DNA from: an uncultured Mycoplasmatota bacterium
Lineage (GTDB): Bacteria; Bacillota_I; Bacilli_A; RF39; UBA660
Assembly: GCA_947649365.1 (NCBI GenBank)
Contig: CANSRH010000001.1
Location: forward strand, 1-64,000
DNA length: 64,000 bases
Direction: 5' to 3'
In this document: positions 1 to 64,000 of the stretch, in pieces
Numbering within the stretch: the stretch's first letter is position 1
Layout: the number at the start of each line of letters is the position of its first letter
Notes under the pieces: model-generated
The model's input: only the letters and a program-made list of their open reading frames with translations
Told to the model about the DNA's origin: nothing
Databases searched by the model: none
Made by a program: the position numbers and the translations under genes

Positions 1-16
1 TTATTGTATAGGTGCT

Positions 17-397
17 TTGGCTATTTTGTTTGGAATTTTTCATTTGGTATCTTATTATCAATTGAAAAAAGAATTGAAAGTAGAAGATAATCAAAAATTG
101 GTTTTAGGAACAAGTTCTATTTTTATAGGAATTGTTACCATTTTACTAGCAGGAGCGATTGAAGCTTTTCTACGGTTTATTTTAGGTTTTCTTTTGCTGG
201 TTCATGGTATAAAGAAAATCATTGTTTCACTCAATCAAAAAAATTATATTTTGTTATTAGAAGGTATTCTTTTTGTAGGAATAGGGCTTTATACTGTACT
301 AGCCGAAAATATTATTTTCCAAATCGTGGGTGTCTTATTAATTGTTTCTAGTGTTATTGATTTTATAGCATTTATTAAAAAAAGAAAGTTTACTTAG
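17..397 (+). CDS. small multi-pass membrane protein, DUF308/HdeD-like
   Basis: ORF track; alternating hydrophobic segments; may start upstream of the window. Confidence 0.5.
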   Translation: MAILFGIFHLVSYYQLKKELKVEDNQKLVLGTSSIFIGIVTILLAGAIEAFLRFILGFLLLVHGIKKIIVSLNQKNYILLLEGILFVGIGLYTVLAENIIFQIVGVLLIVSSVIDFIAFIKKRKFT

Positions 398-1295
398 TAG
401 AAACTTTCTTTTTTGATGTTGTATTCTTTTTTTGTGTTGCCTCTTTTTTTGATTCAGCAGTCGTTGTTTTTTTAGACCCTTTTTTTGTTGTTGAAGTGGT
501 ATTTTTCCCCATTGTTGTCTTTTTTCTTGTTGGTTGTTTTTTTGTCACCGTTTTTGGAGCCTCTTTTGGTTCTGCTTGTTTTTTAGAAGTATTTTTCACT
601 GTTGTCGTTCTTTTTTTCCCACTTTCATTTTTTCCCTGTTCTTCTGTTTTTTTGGCTGTTTCTTTTTTATTTTCATTTGTATTGATTTCTTCCGTTTTTT
701 CTTCAGTGATTGGTGTTTTTTCTTTTGCTGAATACAATAAGAAGCCTAATCCTGCTATAGAAGTAACAAGAACTAAGATGGTAATCGCTGCTCCTGTTGT
801 CGTTTCTTCTTTTTCTACTAAAAAGTCGCTGACTACATCTTTATAAGTCTCTTTGTTGTTGTAATAATTTGTAATGATTTCTATTAGTTCTTTATCATAA
901 GAAGATGTGTAGCCTTGAAATGTCTTTTCTCCGATTACAATTAAAGGAACTCCTTTGACGGATTTATTAAAATGTTGGGCTACTTCCTTCATTAATGCTG
1001 CATTGTTTTCGTTGTGCCATATTTCAAACGATCTTAATTTAAAATATTTTCCATATTCTTTTACATTGTCTTTTAAAAAGTTTAAAAAGTTTTGACAGTA
1101 CCCGCATCGATCTCCTCGAAACATATAGATGGTAATTTGATTACTGGTTTCTTTGTAATCAGATAAGTCGTAATCTATTTTTTCTTTTTTTAGTGTTTCT
1201 TCTAAATTAAGTGCAGTATAGGATTTCGCATAAGTATGCATGGGTATTCCTATTAAAAATGCAATAAACATCACTATTTTTCCTATTTTTTTCAT
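390..1295 (-). CDS. membrane-anchored thioredoxin-like protein with Lys/Thr-rich C-terminal tail
   Basis: N-terminal signal peptide, CGYC redox motif, internal TM (AAITILVLVTSIAGLGFLLY), about 100-residue basic low-complexity tail. Confidence 0.7.
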   Translation of the reverse strand: MKKIGKIVMFIAFLIGIPMHTYAKSYTALNLEETLKKEKIDYDLSDYKETSNQITIYMFRGDRCGYCQNFLNFLKDNVKEYGKYFKLRSFEIWHNENNAALMKEVAQHFNKSVKGVPLIVIGEKTFQGYTSSYDKELIEIITNYYNNKETYKDVVSDFLVEKEETTTGAAITILVLVTSIAGLGFLLYSAKEKTPITEEKTEEINTNENKKETAKKTEEQGKNESGKKRTTTVKNTSKKQAEPKEAPKTVTKKQPTRKKTTMGKNTTSTTKKGSKKTTTAESKKEATQKKNTTSKKKVSTK

Positions 1296-1399
1296 CAGTT
1301 ATTCCCTCTCTTCGTCACTATTATACAATTTTTTTAGAGTCTTGAAAAGAATTTCATTTTTTTTATAAAAGATTGTTGGTACTTTTTCAAGTAGTCTTT

Positions 1400-2035
1400 T
1401 TATTCATGTTTTACTTTTAATATTGGAGTTATTTTTTCTTCAGGTTCTAAAATAAAATTTGTAAAAGATTCTTTTATTCGTTTTAATTCTTCTTTTCTAT
1501 ATTTCAATTTTTCTTTGATTTCTTTTACTTCTTTTAAGGCTTGTGTCTTTTTTAGTTGCAACAAGAATTTGTTTTTTTGTTTTGTTCTTTTAAAAATTGT
1601 AAAATCAATATGGTATGGTTTTATTAGTTCTATTAAGAAAAAAAGATCTTGTTCTTCAAAAGAACGGAGTTTATTAAAATAAATGGCATCTGTTTCTTTT
1701 ACAATATCAATCAGTCCATTTTTTGCTAACTTTTTTAATACGGTTTGGGGTAAAATAGAAGAATGACATACATAAGGATATTTTGGATTGTTTGTTACTA
1801 ATTCTTGAAAAAAATTAAATATATGTTTAAAGTAACATTCTTTTTCTTGCTCATAAAAGAGCGCTTGTAAGAAATACTCGCAAGATGAGTCATTTTTATT
1901 TATTTCAAAAATCAAATGATTATTATCCAATTTTACTTTTAATTTGAAGGAATCTTTATAAAACGATTCCCATGGTAGAAGACTTAATTTTAATCTTATG
2001 CTAGTTAGTTTTTGTCTTATTTCTTTCTTTTTCAT
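1400..2035 (-). CDS. hypothetical protein
   Basis: ORF track. Confidence 0.6.
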   Translation of the reverse strand: MKKKEIRQKLTSIRLKLSLLPWESFYKDSFKLKVKLDNNHLIFEINKNDSSCEYFLQALFYEQEKECYFKHIFNFFQELVTNNPKYPYVCHSSILPQTVLKKLAKNGLIDIVKETDAIYFNKLRSFEEQDLFFLIELIKPYHIDFTIFKRTKQKNKFLLQLKKTQALKEVKEIKEKLKYRKEELKRIKESFTNFILEPEEKITPILKVKHE

Positions 2036-2104
2036 GACATAAATCTCTTCTCTTTTTTACATATTATACACTTTTTAAAAAAAAGGAAAAGAAAAAGAGG
2101 AGTT

Positions 2105-2377
2105 TTATTCCTCTTCACATGCACAATCTTCACAAGTACATTCTAATTTTTCTTTGGTTTGTTGTATTTTGGATGCATCTACATTTTCGGTTTGATAAAA
2201 ACCTACTGTTTCCATAGACTTAAAAATTTCATAATGCATTTTGGATGCCTCTTGCAAGGCTTTTCCAAATGTTACAAATACTCGTTCGTTTGAAGATTCT
2301 ATTACTCCATGCATGTACAAGTCATTTATGACTTTGCTTCCGAACATTATGTTTTCCATCAAATATTTATCATCCAT
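2105..2377 (-). CDS. CotF-like spore coat protein
   Basis: GFYQTENVDASKIQQTKEKL resembles coat F domain; overlaps the next small gene. Confidence 0.55.
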   Translation of the reverse strand: MDDKYLMENIMFGSKVINDLYMHGVIESSNERVFVTFGKALQEASKMHYEIFKSMETVGFYQTENVDASKIQQTKEKLECTCEDCACEEE

Positions 2378-2565
2378 TAGTTTTCTTCCTCCTTTAATAA
2401 ATCCATAAACATGGTTAAAATTGACGTATGTTTTTTCCCTATTTTTTTTACTACTTTTCTTAAGATTTCATCGGTTAGGCAATCTTCTACTTCTTTACAT
2501 GTAGTAATCATATATATTTCATGATTGATTGCATCTTCTACATAAAGTAACTCTTTTTCTGTCAT
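2377..2565 (-). CDS. small CotF-associated protein
   Basis: 62 aa ORF translationally coupled to the CotF-like gene. Confidence 0.45.
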   Translation of the reverse strand: MTEKELLYVEDAINHEIYMITTCKEVEDCLTDEILRKVVKKIGKKHTSILTMFMDLLKEEEN

Positions 2566-2630
2566 AATAAAACACCTCCATTTGTAGTATGGAGTGTTTT
2601 TATTATTTTAAGTTGTTAGAAATTGGAAAT

Positions 2631-3527
2631 TTAAAACAAACTGATTTGTTCTCTTGTTGGAATTTTTCTTTTGTAATCCGCAATTATTTCACTCATATCA
2701 CAGAGAATATGGTTTTTACTACATTCGTTTACAAAAAGCTCCAATAAATCTTTATAACGCAATGGATTGGCAACTAAATTTTTTTCATATACTGCTTTGT
2801 AGTCGATGGACAATCCTGGATATAATTTATCAATGTGTTCATAATAATATTCTCTGGCTTTTCTTCTTAACGTCATTCCCATTTTGGTATAAATAAATTT
2901 AGCATCCTTTTCTTTTGCTTTGTGAATCAGTGTTTTTATGTTGTCTTCACTATCTGTAATAAAAGGTAATACTGGAGTCATGAGAATTCCTGCATAGATA
3001 TGATTGTCTCGTAGTTCTTTTAACACTTCCAATCGTCTAGTGGAAGAAATTACGTTAGGTTCTAAAACTTTCGCCAAGTCATCTTCATAAGTAGTGATAC
3101 TTATTTTGATAATCACATTATTTTTTAGAGCAATTTCTTTTAGTAAATCTATGTCTCTTAAAATTAAATCGCTTTTGGTATCTATAGAAACCCCAAATTC
3201 ATATTTTTTGATTAATTCTAGAGCTCCTCTTGTTATTTTGTATTTGCTTTCTAATTCGTTATAAGGGTCTGATAATGTCCCAAAGCTTACTACTCCTTTG
3301 TATTGTTTACTTGCTAGTTCTTCTTCTAATATTTTTAAAGCATCCACTTTGCTTCTTATCTCATCAAAGTTCTCAATGTGGTAAGCATCGCTTCTTGAGT
3401 CACAATAAATGCAACCATACGTACAACCTTTGTAAAGATTCATGTGATAATCAATTCCAAACCATCTGCTACCTTGGTCGCTTTTGGTCATAATTGTTCG
3501 CGTTTTCACATATTCCATAAAAACCAC
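2631..3527 (-). CDS. radical SAM protein, SPL/Rv2578c-like family
   Basis: CTYGCIYCDSR CxxxCxxC cluster motif; overall SPL-like layout. Confidence 0.8.
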   Translation of the reverse strand: MVFMEYVKTRTIMTKSDQGSRWFGIDYHMNLYKGCTYGCIYCDSRSDAYHIENFDEIRSKVDALKILEEELASKQYKGVVSFGTLSDPYNELESKYKITRGALELIKKYEFGVSIDTKSDLILRDIDLLKEIALKNNVIIKISITTYEDDLAKVLEPNVISSTRRLEVLKELRDNHIYAGILMTPVLPFITDSEDNIKTLIHKAKEKDAKFIYTKMGMTLRRKAREYYYEHIDKLYPGLSIDYKAVYEKNLVANPLRYKDLLELFVNECSKNHILCDMSEIIADYKRKIPTREQISLF

Positions 3528-3568
3528 CCGATATCTGCTTAAATTATAGCAAATTCCTGAAACAAAGT

Positions 3569-4567
3569 CTACAAATATGAAGATTCCTTTTTCACTCGTT
3601 GTCTTTTTAACTCACAATTTCTAATGGCAAAATCATAATGTGTTGCAACATATTCTTCTGCTACTTTTTTATTATGTAATAATTGACTTAGTGTATTTAT
3701 CATACATAATCTTTTGGAATTTAATGATTTGGATTTTTTTTCATAAATTTCATCTAATAATATCATTTTTAATGTACTTTCATCTATATGAATTGCCTCT
3801 TTATCTACAGTACTATATTTTCTTCTTTCTGTATAAGCACGTGTTTCATAAGAGCCACTGGTATTAAATCCGTCTTTATAATGCCAATCGTTTTCATTGC
3901 GATAAAAATTGTAAATCTCTTCATAATTTGTATTCTCTTTTGTTCCTTTGATATTTATGACATTTATGTCATACCCATTGTCTTGTTGATTTACTACCAT
4001 ATTTTCTATTTTTATTACTCCGCAAATATCAAATTCTGCTATTCCATTTTTCGAGAATAAAAATCCACAATTTCCTAAAGCATACTTTTCACTATCTTCA
4101 AAAAGTTGTATTCCTTTTATATTTGCCCCAGTGAATTTCGCTCCTTTTAAAGTCTCTAAAATAGTGATTTTTTCTTGGTATGGCTTTGTCTCAAATTGAT
4201 TTTGTAAGGATATTTCTTTTTCTAATAAATTTCTCATTTCTTCATTATTTGTCGTGCCTAAATAATAATCTTCATAAAGTTCAAAATCATTGCATGCTCC
4301 ACAAAGTCCTTCTATACATAAAATATCACAACACTTTTCATTGACATTAAAATCTCTTGCAAAAATAATTGCTACTTTTCCGTGATGGTTCCAAATATTT
4401 CTACTATGTTGTCGATAAGAATAAAACATCGTAATTGAGCTTAAGTTTTTATCGATAGTTGCAACAATTCTTTCTTCTTTGTCTATAAAATAATTTTTTT
4501 TCTTTCCAGAAACCATAGTAAAATTTTTATATAATATTGAAAAAATCATTTCATATGATAGTTTCAT
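3569..4567 (-). CDS. uncharacterized protein with predicted phase-variable promoter; start taken at MKLSYEM
   Basis: RBS-like GGGGGGAAGAAAG before ATG at 4567; upstream part of the 365 aa ORF is the poly-G promoter region. Confidence 0.65.
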   Translation of the reverse strand: MKLSYEMIFSILYKNFTMVSGKKKNYFIDKEERIVATIDKNLSSITMFYSYRQHSRNIWNHHGKVAIIFARDFNVNEKCCDILCIEGLCGACNDFELYEDYYLGTTNNEEMRNLLEKEISLQNQFETKPYQEKITILETLKGAKFTGANIKGIQLFEDSEKYALGNCGFLFSKNGIAEFDICGVIKIENMVVNQQDNGYDINVINIKGTKENTNYEEIYNFYRNENDWHYKDGFNTSGSYETRAYTERRKYSTVDKEAIHIDESTLKMILLDEIYEKKSKSLNSKRLCMINTLSQLLHNKKVAEEYVATHYDFAIRNCELKRQRVKKESSYL

Positions 4568-4594
4568 CTTTCTTCCCCCCTTTTTTAATTGTTT

Positions 4595-4624
4595 ATTATG
4601 ATAACATACCCCCCCCCCTGTCAA
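4595..4624 (-). promoter_or_regulatory. candidate promoter with G10 spacer: TTGACA-G10-TATGTTAT-CATAAT
   Basis: Consensus -35 TTGACA (4624..4619), G10 (4618..4609), CATAAT (4600..4595) at 18 bp spacing; alternative extended -10 TGTTATCAT at 15 bp. Confidence 0.65.
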
Positions 4625-4690
4625 TTTTTTCTTTAACACATTTAAAACGTTTAGAATATAATACATTGGAATTAAAAGGAGGAAAATAAA

Positions 4691-5686
4691 TTGAAAAGAA
4701 AAGTTTTGGGGGTTATTTTAGGGTTACTTGTTGTTTTGGTTTTAACAGTTACTATTGTTAAATGGAATAACTCGTCTAAAAATGAAAACTTGACAAACAT
4801 TCAACTTGCAGAGGTGACACATAGTGCTTTTTATGCTCCTCTTTATGTAGCTATGGAAAATGGTTATTTTAAAGAGAATGGCATAGAAATAGAACTACTT
4901 CTTACACCAGGAGCAGACAAGGTGGCTGCCGCTGTATTATCAAATGATGTACAAATTGGTTTTGCTGGACCGGAAAGTGCTATCTATGTTTATCAAGGAG
5001 GAGAAGAAGATTTTCTTGTTACATTTAGTGGTTTAACAAAAAGAGATGGACAATTTATTGTTTCAAGAGAAGAGAATAAAGATTTTTATTTGGAAGATTT
5101 GAAGGGAAAAGAAATACTTGCTGGACGTCTTGGAGGAATGCCTGTTTTGAATTTTCAAAATGCGCTTAAAAATGAAGGGGTTAGTGAAAGCGACATCAAG
5201 ATGAATACAAGTGTAGAGTTTGCTTCTTTGTCTGGTTCTTTTATTTCTGGCATGGGAGATTACGTTAATTTATTTGAACCGAATGCTACGAAATTAGTAA
5301 AAGAAGGGTATGGTTATATCGTTGGAAATATTGGTGCTTTTTCTGGAGAAGTTCCTTATACCGCTTTTTATGCTAGAAAAAGTTATTTGGAGAATAACGA
5401 AGAAACAATAAAGAAGTTTACAAATGCTATATTAAAAGGGTTACAATTTGTGAGTGAACATTCTAGCGAGGAAATTGCTCATGTAATTTTACCACAATTT
5501 CCTGATATTTCTTTGACGGATTTAACAAGTATTGTAGATAATTATAAAAAATATGATTCTTGGCTAACTACTCCATTTGTTACAGAAGAAAGTTATAAAA
5601 ATTTACAAGATATTATGAAAGATGCTAACTTATTAGATTCTTATGTTCCTTATAATGAATTAGTTCGAAATGTAACAAATGACTAA
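4691..5686 (+). CDS. ABC transporter substrate-binding protein, NMT1/ThiY/SsuA-like
   Basis: AGGAGG then TTG start; signal segment; AEVTHSAFYAPLYVAMENGYFKENGIEIEL. Confidence 0.85.
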   Translation: MKRKVLGVILGLLVVLVLTVTIVKWNNSSKNENLTNIQLAEVTHSAFYAPLYVAMENGYFKENGIEIELLLTPGADKVAAAVLSNDVQIGFAGPESAIYVYQGGEEDFLVTFSGLTKRDGQFIVSREENKDFYLEDLKGKEILAGRLGGMPVLNFQNALKNEGVSESDIKMNTSVEFASLSGSFISGMGDYVNLFEPNATKLVKEGYGYIVGNIGAFSGEVPYTAFYARKSYLENNEETIKKFTNAILKGLQFVSEHSSEEIAHVILPQFPDISLTDLTSIVDNYKKYDSWLTTPFVTEESYKNLQDIMKDANLLDSYVPYNELVRNVTND

Positions 5687-6428
5687 GATTTTAAAAATTA
5701 AAAATTTATCCAAAAAATACCATACCAAAGAAGGAGAAATTCTTGCCATTCAAGATATTTGTATGGAGGTAGAACAAGGAGAGTTTGTTGCTCTTCTTGG
5801 TTCTTCTGGCTGTGGGAAATCGACTCTTTTAAATATAATTGCAGGACTCGATACAGAGAGTTCAGGAAGTATCGCGTTTCAAAACAATGATTATAAAATT
5901 GGTTATATGTTTCAAAGTGACTCTTTGTTTCCTTGGCTTACGATTTTTGAAAATTGCATGCTTGGCTTAAAGATTCGTAAAGAGGATACGGATGAAAATA
6001 AAGAATATGTTTTACATCTTTTAAAAAAGTACAATTTGTTTGATTTTAAAGATAAATATCCTACTTGTTTGTCTGGTGGAATGAAACAAAGAATTGCGCT
6101 TATTCGTACCCTTGCTTTACAACCAGATGTGCTTTTGTTGGATGAGGCATTTAACGCTTTGGATTACCAAAGCCGCTTGGCAATTAGTAACGATGTGTAT
6201 GAGATTATTAAGAAGGAGAAACAAACCGCTATCATGGTTACTCATGATATTTCTGAGGCAGTTTCGATGGCTTCAAAGGTTTATGTATTGTCAAAAAGAC
6301 CTTGTACGATTAAGAAAGTGTATGAAATTCAGTTGGAACATCCTTCTAACCCTATAGAGAATCGTAAGGATAAAAAGTTTATGGAATATTATGATTGTTT
6401 GTGGAAGGAATTGGATGTTAATGTCTAA
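5679..6428 (+). CDS. ABC transporter ATP-binding protein, SsuB/TauB/ThiZ-like
   Basis: Walker A GSSGCGKST, signature LSGGMKQR, Walker B LLLDEAF. Confidence 0.92.
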   Translation: MTKILKIKNLSKKYHTKEGEILAIQDICMEVEQGEFVALLGSSGCGKSTLLNIIAGLDTESSGSIAFQNNDYKIGYMFQSDSLFPWLTIFENCMLGLKIRKEDTDENKEYVLHLLKKYNLFDFKDKYPTCLSGGMKQRIALIRTLALQPDVLLLDEAFNALDYQSRLAISNDVYEIIKKEKQTAIMVTHDISEAVSMASKVYVLSKRPCTIKKVYEIQLEHPSNPIENRKDKKFMEYYDCLWKELDVNV

Positions 6429-7071
6429 AGAACAAAAAAATTATTTGTTTCAAATGAAAAGAAATCGATTTTTAATTGTAGGAGTTCAGATTTTTCTTGT
6501 TCTTGTCTTTCTTCTTTTGTGGCAAGTACTAGCGGATAAGAAATTAATTAATCCATTTATTTTTTCTAGTCCCAAAAGAATCGTGGAAACAACGATTTCT
6601 TTGTACCATCGCTATGATTTAATCGCTCATATTTTAACTACATTGTATGAAACGATGCTTGCTTTTGGCTTGGGGATTGGTCTTGGATTTGTAATTGCAG
6701 TTCTTCTTTACGAGTTTAAAACTTTAGCGAAGATCGTTGATCCTTTTTTGACAATGCTTAATAGTTTGCCGAAGGTAGCATTAGGGCCTATCATTATTAT
6801 TTGGGCAGGAGCGAATACTAGAGCAATTATTGTAATGGCACTTTTGATTAATTTGATTATTAGTATTATTACAATTTATAATGGATTTTTAAGTACAGAT
6901 TCTTATAAAATTAAACTTTTACAGTCTTTTGGTGCTAGTAAGTTACAAATTTTGACGCAACTTGTGATTCCTGCTTCTTATAGTACGATTATTTCGTCCT
7001 TAAAAATTAATATTTCTATGTCTTTGATTGGAACAACCACATATATGGAGAAATTCGTTTTTAAAATTTAA
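6421..7071 (+). pseudogene. ABC transporter permease (SsuC/ThiX-like), 5' portion interrupted by element A
   Basis: Permease sequence to MSLIG then element-derived TTTYMEKFVFKI stop; missing C-terminus found at 13485-13662. Confidence 0.9.
7010..7055 (+). other. attL of element A (GG core at 7030-7031)
   Basis: tctttgattGGaacaaccacatatatggagaaattcg. Confidence 0.75.
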
Positions 7072-7072
7072 T

Positions 7073-8419
7073 CTATTTTATTTTGTAATAGATTTTTAAA
7101 TTATTATTATCAATTACAATTTTATCAATAATACATTCAATAACTAATCGTTGTTCTTCAAATGTCATCATATTCCAGAATGTTCTTAAATTTAATACCA
7201 TGTTTTTTGTAGTTTCTATTTTTTCATTACTTGTTTTTGCTACATCTAATTCCTTTTGAATCTTTTCTCTCTCTATTTGTAATGTCTTTAATTTATCTTT
7301 AATTTCAACAATATCAATACCTTCTGAAATACAATTTAAAAGATTTTCTATCTGTTTCGTAATTTTGACAAAACGATTTTGTAACTCATCTATTTCACTT
7401 ACACTGGCTAGTGAAAAAGTATCCTCTAACTTTTTTTCATCTAAAGACATCATAAATATTTGTTCTAAAACAGCATCTTCAATTTCAAATGAATCAACTC
7501 TTTTATTTTTACAGTTAGGATTTTTAATAAATTTAGGTTTGCTTTTTTGTTGGGAATAACAATAACAAATAATTCTTTGCCCCCACTTTTGATAGCGATA
7601 TTTTGCTCCACATTGCCCACAATAAATTTTTCCTGATAAAAGATAATGTCTTGCTGTTCTAGTTTTACTTCGCATTTTGTTCATTCGAATTATCTCCTGA
7701 TAAGTTTCTTCGGACACAACAGGTTCATGACACCCATCAAATATTTCACCTTTATATGGAACTTTACCAGTATTAGTAATACTTAGTATTCTTTTTTCAA
7801 CTAGGCTTTCATCCATTCCCACTATTGTTGCTATTTTATTAAAACTTTTCCCACCTAAATAAAGTGAAATCATTTTATTTAGAACTGTAACTTTTTCATG
7901 GTTAGAAACTAATATTCCTTTTTCTTTGTCATAATCATATGGAAATGGAATCTTACCTCCACCTCGCCATAGACCTGCTTCTGCTCTTTTTTTTAGTCCT
8001 AATCTCGTTCTTTCTAAAATAGTTTCTCTTTCTAATTGAGCAAAAACAGATAAAATTCCTATCATAGCTTTACCAAATGGAGAGGTTGTATCAAAATTTT
8101 CTCTTATTGAGATAAAACCTACATTATATTTATTAAATACTTCTTCTATTAAAAATAATGTATCGCGTTGACTTCTTGATATACGATCTAGTTTATAAAC
8201 AATAACGCAATCTATTTTTTTATTTTTTACATCATTTATTAAATTTTGAATTGATGGTCTATTTAAATCTTTACCGCTAAAACCGCCATCAATATAAAAT
8301 TCATAAGAATCAAATTCTTTGCTTTTAGCAAAATTTACTAATAATTCTTTTTGGGCATCTATAGAATAACCTTCAACTTGCATATCCGTAGATACTCTTG
8401 CATAAAGTCCTGCTTTTAT
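7073..8419 (-). CDS. large serine recombinase; probable start is ATA at 8419, upstream of the ORF-track ATG
   Basis: Catalytic motif (K)AGLYARVSTD lies upstream of ATG 8383; AGGAGG 7 nt before ATA; recombinase zinc-ribbon CGQCG...C. Confidence 0.85.
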   Translation of the reverse strand: MKAGLYARVSTDMQVEGYSIDAQKELLVNFAKSKEFDSYEFYIDGGFSGKDLNRPSIQNLINDVKNKKIDCVIVYKLDRISRSQRDTLFLIEEVFNKYNVGFISIRENFDTTSPFGKAMIGILSVFAQLERETILERTRLGLKKRAEAGLWRGGGKIPFPYDYDKEKGILVSNHEKVTVLNKMISLYLGGKSFNKIATIVGMDESLVEKRILSITNTGKVPYKGEIFDGCHEPVVSEETYQEIIRMNKMRSKTRTARHYLLSGKIYCGQCGAKYRYQKWGQRIICYCYSQQKSKPKFIKNPNCKNKRVDSFEIEDAVLEQIFMMSLDEKKLEDTFSLASVSEIDELQNRFVKITKQIENLLNCISEGIDIVEIKDKLKTLQIEREKIQKELDVAKTSNEKIETTKNMVLNLRTFWNMMTFEEQRLVIECIIDKIVIDNNNLKIYYKIK

Positions 8420-8514
8420 TTTGTTTCCTCCTTTTCTTATATAAAAGCATTTATAGTAAAAAAATCTTGCTCTTATATATTACCATGATTTTAAGATATT
8501 AAAAAGAGAATACT

Positions 8515-8643
8515 CTACATATTCTCTAGTTTAACATTTGCTACATATTTTTTTATTATTTCATATAGTATTGAAATATTTAATTGAACATCTTTTAAAT
8601 TGATTTCTTCATTATACAAATTATAATTAATTACTTGAATAAT
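8515..8643 (-). CDS. possible small ORF (about 42 aa) between recombinase and ABC-3C operon
   Basis: Open frame IIQVINYNLYNEEINLKDVQLNISILYEIIKKYVANVKLENM; AGGTGA upstream but no ATG/GTG start. Confidence 0.3.
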   Translation of the reverse strand: MIQVINYNLYNEEINLKDVQLNISILYEIIKKYVANVKLENM

Positions 8644-8701
8644 AAATCACCTAATTAATTATATTTTTAGTTTTAAAAAAAAGAACTTCTATAATAAATC
8701 T

Positions 8702-10633
8702 CTAATTTTCTATATCAATAAATTTTCCTGTTTTACTACTCCAATGCTTTATTGTTCTATCAATATATTTATCTGAAATCAACTTTAAATTTTCACCTCT
8801 AACATGCTCAGTTAAAATAAGCTGAGGCATTATTCCTGTTTCTTTTTGAATAATATCAAACTCATCAAAAATTGTTTTAAAGATTCTACTGATTGCATCA
8901 ATATCATTTGATATATTATTCCCATTTGCAGAATTATAATCAGGAAAATAAATTTGACTTGGTTGATCAAAAAATAAAAATAATAACATAGGAGATTTTT
9001 CATGTCTTTTTGTAAATGAATGTAATAAGCTTAAAAACAATGCTATATGACATGATAACCAATTAGCACCACTTCCCATTTCACTATATCCTACTTTTTC
9101 TCCATCTTTAAAATTATACAAATCAAATGTTTCTAAATCAAATTTTAAATTTAATGGATAGAAATCCTCTTCAAAATCCAATGTTTGAGCAATTCTGTTC
9201 ATATTTGAATTTATTTCATCACTTATTTTTTGAATTTCACCTTTTAAGTTAAACTTTTCTAATATTTTCTTAAGTTCATCACTTTTTTCTGATAATTCTT
9301 TTAATCTATCACTATATCCCATATAAACCTTATCTATCAAAATTTCTAAATAATACTTTATTCGAAGTTTTGCATTAATTTTCTTTTCTTCTTTGTCAAC
9401 TAACTCATTATTATTTAAGTAGTGATCTTCTATATACTTTTTCTCCTTATAAAGGAATTTTAACTTTTTATTTTTATCATTTAGCAATTTTGAAAGTTTT
9501 CTTTTCTCCTCAAGAAAATGCTTGTTAGTTGCACATGCAAAATTTCTTTCTAATTTTAATTTATTTTTACTTTTTATCATTTCTTCAAAATCTGCATTTA
9601 TTTCATCTACAAAATTTTTACAAATAGGACAAATATACTTTTCATCATTATGACTAAGATTTGCTATCTCAATAGCACTATCTATACTATCTAAATATGA
9701 GAAAATATCATGATTTGTATCATTTATACTATCTATTTTTAGTTTTATATCAGAAATTTCTATACTTAAACTTTCAATATCGTGTTTAATACTTGCATAA
9801 TTATCTACTATGTCTTTATTGATAAAATTAAAATCATCAGATGGCAAATTACTTGCAAATTTTATTAATCCATCAGTATCTAACTTTCCAACATACTCGG
9901 GAACATCTTGACCAATCAAAGCATAATACTCAGTTAATAAAGGAAACAATTCTTCTAACATTTTATGATAAGATTTTTCTTCTAATTCTTTTCTTCGAGT
10001 AACATTTCTAATTTCCTGTTCTATTTCTTTTAATTCTATTAAAGTAGAATAATACTGCTGATCAACTATTCCAGCAAATATTGGAAATTGCTCAATTACC
10101 TGCATTCTTTTTTCGCTATCGGTAAATCTACTAAATAAAACAAATTTATTTGCTATATTACTTTGATGCTGAAACACATATGAAAGCATATTCCTAATTG
10201 ATGCCTTTCCTTTATTTTGAATAAAAGGATTAGCATTTAAATTTGTTACTGTCAATCCTAAATTTTCTTCTATTATTTTTTGAATATCTTTAGGATTAGA
10301 GAAAGAGGTAAAATCATCAATATTAATATTATCAATAATAACTTCCGAAGAGTCAAACGTTAAAGCCATTTTACCATCTGAAGCTCTCCTAGCAATTATC
10401 ATCGCTTTTTCACCTATACAAATAATTAATGTATATATTGTACCATAATTCTTTATAACACCTTTGGGTACTGGATTTCTACTAGAACATAAACAATAAT
10501 CAATGATTTCGATTAAAGCGCTCTTTCCTGTTTTAGATTCTCCAGTAATTATATTTATCCCCTTCTTAAATTCAAGCAAACTTTTTGAATTTTCATCTTT
10601 AAAAACTATAATTCCCTTAATATATTTATTCAT
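8702..10633 (-). CDS. DUF3732-type ABC/SMC-like ATPase of an ABC-3C system
   Basis: Walker A GESKTGKSALIEI, coiled coil with CPIC, GSGANWLSCHIALFLSLL signature, LFFDQPSQ Walker B. Confidence 0.8.
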   Translation of the reverse strand: MNKYIKGIIVFKDENSKSLLEFKKGINIITGESKTGKSALIEIIDYCLCSSRNPVPKGVIKNYGTIYTLIICIGEKAMIIARRASDGKMALTFDSSEVIIDNINIDDFTSFSNPKDIQKIIEENLGLTVTNLNANPFIQNKGKASIRNMLSYVFQHQSNIANKFVLFSRFTDSEKRMQVIEQFPIFAGIVDQQYYSTLIELKEIEQEIRNVTRRKELEEKSYHKMLEELFPLLTEYYALIGQDVPEYVGKLDTDGLIKFASNLPSDDFNFINKDIVDNYASIKHDIESLSIEISDIKLKIDSINDTNHDIFSYLDSIDSAIEIANLSHNDEKYICPICKNFVDEINADFEEMIKSKNKLKLERNFACATNKHFLEEKRKLSKLLNDKNKKLKFLYKEKKYIEDHYLNNNELVDKEEKKINAKLRIKYYLEILIDKVYMGYSDRLKELSEKSDELKKILEKFNLKGEIQKISDEINSNMNRIAQTLDFEEDFYPLNLKFDLETFDLYNFKDGEKVGYSEMGSGANWLSCHIALFLSLLHSFTKRHEKSPMLLFLFFDQPSQIYFPDYNSANGNNISNDIDAISRIFKTIFDEFDIIQKETGIMPQLILTEHVRGENLKLISDKYIDRTIKHWSSKTGKFIDIEN

Positions 10634-10634
10634 A

Positions 10635-11132
10635 TTAGATTCCTTTCATCAGTTCTAGAAATTCATTAATATTATTTTTTGATAAAATAACGCCTAAATA
10701 ATAAGATGATCTAATATACTCCTTGATGTCTTTATTTTTTATTCTTTCAAATGATTTATCAATGTTTTTATTAATTATAAATCCCTTTGAATCAATAGCT
10801 ATCTCATTTTTTGTACTTAAAATAATAATGACCTTTTGTGTTAAATTTATTAAATCAGTATTATTTTGAAAAATGCTATACAAGTCTATTTTTGAATTAA
10901 GACTAACTTGATTATTATAATATTTTTTATTAGATGCAAATAAAGAATATATATCGCTTCTATTGTTTGCACTATTAAGCTTCTTTCTACAGTCACCATT
11001 ATAAATAATAGGAAGAACAAACATTAAAACACTGTAATGCAAATCTTTTTGATATCCACAAATAAAACTATGAATAATTTCACTTGAAAAAAAAGGACTA
11101 TTTATTATTCTATTTATTTCAATTGCACCCAT
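10635..11132 (-). CDS. three-component ABC system middle component
   Basis: NSPFFSSEIIHSFICGYQK..LHYSVLMFVLPIIY pattern; sits between ATPase and nuclease-like gene. Confidence 0.75.
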   Translation of the reverse strand: MGAIEINRIINSPFFSSEIIHSFICGYQKDLHYSVLMFVLPIIYNGDCRKKLNSANNRSDIYSLFASNKKYYNNQVSLNSKIDLYSIFQNNTDLINLTQKVIIILSTKNEIAIDSKGFIINKNIDKSFERIKNKDIKEYIRSSYYLGVILSKNNINEFLELMKGI

Positions 11133-12265
11133 TACTTATCCTCCAAATGCCAGGTGAATTTATTACTATCAACCATATTATGCACTACTCCTCTCTTTAT
11201 TGATTCAGAATAAAAAATAAGTGAAGATTCGACTTTAGCATCCATTCCTTTATGATAAAAAACTTTCGAACCGTTTATAATATCTGCTATTGATTCAATC
11301 CTACACATATCTTTAATATTGTGTATCTTTAAATCTAAGTTATCAACATATTTATTATACTCTCCTGTAAATGCTGGATTCTTTTTAAATTGAGCATTAA
11401 GATTTACATTAGCTTTAAAATAGTCCATAATTGCTGAATCAATTTGTTCATCATACTCAATCCTTTTTATTTCTTTCACGAAATTTTTCTCTAAATATTG
11501 TAATTTTTCTTCTTCTGTAAGTTTATTGTTTGAAGCTAAATCATCAATTATAAATCCAACTTCTTTTACATTTGGTCTTAAACTACGTAAAATCTCAATA
11601 ATTTCATTATAGCTTATTTTCCAATCTTGTTTGTTCTTAACAACTGGAATATTAATTAAGTTTGCATATAAGCCATTAAAAAGTATTTCTTTTTCATTAT
11701 CTAAATAAAGCTTAAATATCTGTGCATTCATAACTTTCTTTTTTATATCCTTAAATCCTTCTTCATTACTTTCTATTCTAAATTTTTTCAATATTGTCTT
11801 TAATTCTGAGTAATTATCTTTAAAAAATATTAAGTCATAATATTTTTTTCTATCTTGATTAACTTGTTTTTTATTTTTATCTTCTTCGTATATTTTATAA
11901 ATAATTCTGTATTTTTCAAGTTCATCTAGCGCATTCCAATTATGAAATATACTAGTGTTCTTTATCTCAGAAGTAGTGTATAAAATTAAAGATTGACAAT
12001 TTAATGAAACATCTAAATTCAAAAGCCAATTATAAAGAGTTTTCCAAAAATCATCACTACGAGGGGTTAAATTATTTGAACAATCATGATATTTTATTTC
12101 ATATTGTTCTATAACATTTTCTTCATTATCTAATATTGTTACATCTCCTAGTGATTCTACTATAATTGAACCATTGTCTAGAACTAGGCATTTTGCTGCT
12201 GCAAACATATATTGATAAAAGTAACCCATTATCTGATCTGTGGCATCTTGTTTTTTTCTTGACAT
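11132..12265 (-). CDS. ABC-3C third component with Cap4/DUF4297-like PD-(D/E)xK nuclease N-terminus
   Basis: GYFYQYMFAAAKCL...IIVESLGDVTI...EQYEIKYHD; operonic overlap. Confidence 0.65.
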   Translation of the reverse strand: MSRKKQDATDQIMGYFYQYMFAAAKCLVLDNGSIIVESLGDVTILDNEENVIEQYEIKYHDCSNNLTPRSDDFWKTLYNWLLNLDVSLNCQSLILYTTSEIKNTSIFHNWNALDELEKYRIIYKIYEEDKNKKQVNQDRKKYYDLIFFKDNYSELKTILKKFRIESNEEGFKDIKKKVMNAQIFKLYLDNEKEILFNGLYANLINIPVVKNKQDWKISYNEIIEILRSLRPNVKEVGFIIDDLASNNKLTEEEKLQYLEKNFVKEIKRIEYDEQIDSAIMDYFKANVNLNAQFKKNPAFTGEYNKYVDNLDLKIHNIKDMCRIESIADIINGSKVFYHKGMDAKVESSLIFYSESIKRGVVHNMVDSNKFTWHLEDK

Positions 12266-12336
12266 TTATTATCACCTCAAAACTCTAAATATGAATTTAT
12301 TTTTGAGATTTATTATAACACATTTTCAAATTTTTT

Positions 12337-13374
12337 CTAATCATTTATGTCATTATTCTTCATATCTGCTATAAATATATCAAAATCTGATTCAAATAGT
12401 TTATCCTGTGTTACTCTATATTTTTCAAATTCACTTAATGCTTTATCAACAGCTATCTCATGTGATATTTTACCTGCATCTTTTAAAATATCTAAATCGT
12501 CTGCTAGTAAATATTTATCTATTCTTGTACTCCAATCTTCCATAGTCATAGGTATATGTCTTTCTGCCCTTCGTTCTGCAAGTTCTAAAAATGCATTCAC
12601 TATTCTTTCTAAATCTTTTATTTCTTCTTTAGTTAAATAATTTTTAGCAATTATAACATCAGATTCCATTATTTTTCCTTTTGGAGAATTCTTCCAAGAA
12701 GTTAAATTCATATTTTGTTTTGTATGATCTGCTCTATTATAGATAATCTCTGCTGCAGTTTGATGAGTGATGGCATAATGCATTTTATTTTGTACTTTTT
12801 TAAAAAACTCAATAGTCGTTGGGGCTTTAGCATCATAATCAATACTCGTAGCATAAATATCGGTAATTTTTTGATAAAATCTTCTTTCACTTAAACGAAT
12901 TTCTCTAATTTCTTCTAAAAGTTTTTCAAAGTAATCTTTATTTAAAAATGAGCCATTTTCCATTCTTTTTCTATCTAATACATATCCTTCAATAGTAAAT
13001 TTCTTTAAAACACTAGTTGCCCATCTTCTAAATTGCGTAGCTCTTCTAGAATTAACTCTATAACCTACAGATATAATAGCATCTAAACTATAAAATTTCA
13101 TTTTTCTTTTTACTTTTCTATTGCCTTCAGTTTGAACTATTGAAATTTCTTCAATAGTTGAATTTATATCTAACTCATTTTCATCAAATATATTTTTCAA
13201 ATGAACATTAATATTATCAATTCCTGTATTAAAAAGTTCAGCCATTGCTTTTTGTGTCATCCATAAATTCTCATTTTCATATCTAACTGAAATACCCTTT
13301 TCTTGCTCTTGAGTTTTAAAAACTAAAAATTCTTCTGTACTACTAATAACTTCTAAATTATTCAAAATAACCAT
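12337..13374 (-). CDS. RhuM family protein (copy 1, on element A)
   Basis: ENENLWMTQKAMAELF...FYSLDAIISVGYRVNSRRATQFRRWA...IYATSIDYD. Confidence 0.85.
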   Translation of the reverse strand: MVILNNLEVISSTEEFLVFKTQEQEKGISVRYENENLWMTQKAMAELFNTGIDNINVHLKNIFDENELDINSTIEEISIVQTEGNRKVKRKMKFYSLDAIISVGYRVNSRRATQFRRWATSVLKKFTIEGYVLDRKRMENGSFLNKDYFEKLLEEIREIRLSERRFYQKITDIYATSIDYDAKAPTTIEFFKKVQNKMHYAITHQTAAEIIYNRADHTKQNMNLTSWKNSPKGKIMESDVIIAKNYLTKEEIKDLERIVNAFLELAERRAERHIPMTMEDWSTRIDKYLLADDLDILKDAGKISHEIAVDKALSEFEKYRVTQDKLFESDFDIFIADMKNNDIND

Positions 13375-13454
13375 CCCCTTCTTTTTAATCTTAAATAGGA
13401 CTAGGATTATATTATATCAGATTTAAATTAGACAATAAATGATTTTAATTACTA

Positions 13455-13500
13455 AAAAATATTTCTCCGTCTGTCCTTAATCGGCGTAATTATGGGTGAA
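13455..13500 (+). other. attR of element A (GG core at 13483-13484)
   Basis: atttctccgtctgtccttaatcGGcgtaattatggg. Confidence 0.75.
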
Positions 13501-13662
13501 TTTTTGGTTAGTAAAAAAGGTATTGGATACTTAATCATTTATGGAACACAAGTTTTTAATTTAAATATTGTTATGAGTGGTATTGCTATTCTTATTTTTA
13601 TCTCTTTTGTTTTGTATCAACTGATTGATAAATTAGAGAAAATTTTATTAAAAGAAAAGTAA
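13485..13662 (+). pseudogene. ABC transporter permease, 3' portion beyond element A
   Basis: Reads (G)VIMGEFLVSKKGIGYLIIYGTQVFNLNIVMSGIAILIFISFVLYQLIDKLEKILLKEK stop. Confidence 0.9.
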
Positions 13663-13695
13663 GTAACTTTGAATTCTCAAAAGTTACTTACTTTT
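13655..13695. terminator. bidirectional terminator hairpin
   Basis: AAAAGTAAGTAACTTT...AAAAGTTACTTACTTTT. Confidence 0.8.
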
Positions 13696-14040
13696 TTAAT
13701 TTATATATTCATGCTGTTCACTTGTCCATGCTGGTGTACAAGACACTGCTGCTTCGAAGTTACCATTAAAAGCATAGCATTCATTTTTATTAATAAGTAT
13801 TACATCTCCTTGTTGAAAATTTATTATTTCATCACTATCTTTCACGTACATAGTTCCACTTCCATTGATAATATATAACAATTCTTTACAATTTGTATTT
13901 ACTTGAAATCCTTTTTTGGGGCTTCTACTATTTATTTTTATTACTGCAAAATTTATATCTTTATCAGTTGAAGGATAATCCATGCCTGAATAGCCATCTC
14001 CACTATAAAACTCCGCTTGTTCTTTTTTTATAAATTCCAT
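13696..14040 (-). CDS. cupin-domain protein
   Basis: ELLYIINGSGTMYVKDSDEIINFQQGDVILINKNECYAF. Confidence 0.75.
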   Translation of the reverse strand: MEFIKKEQAEFYSGDGYSGMDYPSTDKDINFAVIKINSRSPKKGFQVNTNCKELLYIINGSGTMYVKDSDEIINFQQGDVILINKNECYAFNGNFEAAVSCTPAWTSEQHEYIN

Positions 14041-14074
14041 TTCCTTCTTTCCTTTCTTTAGTATGTATTTTACA

Positions 14075-14122
14075 TGTTCCTTTCTCCATACAAAAAGCTT
14101 ATTCTGTATGGAGAAAGGAACA
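14075..14122. repeat. perfect 18-bp inverted repeat with 12-nt loop
   Basis: TGTTCCTTTCTCCATACA - AAAAGCTTATTC - TGTATGGAGAAAGGAACA. Confidence 0.9.
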
Positions 14123-14129
14123 GTATTCT

Positions 14130-14306
14130 TGTATAGAAATAATATGACCTAGTTTCACTTGTCTTTCAGCAATATCTGAACACAAACATATTAAATTATT
14201 AAGTTCTTTTATTTCTTCTAATAGATAATTTTTTAGCAATTACAACATCTGTTTCAAATATTTTTACCATCAGTGCATTTTTCCATTCATTTAATCCCAA
14301 ATGACA
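14130..14306 (-). pseudogene. RhuM fragment
   Basis: LGLNEWKNA..., KIFETDVVIAKK..., EEIKELNNLICLCSDIAER in shifted frames, alignable to intact RhuM copies. Confidence 0.65.
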
Positions 14307-15284
14307 TTAATTATCGTTATTTATTTCTTTTAGTTCAATATTCATAATTTTCAAATAATCTTTTTCGGCTTGTGTTAAATGATTTTTCATGTATTTATCG
14401 TATTCTTTATGTGCTTTTTTTAATGCTTCTTCATGTGAAATAGTTCCTTTCGAATTTAATATATCATTATGCGTCATTTTCAAGAAACTATCTAGCTCTT
14501 CTTTCCAATCTTGCATTGTCATTATTTTTCTTTTTAAAGCATTAATTTCCGCTACATCAAGATACGCCGAAACCAATCTATTTAGAATTTGCAATTCTTC
14601 ATACGTTAAATAGTTTTTAGCAATTTCGGTTTCTTTTCTTGTAGGCATATCTCCTTTAAAATTCGTAAGTCCTATATTATTCTTACTACTATCAGCTCTA
14701 TTATAAACTATTTCGGCTGCTGTATTCTTTGAAATTGCATAATGCATTTTATTTTGCACTGTTTTAAAAAAATCAATTGTAATTTCTTTTTTAGGATTAT
14801 AATCAATTGAAGTAGCATATATATCTAATATTTTTCTCCAAAATACTTTTTCACTTGATCTTATATCTCTTATTTTATCAAGAAGTTCATCAAAATATGG
14901 ATCATTTCCATTATTTTTAAATCTTTCAACATTCAAATTATATCCTTTTACTAAATATTCTTTTATCTTTTCATTAGCCCATATTCTAAATTTAGTTCCT
15001 TGATTCGATTTTACACGAAATCCAACTGCAATTATCATATCAAGATTATAATAATTCGTTGGTTTTGTAGAAAATTCGGAATTTCCGAATTTTCTCATAG
15101 TATTTGTCTCTAATAATTCATTTTCTAAATATATATTTTTTATATGTTCATTAATCGTTGATTTAGCTTTATTATATAACTTACTTATTTGTTCTTGTGT
15201 AAGCCAAATATTTTCATCTTCTAACATAACTTCAACTTTTATATCATTATCTAATTCATATATTAAAAAATTATTTTCTTTCAT
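14307..15284 (-). CDS. RhuM family protein (copy 2)
   Basis: ENIWLTQEQISKLYN...YYNLDMIIAVGFRVKSNQGTKFRIWA...IYATSIDYN. Confidence 0.85.
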   Translation of the reverse strand: MKENNFLIYELDNDIKVEVMLEDENIWLTQEQISKLYNKAKSTINEHIKNIYLENELLETNTMRKFGNSEFSTKPTNYYNLDMIIAVGFRVKSNQGTKFRIWANEKIKEYLVKGYNLNVERFKNNGNDPYFDELLDKIRDIRSSEKVFWRKILDIYATSIDYNPKKEITIDFFKTVQNKMHYAISKNTAAEIVYNRADSSKNNIGLTNFKGDMPTRKETEIAKNYLTYEELQILNRLVSAYLDVAEINALKRKIMTMQDWKEELDSFLKMTHNDILNSKGTISHEEALKKAHKEYDKYMKNHLTQAEKDYLKIMNIELKEINNDN

Positions 15285-15361
15285 ATATCATAATCTCCTT
15301 GAAAATAATAGAAATTTTAATAGTTAAAACTCCATTATCTTTTATATTAAGTCGTTTATTA

Positions 15362-15574
15362 TCATATTCTCGAATTCATGTCATTTCGATTTCTTTCTTT
15401 TTGAACTACTCTAATTTTTTGAGTAGTTGAATTTTCTTTTGATTCATAAATTTCATTTAAGTAATAACTAAGTGTATTGGTTTTAACATTAAATAGTTCT
15501 GCCATATTTTTTGAGATTAACCAAAAAATCTTCATTCTCATAAAGTACCTCAATAAACTTATTTGTATTTGCAC
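15362..15574 (-). pseudogene. RhuM N-terminal fragment
   Basis: NMAELFNVKTNTLSYYLNEIYESKENSTTQKIRVVQKERNR matches RhuM N-terminal region, then truncates. Confidence 0.6.
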
Positions 15575-15689
15575 TTTGCTATAAAATTAAATCTTTTAGT
15601 TTTGTCTATTTGCATTTTACAATTCTCCCTTACAATAAATCAATATATCTACCAAAATCACAATGATTATAAATTTCTCTAGGTATAAG

Positions 15690-16223
15690 GCTCTGTTAAA
15701 CTTAATACTTTCATCACTTTACCTCTTTAAAAGCATTTCTACTCCATAACCAAAGTGGAGTATGAATATCAATTGGTTTATATTTTGTTCCCTTAAATAA
15801 CTCATTCCATCTGTCAATGACTATCAATTGGACATCATTTCTATTTAATTCCTTATCTGTAATCAGTCCTAATTTGTGTGTTGCTTTTGTTTTTGTAAAA
15901 CTACTTTATATTTAGTAAGTGCATATTGTACTTCTTCAAAATTTTTTTTCTAAGCATAGTTTTGGGTTAAATACAAATCTTGTTTCTTTATCTTCAAAAG
16001 TTTTGTTAGCACTTTCCCACAATGTATAAGAATTTCTTTTATAGTTTAATGCCATTGGCAAAGTAAAATATAAATAATTTTCTAAAGAGGATTTTTCAAA
16101 ATGAGGATTTATATCTTCTGGCATTACCTCACCACCAAGTTCTCCTTTTTTATACATTAAAATTAATTTTTCAACTGTACCCAATAGTTTATCTTTATTT
16201 AATAGCATATCATTCACTTCCAT
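15690..16223 (-). pseudogene. decayed uncharacterized gene (about 160 codons, frameshifted/deleted)
   Basis: MLLNKDKLLGTVEKLILMYKKGELGGEVMPED...CLEKKF stop at an A8 run; downstream frame EEVQYALTKYKVVLQKQKQHTN and KELNRNDVQLIVIDRWNELFKGTKYKPIDIHTPLWLWSRNAFKEVK. Confidence 0.5.
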
Positions 16224-16294
16224 TTTAATTTCTTATCTTTCAGATATTTCTTCTATTATATCATGTTCTGTTCTATTTACTTTTAAATATCATA

Positions 16295-16333
16295 AAAAAG
16301 TAAGTAACAATCATTGAAAAGTTACTTACTTTT
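16295..16333. terminator. hairpin terminator, stem near-identical to the one at 13655
   Basis: AAAAAGTAAGTAAC...GTTACTTACTTTT. Confidence 0.75.
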
Positions 16334-16336
16334 ATT

Positions 16337-18946
16337 TTAAGAAATATTTTCTTGAATCTCAAAACTTTTTACTAATTTAACTGTTTTTCCTTTTAAATCC
16401 GTAGCTATAATTTCTATTTGGTATTCTCCTTTTGGTAATTTATAATTTCCTATTTTAATGTTTACTTTTTTAGCAGCAGAATTGTCGATGATGTACATTA
16501 ATTTTGATGGAAGTGAACCTTCTCCAATCACAGATAATTTAATATCATCTTGTGTAATGTTATATAGTAGTTCTTCGTTCAATGAAATTGTAAATGAGTC
16601 ATTCGTGTACTTCATATCTATTATCTCTAAAGTTGTTTCTGGATTGCTTCCTTCGTCTTTCCATTCCGGAATTTTGTAGTGGTCTACAAATCCTACTCTA
16701 TAGTTTCCTGCTGTATCAACAAATAGTGCCCATACTCTTGTATTTTTTGTTACATTGATGCCAGTTAAATCAATTTCTATGGTGTTGCCACCAGCGTTTA
16801 GTTTTTGATTTTTGCTATTTATTTTTCCTGTTAAAACATCACTTGCAAAAGGTGTTGTTGAGTTGTAATCGTAAATGCCACCATTCCAGTCATAGATTCC
16901 ATAGTATACTACTCCTGCTTCATCGGAATTGAATTTAAATTCTGCTTTGTTTTCTGAAATTCTTTTGACATTGTCCACTGCTCCTGTGATGGTTGGTGGA
17001 TTTAAGTGCGTTACAAAATCTTTTTCTATGATTTGTTCTTCATTTATTTTTATTTTAATTGTATATTCGTTATCTTTATGTCCATAATTTTTTGGAATTT
17101 CTATGATATAGGTTAATAAGTCTGGACTTACATAAAGAGTAGCATCTTTTATTGTTAAACTGCTATCGCTTGGGCAATGAATTTCAAAGTCTTTTAACGT
17201 TAATTCTTTTTCAGGAATTCGATTTAATTTGAATACAAATCGATTTTCTATTTCTTCTTTGGCATAAATTATTTCATATTTACTAGGTGTTACTTCTATT
17301 TTTTGACCACTAATTTCAATTGGTCCATATACTTTTCCAGTATTATCAAAGTATCCTTCCATTACATAATACAATTGATAGGTTACATCTGGTGTTAAAT
17401 CTGTTATTTGAATACTATTGAATCCTACTTTTACATCTGCATTTTTTCCTGTTTCTTTTATAAATTCTGGTGTTTTTGTTTCTCTTGTTGTAGCTTCTTC
17501 TAGAATGTAGTAAAATTTTCCGCCTTCATCGACACCATATAATTTGATTGTTGCTTCTGTGTCTGTTGTTCTTTCGCTAGTTATATTATCTAGTGTTGGA
17601 TTGGCATAATCCGTTGAAAACTCTTTGCTAATTATATTTCCATTTGGTAAGGTAATATAAAGTGCATAAGAATCATTTTTAAAATACGATGTAGATAATG
17701 TATATGTTTTTTGATCTTTTGTTGTTAGTTTAAATAAAGTTATACTTTTTCCGGCATTACAAATAACGGATATGTCTTTCATAGATAGGTCTACCGCTTC
17801 ACTGAATGTGAATGTTACACTTCCTTGAGCAGTAGAACGTACATCTAATAGATTGATAGTTTCTTCTTGACGAATTAAAATGTTTTCTACATTTTCAGCA
17901 ATTTCTTTGTTTGTTACATCTACATAAATTCTAGTGTTGCTCGCTTCTAGGTTTGCATTTGCAATCACACCAGTTCCTGCTACAATGGTATTTTCTCCTT
18001 TGTTGTTAAAATTAGAAATTGTGTTGTCTCCGTTGATTCTTATTGTACTTGTTTCTTGATTGGTTAACGTTTCTACAGGTGCATTCACTACTAGGTTTGC
18101 TTTTTGTTGATTCAAAAGCATTTCTGTACTTTGATTTACTACTACCACTCCTGTTGAGTTGATAATTATATTTTGACTAGGAATATTTACTACCACTTCT
18201 TCACTATCGTTTACTTCAATGGTTGCCACTTTGTTCTCTCCATTAATTTCTACGTTTTTATTGATAGAAATAAATTCTATTTGACTATTTTGTGCAATAT
18301 TAATTGTAGCACCTTCTAATGCTTTGTTTATTGTTTTGTAAACAGCACTTCTAAAGGCAAATGTTTGCATCTCTTTTTCTTTTACATATAAAAATGGAAT
18401 GGTAGCGTTGTTAATGTCCAATTGGTATTTTCCCGGATTTTCAAGCACTAATTTTTCTTTTATTTCAATGTTTTCTAAAACAATTTTGGCATTGTTTTTT
18501 ATATCTTCTTTTATGGTTAGCGTTTTGTATTGTTTGTTCTCCACTTTGAAAATTCCATTCACTACCATATCATCTGTTATGATTAAATCTTCTAGTTCTT
18601 CTTTTGGTTCTTCAGGTGTTGATGGATTTTCTGGATTTTTAGGTGGTTCTTCAACAGATGGTTTGTTTGGATGAATTGGATTAGTAGGTTTTGGATTTTT
18701 ATTTCCTATTTGATTTGGTGTTCCGTTTTCTACCATTGTATTTTCATTATCGTTATTGTTATTTTCTTCTACTTGATTTTCTTCTTTATTGGGTTCTTTT
18801 TCATTTTCTTTTGTAGTAGAATCTTCTTTCTTTTCTTCTAAAGATGGTTTTTGTCCTTCGCTAGTGTGATTTGTTAGTAGTTTTACTCCTCCACTTATTC
18901 CTAAAATAGCTATTAAAGCAATCATTATTGTTTTTGTTTTTTTCAT
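16337..18946 (-). CDS. large secreted/cell-surface protein with acidic Pro-rich linker and repeated beta domains
   Basis: Signal peptide; EKKEDSTTKENEKEPNKEEN... PEEPKEE linker; no LPXTG seen. Confidence 0.75.
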   Translation of the reverse strand: MKKTKTIMIALIAILGISGGVKLLTNHTSEGQKPSLEEKKEDSTTKENEKEPNKEENQVEENNNNDNENTMVENGTPNQIGNKNPKPTNPIHPNKPSVEEPPKNPENPSTPEEPKEELEDLIITDDMVVNGIFKVENKQYKTLTIKEDIKNNAKIVLENIEIKEKLVLENPGKYQLDINNATIPFLYVKEKEMQTFAFRSAVYKTINKALEGATINIAQNSQIEFISINKNVEINGENKVATIEVNDSEEVVVNIPSQNIIINSTGVVVVNQSTEMLLNQQKANLVVNAPVETLTNQETSTIRINGDNTISNFNNKGENTIVAGTGVIANANLEASNTRIYVDVTNKEIAENVENILIRQEETINLLDVRSTAQGSVTFTFSEAVDLSMKDISVICNAGKSITLFKLTTKDQKTYTLSTSYFKNDSYALYITLPNGNIISKEFSTDYANPTLDNITSERTTDTEATIKLYGVDEGGKFYYILEEATTRETKTPEFIKETGKNADVKVGFNSIQITDLTPDVTYQLYYVMEGYFDNTGKVYGPIEISGQKIEVTPSKYEIIYAKEEIENRFVFKLNRIPEKELTLKDFEIHCPSDSSLTIKDATLYVSPDLLTYIIEIPKNYGHKDNEYTIKIKINEEQIIEKDFVTHLNPPTITGAVDNVKRISENKAEFKFNSDEAGVVYYGIYDWNGGIYDYNSTTPFASDVLTGKINSKNQKLNAGGNTIEIDLTGINVTKNTRVWALFVDTAGNYRVGFVDHYKIPEWKDEGSNPETTLEIIDMKYTNDSFTISLNEELLYNITQDDIKLSVIGEGSLPSKLMYIIDNSAAKKVNIKIGNYKLPKGEYQIEIIATDLKGKTVKLVKSFEIQENIS

Positions 18947-19145
18947 AGTTTTCCTTTCTCCCCTCTCTATTATTGTTCATCTTTTTTGTAGAAATGTCAA
19001 TTTAAATTCACTTTCTTTACATGGATTTTTTTGGAATTTTTTATTTCTACATTTCTATTTTATTTTAGTTTGATTTTAAAATGATTACAAAAAAATAAAT
19101 ACCTTTTTTAAAGTACTTATTTTTTTCATTCTTTTTCTTTTTTCT

Positions 19146-22100
19146 CTACTCTTCTTCCTTGTCCATTCTTAATAAGTTTTTAATGTCTTTTTCTGTTAAT
19201 TTGGACAAAAGATTTTGGTCTCTTTCTTCTCCTTCAATTAGAGTGTCACTTAGTATTTTCTTTTTATTTTGAAGTTCTAGTATTCTTTCTTCTATGGTTC
19301 CTTTGCAAATGAGTTTAATGACTTCTACTGTATTGGTTTGGCCAATTCTATGTGCTCTATCTGTTGCTTGATTTTCTACCTGTGGATTCCACCATAGGTC
19401 TAAATGAATGACTACATCTGCACTGGTTAAATTGAGTCCTGTTCCTCCTGCTTTTAATGTGATTAAAAATACGTTGGTATTATCAGTGTTAAATTGATTT
19501 ACCAGTTCCATTCTTTTTTTAGAAGATACACTTCCATCAATGATATAGGTAGATATCTTGTTGTTGTTGAATTCTTTGTTGACTATTTCTAGAGCTGTTT
19601 TGAAACTGGTGAATAGTAAAATTTTATGTCCATTTTCAATGATTCCTTTGGTTAATTCTACTAAATTATCTATTTTGGCACTTCCTCCTTGATAGTCTTC
19701 ATAAAGAATTCTTGGGTCAATACATAATTGACGAAGCTTTGTTAATAATTGTAAAATTTTGAAATTCCCTTTTTGGAACCCTTCTGTTTTTATGATTTCA
19801 TCCAGTTCTTTTTTGGTTTTTTCTAGTTGGGCAACATATAATTTTTTTTGTTCTTTATTTAAGTCGATTGAGATGTTGTTTTCTATTTTTGGAGGAAGTT
19901 CTTTTACTACATCTTTTTTTCTTCTTCGCAGAATAAAAGGTTTGATTTGTTCGTTTAAGACTTTTAAAGTTTCTAGTTGTTCTTCTTCTATTTCTTTTAC
20001 ATGGTATTTTCTTTGAAATTCTATAAGGCCTATTAAATACCCTGGCATGATAAAGTCAAAGATACTCCATAGTTCTAAAACTGAGTTTTCTAGAGGTGTT
20101 CCTGATAGGGCTATTTTGGTGCTTGCTTTTATTTCTTTTACCACTTTTGTCATTTGAGCACTGGCATTTTTGATGTTTTGTGCCTCGTCAATGGCCATTA
20201 GTTCAAATTGCATTTTTTTGTATATTTCTTGGTCTTGCCTTACTAAACCATAAGTCGTAATTAGTACTTGTACATCGATTAGATGTTCTAGTTCTTGTTT
20301 ACGAGTTGCTTTGTTTTCTGCAATTACTTTGTATTTTAATTCTTTGCCAAATTTATCAAATTCGTTTTTCCAATTATAAATTAAAGAGGTTGGTGCGACA
20401 ATTAAAATTTTGGCACTCTGTTTTTCTTTTAAAATTTGTTTGATTAAATAAATCAATTGAATGGATTTTCCAAGTCCCATTTCGTCTGCTAAAATTCCTC
20501 CAAAACCACATTTGTATATGTTGTATAACCATTTGATTCCAATTTCTTGGTAATCTCTTAATATTTTTTTGTCTTTCTCTTTTAAATCAAGTGGTACATC
20601 TTTGTAAGAGTTAAATTTTTCTATTAATTCGTCGAATAGGTTGTTGGTATTGATAATATGGTATTTGTCTTTTTTGATACTATCTAGATAAATGGCTCTG
20701 TATTTTGGGATTACCCCTGTACCATTTTTAATATCTTTTGTGGATAAGTCCATGTCTTTTACTAACTCTTTAAATTCTTGTAGTTCTTCATTTTCTGTTA
20801 AATCGAGTAAGTCTCCACTTTTTAAACGATAGTATCGTTTTTTATTTTGCATGCTTTCTAAAATATTCACTATTTCGTCATTTTTGATTTCTCCTAAGTT
20901 AAATTCGTATTTCATAATGTTATCTCTTCCAATAGAAAAACTAGAACGAACAGTATTTTCTTTTACTATTTTGGTTTCTTTCATTTTATCAGAGGTAAAT
21001 ACTTCGTACTTTTCTGCAAGTTCTAGTAAATGTTCTTCTAGAAAAAGACCTATATCGTCTAAGTCGTCCATAAAGATTTTTTTGTTGTCTAGGATAAATC
21101 CATATGTTAATAAATCTTGAACTACATTTTGTTCTTCTTCCTCATCTCTAATAAGGTTTGAGGATTCGTCAAAGTAGTCGATTTCTTGTTCTTGGTAAGT
21201 AAGTTTTAAATTGCATAGAATGCTATTTCCTTTTAAATCTAAATAGATTTTTATCTCTGGTTTGTTTCCTAAAACAATGGTATCTTTTAGATTATCATCC
21301 AAAGAAACATTATTTTTGATAATCGGTAGAACTCCATTTTTAAAAATTTCTAAATCACTTTCTAAGAATTCAATATCATGAAGTTGGTTGCTTTGCATAA
21401 GTGATAAAATTTTACTCGCTTTGGTTGGAAGCTCGTATAAGGTAGAATCTTCTATCACGTACTTACAATTGTCTGTTAATATATCAACATTTTGTTCTAC
21501 TACAGATAGTTTGTAGTATTTTTCCCCTTTTTCTAAAGAAAGTTTTATAGGATTTTCATGACGAATGTTTGTTATTTTTCCATAGCCAGTAATGAAGAAT
21601 ATTTTGTTTTCTAAAAGCGTTAAAAAAGTAGGAAGTTGTTCAACAGATATGGCAAGATTTCGAAAGTTATAGTAGGAATTGGCTTGGTAAAGTCTTGCTA
21701 GAAAATCTAAAATTTCTTTATCTATTTTAGAAAAAAAGTGTTCTCTTGGATTGTATGTAAAATTTTTACCAAATACCATTTCTTCTTGATTGATATATGT
21801 GTTGATAAAAGCATCAAATTTGTTATTTAAACTATAAAGTTTTGATTCTCCAATTCTAAAGTTTAGTCCGATCGTGGTTTCGTAATAGTTATCGTTGAAA
21901 GTCAATTCTACTTCTAGTTCTAATTGTTTTTTTAAATTGATTTTGTTTTTGTTTGGTTCTTTATAAAATTCTTTTAATATTTGTTGGGATAAAAAAAGCT
22001 TTTTTTGTTCTGGATCTAGCGTAAATATTTCTTCTCGATAGTGGATTAAACAAGCAGCAACATGTTTACAAGTACCCCAATTTTGGAATTGCATGCAGTC

Positions 22101-22316
22101 ACAATTAAGGCTTGTAATTTTGCTATCTTTGTAGTAAATTTCTACATCGTATATGTCTCTATAAGAGGTTTCTGATTGTACAGAAAAGTAATGAATCTCT
22201 TTTCCTGCTATGGTGTCACTATAGTTGTATTTAATGTATCCTTTGTAATAGTTTAATCCTTTTTGAAAAGAGTCTTTTCCTACAAACTTTTCTATCGTTT
22301 GTAACTCCATGTCCAT
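19146..22316 (-). CDS. SNF2-family helicase with SWIM zinc finger
   Basis: CDCMQFQNWGTCKHVAACLIHY; DEMGLGKSIQ; DEAQNIKN; WWNPQVENQATDRAHRIGQT. Confidence 0.95.
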   Translation of the reverse strand: MDMELQTIEKFVGKDSFQKGLNYYKGYIKYNYSDTIAGKEIHYFSVQSETSYRDIYDVEIYYKDSKITSLNCDCMQFQNWGTCKHVAACLIHYREEIFTLDPEQKKLFLSQQILKEFYKEPNKNKINLKKQLELEVELTFNDNYYETTIGLNFRIGESKLYSLNNKFDAFINTYINQEEMVFGKNFTYNPREHFFSKIDKEILDFLARLYQANSYYNFRNLAISVEQLPTFLTLLENKIFFITGYGKITNIRHENPIKLSLEKGEKYYKLSVVEQNVDILTDNCKYVIEDSTLYELPTKASKILSLMQSNQLHDIEFLESDLEIFKNGVLPIIKNNVSLDDNLKDTIVLGNKPEIKIYLDLKGNSILCNLKLTYQEQEIDYFDESSNLIRDEEEEQNVVQDLLTYGFILDNKKIFMDDLDDIGLFLEEHLLELAEKYEVFTSDKMKETKIVKENTVRSSFSIGRDNIMKYEFNLGEIKNDEIVNILESMQNKKRYYRLKSGDLLDLTENEELQEFKELVKDMDLSTKDIKNGTGVIPKYRAIYLDSIKKDKYHIINTNNLFDELIEKFNSYKDVPLDLKEKDKKILRDYQEIGIKWLYNIYKCGFGGILADEMGLGKSIQLIYLIKQILKEKQSAKILIVAPTSLIYNWKNEFDKFGKELKYKVIAENKATRKQELEHLIDVQVLITTYGLVRQDQEIYKKMQFELMAIDEAQNIKNASAQMTKVVKEIKASTKIALSGTPLENSVLELWSIFDFIMPGYLIGLIEFQRKYHVKEIEEEQLETLKVLNEQIKPFILRRRKKDVVKELPPKIENNISIDLNKEQKKLYVAQLEKTKKELDEIIKTEGFQKGNFKILQLLTKLRQLCIDPRILYEDYQGGSAKIDNLVELTKGIIENGHKILLFTSFKTALEIVNKEFNNNKISTYIIDGSVSSKKRMELVNQFNTDNTNVFLITLKAGGTGLNLTSADVVIHLDLWWNPQVENQATDRAHRIGQTNTVEVIKLICKGTIEERILELQNKKKILSDTLIEGEERDQNLLSKLTEKDIKNLLRMDKEEE

Positions 22317-22522
22317 ACAAAATCACCTCTCACTAATTTTTTATTATAACACTTTTTTGTTTTTTTAATAAGGGAGTGTGGATAAATAGGAAAAATTGTG
22401 TATGCCTATGAAATCAAAAATAAAAAACTAAAAAAATCGTAATTGCTGTTTACGATTTCCGTATTTTCTGTTACGTTTTGATACAACTATTTCTAAATCT
22501 AGATTGATTAAAATGAATTATT

Positions 22523-23149
22523 TTATTCTTTTTTACTACTTTCCTTTTTTAACTTTTCATAATTTCCAGTTTTAGAATAAATTTTATAATTATGGGTTTG
22601 ACGCCATTTTTTTCTTTCTTCGGTAGTCATAACAAGTACTTCTTCTGCGATATCCATATGTAATATTCCATTTAAATGATCCATTTCATGGGATAAAACT
22701 GTTGCTTCAAATCCTTCAAATATTTCATTTTGTTTTTTACCATTTCGGTCAATATATTCTATTTCCATTTTGTAAGATCTCAACACTCTTCCGCAATTGT
22801 TTAAACAACTAGCACAAGCTTCCCAATACTCTGTTAAGCCTTCTCGATTTAAAATTACTGGATTAATAACAACTCTTGCTTCATTATAATTTTTTTCTTC
22901 TTCGGAAAGAGAGTCTGTTTGTATTTTGTTTATTCTTTCTAAGTTTGTATTTTTTAAGTATATCAGTCTTTTAGGAATTTCAAGTTGAACAGCAGCCATC
23001 GCCATCACTTCATTTTCTTCGCAATACATCTCTAATTCTTTTATATTCTTATCTAGTTCGTTATCTTTTTCTATATCGACTGGAACAGATACTTGTCTTA
23101 AATACTCTTCCTTTTCTGCTATAGTAATTGCTTTTTTCATATGATACAC
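22523..23149 (-). CDS. def: peptide deformylase, divergent motif 2
   Basis: AAVQLEIPKR, EACASCLN, HEMDHLNGILH. Confidence 0.85.
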   Translation of the reverse strand: MYHMKKAITIAEKEEYLRQVSVPVDIEKDNELDKNIKELEMYCEENEVMAMAAVQLEIPKRLIYLKNTNLERINKIQTDSLSEEEKNYNEARVVINPVILNREGLTEYWEACASCLNNCGRVLRSYKMEIEYIDRNGKKQNEIFEGFEATVLSHEMDHLNGILHMDIAEEVLVMTTEERKKWRQTHNYKIYSKTGNYEKLKKESSKKE

Positions 23150-23173
23150 TCCTTTTTCTTTCTTGTAATATCA

Positions 23174-23746
23174 TTATAGACCATCATGTGTCAATCTATC
23201 ATAATATTTTTTTAAACCTAAATATTTGTTATTCCATAATTTTAATTTTCCATGAAGGGAATAAGAGTATATTATTGTATTATTTTTTAACGTATCTGTA
23301 TCTTCCTTCGTGTAATTCTCTTTCATTGGCATCACTTTATCATATAAAAATAATGCAGGTCTATCTTTATAATAGGTAGTCTCTATTCTAAAATATCTAA
23401 ATCTATTTAATTTTTTACAATAATTTATTGTATCTTTTAAAACTTTTTCTCCATATCCTTTTCTTCTATATGCTGGCAAAATAGTAAAATAATCTAACCA
23501 TATCGTATCAGGATATTCTCTAAAAACATCTACTCCCGTGATTCCAATTAAGTCTTTATCGGTATAAATGAGAAAAAAACAATTATCATCTTTTGTATTT
23601 ATTGCTTTATCATATAAATTTTCATAATCAGGTTCATTGGACCAAGTATTCTTTTGAATTTCATAAGCAAAATTTAAATTATTTTTATCTAAAAGCACAT
23701 AGTTTAATCCATATTGTGATTTCACTTCATCACCTTCTAAACGCAT
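23174..23746 (-). CDS. GNAT family N-acetyltransferase
   Basis: LPAYRRKGYGEKVL acetyl-CoA binding motif. Confidence 0.8.
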   Translation of the reverse strand: MRLEGDEVKSQYGLNYVLLDKNNLNFAYEIQKNTWSNEPDYENLYDKAINTKDDNCFFLIYTDKDLIGITGVDVFREYPDTIWLDYFTILPAYRRKGYGEKVLKDTINYCKKLNRFRYFRIETTYYKDRPALFLYDKVMPMKENYTKEDTDTLKNNTIIYSYSLHGKLKLWNNKYLGLKKYYDRLTHDGL

Positions 23747-23808
23747 ATTGTAAATTGATTAAAAGTATATTAAAACTCAAAACTTATAGTTCGAGAAATT
23801 AGTCATTC

Positions 23809-23885
23809 TGGTGTTCATGATGAGATTCGAACTCATGACCTCTTCCTTCGGAGGGAAGCACTCTATCCAGCTGAGCTACATGAAC
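23809..23885 (-). tRNA. tRNA-Arg (anticodon CCG), CCA encoded
   Basis: GTTCATG acceptor pairs CATGAAC; anticodon loop CTCCGAA; TTCGAATC T-arm; ACCA end. Confidence 0.93.
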
Positions 23886-23937
23886 ATAAAGAAAGAAGTT
23901 TCCTATTTTATTATACAACAAATTTCTTTCTTTTCTT

Positions 23938-24483
23938 TTATTTTTTTATTGTGCAATTTGCTTCTTTACAAACAATCTTTTTTTCTACTACTTTTTTCTT
24001 ATCAGGACATTCTAAATAAATTTTCAAATCAAATTCTTCTGTAGCAATTTTGGTAACAATTATATAACTATTTTCTTGATTGCAAGTTTTCTCTTGATTG
24101 TTTTTGATTTCATCAATTAATTTTATTTCTATCATTTCTTTTATAACTAGAGAAACCGAATCTCCAATATTTTTGGGTAAAGGATTGCTTTTATAATATT
24201 CTGCGGTTGCTTTGGTTATTCTTTCAATATTTTTATTAAAGGTTTCGTTTTCATTTTCTTGGTATTTATTTAATCTAGAAACAACAAAGATTAAAAGTAA
24301 CATAACAAAAAACAATATTCCTAATTTTATTCCTAATCTTTTCCATTCTATCTTTTTCAAAATAGAATCGTTGCTTATTTCAAACTTAGGAAACTTTCTT
24401 TCTATGTTTTTCTTTTGGTATTTATTTTTTCTATTTTTTTCTTTTCTTATATTTTTCTTTTTTTCTTCATACATATTTATCAC
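23938..24483 (-). CDS. hypothetical single-TM protein with basic cytoplasmic N-terminus
   Basis: ORF track; TM LGILFFVMLLLIFVVS. Confidence 0.6.
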   Translation of the reverse strand: MINMYEEKKKNIRKEKNRKNKYQKKNIERKFPKFEISNDSILKKIEWKRLGIKLGILFFVMLLLIFVVSRLNKYQENENETFNKNIERITKATAEYYKSNPLPKNIGDSVSLVIKEMIEIKLIDEIKNNQEKTCNQENSYIIVTKIATEEFDLKIYLECPDKKKVVEKKIVCKEANCTIKK

Positions 24484-24576
24484 TCTTTTTTGATTTTTTA
24501 TTATACATTATCTTACAAATATTGTCAGCATAATTTTATGGTATTTTCCCTTCTTTTATGCTAGAATACTATGTAC

Positions 24577-24946
24577 GGGGCAGTAAATGGTTTCGACAAT
24601 TATTACTAGATAGGATGGCAAGTGGTAGGCATACCTAAAATGCGTTCAATAATAAATAACAAAACTAAAAAAGAAGCTGCTTTCAGCTTCGCAACTCCTG
24701 TTTTTGCCTAATTAAAGGTCTAGGGAGACTTCTACTTACTTTTTCTTATAGGGTAAGTTAGGGGTTCATACATATAAGATAGTCAATTGAGATTGTTTAA
24801 GTTTCTTTTGATGAAAATTCATTAAACTAATTATATAATAGGTACGCTATAGCCAGTTATATAATGAATTTTAAATCTAGCTAAACTTGTAGAAATTGTA
24901 TCATAGGATATTTTGGACAGGGGTTCAACTCCCCTCTGCTCCACCA
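24577..24946 (+). ncRNA. ssrA: tmRNA
   Basis: GGGGCAG...CTGCTCCACCA acceptor, TTCAACTC T-arm, tag frame ...NNKTKKEAAFSFATPVFA stop. Confidence 0.93.
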
Positions 24947-25045
24947 TTGAGGTTAAAAGTCGCACTTTAGCGATTTACTTATATAAAGTTCATAGTATTT
25001 GATATTATGGGCTTTTTTCATTGTCTAAAGGAGTGATGAATTTTT

Positions 25046-25339
25046 ATGAAAACGACCATAGAAAATTTAGAATTTCCTTGTGAAATTAAGAAAAAACTAA
25101 AAATGAAAGTTAGTATGGGAAACTTAGAAGTTGATTTTATTGATGGGCATTTGATTAAATTTGATAAAACGAATCTAAGTGTTCAAGAACCACATAAGAT
25201 TATTGTTAGTAATAAAAAGAATACTCTTGTTGCTTTACTTTATGAAAATGAAGATAAAATATATCTTCCTAGTGAAAATGCAATTATATCAATAACTAAA
25301 TATATCAGTATATTAAATGCAATGAATAAAATGTATTAA
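25046..25339 (+). CDS. hypothetical protein
   Basis: ORF track. Confidence 0.55.
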   Translation: MKTTIENLEFPCEIKKKLKMKVSMGNLEVDFIDGHLIKFDKTNLSVQEPHKIIVSNKKNTLVALLYENEDKIYLPSENAIISITKYISILNAMNKMY

Positions 25340-25350
25340 AAATAGATTAA

Positions 25351-25460
25351 ATTTGTACTGAAAATGTACTATTTTTATACTAAATTTATACTAGGAATTG
25401 TATGAAATTTGTATTATTTATTGCATTGTAATTAGACTATTCCCTATGATACTATGGTAG
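25351..25460 (+). repeat. phased repeat module 1: 7 units of about 11 bp (TGTACT/TATACT/TGTAT)
   Basis: GTA/ATA/GCA positions 25355, 25366, 25377, 25388, 25400, 25411, 25423. Confidence 0.8.
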
Positions 25461-25486
25461 TGTATTGAAAATTTATCGATACTTAT

Positions 25487-25602
25487 AGAATTGCAACTTT
25501 TTTGCATGCTTTTTGCAACAATTTTGCAAGAAATTTGCAACTTTCTTGCCTAGACATTGCAAGAAACAAGTGTTATTATGATAAAGTATTGAAAAAAGTA
25601 TC
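25487..25602 (+). repeat. phased repeat module 2: 7 units of exactly 11 bp (TTGCAA), then TATTATGATA and an inverted repeat
   Basis: G of TTGC at 25493, 25504, 25515, 25526, 25537, 25548, 25559. Confidence 0.9.
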
Positions 25603-25616
25603 AATACAAGAGTATT

Positions 25617-25725
25617 TTTATTTCTCAAATTCTTCTCAAAAATTACACGAAATTTACTCATTTTTTACCTAGACTTTTCTTAGGTGTGGTGCTAAACTTG
25701 GTATGATAGAAAATAATTCTATCAA
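25617..25725 (+). repeat. phased repeat module 3: 6-7 units of 11 bp (TCTCA/ACTCA), then TATGATA and an inverted repeat
   Basis: C of CTCA-like motif at 25624, 25635, 25646, 25657, 25668, 25679, (25692). Confidence 0.8.
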
Positions 25726-25810
25726 ATATGTACTGAATAACTAACATTATATTTTTGGTTACCTAACACAAGGGAATTTTCTCTTGTGTTTTTTCGTTTT
25801 AAAAAATAAA

Positions 25811-27568
25811 AGAAAGGAACGTGATAAATTGAAAGAAGAAAACGAAATCATTTGTGGTCTTTATCCTCGTGTTTCAACTGAGGATCAAAGTAGATTTGGT
25901 CATAGTTTAGATGAACAAGAAGATAGACTACGAAAACTATGTGAATTTAAAGGTTATAAAATATATAAAGTATATCGTGAAGAAGGAGTTTCAGCAAAAA
26001 ATACGAATCGACCAAAATTTAAAGAAATGATACAAGATATGAAAGATGGTAAAATAAACAAAATTATTGTTTATAAACTAGATAGACTTACTCGTTCTAT
26101 TAAAGACTTGGAAACAATTTGTACTCTTTTAGAGGACTATCATTGTGATTTAGAAAGTGTTGCTGAAGAAATCAATACTGGAAATGCAAATGGTAAATTC
26201 TTTATTCGTATGCTTACGATACTTGCTCAACTTGAAATTGAAAGAACAAGCGAAAGAACAAAGTTTGGGCTTGTAGGAGCTGCTAAAAAGGGTCATATTT
26301 CGGGGAAACCAGCACTTGGATATACTAAAAAAGGAAAAAGCAAAAAATTAGTGATTAATGACTTAGAGTCAGAAGTAGTAAAAAGAATTTTCAATATGTA
26401 TTTAGAGGGTTCATCCGTATGTTATATATGTGAGAAATTTAATGAAGAAAATGTTTTAAATCGACATTGGGCAACTACTACTGTCGATAAGATATTATCC
26501 AATAAAATTTATATTGGTAATATAGAACATGGGAAAAGAGATAAAAAGAATTCTCAAATATTTGAAAATGTTGTACCAACTATTATTGATAAAACTACAT
26601 TTGAATGTGTACAAAAGAGAAAAGAAAAGAATCTCAAAAACTTCAAAAGAAAAAGAACTTATATTTTTATGCAAAAGATACTTTGCCCTAAATGTCATAA
26701 AATTATGGGTGGAGAATCTAGTACAAGTGGAACTGGAGATAAACATATTTATTACAAATGTAATTGTTGTAAGAAAAGAATTAGTGAGAAAAGAATAGAA
26801 AAAGAACTCTTAAAATTTTTAAATGATATGTTAGATTTTTTTCTTATCGTAGATAATTCTTTTAAGCCATCAATGTGTAGAGATATAGAACAAGAAATAA
26901 CAAAATATGAAAAAATGAAAGCTGAAATAAACGATAAGATAACAAAAATAAAAAAAGAATTTATGGATGGAGAAATTGCTGCCAAAGTTTTTGAAAAAGA
27001 ACTCCATTATTTAGAAAAGGAAATCAAAAATATAGAACTTAAAATTATTGAATTAAAGGACTTGAAACAAAGCAATGAACATAAACAAGATGTCGAATTA
27101 TTTTTTAATGTAAAAGAAATAGAAAAGTTAAAATTGAAATCAGAGTATGTGAAAGAACATAATTTATGGAATCAGTTGAGCCAAGAACAAAAACAATATA
27201 TCATAAACAAATATATTGATGAAATAGAAATTAGTAGCAATAATAACCACAATGTTTCTATTTTAAATATTATCTTCAATAAAAATGAGATTGAAAATAT
27301 TGGTCTTATGTTTAGAAATGATTGTTTTGATATGATAGTAAATGTAGAGGATCGAGATATTATTTTATCCCATGTAAAAAGTGATGAAGAAACAAAAAGT
27401 TATATAAGTACATTAAGAAATTTTTATAACATCAAAGAAACTACGATACAAACTGAATTATTTGATATAGCAAAATTTAATTCAAATGAAGTTATACAAA
27501 TAATTCCACAAGAAAAGAAATCTAAATTTGAAAAAAATAAATTTACAATACTACAAATTGAGGTATAG
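25811..27568 (+). CDS. large serine recombinase of element B; start probably the TTG at 25829 region
   Basis: LYPRVSTEDQSRFGHSLDEQ, YKLDRLTRS, recombinase and zinc-ribbon domains. Confidence 0.9.
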   Translation, partial: RKERDKLKEENEIICGLYPRVSTEDQSRFGHSLDEQEDRLRKLCEFKGYKIYKVYREEGVSAKNTNRPKFKEMIQDMKDGKINKIIVYKLDRLTRSIKDLETICTLLEDYHCDLESVAEEINTGNANGKFFIRMLTILAQLEIERTSERTKFGLVGAAKKGHISGKPALGYTKKGKSKKLVINDLESEVVKRIFNMYLEGSSVCYICEKFNEENVLNRHWATTTVDKILSNKIYIGNIEHGKRDKKNSQIFENVVPTIIDKTTFECVQKRKEKNLKNFKRKRTYIFMQKILCPKCHKIMGGESSTSGTGDKHIYYKCNCCKKRISEKRIEKELLKFLNDMLDFFLIVDNSFKPSMCRDIEQEITKYEKMKAEINDKITKIKKEFMDGEIAAKVFEKELHYLEKEIKNIELKIIELKDLKQSNEHKQDVELFFNVKEIEKLKLKSEYVKEHNLWNQLSQEQKQYIINKYIDEIEISSNNNHNVSILNIIFNKNEIENIGLMFRNDCFDMIVNVEDRDIILSHVKSDEETKSYISTLRNFYNIKETTIQTELFDIAKFNSNEVIQIIPQEKKSKFEKNKFTILQIEV

Positions 27569-27607
27569 AAATGTATCTCTTTTTTATTGGCAGAAAGGGG
27601 GCGATTT

Positions 27608-27778
27608 ATGAATTACTTTTTTAAATTTTTACTACCACAACTATATGATTATTTTAAAGATGAAACAAAAGTATTAGAGTTTATTCCACAAGTAATAGAA
27701 CAAAAGTATCAAAACGCATTACTTGAATATAAAGAAAATGAAAGAAAGGAAGTAAAAAATGAAACAACTAACCAATGA
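27608..27778 (+). CDS. small hypothetical protein
   Basis: MNYFFKFLLPQLYDYF...; RBS AGAAAGGGGGCG. Confidence 0.5.
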   Translation: MNYFFKFLLPQLYDYFKDETKVLEFIPQVIEQKYQNALLEYKENERKEVKNETTNQ

Positions 27779-28007
27779 TGAAATAATTAAAAATTGTGTA
27801 GAGACAATTAACCAATATAGAGTATTAGATTATCTAAAAAAGAATTTAAATATATTTTCATTTGAATTATTTTTATATGATAAAGATACAATCAAAGTGA
27901 TAGATTGTGAAAATAAAGAAGCCTATTTTAAATTTGATGAAGAGAAAAAAGAAGTGCTATTTTTAGAGGAAGAAATAGAAAAAAATGATGACTGTGAGTT
28001 GTGTTAA
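27759..28007 (+). CDS. small acidic hypothetical protein
   Basis: ORF overlapping the previous gene; GAAAGGAAG RBS. Confidence 0.5.
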   Translation: MKQLTNDEIIKNCVETINQYRVLDYLKKNLNIFSFELFLYDKDTIKVIDCENKEAYFKFDEEKKEVLFLEEEIEKNDDCELC

Positions 28008-28229
28008 TCATAGTTTTTTGTTTACTTTTTTTCAAAAAAAGTAATAACAAACGTGGCACGTTTCTGTTTGCTTTAGCAAATGAAAGTGGCGACAGTTTGT
28101 ATAAAAAATTTTGAGAGATTTCACTTACGAAGTTTGTGGAATCACGAATAATTTTCATAGATAAAATTGAAAGTGGTACTTTCAACTTTATCAAAGACTT
28201 ATGTAGTTTTATTCCATTGCTTTTGCTTT

Positions 28230-28325
28230 GGGATATTACGAAATAAGTCAAACGGTTTCTAAGGTGGTAAACCTTAGCTCCCATGTTTTGATGCTTGCGT
28301 CAAAACATATAGGGAGTTAGAAATT
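28230..28325 (+). other. oriT: MobV-type oriT with predicted nic between 28316 and 28317
   Basis: ATGTTTTGA-tgcttgcg-TCAAAACAT inverted repeat directly followed by ATAGGGAG/TTAG, as in the pMV158-type nic region (TAGTGTG/TTA); upstream of mob gene. Confidence 0.78.
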
Positions 28326-28353
28326 TTGTCTTGGTTTCCTACCCACTCTTAGA

Positions 28354-29781
28354 GTGTTTATGAAACCTCAAAATGATATTAGAAAGGAAGTGATATTTAT
28401 ACAAAAATTAGCCTATTCATTTCATATTGGAAATGATAAAAATAAAAGTAAAAGGTCAAGAAAAAATATAAAAAATGGAGTTGTTACAGACAAAGTTTTT
28501 AATAATAATGCAATTCAAAATGCACAACAATTATCAAAAGTAAATAAACATAATTTACGAAAATATGATGATAAGGTTGAACTAATTGAGATTATATATG
28601 GAACAAATAATTTGTATGAAGATGTAAAAAAATTATATGTTCAAGAATTTGATGAGGCACGAAAAGAATATAACGAAAAACAAACACGCAACGATAGAAA
28701 AATCGAAGATTATTTTTCTCATATTTCTAGCAATGCTAAAAATGATTTGGCTTGTGAGATTATTATTGAACTTGGAAATATGGAATTTTGGAAAGATAAA
28801 GAAGATTCCTATAAAAGAAAAATGACAAAGGTTTTTAAAGAACAAATACAAGACTTAGAAAAAATCGTGCCATCTTTTAAAGTGGCAAATGCTGTTGTAC
28901 ATTATGATGAAGCAAGTCCACATTTGCATATTGTTGGTGTTCCTGTTAAAGATGGAAATAAAAATGGTATGAAAAAACAAGTGGGAAAATCTACAATATT
29001 CACAAAAGAATCGTTAAGAGAAATACAAGATACTCTAAGAATATATTGTAAAGAATCTTTTAACAAAATCTATAATACTAATATTGAATTGTTAGAAAAA
29101 ATTGAAGGAAGAAATGAGGATATTCCTATAAAAAATATGAATAAACAATATACCTATTTGAAAGAACATGCCGATCGAAATCGTGAAAGATTAGAACAAG
29201 TAAATATTCAAACAAAAGATACTCTTTTAAAATCAAATGAGGTCAAAGAAATTATTTCTAATTTGAAACCTACTAAAATTTCCAAAAATAATTATGTTAT
29301 TAGTGAAGAAGATAAAAATATTATTTATGATTTTGCTAAAAAGGTTGATATCAATGTTGAAGAGATAAAAAATATTGATGACTTAAATTCTCTTATGGAC
29401 GACTTTGAATATAACTTTCAAAATTATACAAATAGCATTGATGATTTGCAATTACAATTAAAAGAAAAAAATCAAAGAATTAAAACTCTTGAGAAACAAA
29501 ATATCACAAAGCAAAATAAAATTGCTGAACAAAGAGAGGAAAATTCTTATTTAAAAGAAGAGATTTCTAGATTAAATAAGTTACTTAAAGCATGGGAAGA
29601 ATTTTGGAAAAAGATTTTAGAATTTCTACAAGATAAATTTTTTAGTTCTAAAAAAGAAGATAAAATCTATGAACAAGTTATTGATGAGTTAATTGATAGA
29701 AATATATTAAATAAAGATGATATTGAAGAAATTCAAAATGGTTATTATTCAAATGAAAAAGATGATTTTGAACTAAAATAA
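28354..29781 (+). CDS. mobV: MobV/Mob_Pre family relaxase
   Basis: AVVHYDEASPHLHIVGVPV HxDExxPHxH motif, coiled-coil C-terminus. Confidence 0.88.
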   Translation: MFMKPQNDIRKEVIFIQKLAYSFHIGNDKNKSKRSRKNIKNGVVTDKVFNNNAIQNAQQLSKVNKHNLRKYDDKVELIEIIYGTNNLYEDVKKLYVQEFDEARKEYNEKQTRNDRKIEDYFSHISSNAKNDLACEIIIELGNMEFWKDKEDSYKRKMTKVFKEQIQDLEKIVPSFKVANAVVHYDEASPHLHIVGVPVKDGNKNGMKKQVGKSTIFTKESLREIQDTLRIYCKESFNKIYNTNIELLEKIEGRNEDIPIKNMNKQYTYLKEHADRNRERLEQVNIQTKDTLLKSNEVKEIISNLKPTKISKNNYVISEEDKNIIYDFAKKVDINVEEIKNIDDLNSLMDDFEYNFQNYTNSIDDLQLQLKEKNQRIKTLEKQNITKQNKIAEQREENSYLKEEISRLNKLLKAWEEFWKKILEFLQDKFFSSKKEDKIYEQVIDELIDRNILNKDDIEEIQNGYYSNEKDDFELK

Positions 29782-29800
29782 AAACACTTTTTAAGGTGCT

Positions 29801-30112
29801 TCAATTCTTAATAAAATCATCTAAACTTTTATCAAGTATAATTGATAATTTCACAACTTTCTCAAGAGGAATCATTTTAGTGCTATCACTATCACTTTCG
29901 AATCGCTTATAATGATTATGATTATAGTCTAATAAAGCCGCGATATTTTCACTTGAAAAAGGATTTATAGTATTTTGTGAGTTTTGACTTTTAAATTCGT
30001 TATATCTTTGTAAACGAAATTTTTTGATATTTTTACAAATGGTTATATAAAGTTCTTCTTTATCAACTACTGAAATCATATTTTGTAATTTTTCAAAATC
30101 ATAAATTGCCAT
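29801..30112 (-). CDS. XRE-like HTH regulator
   Basis: SENIAALLDYNHNHYKRFESDSDSTKMIPLEKVVKLSIILDKSLDDFI. Confidence 0.65.
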   Translation of the reverse strand: MAIYDFEKLQNMISVVDKEELYITICKNIKKFRLQRYNEFKSQNSQNTINPFSSENIAALLDYNHNHYKRFESDSDSTKMIPLEKVVKLSIILDKSLDDFIKN

Positions 30113-30245
30113 TTTCTCACCTCTTATTACAATTATCCCATTTAAGGAATAATAAAATAGCCACATATTCACGCATTTTTATATTGAGTTTATCTGCAAT
30201 GATGTTATAATTAAAATGGCACGAAAAAAGGAATAATAAATATTC

Positions 30246-30560
30246 CTAGCGTCTTGGTATGCGATTGTTTTCTACTTTTGGTCTTTCAGTAAATAATTGT
30301 TCTAGTGAAACACCTAAGGTATCAGCAATATGACCAATATAATCTATTCTCGTATTTCTTCTAGCATTTTCAAGATTTGATACATAAGTAGGAGTTGTCC
30401 CAAGTTCATCTGCAAAATCTTCTTGAGACCAATTCTTTTTTAAACGAAAGTATATGATGTTATTTGCTAAAATTTTACGAGCAAGATTTTCGTATTTAAT
30501 AAACATCACATCCTTTTCCTTTAAACTTACTAATATTGTAATAAGTTTATTTTGTTTCAA
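30246..30560 (-). CDS. XRE family transcriptional regulator
   Basis: IYFRLKKNWSQEDFADELGTTPTYVSNLENARRNTRIDYIGHIADTLGVSLEQLF. Confidence 0.88.
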   Translation of the reverse strand: MKQNKLITILVSLKEKDVMFIKYENLARKILANNIIYFRLKKNWSQEDFADELGTTPTYVSNLENARRNTRIDYIGHIADTLGVSLEQLFTERPKVENNRIPRR

Positions 30561-30660
30561 CCATACTTACTATGTAGCAAGTTACAAAGAAATATACAAA
30601 AAAAGAAGGAAAAAAATAGTGCTAGAAAGTGAATTTTAACAGAAAAAGGGGCGAAATATT

Positions 30661-30954
30661 ATGAAGAAAAAACAAGAACTTACATCTGAGGAAGCGATGG
30701 CACAGGTATTTGCTACCTCTTATAAATTTGTATTTGAAAGTACAAGAAGTTTTATTGAACTTTATGAAAATAAATATAAATTTTTACAACGAGAAATGAT
30801 AGAACATGAAGAAAAAGAGCCATTAAAAATATTTAAAAAGACTCACAAAAATTGGGAATTAAAAAAAGAAGAACTAAATATTGAACTCGAGAAAACTTTT
30901 AATATTTTAATGGAGGAATATACTGATTTTGTCAATTTAACAGAATTATTATAA
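30661..30954 (+). CDS. hypothetical protein
   Basis: ORF track; preceded by AAAAAGGGGCG RBS. Confidence 0.5.
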   Translation: MKKKQELTSEEAMAQVFATSYKFVFESTRSFIELYENKYKFLQREMIEHEEKEPLKIFKKTHKNWELKKEELNIELEKTFNILMEEYTDFVNLTELL

Positions 30955-30991
30955 ATAATAAAAGTAGTAACTAAAAATTCACTTTCGTTAA

Positions 30992-31035
30992 GGGTTGATT
31001 GAACATTAGTTGTTTAATCGACCCTGTTTTTTATT
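30992..31035 (+). terminator. Rho-independent terminator
   Basis: AGGGTTGATTGAAC...GTTTAATCGACCCTGTTTTTT. Confidence 0.75.
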
Positions 31036-31081
31036 TGTTCCTCTTTAAATAAAACTTTTAATACAAGAAATCAAAAATATA

Positions 31082-31258
31082 TTGTATTAAAAGACAAATA
31101 ACGATATAATAAATATATCAAATGCAAGTGAACTTATTTTTTTGCTGATGAGTGCAAAACCCCATCAGTAAACGCACCATAGTGATACCAAACTCGAACT
31201 TTTCGAGTAGCAATAGAAACACACAATAGAAAACGACTTGTCAAAAAGCCGTTTTTAT
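31082..31258 (+). ncRNA. candidate structured small RNA with promoter TTGTAT-17-TATAAT
   Basis: CTGATG...CATCAG, ACTCGAA..TTCGAGT and AAACGaCTT..AAGcCGTTTTT hairpins; no ORF. Confidence 0.45.
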
Positions 31259-31380
31259 GTTATTATGAATATGTCAAGGGAACTTGCATAAAATAAAAAT
31301 GGAACATTCAATAGTCGCATGTTGAGTGTAGCCGAAATGGTTTCCACCTAAATCATTGCTGAGTTAGGTGGATTTCTTTT
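31238..31380 (+). ncRNA. candidate antitoxin RNA (about 107 nt) with promoter TTGTCA-17-TATTAT (TGn extended) and terminator
   Basis: Promoter 31238-31266; terminator TCCACCTAA...TTAGGTGGA TTTCTTTT. Confidence 0.55.
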
Positions 31381-31462
31381 ATATTAAAACTATAAATAGT
31401 AAGAATAGTAAAAGGAAGATAATTATTACTAAAGATAGAATTAAAAAATCCTTCTTGTTCAT
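31379..31462 (-). CDS. 27-aa hydrophobic peptide, candidate type I toxin
   Basis: GGGAGGCGAGAAT-ATG; MNKKDFLILSLVIIIFLLLFLLFIVLI; convergent with the small RNA. Confidence 0.6.
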   Translation of the reverse strand: MNKKDFLILSLVIIIFLLLFLLFIVLI

Positions 31463-31653
31463 ATTCTCGCCTCCCTTCTGTTAAGAAGATTGGCTCCACC
31501 CAACTTATTAAATGTTCCTAAAACAATTATAGCAAACATTTATTCTTAATACGATTATTTTTTTAATTAAATTATGACAATTTAATTACATGATAAAATT
31601 GAGAGTAATGAAAAATATTTCATAAAGTAAAAAAATAGGCTTTTTTCCTATTT

Positions 31654-31956
31654 TTATAAAGTATCTAAATCATCAAAGATGATATTTTCGTCGGTTGTTT
31701 TCGTTTCTACTGTTGGTATTGGAATGTTACTATTTTCTATTTCTATGTTGTTATTGTTCATAGTAGGTTCTACCATATTAGTTATCTCTTGAATCATTAG
31801 TGTCTCTTCTGCTTTTTCTTGCTTGGCGATTTCCTCTTTTTTATTTGGTCTTTCACTTGTATCTACTAAATATCCAATTAATGCAAATATTAAAATAAGT
31901 GAAATAATTAAAAACCAAAAGTAGTTATTTACTAAAAAATCGATAAATGTTTGCAC
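31654..31956 (-). CDS. hypothetical single-TM protein
   Basis: ORF track. Confidence 0.55.
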   Translation of the reverse strand: MQTFIDFLVNNYFWFLIISLILIFALIGYLVDTSERPNKKEEIAKQEKAEETLMIQEITNMVEPTMNNNNIEIENSNIPIPTVETKTTDENIIFDDLDTL

Positions 31957-31996
31957 TTGCTTCCTCCTTATTTAAATTTATGTTTTTTTCATGTAT

Positions 31997-33064
31997 TTAT
32001 GAAATGGTTAACGTTTGTCCCATTGGCTGAATTTGAATATAGGTATTCCCGTCATTTACAATTAATTTTGTTCCATTTTTTAATTTATAATTTGTTTTTC
32101 CAGTTCTTGTGGATTTATTCCAAATGATTGGTATTGCATAGCCTTCTGATATAAAATATCCTTCTCCCGTTCCAACGTTATTTAACTCTTGTCTTCCTTT
32201 CACATCTCCACTAATGGTTGTATTTTTTACCTGATAGGTTATGATATTTTTGGCAGTATACTGAATGTTTTTTTCATAATCCATGTGGGGTGTGTTATTT
32301 ACACTTCGTTTGTAATTTTTGTTTTCTGTATCGTATTCGTAAGAAGTATTGGCACTTCCAGAGTATTTGATTAAAACTTGATTTGCAGGAATTGCTCCTT
32401 CTATTTCACTGATATTTAGAGAATCTATACTATAATTTAATAAAGGCTTTTCTTGGGTTGTTTTTCGATATCCAAATTTATCAATTGCCTGATTTATCAA
32501 AGCAATACTTGAAAATCCTGTGTGTTCTGTTGCTACTTTTAATGATTTGTCTTTCCAAAAGTAGTTTCCATCTACTAATCCATTGATATTGTTGATATCT
32601 AATTTCTTTATATCCTCTTTTGCATATTCGCTATATCCCCAATGGGTAATTATTGCATCATTTTCTAAAGCATAATCTAAAAAATAATGTCTTGCACTTC
32701 GAATACTTCCTATTTTTTCCGTGGTTGCGTCTTTGTAAAGAGCCATCATTCTTGTAATTCCACCTTCTACAATCATTTCGTACACTAGGTAGGCTTCTTG
32801 TAATCCAGCATGATATTTCCTTGCTTGATTGTGATTGTTGATTATAACAGCTATGCTTCTAGAGTTACTATTAGGATCTAAAATCTTTAACTTTGGTGTT
32901 TCTATCTCTGGTGTAAAAGTTTCTTCTTTTTCTGGGATTTCTTCTATTGGTAAAAATTTAGGAAACAGAAGACATAACCCTACTACAAGTAAACAACTTA
33001 TACTTACTCCTAAGAGTATTTTTGTTTTTTTCTTCATCTTTCGTCTTGTGTTCATTTTTACCAC
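31997..33064 (-). CDS. DUF3048 domain-containing protein (YerB-like)
   Basis: RSIAVIINNHNQARKYHAGLQEAYLVYEMIVEGGITRMMALY; GSIRSARHYF. Confidence 0.88.
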   Translation of the reverse strand: MVKMNTRRKMKKKTKILLGVSISCLLVVGLCLLFPKFLPIEEIPEKEETFTPEIETPKLKILDPNSNSRSIAVIINNHNQARKYHAGLQEAYLVYEMIVEGGITRMMALYKDATTEKIGSIRSARHYFLDYALENDAIITHWGYSEYAKEDIKKLDINNINGLVDGNYFWKDKSLKVATEHTGFSSIALINQAIDKFGYRKTTQEKPLLNYSIDSLNISEIEGAIPANQVLIKYSGSANTSYEYDTENKNYKRSVNNTPHMDYEKNIQYTAKNIITYQVKNTTISGDVKGRQELNNVGTGEGYFISEGYAIPIIWNKSTRTGKTNYKLKNGTKLIVNDGNTYIQIQPMGQTLTIS

Positions 33065-33082
33065 CTATATTCTTTTTACTAA

Positions 33083-33514
33083 TCAATACATGTATTTTCT
33101 AGCCTCTTTTGCTTCTTCTTTTTTCTTTATACTGGCTCGTTTGTCATACATTTTCTTACCCTTTGCTACTCCAATTAATAGCTTGGCTTTTCCATGGTGT
33201 AAATACATTTTTAATGGAACAATACTATATCCTTCTTTGGTCGTTGCTTCTTTTAGTTTTTTGATTTCTTTTTTGTGTAGTAAAAGTTTTCTCGTTCTTC
33301 GCTCTTCGTGGTTAAATTGATTTCCTTCTTCGTATTTTGCTATATACATATTTAGTAAAAATGCTTCGCCATTTTTTATCACACAATAACTATCTTTTAA
33401 TTGTGCAGAACCTTTTCTAACACTTTTAATTTCTGTTCCTACAAGTTCAATTCCTGCTTCTAGCTCATTTTCAATAAAGTAATCAAAGTAGGCTTTTTTA
33501 TTTTTTATTTCCAT
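33083..33514 (-). CDS. smpB: SsrA-binding protein
   Basis: [39 protein letters not shown]. Confidence 0.95.
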
Positions 33515-35624
33515 CTTGTTTTTCTTCTCTTTCTTCTTTTGCTATTTCAAAATCTATTTGAGCCGTTGCTTTGGATGCCGCAGTTACTTTAATTTTCACT
33601 TTGTCTCCAATACGATATTCTATTTTGGTATTACTTCCAATCATGGCTAATTTTTCTGGAATGTAATTGTAAAAATCTCCTTTTAATGTACTTACATGAA
33701 CAAGTCCTTCTACCATGTTGGGAAGTTCTACAAAGAAACCAAAATTCGTAACTGTAGTTATAATTCCTTCATGGATTTCCCCAATATGAGTTTCCATATA
33801 TTCGGCCATTTTCATGTCTAATACATCTCGTTCTGCATTAACGCTTCCTACTTCTTTCATACTCGAGTGTTCAGCAATTTCTACAAGGGCACTATCATAG
33901 TAGCTAATGGTAGACATGGATAAATCTTTTTCAACTAAATATTTTTTTAGTAAACGATGGACAGTAAGGTCTGGAAATCTTCTAATCGGACTTGTGAAAT
34001 GAGTATACGCTTTACTTGCTAGACCAAAATGTCCGATGTTGTCTTTACTATATTCGGCTTTTTTCATACTTCGTAGTAACATACTGGATAGAATACTAAA
34101 TTCTTCTTTGTCTCCTAATTCTCGTAATAGTTTTTGCATGGAAATTGATGTTAAATCAGTGATTTTAGTTTGTAGTTCATAACCTAATAGTTTCACTAAA
34201 TTGACAAAATCATCGACTTTTTCATTGTTTGGAGTCCCATGAATACGATAAATAAATGGTAGATCCATATGGTAAATATGATTTGCTACTGTTTCATTGG
34301 CAGTTATCATAAAGTCTTCAATTAATTTTTCCCCATCTTCTCTTTCTCTTTTGATAATGTCTATTGCTCGTCCTTCTTCGTCTTGCACTACTTCTGCTTC
34401 GTCTAAATCAAAGTCAATGTATCCGCGTGATTCTTTTTCTTTTCTTAAGATATGAGCAAGTTCTTGCATTTCTTTTAACATGTTTACAAAAGATTCATAG
34501 CCTGGTGCTACAATCTCTCGCATGATGATGTCATTCACTGCTTCGTAAGTCATTTTCTTTTTGCTTTTGATATAGCTTGGAAAAATATCGTAACTTACTA
34601 CTTTTCCTTTTTTATCTATTTTCATGACACAACTCATTGTTAGACGAATGACTCCCTCGTTTAGTGAACATATCCCATTGGATAGTTTATGCGGTATCAT
34701 AGGGATAACTGTGTCCGCTAGATAACAAGAGGTTCCTCTTTCGTAAGCGGCATCCCCTAGTGCTGTGTTTTCTTTAACATAATGTGAAACATCGGCAATG
34801 TGAACCCCTAAAATATAAAAGTTTTCTTCTTTTTCTATACTGATGGCATCATCGATGTCTTTGGTGCGAGCCCCATCAATGGTCACTATTTCTTTTTCAG
34901 TTAAATCTGTACGTCCTATTAATTCTTTTGAATCTACTTCTGTCGGGATGTCTAGTAATTCTTTTTCTACTTCTTTTCCAAATTCTGTTTCAATCGCATA
35001 TTTGTAAGCGATTGATAAAATGTCTACTCCAGGATCGTCTTTGTGTCCTAGTATGCGAACAACTTCTGCTAGGTATTTTTTTGGCCCCAATTCTTTTTTT
35101 AGTCTTATGATTACTTTATGCCCAGGAACACAATTTTTAAAACTTTCTTTTTTGATTACAAGGTCAATGTCTTTTTTATCATCGTCTAAGTCAACGTACA
35201 TTTTGTTGTTTTTAACAATAATTTCTCCTACCATGTCATTGATTTCTCGCCGAACAATTTTTAAAACTTTTCCTTCTTTTTTTACTCCATTACGAATTAT
35301 TTCTGCTAGTACAATATCGTCATGAATGGCACCATTTAAGTTATCGCTTGCTATATACAAATCGTCTTCTTTTTCTAGTATGACAAAACCATATCCCTTT
35401 TTATTGACTGTTAGTCTGCCTAGTTTCATACTTGGACAATTTTTTAGTAAAATGTATTTTTCTTTTTTACTTTTGTAAACAATACATTCCTCTACTAATT
35501 CTTCTAATGCTGTAACGACTTCTTTGTATTCCTCCGCAGTTTTTAATTCTAATAAATCATTGATTTCTATTGCTTCTTTGGCTTCATATATATTTTCTAA
35601 TACTTTTTTTATGTCTTCTTTCAT
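33498..35624 (-). CDS. rnr: ribonuclease R
   Basis: [21 protein letters not shown]1 domain; HRLLKKYL. Confidence 0.95.
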
Positions 35625-35632
35625 AGAACCTC

Positions 35633-35998
35633 CTAAGCTCCCATTTCACAAGTTTTTACATTGTCTTTCCAACTGACTTTTACTTGGTATTTTTCTTTTT
35701 CTTTTGTTACAAACTCTCCAGTGCTAGGGTCTTTTAGAGTGTCTTCAATGTAACCTTTTTGAATTAATTGTTCGATCGAAATGGTACATCCTGTTGCTCT
35801 GCAATTTTCTTTATTATATAGTTCTACATATATGCATGCAGAATCTTCTATTTTCTTTTTGAATGCTTCGTATTCTTCGTCGTTTTGCTTGCTAAAAAGA
35901 CCTGCCATATTGGTTGCTATAATGATTCCTATTAAGGCCATCAAACCAATGGTTATAATAAGCTCTACTAAGGTAAATCCTTTTTTACTTTGTTTCAT
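35633..35998 (-). CDS. type IV pilin-like/prepilin N-methylation protein
   Basis: KKGFTLVELIITIGLMALIGIIIA. Confidence 0.85.
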   Translation of the reverse strand: MKQSKKGFTLVELIITIGLMALIGIIIATNMAGLFSKQNDEEYEAFKKKIEDSACIYVELYNKENCRATGCTISIEQLIQKGYIEDTLKDPSTGEFVTKEKEKYQVKVSWKDNVKTCEMGA

Positions 35999-36079
35999 AC
36001 TATCACCATTCTTCTTTTTTATTATACCCTAGAATTTGGCAAAAAAAAAGAAAGTTCCTACTTTCTATCATGGAATTGA

Positions 36080-36104
36080 CAAAAAAGTAAGGAGTCTTTA
36101 CTTA
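36080..36104 (-). terminator. secG terminator
   Basis: On - strand AAGTAAAGACTCCTTACTTTTTTG. Confidence 0.7.
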
Positions 36105-36316
36105 ATAAACAATACAAATGATATAATAAAAAAGATAATTCCTAATGCTAATGTAATTCTACTGATTAATAATTCAATACCACGTTCTTTTGTATTTTGA
36201 AATAAACTTTCGTTTCCACCACTAATGATTTGACTTGCTCCATCGGCACGATTGCTTTGTAAAAGTACAATGGCAATCAATAAGACTGATACGATTAATA
36301 ATATATTTTCTAACAT
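36098..36316 (-). CDS. secG: preprotein translocase subunit SecG
   Basis: VLLIAIVLLQSNRADGASQIISGGNESLFQNTKERG. Confidence 0.9.
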   Translation of the reverse strand: MLENILLIVSVLLIAIVLLQSNRADGASQIISGGNESLFQNTKERGIELLISRITLALGIIFFIISFVLFIK

Positions 36317-36375
36317 ATTTTTTCACATCCATTCGCTATTTAATTTAACATAAAACCAAAAAAAAGGCAAGAAAA

Positions 36376-36957
36376 CTATAGGTAAGATGCTAAAATTTCA
36401 TAAATTTCTTCTCTTCCTTTTTTGGTTATGGTAGAAAAAGGAATGAAATTTTCATTTTCATTTAGTTTTAGCGTGTCACGAATAAGTTTGTCTTGTTTGA
36501 TTCGATTGTTTTTTGTTACTTTGTCATATTTGGTTGTCACAATGGTTATTTTTAAATTGTAGTATTTTAAGAAGTTTAACATAAGTACATCATCTTCTGT
36601 TGGTTTGTGTCTATAGTCAACAAGTAAAAAAACATGTTTTAGATTTTCTCTATTTTTCAAATACTCTTCTATCATAAGTCCCATTTTTTTGCTTGTTGCT
36701 TTATCTACTTTTGCATAGCCATAACCAGGTACATCAATTAAATAGAATTTTTCATTGATGTGATAAAAGTTTAATGTCTGGGTTTTTCCTGGCTTTGAAC
36801 TGGTTCTTGCAAAGTTTTTTCGATTGATTAATGTGTTGATAAAACTTGATTTTCCAACATTACTGCGTCCTACTAGTAAAAATTCAGGATTATTATCTGT
36901 TGGGTATTGACTTTGACGAACTGCAATATTTTTTAATTCTACTGTGTCAATTTTCAT
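36376..36957 (-). CDS. ysxC: ribosome biogenesis GTPase YsxC/EngB
   Basis: GRSNVGKSSFIN, KPGKTQTLNFY, DVPGYGYAK. Confidence 0.95.
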   Translation of the reverse strand: MKIDTVELKNIAVRQSQYPTDNNPEFLLVGRSNVGKSSFINTLINRKNFARTSSKPGKTQTLNFYHINEKFYLIDVPGYGYAKVDKATSKKMGLMIEEYLKNRENLKHVFLLVDYRHKPTEDDVLMLNFLKYYNLKITIVTTKYDKVTKNNRIKQDKLIRDTLKLNENENFIPFSTITKKGREEIYEILASYL

Positions 36958-37088
36958 TGTAAATCACCTAAGGCTATTATATCGTAGAAGTGGTTTTTTG
37001 GCAAATTTCTATTCCTTTTTCTTCTTTTCTTTTTCTTGCAAACCTTAAAAGTTATGTTATAATAAATTTTCGTAAATGAGGGAATGTC

Positions 37089-38330
37089 ATGCAGATTAAA
37101 GAAATAACGAATGAACAATTTGAAAATTTTATGGATACTATGCCAATTGGTAGTTTTTATCAATCTCTTTCTTATGCACATTTTATGCAAAAAAATGGAT
37201 ATAACTATGAACTGATTGGTTACTTAGATGAAAAGAATCAGATTCGTGCTGCTTCTTTTGTTTTTTTTAAAAAGTTGAATTATCTTTTTCAATATGGATA
37301 TGTACCAAAAGGTTTTATTTTGGATTATTTTGATCAACATTTATTAAGAATGTTTACTACCGATTTAATTTCTTATTATAAAAAAAAGCGCGTGGTTTTT
37401 CTTAAAATGAATCCAGAAATTGCTACTGCTACTATTGATACAAAAACATTTTTTAAAAAATACAATCAAAATATTGAAATTAAAAGTCATTTGATTGATG
37501 TGGGTTTTAAAAAGTTAAAAGACAATTTGTATTTTGAATCTATGATTCCTCGATACAATGCAATCGTTCCTTTAAAATCTTTTTCCATCAATTCCTTACA
37601 AAAAAATACACGAAATAAAGTAAAGAGAGCTACCAATAAAGGGCTACAATTTGAAGTAGCTGATGTTTCTGGAATTGGAATTCTGTATGATTTTATTAAA
37701 AGAAAAAAGGAAATGTTTTCTTACCAAGACTTTTATGATGCTTTTTCTGATTCCAACAGGGTTGATTATTTTTTGGTTTCTATTGATTCCCATTTATTTT
37801 TAGAAAATGCAAAAAAGAGTTATGAAGAAGAGTTGGATAGGAATTGTAGACTTTCAGAACTTTTAGCAAAATCCAATTCTAAGAATATTAGCAATAAGAA
37901 AATGCATTCTGATCAAACCTTACTGGCATACAAAAATGATGTGATGGACGCAAAAAATATCCTTGCTCAGTCGTCAAAAGTTTATATTGCAGGAGCTCTT
38001 GTTGTCAAGTATAAGAATAGAATTAGTATTGTTTTTAGTGGCTATGATAAAAAATATAAACGTTTTTTACCTAACTATTTTTTACATTATGAGATTTTAA
38101 AATATTATCAAAAACATTATGATTTTGCAGATTTGAATGGACTTACAGGAGATTTTACGAAGGAAAATCCTTATTATGGCTTAAATGCGTTTAAATTGGG
38201 TTTCCAACCGCACGTTTATGAATTTTTAGGAGAATTTGATTTGCCAATTTTACCTGTTGTGTATCAAACAATGCTAAGAAATGGTAAGTTAGCAAAAATA
38301 TTTAATAAAAATTATTGCAAATTAAAATAG
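37089..38330 (+). CDS. FemAB/MurM-like peptidoglycan branching aminoacyltransferase
   Basis: GSFYQSLSYAHFMQ...; GALVVKYKNRISIVFSGYDKKYKRFLPNYFLHYEILKYY; DLNGLTGDF. Confidence 0.88.
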   Translation: MQIKEITNEQFENFMDTMPIGSFYQSLSYAHFMQKNGYNYELIGYLDEKNQIRAASFVFFKKLNYLFQYGYVPKGFILDYFDQHLLRMFTTDLISYYKKKRVVFLKMNPEIATATIDTKTFFKKYNQNIEIKSHLIDVGFKKLKDNLYFESMIPRYNAIVPLKSFSINSLQKNTRNKVKRATNKGLQFEVADVSGIGILYDFIKRKKEMFSYQDFYDAFSDSNRVDYFLVSIDSHLFLENAKKSYEEELDRNCRLSELLAKSNSKNISNKKMHSDQTLLAYKNDVMDAKNILAQSSKVYIAGALVVKYKNRISIVFSGYDKKYKRFLPNYFLHYEILKYYQKHYDFADLNGLTGDFTKENPYYGLNAFKLGFQPHVYEFLGEFDLPILPVVYQTMLRNGKLAKIFNKNYCKLK

Positions 38331-38353
38331 GATATAGAAAAGTTATCCTATTT

Positions 38354-39391
38354 TTAATTGCCATATATTTCTACGTGACAATTGTTTTCTCTCGTTTGAT
38401 AAAATAAATTTTGTAATTCTATGATTTGTTGGTGTATATTTTGTACAACTTCTTGGTAATTACTATTTTCATGTAAAGTAAGTATAGAAATCGCATAGGG
38501 ATGTTCTTCTAGGTTTAAGCCAATATCATGATAATAATAAGGATCACATGCACCGTATTTGTGATATATTTTTATTCCTTGTGTATTGAAGGAATTTCTA
38601 ACATTGTTGTCCATAATTTCTTTTAAAAAAGGACCATACTCTTCATTTTCTGTAATGATTCGATAAGCTTCTTTTAAATACAAATTGGTATCTTTGGCGG
38701 ATTGATTTCCAAATTTGTCTGTTCCAGCAGTTAATATATTTTTTGCTCCTAAACTTTGACCAAAAGCTCTTAGTTTTTCTCTTCCTATGTAGTCATATAA
38801 CATCATATGAGCAGAGTTGTCACTTACACTAATTGCATACAAGATCAAGTTTTTTAGAGAAACTGCTTCTCCAAATTGATGCATTTTCATTCCACTACTA
38901 TATGCTTTTTTGTACTCTTCTTTATAAACAATGGTTTCTTTCTCTAAATCTATATTCCCATCCATTGCCTGGTTGATTAAATAAAGGGCGTCGACAAGTT
39001 TTATAAGACTTGCTCCATAATATACGGTTTCTGGTTTGTAGGTATAAGTAAATCCTGTTTTTATATCTTCATAATAAACAGAAACTTTGTAATGATTGTT
39101 ATTAATAGTACTATTAATAACTTGCTTCTTTGAAGCAAGTTCCTCAGTCAATTCTTCTTCACTGAATGGTTTGTTTATACAAGCATTGTAGGCATTTTCT
39201 TTTTCTATTCTTTCTCTTTCTTCTTTTTCTTTTTGTTCTTTTTTTTCGTTTTCATGAAATAATGGAAGATCGATTCCATCTTCTTGTTTTGTGAAATACA
39301 TATAACTTAGGAGAACCAAAATAACAATACATCCTAATTGAAATCCTTTTTTTAGTTTGATTTTCTTTTTTTGTTTTGCCATTTTTCTCAC
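38354..39391 (-). CDS. class A beta-lactamase-like serine hydrolase, membrane anchored
   Basis: ASLIKL (SxxK), SDNSA (SDN) and KYG motifs; N-terminal TM. Confidence 0.8.
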   Translation of the reverse strand: MRKMAKQKKKIKLKKGFQLGCIVILVLLSYMYFTKQEDGIDLPLFHENEKKEQKEKEERERIEKENAYNACINKPFSEEELTEELASKKQVINSTINNNHYKVSVYYEDIKTGFTYTYKPETVYYGASLIKLVDALYLINQAMDGNIDLEKETIVYKEEYKKAYSSGMKMHQFGEAVSLKNLILYAISVSDNSAHMMLYDYIGREKLRAFGQSLGAKNILTAGTDKFGNQSAKDTNLYLKEAYRIITENEEYGPFLKEIMDNNVRNSFNTQGIKIYHKYGACDPYYYHDIGLNLEEHPYAISILTLHENSNYQEVVQNIHQQIIELQNLFYQTRENNCHVEIYGN

Positions 39392-39423
39392 CTACTTCTT
39401 TTCTTTATTTTAACATAATTTAG

Positions 39424-39455
39424 GCAAAAGAAAAAGCGAAGAAAAACTTCGCTAT
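39424..39455 (-). terminator. tuf terminator
   Basis: GCGAAGTTTTTCTTCGCTTTTTC on - strand. Confidence 0.85.
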
Positions 39456-39465
39456 TCTTAAATTA

Positions 39466-40632
39466 TTATTCAATAATTTCTGAAACTACACCAGCACCAA
39501 CAGTACGTCCACCTTCACGGATAGAGAATTTTGTACCGTTTTCAAGAGCAACTGGAGCAATTAGTTCTACTGTCATGTCAACATTGTCACCAGGCATTAC
39601 CATTTCAACTCCACTTGGAAGTTCAATAACACCAGTAACATCTGTTGTACGGAAATAGAATTGTGGTCTGTAGTTTGAGAAGAATGGAGTATGACGTCCG
39701 CCTTCTTCTTTGCTTAGTACATATACACTAGCTTTGAATTTATGATGTGGAGTAACACTTCCCGGTTTAGCAAGCACTTGTCCACGTTCTACTTCATCAC
39801 GAGCAACACCACGTAGTAATACACCAGCGTTGTCTCCTGCTTGAGCAAAGTCTAGTTGTTTTCTAAACATTTCAATTCCTGTACAAACAGTTTTAGTTGT
39901 ATCTCTAAGACCAACGATTTCAACTTCATCATTCAAATTTAGTTGTCCACGTTCTACACGTCCTGTAACAACAGTTCCACGTCCTGAAATTGTGAATACG
40001 TCTTCAATACTCATTAGGAATGGTTTATCTGTATCACGAACTGGTGAGTCGATGTAATCATCAACAGCAGCCATCAAGTCGCGAATAGATTGAGCATTTG
40101 CTTCATCCCCTTCAAGAGCTTTAAGAGCAGAACCACGGATGATAGGACATTCTGAATCAAAATTGTATTCTCCAAGTAATTCTCTGATTTCCATTTCTAC
40201 TAAGTCTAATAGTTCTGGATCATCAACTTGATCACATTTGTTCATAAATACAACAATTTTAGGAACTCCCACTTGACGAGATAACAAAATATGTTCTCTA
40301 GTTTGTGGCATAGGTCCATCTGCTGCAGATACTACAAGGATAGCACCATCCATTTGTGCAGCACCAGTAATCATGTTTTTAACATAGTCAGCATGTCCTG
40401 GGCAGTCTACATGAGCATAATGACGTTTGTCTGTTTCATACTCAACGTGAGAAGTATTGATTGTAATACCTCTTTCTCTTTCTTCTGGTGCTTTGTCGAT
40501 ATCAGCATAATCAACAAAGTTTCCAAAGTATTTTGTAATCGCAGCTGTTAATGTTGTTTTTCCATGGTCTACGTGACCAATAGTTCCAATATTAACGTGT
40601 TCTTTTGAACGATCGTATTTTTCTTTTGCCAT
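39466..40632 (-). CDS. tuf: elongation factor Tu
   Basis: [23 protein letters not shown]. Confidence 0.98.
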
Positions 40633-40700
40633 TGTTTTTTTCTCCTTTCAATATACTATTTTATTTTATCTAATGCTTGAATGTTTTTCAAGTATTATTT

Positions 40701-42773
40701 TTAGTTAATGCTGTTTTTCTTTATGATTTCATCAGCAATTGATTTTGGAACTTCTTCGTAATGGTCTTTTTCCATTTGGAAGTTTCCACGTCCTTGTGTA
40801 TTACTTCTTAAATCGGTTGCATAACCAAACATTTCTGATAATGGTACCATAGCAATTATTCTTAAAGTATTACCAATTGACTCTTGTCCCATAGGACGTC
40901 CACGACGAGAGGTTAAGTCTCCCATAACATTTCCCATGTATTCTTCTGGAACATCCACTACTACTTTCATGATTGGTTCTAGAAGAACTGGTTTACATTT
41001 GTTTTTCGCTTCTTTTAAAGCCATAGATGCAGCAATCTTGAATGCCATTTCACTGGAATCGACATCATGATAACTTCCATCGTAAAGAGTAGCTTTTACA
41101 TCAACAAGTGGATAACCAGCAAGTATTCCACCCGCCATTGCTTCTTGTAGTCCTTTGTCTGTTACTGGAATGTATTCACGTGGAACCACTCCACCAACAA
41201 TTGCATCCACAAATTCGTATCCTTTTTCTGGATTTGGTTCAAATTTAACCCAAACATGTCCATATTGTCCACGTCCACCAGATTGTTTAATATACTTACC
41301 TTCGCATTCACCCATTTGTGTAATGGTTTCACGATAAGCAACTTGTGGTCTACCTTTGTTGCATTCTACGTTAAACTCACGTTTCATACGGTCTACAATA
41401 ATGTCTAAGTGAAGTTCTCCCATTCCAGATAAAACTGTTTGACCTGTTTCTGTATCTGTTTTAACACGAAGAGTTGGATCTTCTTCTACTAGTTTTGCTA
41501 TTGCAATCGCCATTTTGTCTTGATCATTTTTAGACTTTGGTTCAATTGCAATGTCAATTACTGGTTCTGGGAACTCCATACCTTTCATAATACAGAAATT
41601 CTTTTCATCACATAATGTATCTGCTGTTGTTGTATTTTTAAGTCCTACTGCAGCAGCAATTTCTCCAGCATACACTTCGGTGATTTCTTTTCTTTGGTTT
41701 GCATGCATTTGCAAAATACGTCCTATACGTTCTTTTTCTCCTTTTGTTGAGTTTAGAACATAAGAACCACTTTTTAATACTCCTGAGTACACACGGAAGA
41801 AAGAAAGTCTTCCTACAAATGGGTCAGTCATAATTTTGAATGCAAGTGCTGTAAATGGTTCTGAATCACTTGGATGACGTTTTACGTCATTACCAGACTT
41901 ATCTGTACAGTCAATAGCTTCTACATCTGTAGGTGCAGGTAAGTAATCAATAACTGCATCAAGCATTAATTTAATACCTTTATTTCCAAGTGCTGTAGCA
42001 CATAATACTGGGAAGAATTGTACTGATAATGTTGCACGACGAATTGCTGGTTTTAATAATTCTGGTGTGATTTCTTGACCATCAAGGTAAGCCATCATTA
42101 ACTCTTCATCGCTATCAGCAACTGCTTCAATCAATGTTGTTCTGTATTCTTCCACTTTGTCCTTCATGTCTGCTGGAATTTCAATTTCAATTGGTTCTTC
42201 TGCTTCTGCACCATCATATTGGTAAGCTTTACGTGTTACTAAGTCAATAATTCCTGTAAATTCAGCTTCTGCACCAATAGGTAGTTGAATAGCAGCAGCG
42301 TTTGCACCAAGTCTATCTTTAATTGTTCCTAAACTGAAGTAGAAGTCTGCTCCTAATTTATCCATTTTGTTTGCACAAATCATTCTTGGAACTTTGTATT
42401 CGTTTGCTTGTCTCCAAACAGTTTCTGTTTGAGGTTCAACACCAGCTTGGGCATCGATTAATGCAACAGCACCATCAAGTACACGAAGTGAACGTTGTAC
42501 TTCAATGGTGAAGTCTACGTGTCCTGGAGTATCGATAATATTTAATCGGTATCCTTTCCAGTGTGCAGTTGTTGCAGCACTAGTAATAGTAATACCTCTT
42601 TCTTTTTCTTGGTCCATCCAGTCCATTTGAGATTCTCCATCATGAGTCTCTCCAATTTTATGAGTAATTCCTGTATGGAATAATACTCTTTCTGTGGTAG
42701 TTGTTTTACCAGCATCGATATGGGCCATAATCCCAAAATTTCTTAATTTGTCAATAGAAACATCTCTTGCCAT
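40701..42773 (-). CDS. fusA: elongation factor G
   Basis: [21 protein letters not shown]. Confidence 0.98.
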
Positions 42774-42782
42774 AGAATCCTC

Positions 42783-43250
42783 CTACCATCTATAGTGAGC
42801 AAATGCTTTATTTGCTTCAGCCATCTTGTGTGTATCTTCACGTTTTTTTACTGCGCCACCGGTTCCTTCAGCAGCGTCCATAAGTTCTTGGGCTAAATTG
42901 ATAGCCATTCCTTTACCATTTCTTAATTTGGCATAATTTACAATCCAACGTAAGGCAAGTGTTTGACTTTTTTCATCACTTACTTCAATTGGTACTTGGT
43001 AATTGGATCCACCTACACGACGTGATTTTACTTCTAATGCAGGACGCACATTTTCTAAAGCTGCATTATAAACGTCCATTGGTTCTTTACCTGTTTTTTC
43101 TTTTATAATATCAAATGCTTCATAAAGAATTTTTTGTGCTGTTCCTTTTTTCCCGTCTAGCATAATTTGGTTTACTAGCTTTGTTACTACTTTTGAATTG
43201 TACACGGGATCCGGTAATACATCTCTTTTTATCGCTCTTCTTTTACGCAT
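42783..43250 (-). CDS. rpsG: 30S ribosomal protein S7
   Basis: [25 protein letters not shown]. Confidence 0.98.
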
Positions 43251-43271
43251 TTTTATTTCCTCCTTTGTCTA

Positions 43272-43706
43272 TTATTTTTTTGGTTTTTTTGTTCCATATT
43301 TACTACGTCCTTGTGCTCTATTTTGAACACCTTGAGTATCAAGTGTTCCACGCACAATGTGATAACGTACACCGATTAGGTCTTTTACACGTCCACCACG
43401 TACTAAAACTACACTATGTTCTTGTAAGTTGTGTCCTTCTCCTGGAATATATGCATCGATTTCTTTTCCATTAGAAAGTCTAACACGCGCATATTTACGA
43501 AGGGCTGAGTTCGGTTTTTTAGGGGTTTTCGTTCCTACACGAGTACATACTCCTCTTTTTTGTGGACTTTTTTGGTCAGTTTGTTTTCTTTCTAGCGTAT
43601 TTAGTCCTACGTTTAAAACAGGGCTTTTGCTTTTTCTCGTTTTCTTTTTTCTCTTTGTTGTAACAAGTTGATTGATTGTAGCCATAATATCTCCTTTCAT
43701 TAACAC
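43272..43706 (-). CDS. rpsL: 30S ribosomal protein S12
   Basis: TVNQLV-like start, [22 protein letters not shown]. Confidence 0.98.
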
Positions 43707-43825
43707 ACATCCTGGTGTATCAAATATTTCATTAAATTAGGTCCTACCATAGATAGAACCACATTTAAAATGCAAAAATAATATATCACTAGTACTATAT
43801 GAAAGTCAAGAAATTTTATGCATAT

Positions 43826-45418
43826 TTAGGTTTCCATTACTAAATAATTTTTAAAGGAATACACTTTGTATTTTTCTAGCTCAAGTTTTTCTTGTTCTTC
43901 TTTTTTGATAATATAGACAGCATTTTTTTGAATTTCTGTATTTTCTATGTCTATAAAGTGAAAGTTACCAAATGATACTACATGTTTGAATGGCGCTTTT
44001 TCATCTTCATATACGACGGTTTCTACAAATTTTCTTGTGTCGTATTTTGTATAAAATAATACGTGAATGTAACTGGATTGAATTTTTTCCGTAATATAAA
44101 TCTCTTTGTTTTCCCATTGATTTGCAAATGCAATCACTTCTTCTAAATGACCTTCAAAAGTTCCATAGGTAGTAAAGTCTTCTTGGGTGTAATTGTAAAG
44201 AAAGCTACAAAAGGAAACAACGTAGAGAGTCAGAATTACATAAAAATACTTTTTTATTTTTAAACTTACTAAATACAAACCAACGATTGTATAATAAAGA
44301 AGTGGAGGTATTAGAATGTTCAACCGATTAATGTTGGGTTCACAAATGAATGTTAGAATGATTCCTACAACAAGCCAAATTTGAAATAAATAGTCGTATT
44401 TTATTGTTATTTTTTTCTTTTTTTTGCAACTATGAATGATTCCTACACATGTAAATAGACTCGAGTAAAGATACTGAATTCCATACCATTTCATGGCATT
44501 CCAAGGTAAGTAGTCATTTTGCGTGATGAGGATACGAATACTTTGTAAAAAATTAGAGAGGCTGTTTATAAAAAAGTTCCCTTTAAAAATAGAAGTGATT
44601 TCTTGGTAACGATTGACTTCTAATTTTGGTATTGTTAAAAAAGGGAATGCTATTTCTTTTAAGTTGAAGGTGTTTATGAGGACATAGAATATAATTGGTA
44701 AAGAAACAATTCCTACAATAGTAAGAGAATATATTGCTTGTTTTAATGATATTTTTTTCTTGTAGTACGTGTAGCCGAGTAATGGAATTAAAAATATGGG
44801 TAAAAAGTAGTAAGAGGTTCCATACGAATATGCAGATATTCCAGCAAGTAGAAATGAGAAATAATAACAATATTTGTTTTTTTCTTCTATTCCTTTGATA
44901 AAGAAGAATGCAAACCATATCATTATATCCGGAAATAAATTTGATTCTAATCCCCATCGACTTTTCATGATATGCCAAGGGCAAATGGTGAAAAAGAAGA
45001 ATGCAAGTAGTCCTAATTTTTGATTACCAATTTTTTTGAATAAAAAATAAACTAAAGGTAAGGAAATACATCCTACTAGAGCTAGAGGTAATCTTACAGA
45101 AAGTGTGTTTAGTCCAAATAGTTGAATAAATGGAATAATTAGGTAAGTTAATAAGGCGTTTTGTCCTCCTCCCCAAGCAATTAAGAAGACAGGAAAATGT
45201 TTTCCATTCCGATCGATTCCATAGTTAAGAAGTGAGAAAGCTTCGTATCCCGATGATGCCTCATCACAATTTAGAGCATTAGGAAATTTTGAGATTCCTA
45301 TCGTTCTTATAAGAATTCCTATCAATAACAATGCAAAAAAAAGAAAAGTATAGGTTGTAACGTTTTTCTTATTTCTGTTTATCTTTTCTTTTATCCATTG
45401 CATTTTTTTCGTCTTCAT
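43826..45418 (-). CDS. multi-pass GT-C glycosyltransferase, family 39-like
   Basis: CDEASSGYEAFSLLNYGIDRNGKHFPVF and many TMs. Confidence 0.8.
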   Translation of the reverse strand: MKTKKMQWIKEKINRNKKNVTTYTFLFFALLLIGILIRTIGISKFPNALNCDEASSGYEAFSLLNYGIDRNGKHFPVFLIAWGGGQNALLTYLIIPFIQLFGLNTLSVRLPLALVGCISLPLVYFLFKKIGNQKLGLLAFFFFTICPWHIMKSRWGLESNLFPDIMIWFAFFFIKGIEEKNKYCYYFSFLLAGISAYSYGTSYYFLPIFLIPLLGYTYYKKKISLKQAIYSLTIVGIVSLPIIFYVLINTFNLKEIAFPFLTIPKLEVNRYQEITSIFKGNFFINSLSNFLQSIRILITQNDYLPWNAMKWYGIQYLYSSLFTCVGIIHSCKKKKKITIKYDYLFQIWLVVGIILTFICEPNINRLNILIPPLLYYTIVGLYLVSLKIKKYFYVILTLYVVSFCSFLYNYTQEDFTTYGTFEGHLEEVIAFANQWENKEIYITEKIQSSYIHVLFYTKYDTRKFVETVVYEDEKAPFKHVVSFGNFHFIDIENTEIQKNAVYIIKKEEQEKLELEKYKVYSFKNYLVMET

Positions 45419-45421
45419 AAG

Positions 45422-45781
45422 CTATTCTTTTTCATATCCTTTGGTTGTGTAATTGTCACATTTTACGTATCCTTTGTATTCATAAACTGTTTTATTATGA
45501 GTAACAGTCGCATAACCTGTACATTCTTCGTTTTCTACTTCTAAATTGTCTAAAAAAGATTCTTCTATTAACGTTGTTGCTTCTGTTTTTAACACTTTTC
45601 CTTTTTCGGGGTAGGCAAAATGCGCATCGGCATATTTCTTTTCTGCTTCTACTAATTTATTTTCTAGTTCCTTATAAACATTTGATTTGTTTTTATATAA
45701 AAATCCAAAAAACGTTAGTACAACAAAAAGGATGACAATGACCATTCCCCAAACGATTGTTAGTTTTTTCATTTTATTCAT
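45422..45781 (-). CDS. small single-TM hypothetical protein
   Basis: ORF; paralogous layout to 45784-46212. Confidence 0.6.
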   Translation of the reverse strand: MNKMKKLTIVWGMVIVILFVVLTFFGFLYKNKSNVYKELENKLVEAEKKYADAHFAYPEKGKVLKTEATTLIEESFLDNLEVENEECTGYATVTHNKTVYEYKGYVKCDNYTTKGYEKE

Positions 45782-45783
45782 AA

Positions 45784-46212
45784 TTACTCACCAATTCTCC
45801 AACTTTGATAGTTTTTTGTTTCATAATTGTTGCATTTTATATAACTTTCTGCAAGTAAAGTCCCATTGTTCTTTTTTATCAGTGCATAGCCTTTGCAGCT
45901 ATCTTTTTCACTTGTTATTAAATCGCTTTCATTTAACATTTGAAATTTTAATAAATTGCCTGTTGTTACCGTAATTGTACCTAGTCCTATTTCTTCTTTG
46001 TAATATTTTTCTATGTAGGCTAATGATTTTTCTACTAGATTCTTTTCTATCGTAGAGTAGGTAATATTTCCTTTGATGCTGTCTTTAAAAACATCTCCTA
46101 ATCCTTCTCTTGCTTGTCTACTAAAAACAACGATAAAAAAGATTGCAATTATAATTACAACACTATATAAGATTAAATATTTTAATCCTAATCCATGATT
46201 ATTTAATTTCAT
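45784..46212 (-). CDS. small single-TM hypothetical protein
   Basis: ORF; shares C-terminal S(Y)IKCNNYETK pattern with neighbour. Confidence 0.6.
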   Translation of the reverse strand: MKLNNHGLGLKYLILYSVVIIIAIFFIVVFSRQAREGLGDVFKDSIKGNITYSTIEKNLVEKSLAYIEKYYKEEIGLGTITVTTGNLLKFQMLNESDLITSEKDSCKGYALIKKNNGTLLAESYIKCNNYETKNYQSWRIGE

Positions 46213-46272
46213 AAAAATCCCCCAATTGCTGTTTTATTATATAGTATGATTTTTATTTTGGCAAATTCCTAG

Positions 46273-46545
46273 TTATTCACATTGTCTTTCCTTAATGATA
46301 AATGGTCCAAATTCTGTAGCTTTTAAACATTCTCGGTCGTATTTAATCATTTTGTATCCTAATCCATGGCATATCGTATTTGATCCATCGTTATAAGATT
46401 TGGTTTCTTTTTTGATACAAAACAGTGGGTCTTTGCTTTGACGTACTCTAAAATAATCTGTGAATACTATCACTATCCAAATAAATAAAATCACCAATAT
46501 TGCTATTTTTAATATGGTTATTATTGTTTTTTTCATATGCTTCAC
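46273..46545 (-). CDS. small single-TM, Cys-containing hypothetical protein
   Basis: ORF track. Confidence 0.55.
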   Translation of the reverse strand: MKHMKKTIITILKIAILVILFIWIVIVFTDYFRVRQSKDPLFCIKKETKSYNDGSNTICHGLGYKMIKYDRECLKATEFGPFIIKERQCE

Positions 46546-46622
46546 CTACTTTATATTATATCGAATTGTTTTTTTTAATTCAATCCTCTTTTTTAACTAA
46601 AAAAAGGCTTTACGCCTTAGAT

Positions 46623-47863
46623 TTAAATCATCACACGATAAGGATTTTCCATCGTTCCATCCCCATTTTTTAATAAAACATCTGCTTTTAAATAAAAAGC
46701 GGGGCGAATACTATTAGTATTATTATTTGCATCTTGGTAAGATATATTTCCAGAACTATTTATTGTTTTATTCATTGCATGATAATAACTATTAAAAGCA
46801 CTATCCCTAGTAATTGTCCATTCTGTTATTTTATTATTAAGCCAGGCATTCGTAAGATAGGATGCGGCATTGGAATCAACACTCCCCTCCCAATAACTTT
46901 TTGAAATTGAATAGGCATAATCGCTGGGATAAAGCAATGCTATTTTAGCAATATTATAATATGCAGATAAGCCATAACCTACAGACGTGTTTCTTTCCCC
47001 ATTATAATATTGATTTGGAGTAAACGAACTATCATTATTCCAGTAAATAGCCCCCCAATACCATTTGGAGTTTTCTATATATTTTTGGTATTCTCCTAAA
47101 CTATCCAAATATGTAGTATTTAAAATGTTGGAAGCTGTATATAAAACATCTCCTATATAATAGGTTTGTTCAGTATATTTTTTGGCTTTAATTAGTTTTA
47201 CTCGATTTTCATATTCTCCATCCACAGTACTTTGGGTAGGTAGGACTCCTATCACTCGATATAAATTCTCTTCTGTACATTCTTCTTCACATCCAAAGTA
47301 GACATAGTTATTTGGGTTCGCTCCAGTATAACGATAATCTTCTAATGCTGGGGTCTGTTCTGTTGCTTCATGACTTACTTTTTCTATTTCAGAAGATGTT
47401 TCACTTAACTTCACAATGTAATCGCTTAATTTGGAGCCTGTTGTAAATTCAATCAAACATTTCACTTTGGAAGCTGTTATATTTCGAATATTGGGTCCCC
47501 ATTCTTCATAATCCCAATATCCTTCTGCTCCTTTATCACAAGTTATACTTACGTTGTATGAACCTTTATTTGGAATAGTACTTGATGTTTCTCCATCGAC
47601 ACTAATGGCTAATTCTGTATCTCCTTTTGCAAATGCAGGTACTTGGCCTCTTAGGACATTGAATGTCTTTTCTTCTTTGTATAAGGCATAGCTTTTTAAT
47701 AGAACTATACTTCCTATTAAAAGTACAATTCCTATTATACAAAATATAACTCTTTTCTTATTTTGGTTTTTATAAAATCTTTCCAGTTCGTTAGATTCTT
47801 TTCCTAACGCCCCCCCCCCCGACGAACTTGTCTGGTTGGGAGAATATTTCTTTTCCTTTTCAT
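46623..47863 (-). pseudogene. phase-variable (frame-off) membrane-anchored surface protein; poly-G tract at 47810-47820
   Basis: ATG 47863 with GAAGGAG RBS; G11 gives stop after 19 codons; G12 or G9 joins the frame to the downstream ORF (1242 nt with G12). Confidence 0.85.
47810..47820 (-). repeat. poly-G contingency tract (G11)
   Basis: Eleven consecutive C on + strand. Confidence 0.95.
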
Positions 47864-47939
47864 TTTAGTCTCCTTCTATTTTCTATTCTTATTATAATTT
47901 GTAACAATAAAAAAGACAAGTTTTTTTACAACTTCTCTT

Positions 47940-49925
47940 TTATATTCCTATCCGATATGGATTCTCTATACTTCCTTCCCCATATAAATATGTTACATCT
48001 GATCTGAGATAGAAAGTTGGACGAATTTCATAGCAATTTGAATTATTAGACATTGGATTGGAATTGATTGCTCCATTTGAATTAATATACCAAGCACGTC
48101 CAGAGGTTGCAACACTTTCTGGTACAATTGTCCATTCATAATATTTATTTTCTAAATTATACAACCAAGAACTATTACTATATTTGTTAAAATTACTGTT
48201 TATAGTATTTTCTGCATATTGTCCTCCTAAGGCATAACCATAATCTGAAAGAGACATTAATCCTATATTTCCAACAAATCTTGTTTTTCCTCCACTATAT
48301 CCAGAGGTATTTCCTCTTTCAATCGAATATAATTGATTTGTTGAATAAGAACTTGCTTTTGCATAATTAGGCGCTCCTAAATACCATACTGCTGGATCTA
48401 TATAGTTTTTAAAATCAGCTAAACTATTATAATAAATATTATTTAAAACAGTCGTTTGTAAATTAACTGTTGCCCATTGATTATAATTACTACTATTCCA
48501 TCGATATCCTTTTCCACTTCTCGTTGTTACAGTACCATCTTCTGGAATTTTATATAAATTACTTATATTTTCTCCATAATAGTTTGCTTTAATTAATTTT
48601 ACTCGATTAATATACTCTCCGCCTTCACTTGATTGTGTTGGTATGACTCCAATAATTCGATATAAATTGTCTTCTGTACAATTATCACTACAGCCAAAAT
48701 AAACATAGTTATTTGGATTTGCTCCTACATATCGATAATCTGTTAGTTCTGGAGTTTGTTCTGTTGCAGAATGTTCTAGTTTTTCTATTGTTGTATCTGT
48801 ATTACTTTTGTTTATTAAGTATTCATTCAAATACTCGTCTTCCATACTTATTCGATATGGATTAGCAATCGTACCATTTCCTCCAGTTTTTAATACATTT
48901 TCTTTTAAATAAAAGGTTGGACGAATACCATAGATATAAGCCGCATATTGATAATAAATTACACTACTTTGTAAATATCCATCTTTGGTAAGACTCCAAG
49001 CATAAACATAACTGTGTCCTTGTTCTGGATTTAATATCCATTCATAATACTTATTTTCTAAATTATATAACCAGGCATTGTTAATATAATTGTTTGCATC
49101 ATTATAAACAGATAATTCATTATTTGTTTTTCCTACAGAATAAGCATAATCACTTGGATACATTAAACCTATATTAGCTACAAAACTAATTGCTCCTTTG
49201 CTATATCCCGTTATATTACTTCTTTCAATATTATAAAATTGATCGGGTGTATAAGTGGTATAATTACTATGTATTGGTGCACCCAAATACCATTTAGCTG
49301 ATTCTACATAACTTTGGTATTCTCTTAAAGAATTCCAATATACCTCATTTAATACCTTGCTTTGTAATGTACTATCTTCCCATTTATTATTAACCTTTCT
49401 ATCCCAATAATAACCTTTTCCTGTTCCACCACCTGCTAAAAAATCTCCCCAAGAAGAAGTTAATAAACCACTTTCTTCTTCCGTATAATAATCAGCTTTA
49501 ATTAATTTTACTCGATTAATATACTCTCCGCTTTCACTTGATTGTGTTGGTATGACTCCAATAATTCTGTATAAATTATTTTCTGTACAATTATCACTAC
49601 AGCCAAAATAAACATAGTTATTTGGATTTGCTCCAACATAACGATAATCTGTTAGTTCTGGAGTTTGTTCTGTTGCAGAATGTTCTAGTTTTTCAATTGT
49701 GGTATCTTTACTACTTTTATTGATTATAAATTCATTTAATCGTTCTTCTTTCAAAAAATCTGGAACTACACCTTGTAGAACATTAAACGATTTTTCTTCT
49801 TTATAAAGGGCATAGCTTTTATAAAGAAGAATACCTCCGATTAAAAAAATCAATAAAAATATAGATATTGCTATATTACGTTTACTTTTGTCTTGTTTTA
49901 AATCTTTAAATTTTTTTAAATTCAT
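47940..49925 (-). CDS. membrane-anchored surface protein with two tandem modules (DUF6273-like?), paralog of 46623-47863
   Basis: Repeated LEHSATEQTPELTDYRYVGANPNNYVYFGCSDNCTE(N/D)NLYRIIGVIPTQSS and RPTFYLK...NPYRI. Confidence 0.8.
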   Translation of the reverse strand: MNLKKFKDLKQDKSKRNIAISIFLLIFLIGGILLYKSYALYKEEKSFNVLQGVVPDFLKEERLNEFIINKSSKDTTIEKLEHSATEQTPELTDYRYVGANPNNYVYFGCSDNCTENNLYRIIGVIPTQSSESGEYINRVKLIKADYYTEEESGLLTSSWGDFLAGGGTGKGYYWDRKVNNKWEDSTLQSKVLNEVYWNSLREYQSYVESAKWYLGAPIHSNYTTYTPDQFYNIERSNITGYSKGAISFVANIGLMYPSDYAYSVGKTNNELSVYNDANNYINNAWLYNLENKYYEWILNPEQGHSYVYAWSLTKDGYLQSSVIYYQYAAYIYGIRPTFYLKENVLKTGGNGTIANPYRISMEDEYLNEYLINKSNTDTTIEKLEHSATEQTPELTDYRYVGANPNNYVYFGCSDNCTEDNLYRIIGVIPTQSSEGGEYINRVKLIKANYYGENISNLYKIPEDGTVTTRSGKGYRWNSSNYNQWATVNLQTTVLNNIYYNSLADFKNYIDPAVWYLGAPNYAKASSYSTNQLYSIERGNTSGYSGGKTRFVGNIGLMSLSDYGYALGGQYAENTINSNFNKYSNSSWLYNLENKYYEWTIVPESVATSGRAWYINSNGAINSNPMSNNSNCYEIRPTFYLRSDVTYLYGEGSIENPYRIGI

Positions 49926-50065
49926 AACTAGCCTCCTATAATACTATTAAAATGATACCATTTTCGATTTCTTTTAGCAATATTATATTTTAAAAGTTTT
50001 TTGGTTGAGCTGGAAAAACTTTTTCTTTTTTAATTTAATTTTGTTTGATTGGAATCATTTTAAAC

Positions 50066-50093
50066 AAAAAAAAGAGTGAATTCTCACTCTTAT
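50066..50093 (-). terminator. rplL terminator
   Basis: AAGAGTGAGAATTCACTCTTTTTTTT on - strand. Confidence 0.85.
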
Positions 50094-50097
50094 TTCC

Positions 50098-50466
50098 TTA
50101 AGCTAATTCGATTTCTGCTCCAGCTTCTTCAAGTTGTGCTTTAATTTGATTTGCTTCATCACTAGCAATGTTTTCTTTGATGTTTCCACCATTATCAGCT
50201 AATGCTTTTGCTTCTACTAGTCCAAGACCAGTAATTTCTTTTAATAGTTTAATAACTGCAATTTTATTTCCACCAGCATTTTTTAGTACAACTGTTTTTG
50301 TACTAGAACCAGCGTCTTCACTTGCACCAGCAGGAGCAGCAGCAACTGCAACAGCACTTGGATCTACTCCAAATTCTTCTTTCATCATATCTACCAATTC
50401 TTTTACTTCAAGAATTGTTTTTTCTTTTAAAGCTTCGATAATATCTTTGTTTTCAATTTTAGCCAT
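50098..50466 (-). CDS. rplL: 50S ribosomal protein L7/L12
   Basis: KIAVIKLLKEITGLGLVEAKALAD. Confidence 0.97.
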   Translation of the reverse strand: MAKIENKDIIEALKEKTILEVKELVDMMKEEFGVDPSAVAVAAAPAGASEDAGSSTKTVVLKNAGGNKIAVIKLLKEITGLGLVEAKALADNGGNIKENIASDEANQIKAQLEEAGAEIELA

Positions 50467-50484
50467 CTTTTTTTCCTCCTATTT

Positions 50485-50979
50485 TTAATTTTCTTCTTTT
50501 TGTTCTGCTAATAAGTTTAATCCAATTGCTAAATTACGAACATGTTCAATTAAACCACCAGCAAACATTGTAAGTAATCCGTCTCTTGATGGAATACTTG
50601 CATATTCTTCTATAGTTTTGATATCAGCAACACTTCCACTGATAATTCCTACACGAATTTCCATTTTTTCGTGTTCTTTTGCAAAATCTGCAATGACCTT
50701 GATTGGTTCTAGTAAGTCTTTACCAAAAAGAATTGCATTTGGTCCTTCTAGAAATCCATCTAGGCTAAGGTTAAGATCATCAATTGCTCTTTTAAGTAAC
50801 GTATTTTTATATACTTTTACTTCGGCATTGGCATCTCTTAATTTTCCTCTTAATGTACTTAAATCAGAAACGGTTAATCCTTGGTATTGGAACAATATTA
50901 CAGATTCACTATTTTTAATTTTATCTGTAATTTCTGCAACCACTTCTTTTTTTGCATTAAGAACTTTTGCACTTGCCAT
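50485..50979 (-). CDS. rplJ: 50S ribosomal protein L10
   Basis: FQYQGLTVSDLSTLRGKLRDANAEVKVYKNTL. Confidence 0.96.
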   Translation of the reverse strand: MASAKVLNAKKEVVAEITDKIKNSESVILFQYQGLTVSDLSTLRGKLRDANAEVKVYKNTLLKRAIDDLNLSLDGFLEGPNAILFGKDLLEPIKVIADFAKEHEKMEIRVGIISGSVADIKTIEEYASIPSRDGLLTMFAGGLIEHVRNLAIGLNLLAEQKEEN

Positions 50980-51004
50980 ATTGTCCTCCTTTTTTTATTT
51001 TCAA

Positions 51005-51125
51005 TAGAAAAGCTCTTTTTGGGGAAAAAGAGCTTAAAAGTATAAGTAATCTATTTCCCTCGGTAGGATTATTAAAACTGTTTGTCCCCTACTGTCTTTG
51101 GTATTCTCGCTTTTCTATTTCGTAT
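51005..51125 (-). ncRNA. L10 ribosomal-protein leader
   Basis: Position upstream of rplJ; GCGAGAATACCAAAGACAGTAGGGGACAAACAG...CCTACCGAGGG and AAGCTCTTTTTCCCCAAAAAGAGCTTT hairpin on - strand. Confidence 0.75.
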
Positions 51126-51141
51126 TATAGTAAAAAACGAA

Positions 51142-51840
51142 TTAAATGTCAAAAGAATTTTTGTCTATTTTAATTCCAGGTCCCATTGTTGATGCAATGG
51201 TGATTGAACTTAGAAATTTTCCTTTTACACTTGCTGGTTTTAATTTAGAAATTGTTGTTACAATGTATTCTAAATTTTCTTGTAGTTTTTGTTCTTCAAA
51301 AGAAACTTTTCCAATTACGCTGTGTACATTTCCATAAGTATCCGTTTTGTAACTAACCATTCCTTTTTTTACATCTTCGATAGCAGATGTTACATTGGTT
51401 GTTACTGTATTGGTTTTTGGATTTGGCATTAATCCTTTTGGTCCTAAAATTTTACCAATTTTACCTAATTCTGGCATCATATCTGGAGTTGCAATAATTA
51501 CATCATAATCAAACCAATTTTCTTTTTGGATTTTTTCAATCATGTCTTTTTCTCCAACATAATCTGCTCCAGCCGCTTTTGCAGCTTCTGCTTGTGCACC
51601 CTTAGCAATTACCAAAATTTTCTTTGTTTTTCCTGTACCATTTGGAAGAACAAATGAACCTCTTAATTGTTGGTCAGCTTTTTTAGGATCAACGTTTAGT
51701 TTGATAGCTACATCAATTGTACTATCAAATTTAGTAATTGATGTCTCTTTTACTAATTTAATTGCTTCTGCAAGTGAATACTCTTTATTTTTTTCCACTT
51801 TGTTTGAAGCTTCCACATACTTTTTTCCAAACTTCTTCAT
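51142..51840 (-). CDS. rplA: 50S ribosomal protein L1
   Basis: GTGKTKKILVIAKG; LGKIGKILGPKGLMPNPKTNTVT. Confidence 0.97.
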   Translation of the reverse strand: MKKFGKKYVEASNKVEKNKEYSLAEAIKLVKETSITKFDSTIDVAIKLNVDPKKADQQLRGSFVLPNGTGKTKKILVIAKGAQAEAAKAAGADYVGEKDMIEKIQKENWFDYDVIIATPDMMPELGKIGKILGPKGLMPNPKTNTVTTNVTSAIEDVKKGMVSYKTDTYGNVHSVIGKVSFEEQKLQENLEYIVTTISKLKPASVKGKFLSSITIASTMGPGIKIDKNSFDI

Positions 51841-51895
51841 AATTTCCTCCTAACTGTGGTTTATTAGCGGATTTTTTATTTTTTATTTCTTTTTA

Positions 51896-52495
51896 TTATT
51901 CTTCTGTTTTTTCTTCGTCAGTAGCTACTGGAACTTCTACGTTACCGCTTGCTAGTTCAGCTGCTTCAGATACCATTTCTGCTAGTTCTTCATCTCTTTT
52001 AGCCATTTCTGCTTCATGAACTGCTGCTTCTTTTGCTTGTTCTTTTAGTTCTGCATCATTGACACCTTCAATTGCAATTCCCATGTTTCTTGCAGTTCCT
52101 TCAATGATATTCATTGCAGATTCTACATCATAGGCATTTAAATCAGGTAATTTGGTTTCAGCAATTTTTCTAAGTTCTTCTTTGGAAATAGTAGCCACAA
52201 TTTCATTGGCTCCTTTTTTGCTTCCTTTACTGATTTTAGCAGCTTTCTTTAATAAGAATCCAGCAGGTGCTGTTTTTATAACAAAATCGAATGTTCTGTC
52301 TTCATAAACAGAGATTTCTACTGGTAGAACGTCTCCCATTTTGTCTCTGGTTGCTTCATTGTACTTTGAACAGAAATCTTGAATGTTGATTCCTGCAGGC
52401 CCTAAACATGTTCCAACTGGTGGAGCAGGTGTTGCCTTTCCCGCTTCGATTTGTAGTTTTATTTTCTTTACGACTTCTTTAGCCACGAAAAACAC
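51896..52495 (-). CDS. rplK: 50S ribosomal protein L11 with extended C-terminus
   Basis: [29 protein letters not shown]; extra acidic tail after position about 140. Confidence 0.95.
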
Positions 52496-52579
52496 CTCCT
52501 ATAAAAATATTCTTCGTTAAGTGGTTTTGGGCAAATCCGCATTTCCCTCCCACTAAACAATCAATCTAACATAATATAT

Positions 52580-52620
52580 GCGATTGCACCTAAGATAATA
52601 GCATAAAATAAAGTCTTTGA
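52580..52620 (-). promoter_or_regulatory. rplK operon promoter TTGTCA-17-TATTAT
   Basis: On - strand TTGTCAAAGACTTTATTTTATGCTATTAT, extended -10 TGC. Confidence 0.6.
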
Positions 52621-52647
52621 CAACCACTTTTTATTTTTTGGACTTGA

Positions 52648-54201
52648 TTAGATTGTTTCTTTTTTTATTCTTTTTCTTTCTAATGTTTCTATAAAACAAT
52701 TTTTAAATCTTTCCACTGCTTTTTTATTATCAAAAGAATCAAATTTATTTACATTTTTAAGAATTGCATTGTAAATGCTTTCTGATATTTTTCTATTTGC
52801 AATTGCATAAATTAAGTAAGTGCGCTGTACCCCTATTATCTTAGCAAAACTATCCATAGTTATTCCTATAGTCTTTTGAAACCGCACAATTTCAAAAGAT
52901 AAATCTTGTCCAGGTTTTAAAATACAATTTAATAAATCACAACACGCTTTTATGTTTTCTAGCTGATCAGTTGTTAAATTTTTTGTTGCTTTATAAGTTT
53001 CATATTGATTTATTACTAAATTTGCTTCTTCTTCACTTAAAATGGAAATGGAGGAAAAACTGTCACTTGATAAGCCTAAACTAATATTTGTCTGTATTAT
53101 GATTTCTTCTCTTAATTTTTCTTTTAAAATATTTTGTTTCAATATTTCTTTTAATTTATTTATTCCATTTTGTTCTACTTCTAATATATATTCTTTCTCT
53201 TCTATTTTTTCTATCTCTTTATAAATTTCTAGTTGCTTAGCAATCGAAATCTGGTTTGTTGGAACTTTATTTTTTACAACACGATATTTTTTAAAAAAGG
53301 CAAAAGCTAAAACACGATTTTCACCATTGTTTAAAGAAAAGAAAGCACATAATTTTTGTAAGAAATAATTTAAAGCATCTTGAAAGCCTAAAGATTGTTC
53401 TAGGTTATTGTATAAATTTTCTATATTTGAATCTTTTTGTGATTCTTCTGTTCTTTCTATAAGAGCTATCATTTTTAATGCAACAAGAGGAGTTAATACA
53501 TATAAATTGTTTTCTATATGATTGTAGTTATCAGTCGTCATACATAAAATTTTTCCCATTTCTTGCTTGGACAAATGCAATTTATAGCGTAAGTATACCA
53601 AAAGACTTTTTCTAGACATTGGATTTAAAATCAAAGTTTTTGGTTCTAACTTTATTTTTTCTTGAAAATGTCTGGCTTTTATTTTAGGCCCTTTTTCTTT
53701 TTTCCAATTTTTATTTGGTTTTTTATCGTATTTAATTTGTCCTAAATAGCCATCTTTTTTTAATCGTATTTTTAATTCAATCAGTTTGTCAAAAAGGAAT
53801 TGTTCTTTTGGTGTTAAATGTATTTCTCGTTTTTCTACAGCAAGAATAAATTTATACATTTCTCTATCATTGCTAAAATAATACTCGTTTTCTTTTGGAA
53901 AACGCTTTTGTTCTAAAATTACTTTATATAATTCTTGTAATTGTTCTGTTACTGTCAAAGAAATTATTTCTTTTATCTTATTTATTTTTTCTATTTGTTC
54001 TTCAGTTAAAGTGAAGTATTTTAACTTTTCTTTATTTTTTATATTATACATTTGAGTAATAAACCATTTTCTCATGTCGATTCCGTCTTGGAATTTTCTT
54101 TCTCCTACTTGTGGTAATCTTTTGTATTTGATTACGTATTCATTTAGTTCGTTGTATTTTTTATTCCATTTCACTCTTTTTTGCGTTTGTTCTGATGGCA
54201 T
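52648..54201 (-). CDS. hypothetical protein with HTH-like segments
   Basis: LRYKLHLSKQEMGKILCMTTDNYNHIENN; Lys-rich. Confidence 0.6.
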   Translation of the reverse strand: MPSEQTQKRVKWNKKYNELNEYVIKYKRLPQVGERKFQDGIDMRKWFITQMYNIKNKEKLKYFTLTEEQIEKINKIKEIISLTVTEQLQELYKVILEQKRFPKENEYYFSNDREMYKFILAVEKREIHLTPKEQFLFDKLIELKIRLKKDGYLGQIKYDKKPNKNWKKEKGPKIKARHFQEKIKLEPKTLILNPMSRKSLLVYLRYKLHLSKQEMGKILCMTTDNYNHIENNLYVLTPLVALKMIALIERTEESQKDSNIENLYNNLEQSLGFQDALNYFLQKLCAFFSLNNGENRVLAFAFFKKYRVVKNKVPTNQISIAKQLEIYKEIEKIEEKEYILEVEQNGINKLKEILKQNILKEKLREEIIIQTNISLGLSSDSFSSISILSEEEANLVINQYETYKATKNLTTDQLENIKACCDLLNCILKPGQDLSFEIVRFQKTIGITMDSFAKIIGVQRTYLIYAIANRKISESIYNAILKNVNKFDSFDNKKAVERFKNCFIETLERKRIKKETI

Positions 54202-54286
54202 TTTTCTTCCCCCTTTTTAGAAGTTTTATTATCTTACCATGTTATTTAAAAAAATCAATAAAAAAAAATAGAATAACTTTTATTGG

Positions 54287-55057
54287 TTATCCCATGTTTA
54301 CTACTTGTTTATTTAATCTTAAATTATCTGCTATTGTTGCAATGAATTCTGAATTTGTAGGTTTACTTCTATCATAATCTACGCTGTGACCAAATAATTC
54401 TTCCATTAGTTCATAGTCTCCTCTAGACCAACTTACTTCAATTGCATGACGTATTGCTCTTTCTACTCGACTAGCTGTTGTATCAAAACGAAGAGCTATT
54501 TCTGGATATATGCATTTGGTGATTCCACCGATCATATCTGGATTTTCATACATCATGTATACACTTTCTCTTATGTATTGATATCCTCTTATGTGTGATG
54601 GAATGCCTAGGGAATGAAGTAGCTTACTGATTTCAATTTCTACTTTGGTATTTTTTGTTTCTACTTCTTCTTCTGTACTAGGATTCACAATATCCATGAT
54701 TCTTTGTTCTAAAGCTTTCATTTCAAATGGCTTTAGCATATAATAATCAACATCGTATTGGCTAACCATTTTTATCGTTGATTCTTTCTTGTAGCTTGTT
54801 AGAATAAGAACATTCTTTTTAATATCGTTCTTTTTCATCTCTTCTAAAATTGTTAATCCATCTACTTCTGGCATGATGATGTCCATGATTACCACATCAT
54901 AATCATTTTGGTTCTTTAGAATGTATTCTAAGGCCTCTTTTCCATTGTTGATTGTTTTTACTACATTTATAACTGCGTGACTACTAAAATACTGCACTGT
55001 CTTATTTGTGATTGCTGCGCTATCGTCAATCATAAGTACGTTAATAGTTGATTTCAT
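54287..55057 (-). CDS. spo0A: sporulation master regulator Spo0A
   Basis: REC domain VVIMDIIMPEVDG; ITKCIYPEIALRFDTTASRVERAIRHAIEVSWSRG. Confidence 0.96.
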   Translation of the reverse strand: MKSTINVLMIDDSAAITNKTVQYFSSHAVINVVKTINNGKEALEYILKNQNDYDVVIMDIIMPEVDGLTILEEMKKNDIKKNVLILTSYKKESTIKMVSQYDVDYYMLKPFEMKALEQRIMDIVNPSTEEEVETKNTKVEIEISKLLHSLGIPSHIRGYQYIRESVYMMYENPDMIGGITKCIYPEIALRFDTTASRVERAIRHAIEVSWSRGDYELMEELFGHSVDYDRSKPTNSEFIATIADNLRLNKQVVNMG

Positions 55058-55178
55058 TTTTTTCTCCTTCTTTTACTTATTTTTACTGCACGCAAGTTAA
55101 TTATAAAACAAAGAAAACCCAAAATACTAGAAAATCTTTTGTAATGTTGTGTCAAGTCGTGTCTAATGCTGTCATTTT

Positions 55179-55880
55179 TTAAAAGTTTACAAGAATTTGT
55201 CTAATATTTTCGGGGTTATTCGCACTATTTCCAATCAAAAAACCATCCAATTTGTCTATCTTTGTGAGTATTTTGCAATTTTCTGGAGTAATTCCTCCAC
55301 CATAAAGAAATGGAGTGTCGAGATGAAAATTATTTTTTATATATTCTTTGGTAGTTTGACAGATTTTTGCTAATTTTTCTGGCGGAATGGTTTCTGTTTT
55401 TCCAATGAGCGAAGGAGGTTCGTAAGCTAGTAGGATGTTTTCTTGTTCTTGTTTTTTTAATGGCGCTACTATCAATGTTAGAAAGTTTATTATTTCTTGT
55501 GTTATTTTTTCTTCGCTCTTTTCTTCTGTTGTTCCAATACACAAAACCACTTTTATTTTTGCTTTTGTGGCATTTTTTATTTTTACTTTTATATTTTCTA
55601 TGGTGTCTTTTGTTTCTGCATGATTTAAAAGGCAGTAGGATACTTTTAAACTTGCTATGTCTTTTGCTAAAATTTCACCTGTATGGGCACCATTTTCATA
55701 AATGGATAAATTTTGACTTCCTATTTTGTAAGGTGCATCATAAAAAAAAGCTAGAAAGGGAGAAGAAGGAAAAACGACCATTTCTATTTGTTCCGCCAAG
55801 AATTCCTTTAGTTTCTTCTTATATTCTAGTATTTCGTTTACATTTTTGTTTGTTTTTAAGTTAATCATCAAGTACTTCAA
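55179..55880 (-). CDS. tpiA: divergent triosephosphate isomerase
   Basis: N-K near N-terminus, NHAE, AYEP, GGG; adjacent to pgk-gap. Confidence 0.85.
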   Translation of the reverse strand: MKYLMINLKTNKNVNEILEYKKKLKEFLAEQIEMVVFPSSPFLAFFYDAPYKIGSQNLSIYENGAHTGEILAKDIASLKVSYCLLNHAETKDTIENIKVKIKNATKAKIKVVLCIGTTEEKSEEKITQEIINFLTLIVAPLKKQEQENILLAYEPPSLIGKTETIPPEKLAKICQTTKEYIKNNFHLDTPFLYGGGITPENCKILTKIDKLDGFLIGNSANNPENIRQILVNF

Positions 55881-57084
55881 TTTGCTTAGCCTCCATAATA
55901 CTTTCTATTCCTACTAAGGAACCTTTTGTTAAATATTCTAGTGTTGCTCCACCACCACAGGAAAGGTAGGTAAATTCGTTTTGGTATCCTAGCCGTTTTA
56001 CTGCTCCCACAGAGTCTCCTCCACCAACAACTACAATTGCATTTTGATTTTTTAAAATATTGAATAATTCTTTTGTACCATTCGAAAAACGGATGTCTTC
56101 ATAAAAGCCCATGGTTCCATTTAAGAATATTGTTTTACTAGCAGCAATTGCCGTTTTGTATTTTTCTAATGTTTTGACTCCTATATCTAATATGACATCG
56201 TTGTCGCCGATTTCATTTATTTTTTTGTATCTGGCATAGGATTCGTCATACGTACTTCCAACGACTGCGTCTAAGGGTAACATTAGTTTTTCTCGATAGT
56301 TTAACATAATTTGTTTTAATTTTTCCATGGTGTATTCACTTTCAGTCGCTAAGGAAGAACCAATATTAAAGTTGAGTGTTTTTAAGAAACTATTGGCTAG
56401 TCCTCCTGCTAGTAGTAAGTGGTCGCATTTTGGAAGAAGAGTCTCGATTAGTTTTAGTTTGTCTTCTACTTTTGCTCCCCCCATAATGACTGTGAAAGGA
56501 TGTTCTGGATTTTTTAAGAATCGTTCTAAAGAGGCTAGTTCTCTTTCGACAGAGAACCCGATACAACTTGGTAAAAATTTGGTTATTCCTACGGTCGATG
56601 CATGTTCTCTATGTGCACTTGCAAAAGCATCCATGACAAATACATCTGCTAAAGAGGCAAAAAAGGCTGCAAGTTGAATGTTGTTGTTGCTTTCTAATTT
56701 GTTTGGAACATCTAAAAATCTTGTGTTCTCCAGTAATAAAATATCTCTTGGGAGCATCATTTGAATTCTTTCTGGTAGTGAGGGATCCATGACTTCTTTA
56801 TTAAAGTACACTTCTCTTCCTACCAATTCTTTTAATCGTTTTGCGACTGGTTCTAAAGAGTGATAGTATTTATCTTGTTCCGTCCTAACTTTTCCTAAAT
56901 GACTTAAAAGGATTATTTTACAATTGTTTTTGATTAAATACCGAATGGTTTCTAAACTTTCTACAATTTTTGTGTCGTCTAAAATGATTCCATTTTGTAT
57001 AGGAATATTATAATCGCAACGAACGATTACTCGTTTGTCTTTTAAGTCCATATTTTCAATTCTTTGTTTCATATGCATCACCAA
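55861..57084 (-). CDS. pgk: phosphoglycerate kinase
   Basis: RCDYNIP, GGAKVEDKL, GGGDSVGAV. Confidence 0.97.
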   Translation of the reverse strand: MVMHMKQRIENMDLKDKRVIVRCDYNIPIQNGIILDDTKIVESLETIRYLIKNNCKIILLSHLGKVRTEQDKYYHSLEPVAKRLKELVGREVYFNKEVMDPSLPERIQMMLPRDILLLENTRFLDVPNKLESNNNIQLAAFFASLADVFVMDAFASAHREHASTVGITKFLPSCIGFSVERELASLERFLKNPEHPFTVIMGGAKVEDKLKLIETLLPKCDHLLLAGGLANSFLKTLNFNIGSSLATESEYTMEKLKQIMLNYREKLMLPLDAVVGSTYDESYARYKKINEIGDNDVILDIGVKTLEKYKTAIAASKTIFLNGTMGFYEDIRFSNGTKELFNILKNQNAIVVVGGGDSVGAVKRLGYQNEFTYLSCGGGATLEYLTKGSLVGIESIMEAKQIEVLDD

Positions 57085-57124
57085 TTTTCTAGAATAATCT
57101 ATCTTTTTTCATAAGTAAAGTTTT

Positions 57125-58135
57125 TTATTTGTTTTCAAACATTTTTTTAGCCGTACGAAGCATTTGACAGGTGTAACCAGTTTCATTATCGTACCAAGAA
57201 GCGATTTTCACTAGTTGTTTTCCGTCACTTTCTACTACTTTCGTTAGAGAAGCATCGACAAGGGAACCACATTTTTTTCCAATGATATCACTAGATACAA
57301 TTGGGTCAAAGGTTACTTTTAAGGTTTCATTTTGAGCACTTATAAGAGCAGTATTGATTTCTTCTATAGTTACATTTCTTTTTAATTCTAAGACCAAATC
57401 ACATAATGAACCATCACTTACTGGTACACGATAAGCAAGTCCATCTACTTTTCCCATCAGCTTAGGAATCACTTCTCCGATTGCTTTTGTTACTCCTGTT
57501 GAGGTAGGAATAATATTTTGCGCAGCAGCACGACCTCTTCTTTCTTTGATTCCTTTTTTGTGAGGGATATCAAGTGTTGCTTGGTCATTGGTGTACGCAT
57601 GAATAGTGCTCATAAAACATTTTTCTATACCAAAGTTATCTTCTATCACTTTTAAGACAGGAGCTAAGCAGTTCGTTGTACAAGAAGCACCTGAAATAAT
57701 TTGATCTTCGTTTGTTAGAATGTTATCGTTTACATTGTAAACAATGGTTTTAATATTGTCTTTTGCAGGAGCAGAGATGAGTACTTTTTTGGCTCCCGCT
57801 TTTCTATGTTTCTTTGCTCCTTCTATATTTGTAAATAAACCTGTACATTCTAGCACTAAGTCGATTCCTAATTCTCCCCATGGTAAGTTTTCTGGGTCTT
57901 TTTCTTTGTATACTTTGATTCTCTTTTTGTTGTTGATTACGAGTTCATCGTTATCAAATTTGATTAAGTCTTCATGAAATGCACGATGATTTGTGTCATA
58001 TTTTAAGAGATAAGCAAGCTCTTCTGGGTCTGTTAAGTCATTGATTGCTATGATGTCAAAATCAGTTCCCGTTATCATTTCTCGAAATGCTACTCTTCCT
58101 ATTCTTCCAAATCCATTAATTGCTACTTTTATCAT
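57125..58135 (-). CDS. gap: glyceraldehyde-3-phosphate dehydrogenase
   Basis: INGFGRIGR, ASCTTNCLAP. Confidence 0.98.
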   Translation of the reverse strand: MIKVAINGFGRIGRVAFREMITGTDFDIIAINDLTDPEELAYLLKYDTNHRAFHEDLIKFDNDELVINNKKRIKVYKEKDPENLPWGELGIDLVLECTGLFTNIEGAKKHRKAGAKKVLISAPAKDNIKTIVYNVNDNILTNEDQIISGASCTTNCLAPVLKVIEDNFGIEKCFMSTIHAYTNDQATLDIPHKKGIKERRGRAAAQNIIPTSTGVTKAIGEVIPKLMGKVDGLAYRVPVSDGSLCDLVLELKRNVTIEEINTALISAQNETLKVTFDPIVSSDIIGKKCGSLVDASLTKVVESDGKQLVKIASWYDNETGYTCQMLRTAKKMFENK

Positions 58136-58155
58136 TTTTTCTTTTTCCTTTCTTG

Positions 58156-59796
58156 TTATCCAATAAATTCTCTTAATATGGAATCTTTACTAATGTATTC
58201 ACTTGGAATCGGATAAAAACCTTGTAAAGATTTTATAAGTCTTCTTGCTTCTTCATAATAAGGGGAGTCTAGTCCTACTGAGTAGAGTAGTGGCTCTACA
58301 AATACTTTTAGTACTCCTACTTCAAATACATAAGCGGTATTTATTACAGTATCTGCTTGATGCACGTATGGGAAGATGTATTTTTCTTCTCCTTCTCTAA
58401 CACTTTGCCACAGCTCTATGGTTTTTGCGACATCTGTTCCACGAGTACGATTGTCTCTTATGATTCTTCTTAATAGTCGTAAGTCTACTGTCGATACATA
58501 GTTATGTCTATCAATTCCTAAAGGAATAAATGGACTTAAGTAAATTTTATATTTGTATTTTTCTTCAATGTCTGGAGTTAATTCATCGTTTAGGCAGTGT
58601 AAGCCTTCTATTAGAAGAATACTGTTTTCTTCCATTTTTACACCGTTTGCTCTTCTATTTTTTTTACCTATCACAAAATCATAGATGGGCAAATGAACTT
58701 CTTCTCCTTCTAATAAAGCCTTTAAGTCTTTATTAAATAAATGGGTATCTATTGCTTCTAAGCATTCAAAGTCATATTCGCCCTTTTTGTTTTTGGGAGT
58801 CTCTTCATGGTCTTTGTAGTAATCATCAACAGAAATAGGAATGGTATTAAATCCCAAAGATTTTAGATAGCTAGCCAGTCTTTTGGTAGTGGTTGTTTTT
58901 CCTGTAGAAGAAGGGCCAGAAATTAAAATAATTTTTTTCTCTTTGCTTTCTTTTATTCTTCTTGCAACATGGGCGATTTCTTCATTAAATACAAGCTCAT
59001 TGGCTTCAATGATTTCTTTGATTTTACTTTCACTGATTTGTTTATTTAAATCAGCAAGATAAGGGATATGCATTATATCTAACCATTTTTTCCCTTCATT
59101 AAATGTAGCAATAATATTTTCATAGTGAACATATTCTGGTACTAAGCCTTCCGTTCTACTGCTTGGATAGACTAAAACGATTTTATTATTTCCTAAATAA
59201 ACTAAATCAAATTTACTAATTTTTCGTGAATTGTAAGGCAATTCTGTATAGTAATAATTGTAGTAATTTTTTAATTTTTGAAATGTTACTACATCGGTGT
59301 TTGTGTTATGAATATTGGTAGCTTTTTCTATTTGCCCCTGTTTTTTAAAATATTGTATGGCTTCTTTCTTATTCACATTGTATCTTTCTATCTTTTCATT
59401 TTCACCAATGATTTTAGACATAGCTGCTTTTATTTTATTTAAATCTTCTTTGATAACGGAATGTGGTCCAATAATTTCGGTCATTATTCCTTTTGGTACA
59501 CTATGTAAAAATTCTACTTCTACGTCTTTCATTGTTTCTTTTACTGCCACTTCAAAAATAAATTTCAAAGCTGCTTGGTACATGCGGTATCCATAGGGAT
59601 CCAAAACATCAATGAATTCTATTGTGCAGGATTTCGTTAATTTGGATGTCATTGCTACAATTTCATTCCCTATTTTGGCACCTAAAATGATATGTGGCAT
59701 TTTGTTTTGGTAATATTCCGCTACTTCATACAAAATTGTTCCTATTGGAAAATTTTTAGATGTTCCATCTTTAAAGGTTATAATTATTTCTTGCAT
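58156..59796 (-). CDS. nucleoside kinase (TGS domain plus uridine kinase-like P-loop)
   Basis: TFKDGTSKNFPIGT TGS; SGPSSTGKTTTTKRL. Confidence 0.9.
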   Translation of the reverse strand: MQEIIITFKDGTSKNFPIGTILYEVAEYYQNKMPHIILGAKIGNEIVAMTSKLTKSCTIEFIDVLDPYGYRMYQAALKFIFEVAVKETMKDVEVEFLHSVPKGIMTEIIGPHSVIKEDLNKIKAAMSKIIGENEKIERYNVNKKEAIQYFKKQGQIEKATNIHNTNTDVVTFQKLKNYYNYYYTELPYNSRKISKFDLVYLGNNKIVLVYPSSRTEGLVPEYVHYENIIATFNEGKKWLDIMHIPYLADLNKQISESKIKEIIEANELVFNEEIAHVARRIKESKEKKIILISGPSSTGKTTTTKRLASYLKSLGFNTIPISVDDYYKDHEETPKNKKGEYDFECLEAIDTHLFNKDLKALLEGEEVHLPIYDFVIGKKNRRANGVKMEENSILLIEGLHCLNDELTPDIEEKYKYKIYLSPFIPLGIDRHNYVSTVDLRLLRRIIRDNRTRGTDVAKTIELWQSVREGEEKYIFPYVHQADTVINTAYVFEVGVLKVFVEPLLYSVGLDSPYYEEARRLIKSLQGFYPIPSEYISKDSILREFIG

Positions 59797-59867
59797 ACTT
59801 TACCCCTCGTATTCTCTTTTATTTTATCATAAAATTGATTATTTTGTCATAAAAACATATAGTCAAA

Positions 59868-59915
59868 ATAAAACAAAAACTTTGTTTTTTATTCAAACAA
59901 AGTTTTCTCTCTTTT
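59868..59915 (-). terminator. terminator hairpin
   Basis: AAAACTTTGTTTGAATAAAAAACAAAGTTTTTGTTTT on - strand. Confidence 0.75.
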
Positions 59916-59922
59916 TCTTTCA

Positions 59923-60342
59923 TTATCGTATAGGTGATTCTGAATTGTTTTCACTTATTCTTGCTTCATTTTGATAGTTTAAAAAGACATTCGTTTTATC
60001 AAACACAATTGTTCCTTTTACTAATTGTTCTAGTAAACCTGGCATCAAATTCATACAATCATCTACTTGAGAACTAGCAAATGCAAGTTTGATTCCTGTC
60101 GTAGCTTTTAGGAAAGATTTTAATTCTTCTCCAACTTGAGAAATTGCTTCTGTTGGTTTTTTTGTTATAACCCAAACTTGAATCGTTTGAATCTGATTTT
60201 TTGCATCTCTTTTTATCTGATACTCTTCTTCTTCTGTTATTATAACGTCACTGCTTAAAAATTTTGTATAAAATGCACAAAGTATATTTTCATCTGTTTC
60301 AAACAATTTAGAAACTATCATGTTTATATATTTTTCTTGCAT
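59923..60342 (-). CDS. hypothetical protein
   Basis: ORF track; RBS GAAAGGGGG. Confidence 0.6.
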   Translation of the reverse strand: MQEKYINMIVSKLFETDENILCAFYTKFLSSDVIITEEEEYQIKRDAKNQIQTIQVWVITKKPTEAISQVGEELKSFLKATTGIKLAFASSQVDDCMNLMPGLLEQLVKGTIVFDKTNVFLNYQNEARISENNSESPIR

Positions 60343-60481
60343 ATTTATCCCCCTTTCTTTTGAGAGCTTATTCTAGCAAAATACTTTTCTTCTGTCAATT
60401 ATTATTTTATTGCACAATTAGACATCTTTTTTTCGTATATTCTTATTTCTTTTATCTATGATAGTAATAGGTGATGCAAAA

Positions 60482-61045
60482 ATGAATATTATTCCAACTG
60501 TTATTGAAAAAAGCAGTAATCGGGAGTACGCTTTTGATTTGTATTCTAGACTTTTAAAGGACCGCATCGTGTTTTTAACAGGAGAAATCAATATGGAGTC
60601 TGCTAATGTAGTGATTAGTGAGCTTTTGTATTTGGATTCTTTAAACCATGAAGAAATTTGTTTGTATATCAATAGTCCTGGTGGAGAAGTTTGCAGTGGA
60701 TTTGCTATTTTTGATACTATGGCTTTTATAAAGAGCAATGTAAGAACAATTGTGGTTGGTATGGCCGCTAGTATGGCTGCCTTCTTACTTGCTTGTGGCG
60801 ATACAAGATGTGCACTTAAAAATGCTGAGGTTATGATCCATCAACCTCTTGGTGGCATTCAAGGTCAAGCAACGGATATTAAGATTGTTGCTGATCATAT
60901 TTTAAAAACTAAGAAAAAATTGATTGATATTTTGGCAAAGAAAACCAAGAAAAAAACCTCTATTTTAGAGGCCGATATGGAGCGGGATTATTACATGGAT
61001 AGTAAAGAAGCTTTGGATTATGGAATTATTGATGAAATTCTTTAA
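60482..61045 (+). CDS. clpP: ATP-dependent Clp protease proteolytic subunit
   Basis: GMAASMAAFLL Ser, MIHQPLGG His motifs. Confidence 0.96.
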   Translation: MNIIPTVIEKSSNREYAFDLYSRLLKDRIVFLTGEINMESANVVISELLYLDSLNHEEICLYINSPGGEVCSGFAIFDTMAFIKSNVRTIVVGMAASMAAFLLACGDTRCALKNAEVMIHQPLGGIQGQATDIKIVADHILKTKKKLIDILAKKTKKKTSILEADMERDYYMDSKEALDYGIIDEIL

Positions 61046-61053
61046 TTCCTTTT

Positions 61054-61689
61054 TTATTTTTCACAAATTTCCCTTAGTTCTTGTTTAGTTAAGTGTTTCA
61101 TTCTTGTTACTACGTCTTCTTTTTTAGTACTTTCTAGTAATTCTTTAAAATAATAAAGTTGCAAACGATTGTATTTTTCTGTAGCTGATCCTTTTGTAAT
61201 TACTTCTAAACTTTTGCTATTGTAATGATAAGTTTCTTCTTTTGGCGAATAATCTGGTAACCAAATTACATTCATTAGGTGAGCCCATTCGTTTATGGTA
61301 TTGTCTTCAAATAAAACAGGATGATTCGTTTCTAAATCACAAAATAACGCATAGTTATGCATGCCATTTGGCATTGTTTCTTGTTTCTTTTTCCAATCAA
61401 TGCTCACAAAATCGGGTTGACCATCGTTAATCGTATCATTCAATCTTGCTATATGATTAATATAAACTAGTAAATTGCTACTTTCTTTTGTTTCTTGAAA
61501 TACAGATAAATAGGTATTTCTTAAAATGACGTCATTTGTTATTGCATTAACTTTTTCTTTGTCTACATTAAAATAATTGAAAGCAAATTTATTATTTAGA
61601 GATCCATTGAAAAAATATATCAGTCTTTTTTTACCTTCTATTAGCTCTTTGTACTCTTTTTTAGCTTTTGATAATTCCATATCTGTCAT
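61054..61689 (-). CDS. hypothetical protein
   Basis: ORF track. Confidence 0.55.
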   Translation of the reverse strand: MTDMELSKAKKEYKELIEGKKRLIYFFNGSLNNKFAFNYFNVDKEKVNAITNDVILRNTYLSVFQETKESSNLLVYINHIARLNDTINDGQPDFVSIDWKKKQETMPNGMHNYALFCDLETNHPVLFEDNTINEWAHLMNVIWLPDYSPKEETYHYNSKSLEVITKGSATEKYNRLQLYYFKELLESTKKEDVVTRMKHLTKQELREICEK

Positions 61690-61745
61690 TTGTTTTCCTT
61701 CTTTCTTAAGTGATTATTCTATCATTCTGTTGTTATGCTGTAAAT

Positions 61746-62666
61746 TTATTTTTTGTATTGTTCTATTATTTTTTTTATTTTAATAAAATGATGGTTGATT
61801 CCTGATTTCCCTATTTTATAATCCGTTTCTAAAGAAATGATTTCTGCTAGTTCTGCATAGGAAGATTCGGGATATTTGTATCGGTATTCTAGTACAATTT
61901 TGGTGTGTTCATCAAACAAGTCCATTAAGTCATTTTCTTTTAAGTAGGTAATGTCTTCTATCTGCTTCATTCCTGTTGTTGTTGTTTTTTCTTGGTTGGC
62001 AATTTCACAGTTGTTTAAGCGATTGACCATATTTTTGTGGTCTCTATAGATTCGTATATCTTCAAAATAGAATAGTGATTGAATTGCATTAAACATTTTT
62101 ATTAAATCACTTATAGCTTCTGCACTTTTGATATAGGTTATGTATCGATTGTTTCTTTTTAACACTTTGGCTTCTAAGTTTAAACTTTTTAGTAATTTTT
62201 TTATAAAGTCTGCGTCTGTTTTGGTTAAAAATGTAAATTCTAAATGATACCCACTTGTACTTGGGTCGTTTATAGAACCAGTGGTTAGAAAGGCTCCTTT
62301 TAAAAAAGCTACTTTTTCTTCAAAGGAATCGTAATAGTTTTCATTGACTTTTCGTTTTTTTCCTTTGTCAAAAATGTACAATGCTTCTAAAATGAATTCC
62401 AATTTTTCTTTTATTTCTAAAATATAAATTTGTTTGACGCGAAAACGTTTTTGATTTCGAATGATTATTGTGATGTTGATGCCAAATATTTCTTTTAAAT
62501 AGGAATAAATTCTTCTTGCTATTTTGGCATTTTCACTCGTGATAGTCATTTTTTCTTTTGTGATTTTTGCATCGTATCGTACTATGGCGGAGAGTTCTGC
62601 TCTTTTTTCTATTTGATTTCCTTCTAAACTGGTAATTTCTTCTTTTAAACGACTTGAAAATGTCAT
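61746..62666 (-). CDS. whiA: DNA-binding protein WhiA
   Basis: LKEEI start region, FLKGAFLTTGSINDP, MVNRLNNCEIAN; ESSYAELAEI HTH. Confidence 0.95.
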   Translation of the reverse strand: MTFSSRLKEEITSLEGNQIEKRAELSAIVRYDAKITKEKMTITSENAKIARRIYSYLKEIFGINITIIIRNQKRFRVKQIYILEIKEKLEFILEALYIFDKGKKRKVNENYYDSFEEKVAFLKGAFLTTGSINDPSTSGYHLEFTFLTKTDADFIKKLLKSLNLEAKVLKRNNRYITYIKSAEAISDLIKMFNAIQSLFYFEDIRIYRDHKNMVNRLNNCEIANQEKTTTTGMKQIEDITYLKENDLMDLFDEHTKIVLEYRYKYPESSYAELAEIISLETDYKIGKSGINHHFIKIKKIIEQYKK

Positions 62667-62712
62667 GGTATCTTCCTTTCTAGTAATAGTGGTATCTTGT
62701 TAGGTTTCCTTT

Positions 62713-63255
62713 TCATTTTTTCATTAAAATGGTTTGTAGGATTCTACTGATTCCTGTTTTTAAGTCATATTTTTTCTTGTATGGTTCTACTAAAATCGTT
62801 ACAAGTTCGTATTTGTTTCCAAATACAATGTCACTTAACATTTGGTCTCCTATCATGGCTGTATTGTTTTTTTTAATCTGTATTTCTTTTTTTATTTTTT
62901 TGTATGCGGTTTTGGTAGGTTTGCTTGCATTCGCAATCCCTTTTACTTGTAACTTTTCAGCAACTGGCTTTACTCTGGATTCTTTATTATTGGATAATAG
63001 ACAAATAGTAAATTCTTTTTTTAAGTGTTCAAAAAAATGTTCTAGTTCTACTGTTACTTTTGTTTCGTTGACGGGCATTATGGTGTTATCAATATCAAAA
63101 ATCAAATGCTTTATTCCTTGTTGTTTTAATTGTTTGTAGTTGATGCTATAGATGTCTTTTACATAGTGATGAGGAGTGATTAAAAAAATGGCTTGTTTGT
63201 TGTTCTTCCATGCACCCCAAAATATAGTTAGCATTTCTTTGTTTGGCTTTTTCAA
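62713..63255 (-). CDS. YqeG family HAD phosphatase
   Basis: LIFDIDNTIMP, MIGDQMLSDIVFGN. Confidence 0.9.
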   Translation of the reverse strand: MKKPNKEMLTIFWGAWKNNKQAIFLITPHHYVKDIYSINYKQLKQQGIKHLIFDIDNTIMPVNETKVTVELEHFFEHLKKEFTICLLSNNKESRVKPVAEKLQVKGIANASKPTKTAYKKIKKEIQIKKNNTAMIGDQMLSDIVFGNKYELVTILVEPYKKKYDLKTGISRILQTILMKK

Positions 63256-63372
63256 TTGATGGTTCCCTTCTTTTCTTTTCTTAAAATTTTAAGGTATTCA
63301 TTTTTCTTTTTTAGAACACCTCTTTTATTATTATATCTTTGCCACTAAAAAAAAGAAACTAAATTGTTTCCT

Positions 63373-63987
63373 TTATCTTGCGCTGGTATGTTGATTTTTA
63401 TTTTCTACAATCATGGAACGACCTTCTTCAATATCTATCTTTTCTTCTGGAGATATTACCATCACACGGATATTTAATAAACAATTTTCTAGAGCGGTTC
63501 GCTCTTCTGATTGCCATTCACTTCCTAACAAATATAAATCATAGCCTTCTTTCCAACGCTGATAGTTCAATATTGTTGGTTTTTTCAAATATCGATTTAT
63601 TATTTTTTTGTAACTTTGCTCCAAATCTTGGAATTGTTCCGTAGAGGCTAATCGTATTTTTAATAAAGATTCTGCTAGTTGTTTATATTCACTCCTATGT
63701 AATTCTCGACCCAAGCAATATAAATCATAACCAGCTACCATTTGCTTAGAGTTACTTGAATCCAATGAAACATCAAGTAAATATCGATTTACCATTCTAT
63801 TGTAGATTTGTTCTTTTTGATCCATTAAACTTTCTTGAATATCAGTGACTTGGAAAGCATCATCAGTAGTTATCATCTCAACATCCGCTTTTTTTATAAA
63901 TTGTGATATTATATTGGCAAGGTCTTGATAAGACTCTTTTCCTTGACAATAGAGTTGATACCCGTATAGGAACTCCTCCATTGACAT
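63373..63987 (-). CDS. hypothetical protein with three degenerate tandem repeats
   Basis: YGYQLYCQG..., AGYDLYCLGREL..., EGYDLYLLGSEW... Confidence 0.6.
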   Translation of the reverse strand: MSMEEFLYGYQLYCQGKESYQDLANIISQFIKKADVEMITTDDAFQVTDIQESLMDQKEQIYNRMVNRYLLDVSLDSSNSKQMVAGYDLYCLGRELHRSEYKQLAESLLKIRLASTEQFQDLEQSYKKIINRYLKKPTILNYQRWKEGYDLYLLGSEWQSEERTALENCLLNIRVMVISPEEKIDIEEGRSMIVENKNQHTSAR

Positions 63988-64000
63988 TTTCCTACAATCA

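Follow-up and report, generated by a model that had tools for sequence, protein, structure and literature searches.

Results

A poly-G spacer promoter lies upstream of an orphan gene

The window, i.e., the entire stretch of 64,000 nucleotides that was analysed, has a GC content of 29% and contains only two long G/C runs, C10 (4609-4618) and C11 (47810-47820), while runs of 7 to 9 G or C are absent from these 64 kb. The C10 run lies in the region shared by a gene for a 332-aa protein and a divergent ABC operon, and we distinguish the following features there:

3569..4567, minus strand: gene of the promoter, encoding a 332-aa protein without an assigned function; open frame with the ribosome site AAGGGGGGAAG
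4572..4582, minus strand: G-rich Shine-Dalgarno region AAGGGGGGAAG, present also in the syntenic promoter of genome G005
4595..4600, minus strand: alternative -10 CATAAT, 5/6 match; spacer of 18 bp at G10 and 17 bp at G9
4598..4606, minus strand: extended -10 TGT-TATCAT; spacer of 15 bp at G10 and 17 bp at G12
4609..4618, minus strand: G10 homopolymer in the -35/-10 spacer (C10 on the plus strand), from sequence reading and tract scans
4619..4624, minus strand: -35 hexamer TTGACA, 6/6 match, from sequence reading and the promoter scan
4633..4662, plus strand: divergent ABC promoter TTAACA-18-TATAAT, conserved in several tract-free congeners
4691..5686, plus strand: gene for the NMT1-type substrate-binding protein of the divergent ABC operon

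The -35 hexamer and G10 are contiguous with zero gap, and a run long enough to be prone to slippage lies between -35 and -10 elements that are both recognisable. On the minus strand, TATGTTATCATAATAAAC lies downstream of TTGACA-G10, and G10 is directly followed by TATGTTATCATAAT (4608-4595). Both -10 candidates deviate from a perfect TATAAT; the TATCAT hexamer at 4603-4598 has TGT immediately upstream. With either candidate, the spacer (15 or 18 bp) falls inside the range of ~15-20 bp over which sigma-70 promoters go from strong to weak. The first-pass annotation had described a perfect TTGACA followed by G10, with a spacer of 18 bp for CATAAT or of 15 bp for the extended -10, and a divergent TTAACA-18-TATAAT; sequence reading and scans confirm the letters and coordinates of the former, both distances were reproduced, and the promoter scan recovered the latter. 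Across the window, this generic scan returned 10 sites versus 9.9 expected in shuffles, which is not significant; because the DNA has 29% GC, such a scan is uninformative. What makes the site significant is the tract itself, together with the fact that the arrangement is found again elsewhere, with zero matches to the reversed pattern.

The start codon of the 332-aa frame is at 4567, behind AAGGGGGGAAG. The product has no Pfam, NCBIfam or PHROG family above cut-off and no match among viral contigs, and a comparison with 389 genomes of the family returned only an identical copy on a probably mis-binned contig and a weak partial match. A single-sequence AlphaFold2 model was uninformative (pLDDT 37). 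Judged by these comparisons, the product is an orphan. On the other side of the intergenic region, the ABC permease gene is split, with the N-terminal part ending near 7032 and the C-terminal part at 13456-13632. The gene is interrupted by an insertion of ~6.4 kb (7036-13455), inside which lies a serine recombinase gene (7073-8383).

The arrangement recurs in the source genome, its genus and its family

The source genome (1.47 Mb, 43 contigs) has about 31 genuine G9-G11 tracts, which form three groups, i.e., tracts in promoter spacers, coding tracts near a start codon, and other intragenic tracts. Eight of its sites, one of them with G8, match the strict pattern TTGACA-Nn-G8-11-N0-2-TATAAT; these eight do not include the window site or looser sites such as the spacer tract at C4:66968 upstream of an ABC ATPase gene. 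Within the genus, 32 sites in 13 of the 22 genomes (source included) match the strict pattern TTGACA-N0-10-G8+-N0-2-TATAAT, and 38 genomes of other genera or families gave 0 matches. Using a relaxed pattern, in which N0-8 is allowed before TATAAT, we found the arrangement in 56 of 389 family genomes, covering 38 of 152 genera, and with up to 23 sites in one genome. The reversed control pattern gave 0 matches in both the strict (60 genomes) and the relaxed (389 family genomes) search.

As expected of sigma-70-type promoters, the spacers in the genus are 15-20 bp long (mean 17.5, sd 1.3), and the tract lengths cluster at G9-G10. The tract touches the -10 at most congener sites and the -35 at the window site; the latter form recurs, because G007 (TTGACTTC-G10-TATGTTATAAT, with the -10 TGT-TATAAT) and G030 (TTGACTC-G8/9-TAAATATTATAAT) have promoters in which the tract adjoins the -35. 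Similarly, G225 has several promoters with G8-9 directly after TTGACA, as in the window. A scan of GTDB representatives returned at least 119 stretches, many of them in MAGs of gut Clostridia, Bacilli and Saccharibacteria; because the matches extend to other bacterial MAGs, the design is not confined to the source family.

Among the genes under promoters of this class are those for an ABC ATPase, a sigma-70 factor, a putative thymidylate synthase and surface proteins. Among the GTDB matches listed, 61 of 84 first downstream genes encode a signal-like N-terminus, as called by a simple hydrophobicity rule, versus 18% of the other genes at the same loci; in the genus set, such N-termini are less frequent (9 of 25 downstream genes). 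The sigma-70 family factor (L065, G010 C68:1813; regions 1.2, 2, 3 and 4) lies under TTGACA-N8-G10-TATAAT and is possibly phase variable, judging from this promoter. The gene that reads as a thymidylate synthase (L033, G000) has a G10 in a promoter spacer with a weak -35 (C17:24646) and a second G10 that is in frame within the coding sequence (C17:24860).

Tract length differs among orthologous and otherwise identical promoters

One and the same ABC ATPase gene is preceded by a poly-G promoter in six species, with G9 or G10 in otherwise diverged flanks. Two adjacent genes for secreted proteins have poly-G promoters with G10 and G8 in the source genome and with G9 and G9 in G020, giving the ortholog pairs G10/G9 and G8/G9. 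Within single genomes, promoters that are identical except for the tract have more than one length in 12 of 15 compiled groups, a compilation that leaves out at least two apparently invariant groups (G173 and G415, both G9). Examples of this spread are G9/10/11/13 in G033, G10/11 in G187, G11/12 in G294, and G9/10 in G291.

For the window locus itself, there is one readable copy. A second copy, contig C76 of G126, is 100% identical to window positions 1-4572 over 4572 bp and stops just before the tract, continuing as G-rich sequencing noise; this contig is binned in another genus and, given the identity, is probably mis-binned. We rejected the idea that the tracts arose as sequencing artefacts, because the sequence on either side is normal and they recur at orthologous promoters, while the G48 at the end of contig C37 (G000) was discarded as a G-call artefact. 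The G-rich noise at the ends of G000 C37 and G126 C76, at or just before tracts, is apparently a sequencing artefact. In the source genome, 9 of 32 tracts lie within 250 bp of contig ends (P about 6e-10); because sequencing drop-out and repeats also explain this enrichment, we do not use it as proof of heterogeneity.

Similar, possibly related promoters precede different genes at one chromosomal position

Several congeners have the radical SAM gene (window 2631-3527) and the substrate-binding protein gene as direct, divergent neighbours, and the region between them is tract-free. The source genome has the 332-aa gene and the tract promoter between these two genes, at what we read as a site of gene exchange. 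At the same chromosomal spot, G005 has TTGACAAC-G10-TATATGTTATTATAAT, which is very similar to the window promoter and in which the -10 TGT-TATTAT is the counterpart of TGT-TATCAT. Downstream of this promoter lie two genes that are unrelated to the 332-aa gene and encode 247 and 118 aa, and then the radical SAM gene. Because TATGTTAT(C/T)ATAAT and AAGGGGGGAAG are common to both, the comparison suggests that the two promoters are related and carry different cargo; they may also have originated independently.

Discussion

The window site is a real and probably functional poly-G spacer promoter. We consider it likely that 4624-4595 on the minus strand is a slipped-strand phase-variable sigma-A promoter, in which the G10 in the spacer acts in the manner of porA. 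According to this model, replication slippage in G10 would add or remove Gs, the distance between -35 and -10 would move to either side of the 17-bp optimum, and the 332-aa gene would change its level of transcription reversibly and heritably. The promoter would presumably be used by the housekeeping sigma factor (sigma-A), and we infer variation at the window locus, an effect of spacing on expression, and any benefit to the cell. Because of the alignment with G007 (spacer 17) and G005 (spacer 19), the extended TGT-TATCAT appears to be the likelier -10 compared with CATAAT. The ON length would be G11 or G12 with the extended element and G9 or G10 with CATAAT. The first-pass annotation had also proposed a poly-G spacer promoter subject to replication slippage, a proposal that is well supported by the comparisons; that the tract also governs the divergent ABC operon, with which it shares the intergenic region, is a conjecture: the operon has its own promoter, kept in tract-free congeners, and its permease gene is split.

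In Neisseria porA, a homopolymeric G run lies between the -35 and the -10. The window promoter shares with porA a G run in this spacer, of a length near the slippage range, and differs from it in the unrelated lineage and gene, in the number of promoters (up to 23 per genome), and in the position of the tract directly after the -35. In the hifA/hifB genes of Haemophilus influenzae, the repeat is a TA dinucleotide that serves both promoters. The window likewise has a region common to two divergent promoters; however, its G tract lies in only one of them. Poly-G tracts in Neisseria have modal lengths of 9-10 (PMC5953494), as do those in the source lineage. In the gut commensal Bifidobacterium breve UCC2003, G-tract slippage has been measured by maximum depth sequencing, and the same study notes additional G tracts in promoter spacers (PMC9187656); what is proven there concerns coding tracts in pilus genes, whereas promoter tracts are only mentioned.

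Three other readings were weighed. As an addition to the phase-variable promoter rather than an alternative to it, the tract could be a two-sided switch, in which its length sets the 332-aa gene and RNA polymerase at that promoter represses the ABC operon inversely. The two -35 boxes, TTGACA (4619-4624) and TTAACA (4633-4638), are back to back and only 8 bp apart, making interference plausible, and spacer-length switching in the combined promoter region of the divergent H. influenzae fimbriae genes hifA and hifB provides a precedent, to the extent that PMC9187656 relates it (van Ham 1993). Nevertheless, the ABC promoter is retained in the congeners that lack the tract, the gap is larger in G005, and the permease is interrupted in the source genome, and we regard this addition as unlikely.

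It is less probable still that the site is an ordinary promoter in which a stable G tract serves as a binding or structural element, either as the site of a regulator or as a G-rich non-template strand favouring R-loops. Such a function would fit the clustering at G9-G10 and the strand preference, the non-template strand always carrying G and never C (the same 60 genomes hold 32 sites with a G tract, and the C-tract version of the arrangement is absent from them); however, the lengths differ among orthologs and otherwise identical copies, and the position of the tract within the spacer shifts freely. That the site is a translational contingency locus, with a start at ATG 4666 and a tract in the coding N-terminus where slippage shifts the frame, is very improbable. 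In its favour, at G10 the frame is open from this ATG through the tract (365 aa), and coding G tracts close to the start codon occur in 12 genes of the source genome, one of them in the window. Against it, no apparent ribosome site precedes 4666 whereas AAGGGGGGAAG precedes 4567, the syntenic frame in G005 is closed by a stop 24 nt upstream of the start codon, and the presence of a perfect TTGACA would have to be coincidental. Moreover, an in-frame stop separates the tract from the start codon in 18 of 26 promoters of the class, which argues that the class is transcriptional.

The slipped-strand promoter mechanism is known; as far as our literature search shows, the lineage and the scale are new. 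Phase variation through simple repeats is known best from mucosal pathogens and mycoplasmas. Our literature searches, which combined phase variation with RF39, with gut Clostridia or with uncultured Bacilli, returned no prior description, although one may exist elsewhere. The arrangement recurs as a standard promoter layout across many genera of a family that has small genomes and is apparently uncultured, and it also occurs in scattered other bacterial MAGs. The window promoter is one example of a large, apparently undescribed set of predicted random switches, and it is the class, rather than the single window site, that deserves attention. More tentatively, the family-wide G-tract spacer promoters might make up a genome-wide network of random expression, with many independent promoters per genome and with a phase-variable promoter at an integration site at which cargo is exchanged. 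If so, combinations of random tract states would define cell types, and a sigma factor subject to phase variation would turn entire regulons on or off. Moreover, strong cell-to-cell heterogeneity is predicted, which short-read MAGs would hide because contigs of the source genome tend to end at such tracts. The class provides a directly testable set of switches.

Coding G tracts form a separate group in the source genome. The C11 run at 47810-47820 lies in the coding frame, shortly after the start of a gene for a surface-type protein (about 46623-47858, minus strand), which is out of frame at G11 and whose frame a tract of G9 or G12 would restore; from its position, this tract looks like a member of the translational poly-G contingency class. 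The 12 genes with coding tracts (L003, L006, L010, L014, L017, L019, L027, L031, L032, L034, L035, and L040) belong mostly to one surface-protein family with an N-terminal ILPTS/ILPTR-like motif. Taking the frames from the ATG nearest the tract, we found that 11 of the 12 are out of frame in the assembly and that one is in frame (L027, C10:12496, G9). This distribution (about P = 0.05 if frames are random) could hint that these genes are expressed one at a time.

Follow-up and report, generated by a model that had tools for sequence, protein, structure and literature searches.

The DNA between a small gene, orf97, and a large serine recombinase gene carries three consecutive arrays of short direct repeats, which raises the question of what these arrays do and what might read them. 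To our knowledge, little is known about how large serine recombinases are controlled when they belong to mobilizable elements. We analyzed this locus within the window, i.e., the whole stretch of 64,000 nucleotides, and compared it with related elements in other genomes. In our view, there is about an even chance that the region serves to control the recombinase gene and is composed of tandem promoters with helically phased operator arrays, along which a putative sequence-specific binder would spread and probably repress transcription. All features described below lie on the plus strand unless the minus strand is indicated.

The mobile element and its genes

The element is inserted at the 3' end of a tmRNA gene (ssrA, 24577..24946), which was identified by Rfam (RF00023, 122.7 bits). 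ARAGORN gave no tmRNA at this position despite the Rfam score. Comparison with relatives lacking the element placed its right end at 31175..31179, where the CACCA core common to the tmRNA 3' end is found; CACCA is thus present at both ends. In a same-genus relative without the insert, the tmRNA CCA continues as GATACCAAGATCGAAC, like the window from about position 31180 (GATACCAAACTCGAAC), and in a second such relative the alignment begins at window position 31175. Based on these junctions, the element spans about 24947-31179 (6.2 kb). A terminator-like hairpin followed by a T run was read in the sequence at the left end (24988..25018; GTTCATAGTA..TATTATGGGC TTTTTT), and may act as an insulator of the element or provide the target RNA gene with a replacement terminator. 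A very similar hairpin precedes orf97 in cassettes located behind other tRNA genes. Besides, the order and orientation of the smpB and tmRNA blocks (23939-24946 and 31613-34556) differ from those in other genomes of the genus, which suggests a local inversion around the element.

The first gene, orf97 (25046..25339, 97 aa), belongs to an uncharacterised family upstream of these serine recombinases. The family is widespread between tRNA or tmRNA genes and serine recombinase genes, and has invariant residues G34, N43 and P49 and the motif TNL-x(3)-EPH. No relative of orf97 was detected in Pfam, NCBIfam or PDB, or in the viral contigs, plasmids and phages searched, and its predicted fold (mean pLDDT 87.6) had no fold match at E<=0.001. 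We consider it a candidate directionality factor or regulator. The large serine recombinase gene (25829..27568, TTG start) encodes the Resolvase and Recombinase domains of Pfam (8.4e-38 and 4.9e-21, respectively). The arrays sit between orf97 and this gene, and the first-pass annotation of this DNA had likewise placed them upstream of a recombinase. In addition, the element carries a MobV/Mob_Pre relaxase gene (28354..29781; Pfam PF01076, 1.2e-15; NCBIfam MobV, 1.1e-8, below its cut-off), two small ORFs, and two genes on the minus strand, encoding XRE protein 1 (30246..30560; HTH_3 in Pfam) and XRE-like protein 2 (29801..30172). The latter had also been annotated as an XRE protein, but it matched no family, HTH or other, in Pfam or NCBIfam. 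The relaxase predicts that the element is mobilizable, and no conjugation genes were recognised in its ~6.2 kb. The Resolvase/Recombinase domains, a relaxase without conjugation genes, and a defined site with a short core repeat are the features of serine-recombinase IMEs.

Three helically phased arrays

Autocorrelation of positions 25340-25735 gave a match rate of 0.434 at lag 11, compared with 0.311 in dinucleotide shuffles (z 5.5, 0/1000), with further peaks at 22 and 33. The lag-11 signal was also present in each module separately (z 3.7, 4.9 and 4.0 for modules 1, 2 and 3; 0/1000 in each case). When the whole 64-kb window was screened by phase-folding, the three arrays occupied ranks 1-3 (57.6, 44.5 and 42.2; next 37.5), and no non-11 period among periods 9 to 13 reached 50.

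The module 1 array (25354..25427) contains the cores TGTACT/TATACT/TGTAT, starting at 25354, 25365, 25376, 25387, 25399, 25410 and 25422, with spacings of 11, 11, 11, 12, 11 and 12 bp. The module 2 array (25491..25561) consists of seven TTGCA units that extend through the -35 hexamer, with TTGC starting at 25491, 25502, 25513, 25524, 25535, 25546 and 25557. The module 3 array (25622..25687; TTCTCA/TACTCA/TACCTA) repeats at 11 bp, its successive cores being TTCTCA, TTCTCA, TACACG, TACTCA, TACCTA and TTCTTA. These results confirm the 11-bp periodicity that the first-pass annotation had noticed in three consecutive modules, which stands above shuffles and ranks highest in the window. Its details held in part. 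The period of about 11 bp is exact in module 2 but interrupted by two 12-bp steps in module 1; the TTGCAA units of module 2 do have exact spacing, but they had been placed 2 positions too high and only 5/7 read TTGCAA; and module 3 is indeed an 11-bp array, but its cores, given as TCTCA/ACTCA, are degenerate.

Further examination of 90 module-2 units from 18 arrays revealed an information content of 1.5-1.9 bits per position in the TTGCA core, compared with only 0.3-0.5 at positions 6-8 of the spacer; the units are not independent, since the arrays of related elements have common ancestry. Each unit has about 7 conserved and 4 variable bp, and the units run head-to-tail and overlap the -35. 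With this caveat of common ancestry, a near-invariant core with a varying spacer argues for sequence-specific recognition, with what would be one contact per helical turn.

Promoters, hairpins and a terminator

Each array is followed by a predicted promoter. In module 2, TAGACA-N17-TATTAT (25551..25579, -10 at 25574) has its TAGACA at 25551 in register within the array (TTGCC-TAGACA-TTGCA; TTGCCTAGACATTGCA register). In module 3, TAGACT-N17-TAAACT (25670..25698, -10 at 25693) is conserved in L005, L126, L076 and others. Across the aligned cassette arrays, TAGAC[A/T] in array register is followed by a -10-like hexamer at a distance of 16-17 bp in 19/19 cases, from which we read the TAGAC of modules 2 and 3 as a predicted -35 hexamer embedded in the last repeats. 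Repeats thus overlap or abut the -35, as in OmpR/PhoB-type direct-repeat promoters. The module 1 candidate (25426..25455, TTGTAA-N18-TACTAT) is the weakest of the three, with a poor -35; its layout recurs unchanged in G093. The number of promoter-like matches in the region (6) does not exceed that in shuffles (6.5), and the promoter calls are therefore based on conservation.

An inverted repeat lies at approximately +1 of each promoter: GTATTGA..TCGATAC in module 1 (25462..25482), GTATTGA..TCAATAC in module 2 (25586..25607) and GATAGAA..TTCTATC in module 3 (25705..25723). For the last of these, pairing is retained in 90.5% of cells across nine homologues, with two pairs changed on both sides, and 5-6/500 shuffles matched the observed paired cells and covariation score. 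The TAGAC, TATGATA and inverted repeats do occur where the first-pass annotation had put them, but they are not equivalent across modules: TAGAC at 25433 in module 1 is out of the -35 register held in modules 2 and 3, and TATGATA, which shares positions with the -10 of modules 1 and 2, is 3' of it in module 3.

An intrinsic terminator (25765..25796; one found, 0.2 expected) lies between the last promoter and the recombinase gene, whose TTG start follows about 40 nt further on. A terminator-like hairpin with a T run was found at the equivalent place in 37/44 cassettes, compared with 27/220 shuffles. This arrangement implies that the transcripts from all three predicted promoters would have to traverse the terminator before reaching the recombinase.

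Conservation and exchange of modules

The array region has matches in related elements (84-86% in G093 and G073, 68% in G245, and a partial match in G166). A scan of 85,488 species (GTDB) for the module-2 pattern TTGC-N7-TTGCCTAGACWTTGC returned 23 contigs, 22 of which carry an orf97-recombinase cassette; the remaining one is a chance cyanobacterial match. These 22 contigs are from MAGs labelled Tenericutes, Mollicutes, Bacilli, Bacillales, Clostridia or plain bacterium. orf97 lies 53-198 bp upstream of the array in 21 of them, and the 22nd begins at the contig start. A recombinase N-terminus is found <=1.2 kb downstream in 13/22, and the others end early or carry interrupted or diverged genes. 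No array matches were detected in the viral contigs or phages searched. Moreover, we scored 44 distinct intergenic stretches between orf97 and the recombinase, a set in which the sampling favoured module 2. Arrays with an 11-bp period are present in 17 and arrays with a 12-bp period in three, and no other period exceeded the threshold; 24 cassettes have no array and are evidently functional without one. The 11-bp phasing is thus kept upstream of related recombinases, which bears out the earlier suggestion of three related promoter-linked arrays with equal pitch and diverged core motifs.

Arrays and genes are not bound to each other. The TTGCA array also precedes recombinases only 37-40% identical to that of the window, and a recombinase with 79% identity (G093 C21) has 12-bp arrays of TTACAGA and ACAAYTAAA instead. 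In L126, L128 and L132, the module-2 array is joined to the module-3 core promoter and hairpin, and hybrid arrays are present in L014 and L076. Further array motifs include TAYCAG at 12 bp (L006), GTAC at 11 bp (L020) and TTGCCT at 11 bp (L104). The layout is both conserved and modular, and the arrays, being kept, lost or swapped between related elements of gut bacteria, look like exchangeable control switches. A fourth module (about 150 bp), comprising an ACAAYTAAA array of 12-bp period and CTGACA-N17-TAAAAT, occurs in L002 (1890-2080), L003 and L004 and is absent from the window. In two genomes, the array is intact but the recombinase gene is interrupted just past the catalytic domain, following about residue 155-157 (L052:15619-16146; L059:7587-8114). 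In L053 (14500-16779; G073:C14), an unrelated serine recombinase gene in opposite orientation abuts an interrupted array-bearing recombinase copy, with the junction at the catalytic-serine codon; apparently, one recombinase element was inserted into the recombinase gene of another.

Candidate readers of the arrays

The two XRE proteins, which the first-pass annotation had put forward for binding tests, could be ruled out as readers: L160, whose recombinase is 97% identical, keeps the three-module region and has neither XRE gene. Likewise, G409 carries the three-module region, and a search at E<=1e-5 gave no homologue of XRE1 there. Although orf97 and the recombinase are never missing, the identity of both falls to about 22-40% next to one and the same array, and the specificity is thus not explained by either of them alone. 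In particular, orf97 is unlikely to be the sole specificity factor, as TTGCA arrays are accompanied by orf97 proteins with an identity of only about 22-26%. Array-based exclusion between elements is unsupported, given that G042 has three cassettes with TTGCA-type arrays. Trans_reg_C proteins are encoded in 17/17 hosts searched (2-9 per genome; five in the host of the window), and none is linked to an array.

Models of control

In the mechanism that we favour, three sigma-A-type promoters would act in series, each having upstream of it 5-7 direct repeats that face the same side of the helix, with the -35 hexamer contained in the last repeats of the array. A putative sequence-specific DNA-binding protein, presumably not encoded among the cargo genes of the element, would spread head-to-tail and cover the -35, the most likely outcome being that the recombinase is silent while the element is integrated. 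Upon release (or, less likely, activation), transcription would start at the hairpin after each -10. As each array has its own core motif, each may be recognised by a separate reader, or by a common one with a different affinity, and the terminator would act as a second, RNA-level gate for all transcripts. Repression is favoured over its main rival, activation, because the promoters are near consensus and ideally spaced with the -35 inside the array, and because an integrated element should stay silent; hexamers that match at up to 10/12 positions with an ideal spacer are expected of a promoter that needs a block. More broadly, we tentatively suggest that such array-promoter cassettes, exchangeable and with many cores at an 11- or 12-bp pitch, could be read by an undescribed class of DNA-coating regulator with diversified specificities, controlling mobile-element recombinases in RF39-like bacteria.

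In the activating version, which we regard as rather less than probable, a host response regulator of the OmpR/PhoB type would bind the 11-bp repeats as tandem dimers over the -35 and switch the recombinase on by a host signal, with the modules answering different regulators. PhoB binds pho boxes in this manner, as tandem dimers on direct repeats overlapping the -35. The unit anatomy described above matches such sites, and the Trans_reg_C proteins of all 17 hosts supply possible regulators. The multi-repeat sites of ArcA likewise have two to five direct repeats with 11-bp spacing, but a repeat at 12-bp spacing was not protected (PMC3798270), and 12-bp arrays do occur among the cassettes. Moreover, TTGCA triplets were found in the window's own genome only at the array locus, leaving no host regulon visible there, and each genome with a listed 0-mismatch match has it within an orf97 cassette. 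The -35 and -10 are near consensus, unlike those of most activator-dependent promoters, and there is no response regulator among the element genes tested. With 12-bp arrays present and no sites visible elsewhere in the host, OmpR/PhoB regulators are disfavoured as the full answer.

It is unlikely that control resides chiefly in the RNA, with the +1 hairpin and the pre-recombinase terminator being functional (by attenuation or put-like processive antitermination) and the arrays only tuning transcription. The retained pairing and two-sided changes of the module-3 hairpin and the recurrence of the terminator among cassettes speak for it. However, the pairing was counted over nine related sequences only, DNA palindromes bound by a repressor would covary too, and core conservation and array swapping would be left unexplained.

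Still less probable is an effect of DNA shape that needs no dedicated regulator, the phased A/T tracts either bending the promoter or acting as a UP element for the alpha subunit of RNA polymerase. A T-rich tract is present in each 11-bp unit, and the bend predicted from wedge parameters reaches the 95th percentile in module 1 (8/500 shuffles as high) and the 99th in L104. Nevertheless, modules 2 and 3 are at only the 77th and 56th percentiles (130/500 and 288/500 shuffles as high), 3/4 of the 12-bp arrays do not exceed the 60th, and the TTGCA core is conserved far beyond what curvature needs. Curvature as a feature common to the modules, another proposal of the first-pass annotation, is thus ruled out for modules 2 and 3.

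The parallel drawn there with R1 parC-type centromeres also fared poorly. R1 ParR requires two 11-bp repeats, and the repeats of parC, located upstream of parM, have a family-specific sequence (PMC9426499); yet no ParM/ParR or TubZ/TubR gene was found among the element ORFs tested, and the arrays are in register with -35/-10 hexamers and 400-700 bp from the insertion junction, which makes a partition centromere (parC/tubC type) or an accessory recombination site outside the promoter very improbable. Finally, a neutral relic, left when replication slippage duplicated AT-rich intergenic DNA in tandem, would fit a recent 22-bp duplication within the array of G250 (L098) and the many cassettes without arrays, but is scarcely credible given the invariant core and variable spacers across 18 arrays, the fixed register with the promoter, and one architecture built from unrelated motifs.

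Comparison with known systems

As a serine-recombinase IME, the element resembles Tn4451, which has one serine recombinase (TndX), a mobilization gene and site-specific insertion. TndX works without an RDF (PMC5704250). The element differs from Tn4451 in having orf97 and a multi-array control region, for which no matching report was found in the literature searched, mostly papers outside subscription. Several diversified and exchangeable operator arrays are compactly arranged here on the tandem promoters of one recombinase, and natural chimeras already separate array from core promoter, which makes the system well suited to a comparative search for the regulator. The system also allows one to ask why specificity diversifies, e.g., by tracking different hosts or evading the repressor of a resident element.

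With OmpR/PhoB-type promoters (pho box, ArcA), the arrays share head-to-tail repeats at 11 bp centre-to-centre, with a short core and an AT-rich spacer over the -35, a likeness of sequence format. They differ from them in the number of repeats (5-7), in the succession of three promoters that each have another core, in the existence of sister arrays with a 12-bp pitch, and in a distribution confined to one mobile cassette. Like phased A-tract promoters and UP elements, they have T-tracts at each helical turn upstream of the -35, but the bend of modules 2 and 3 is unremarkable and the cores are invariant. The combination of a 5' hairpin with a terminator ahead of a mobile-element gene recalls termination control in HK022 put and Tn916; this likeness is one of general layout. 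The put RNA has a two-stem fold that modifies RNA polymerase, and the 5' hairpins seen in the cassettes are single ones only. As in R1 parC/ParR, 11-bp direct-repeat arrays lie near a promoter and the repeat sequence varies between families; unlike that system, which relies on ParM and ParR, each array here is tied to a recombinase promoter.
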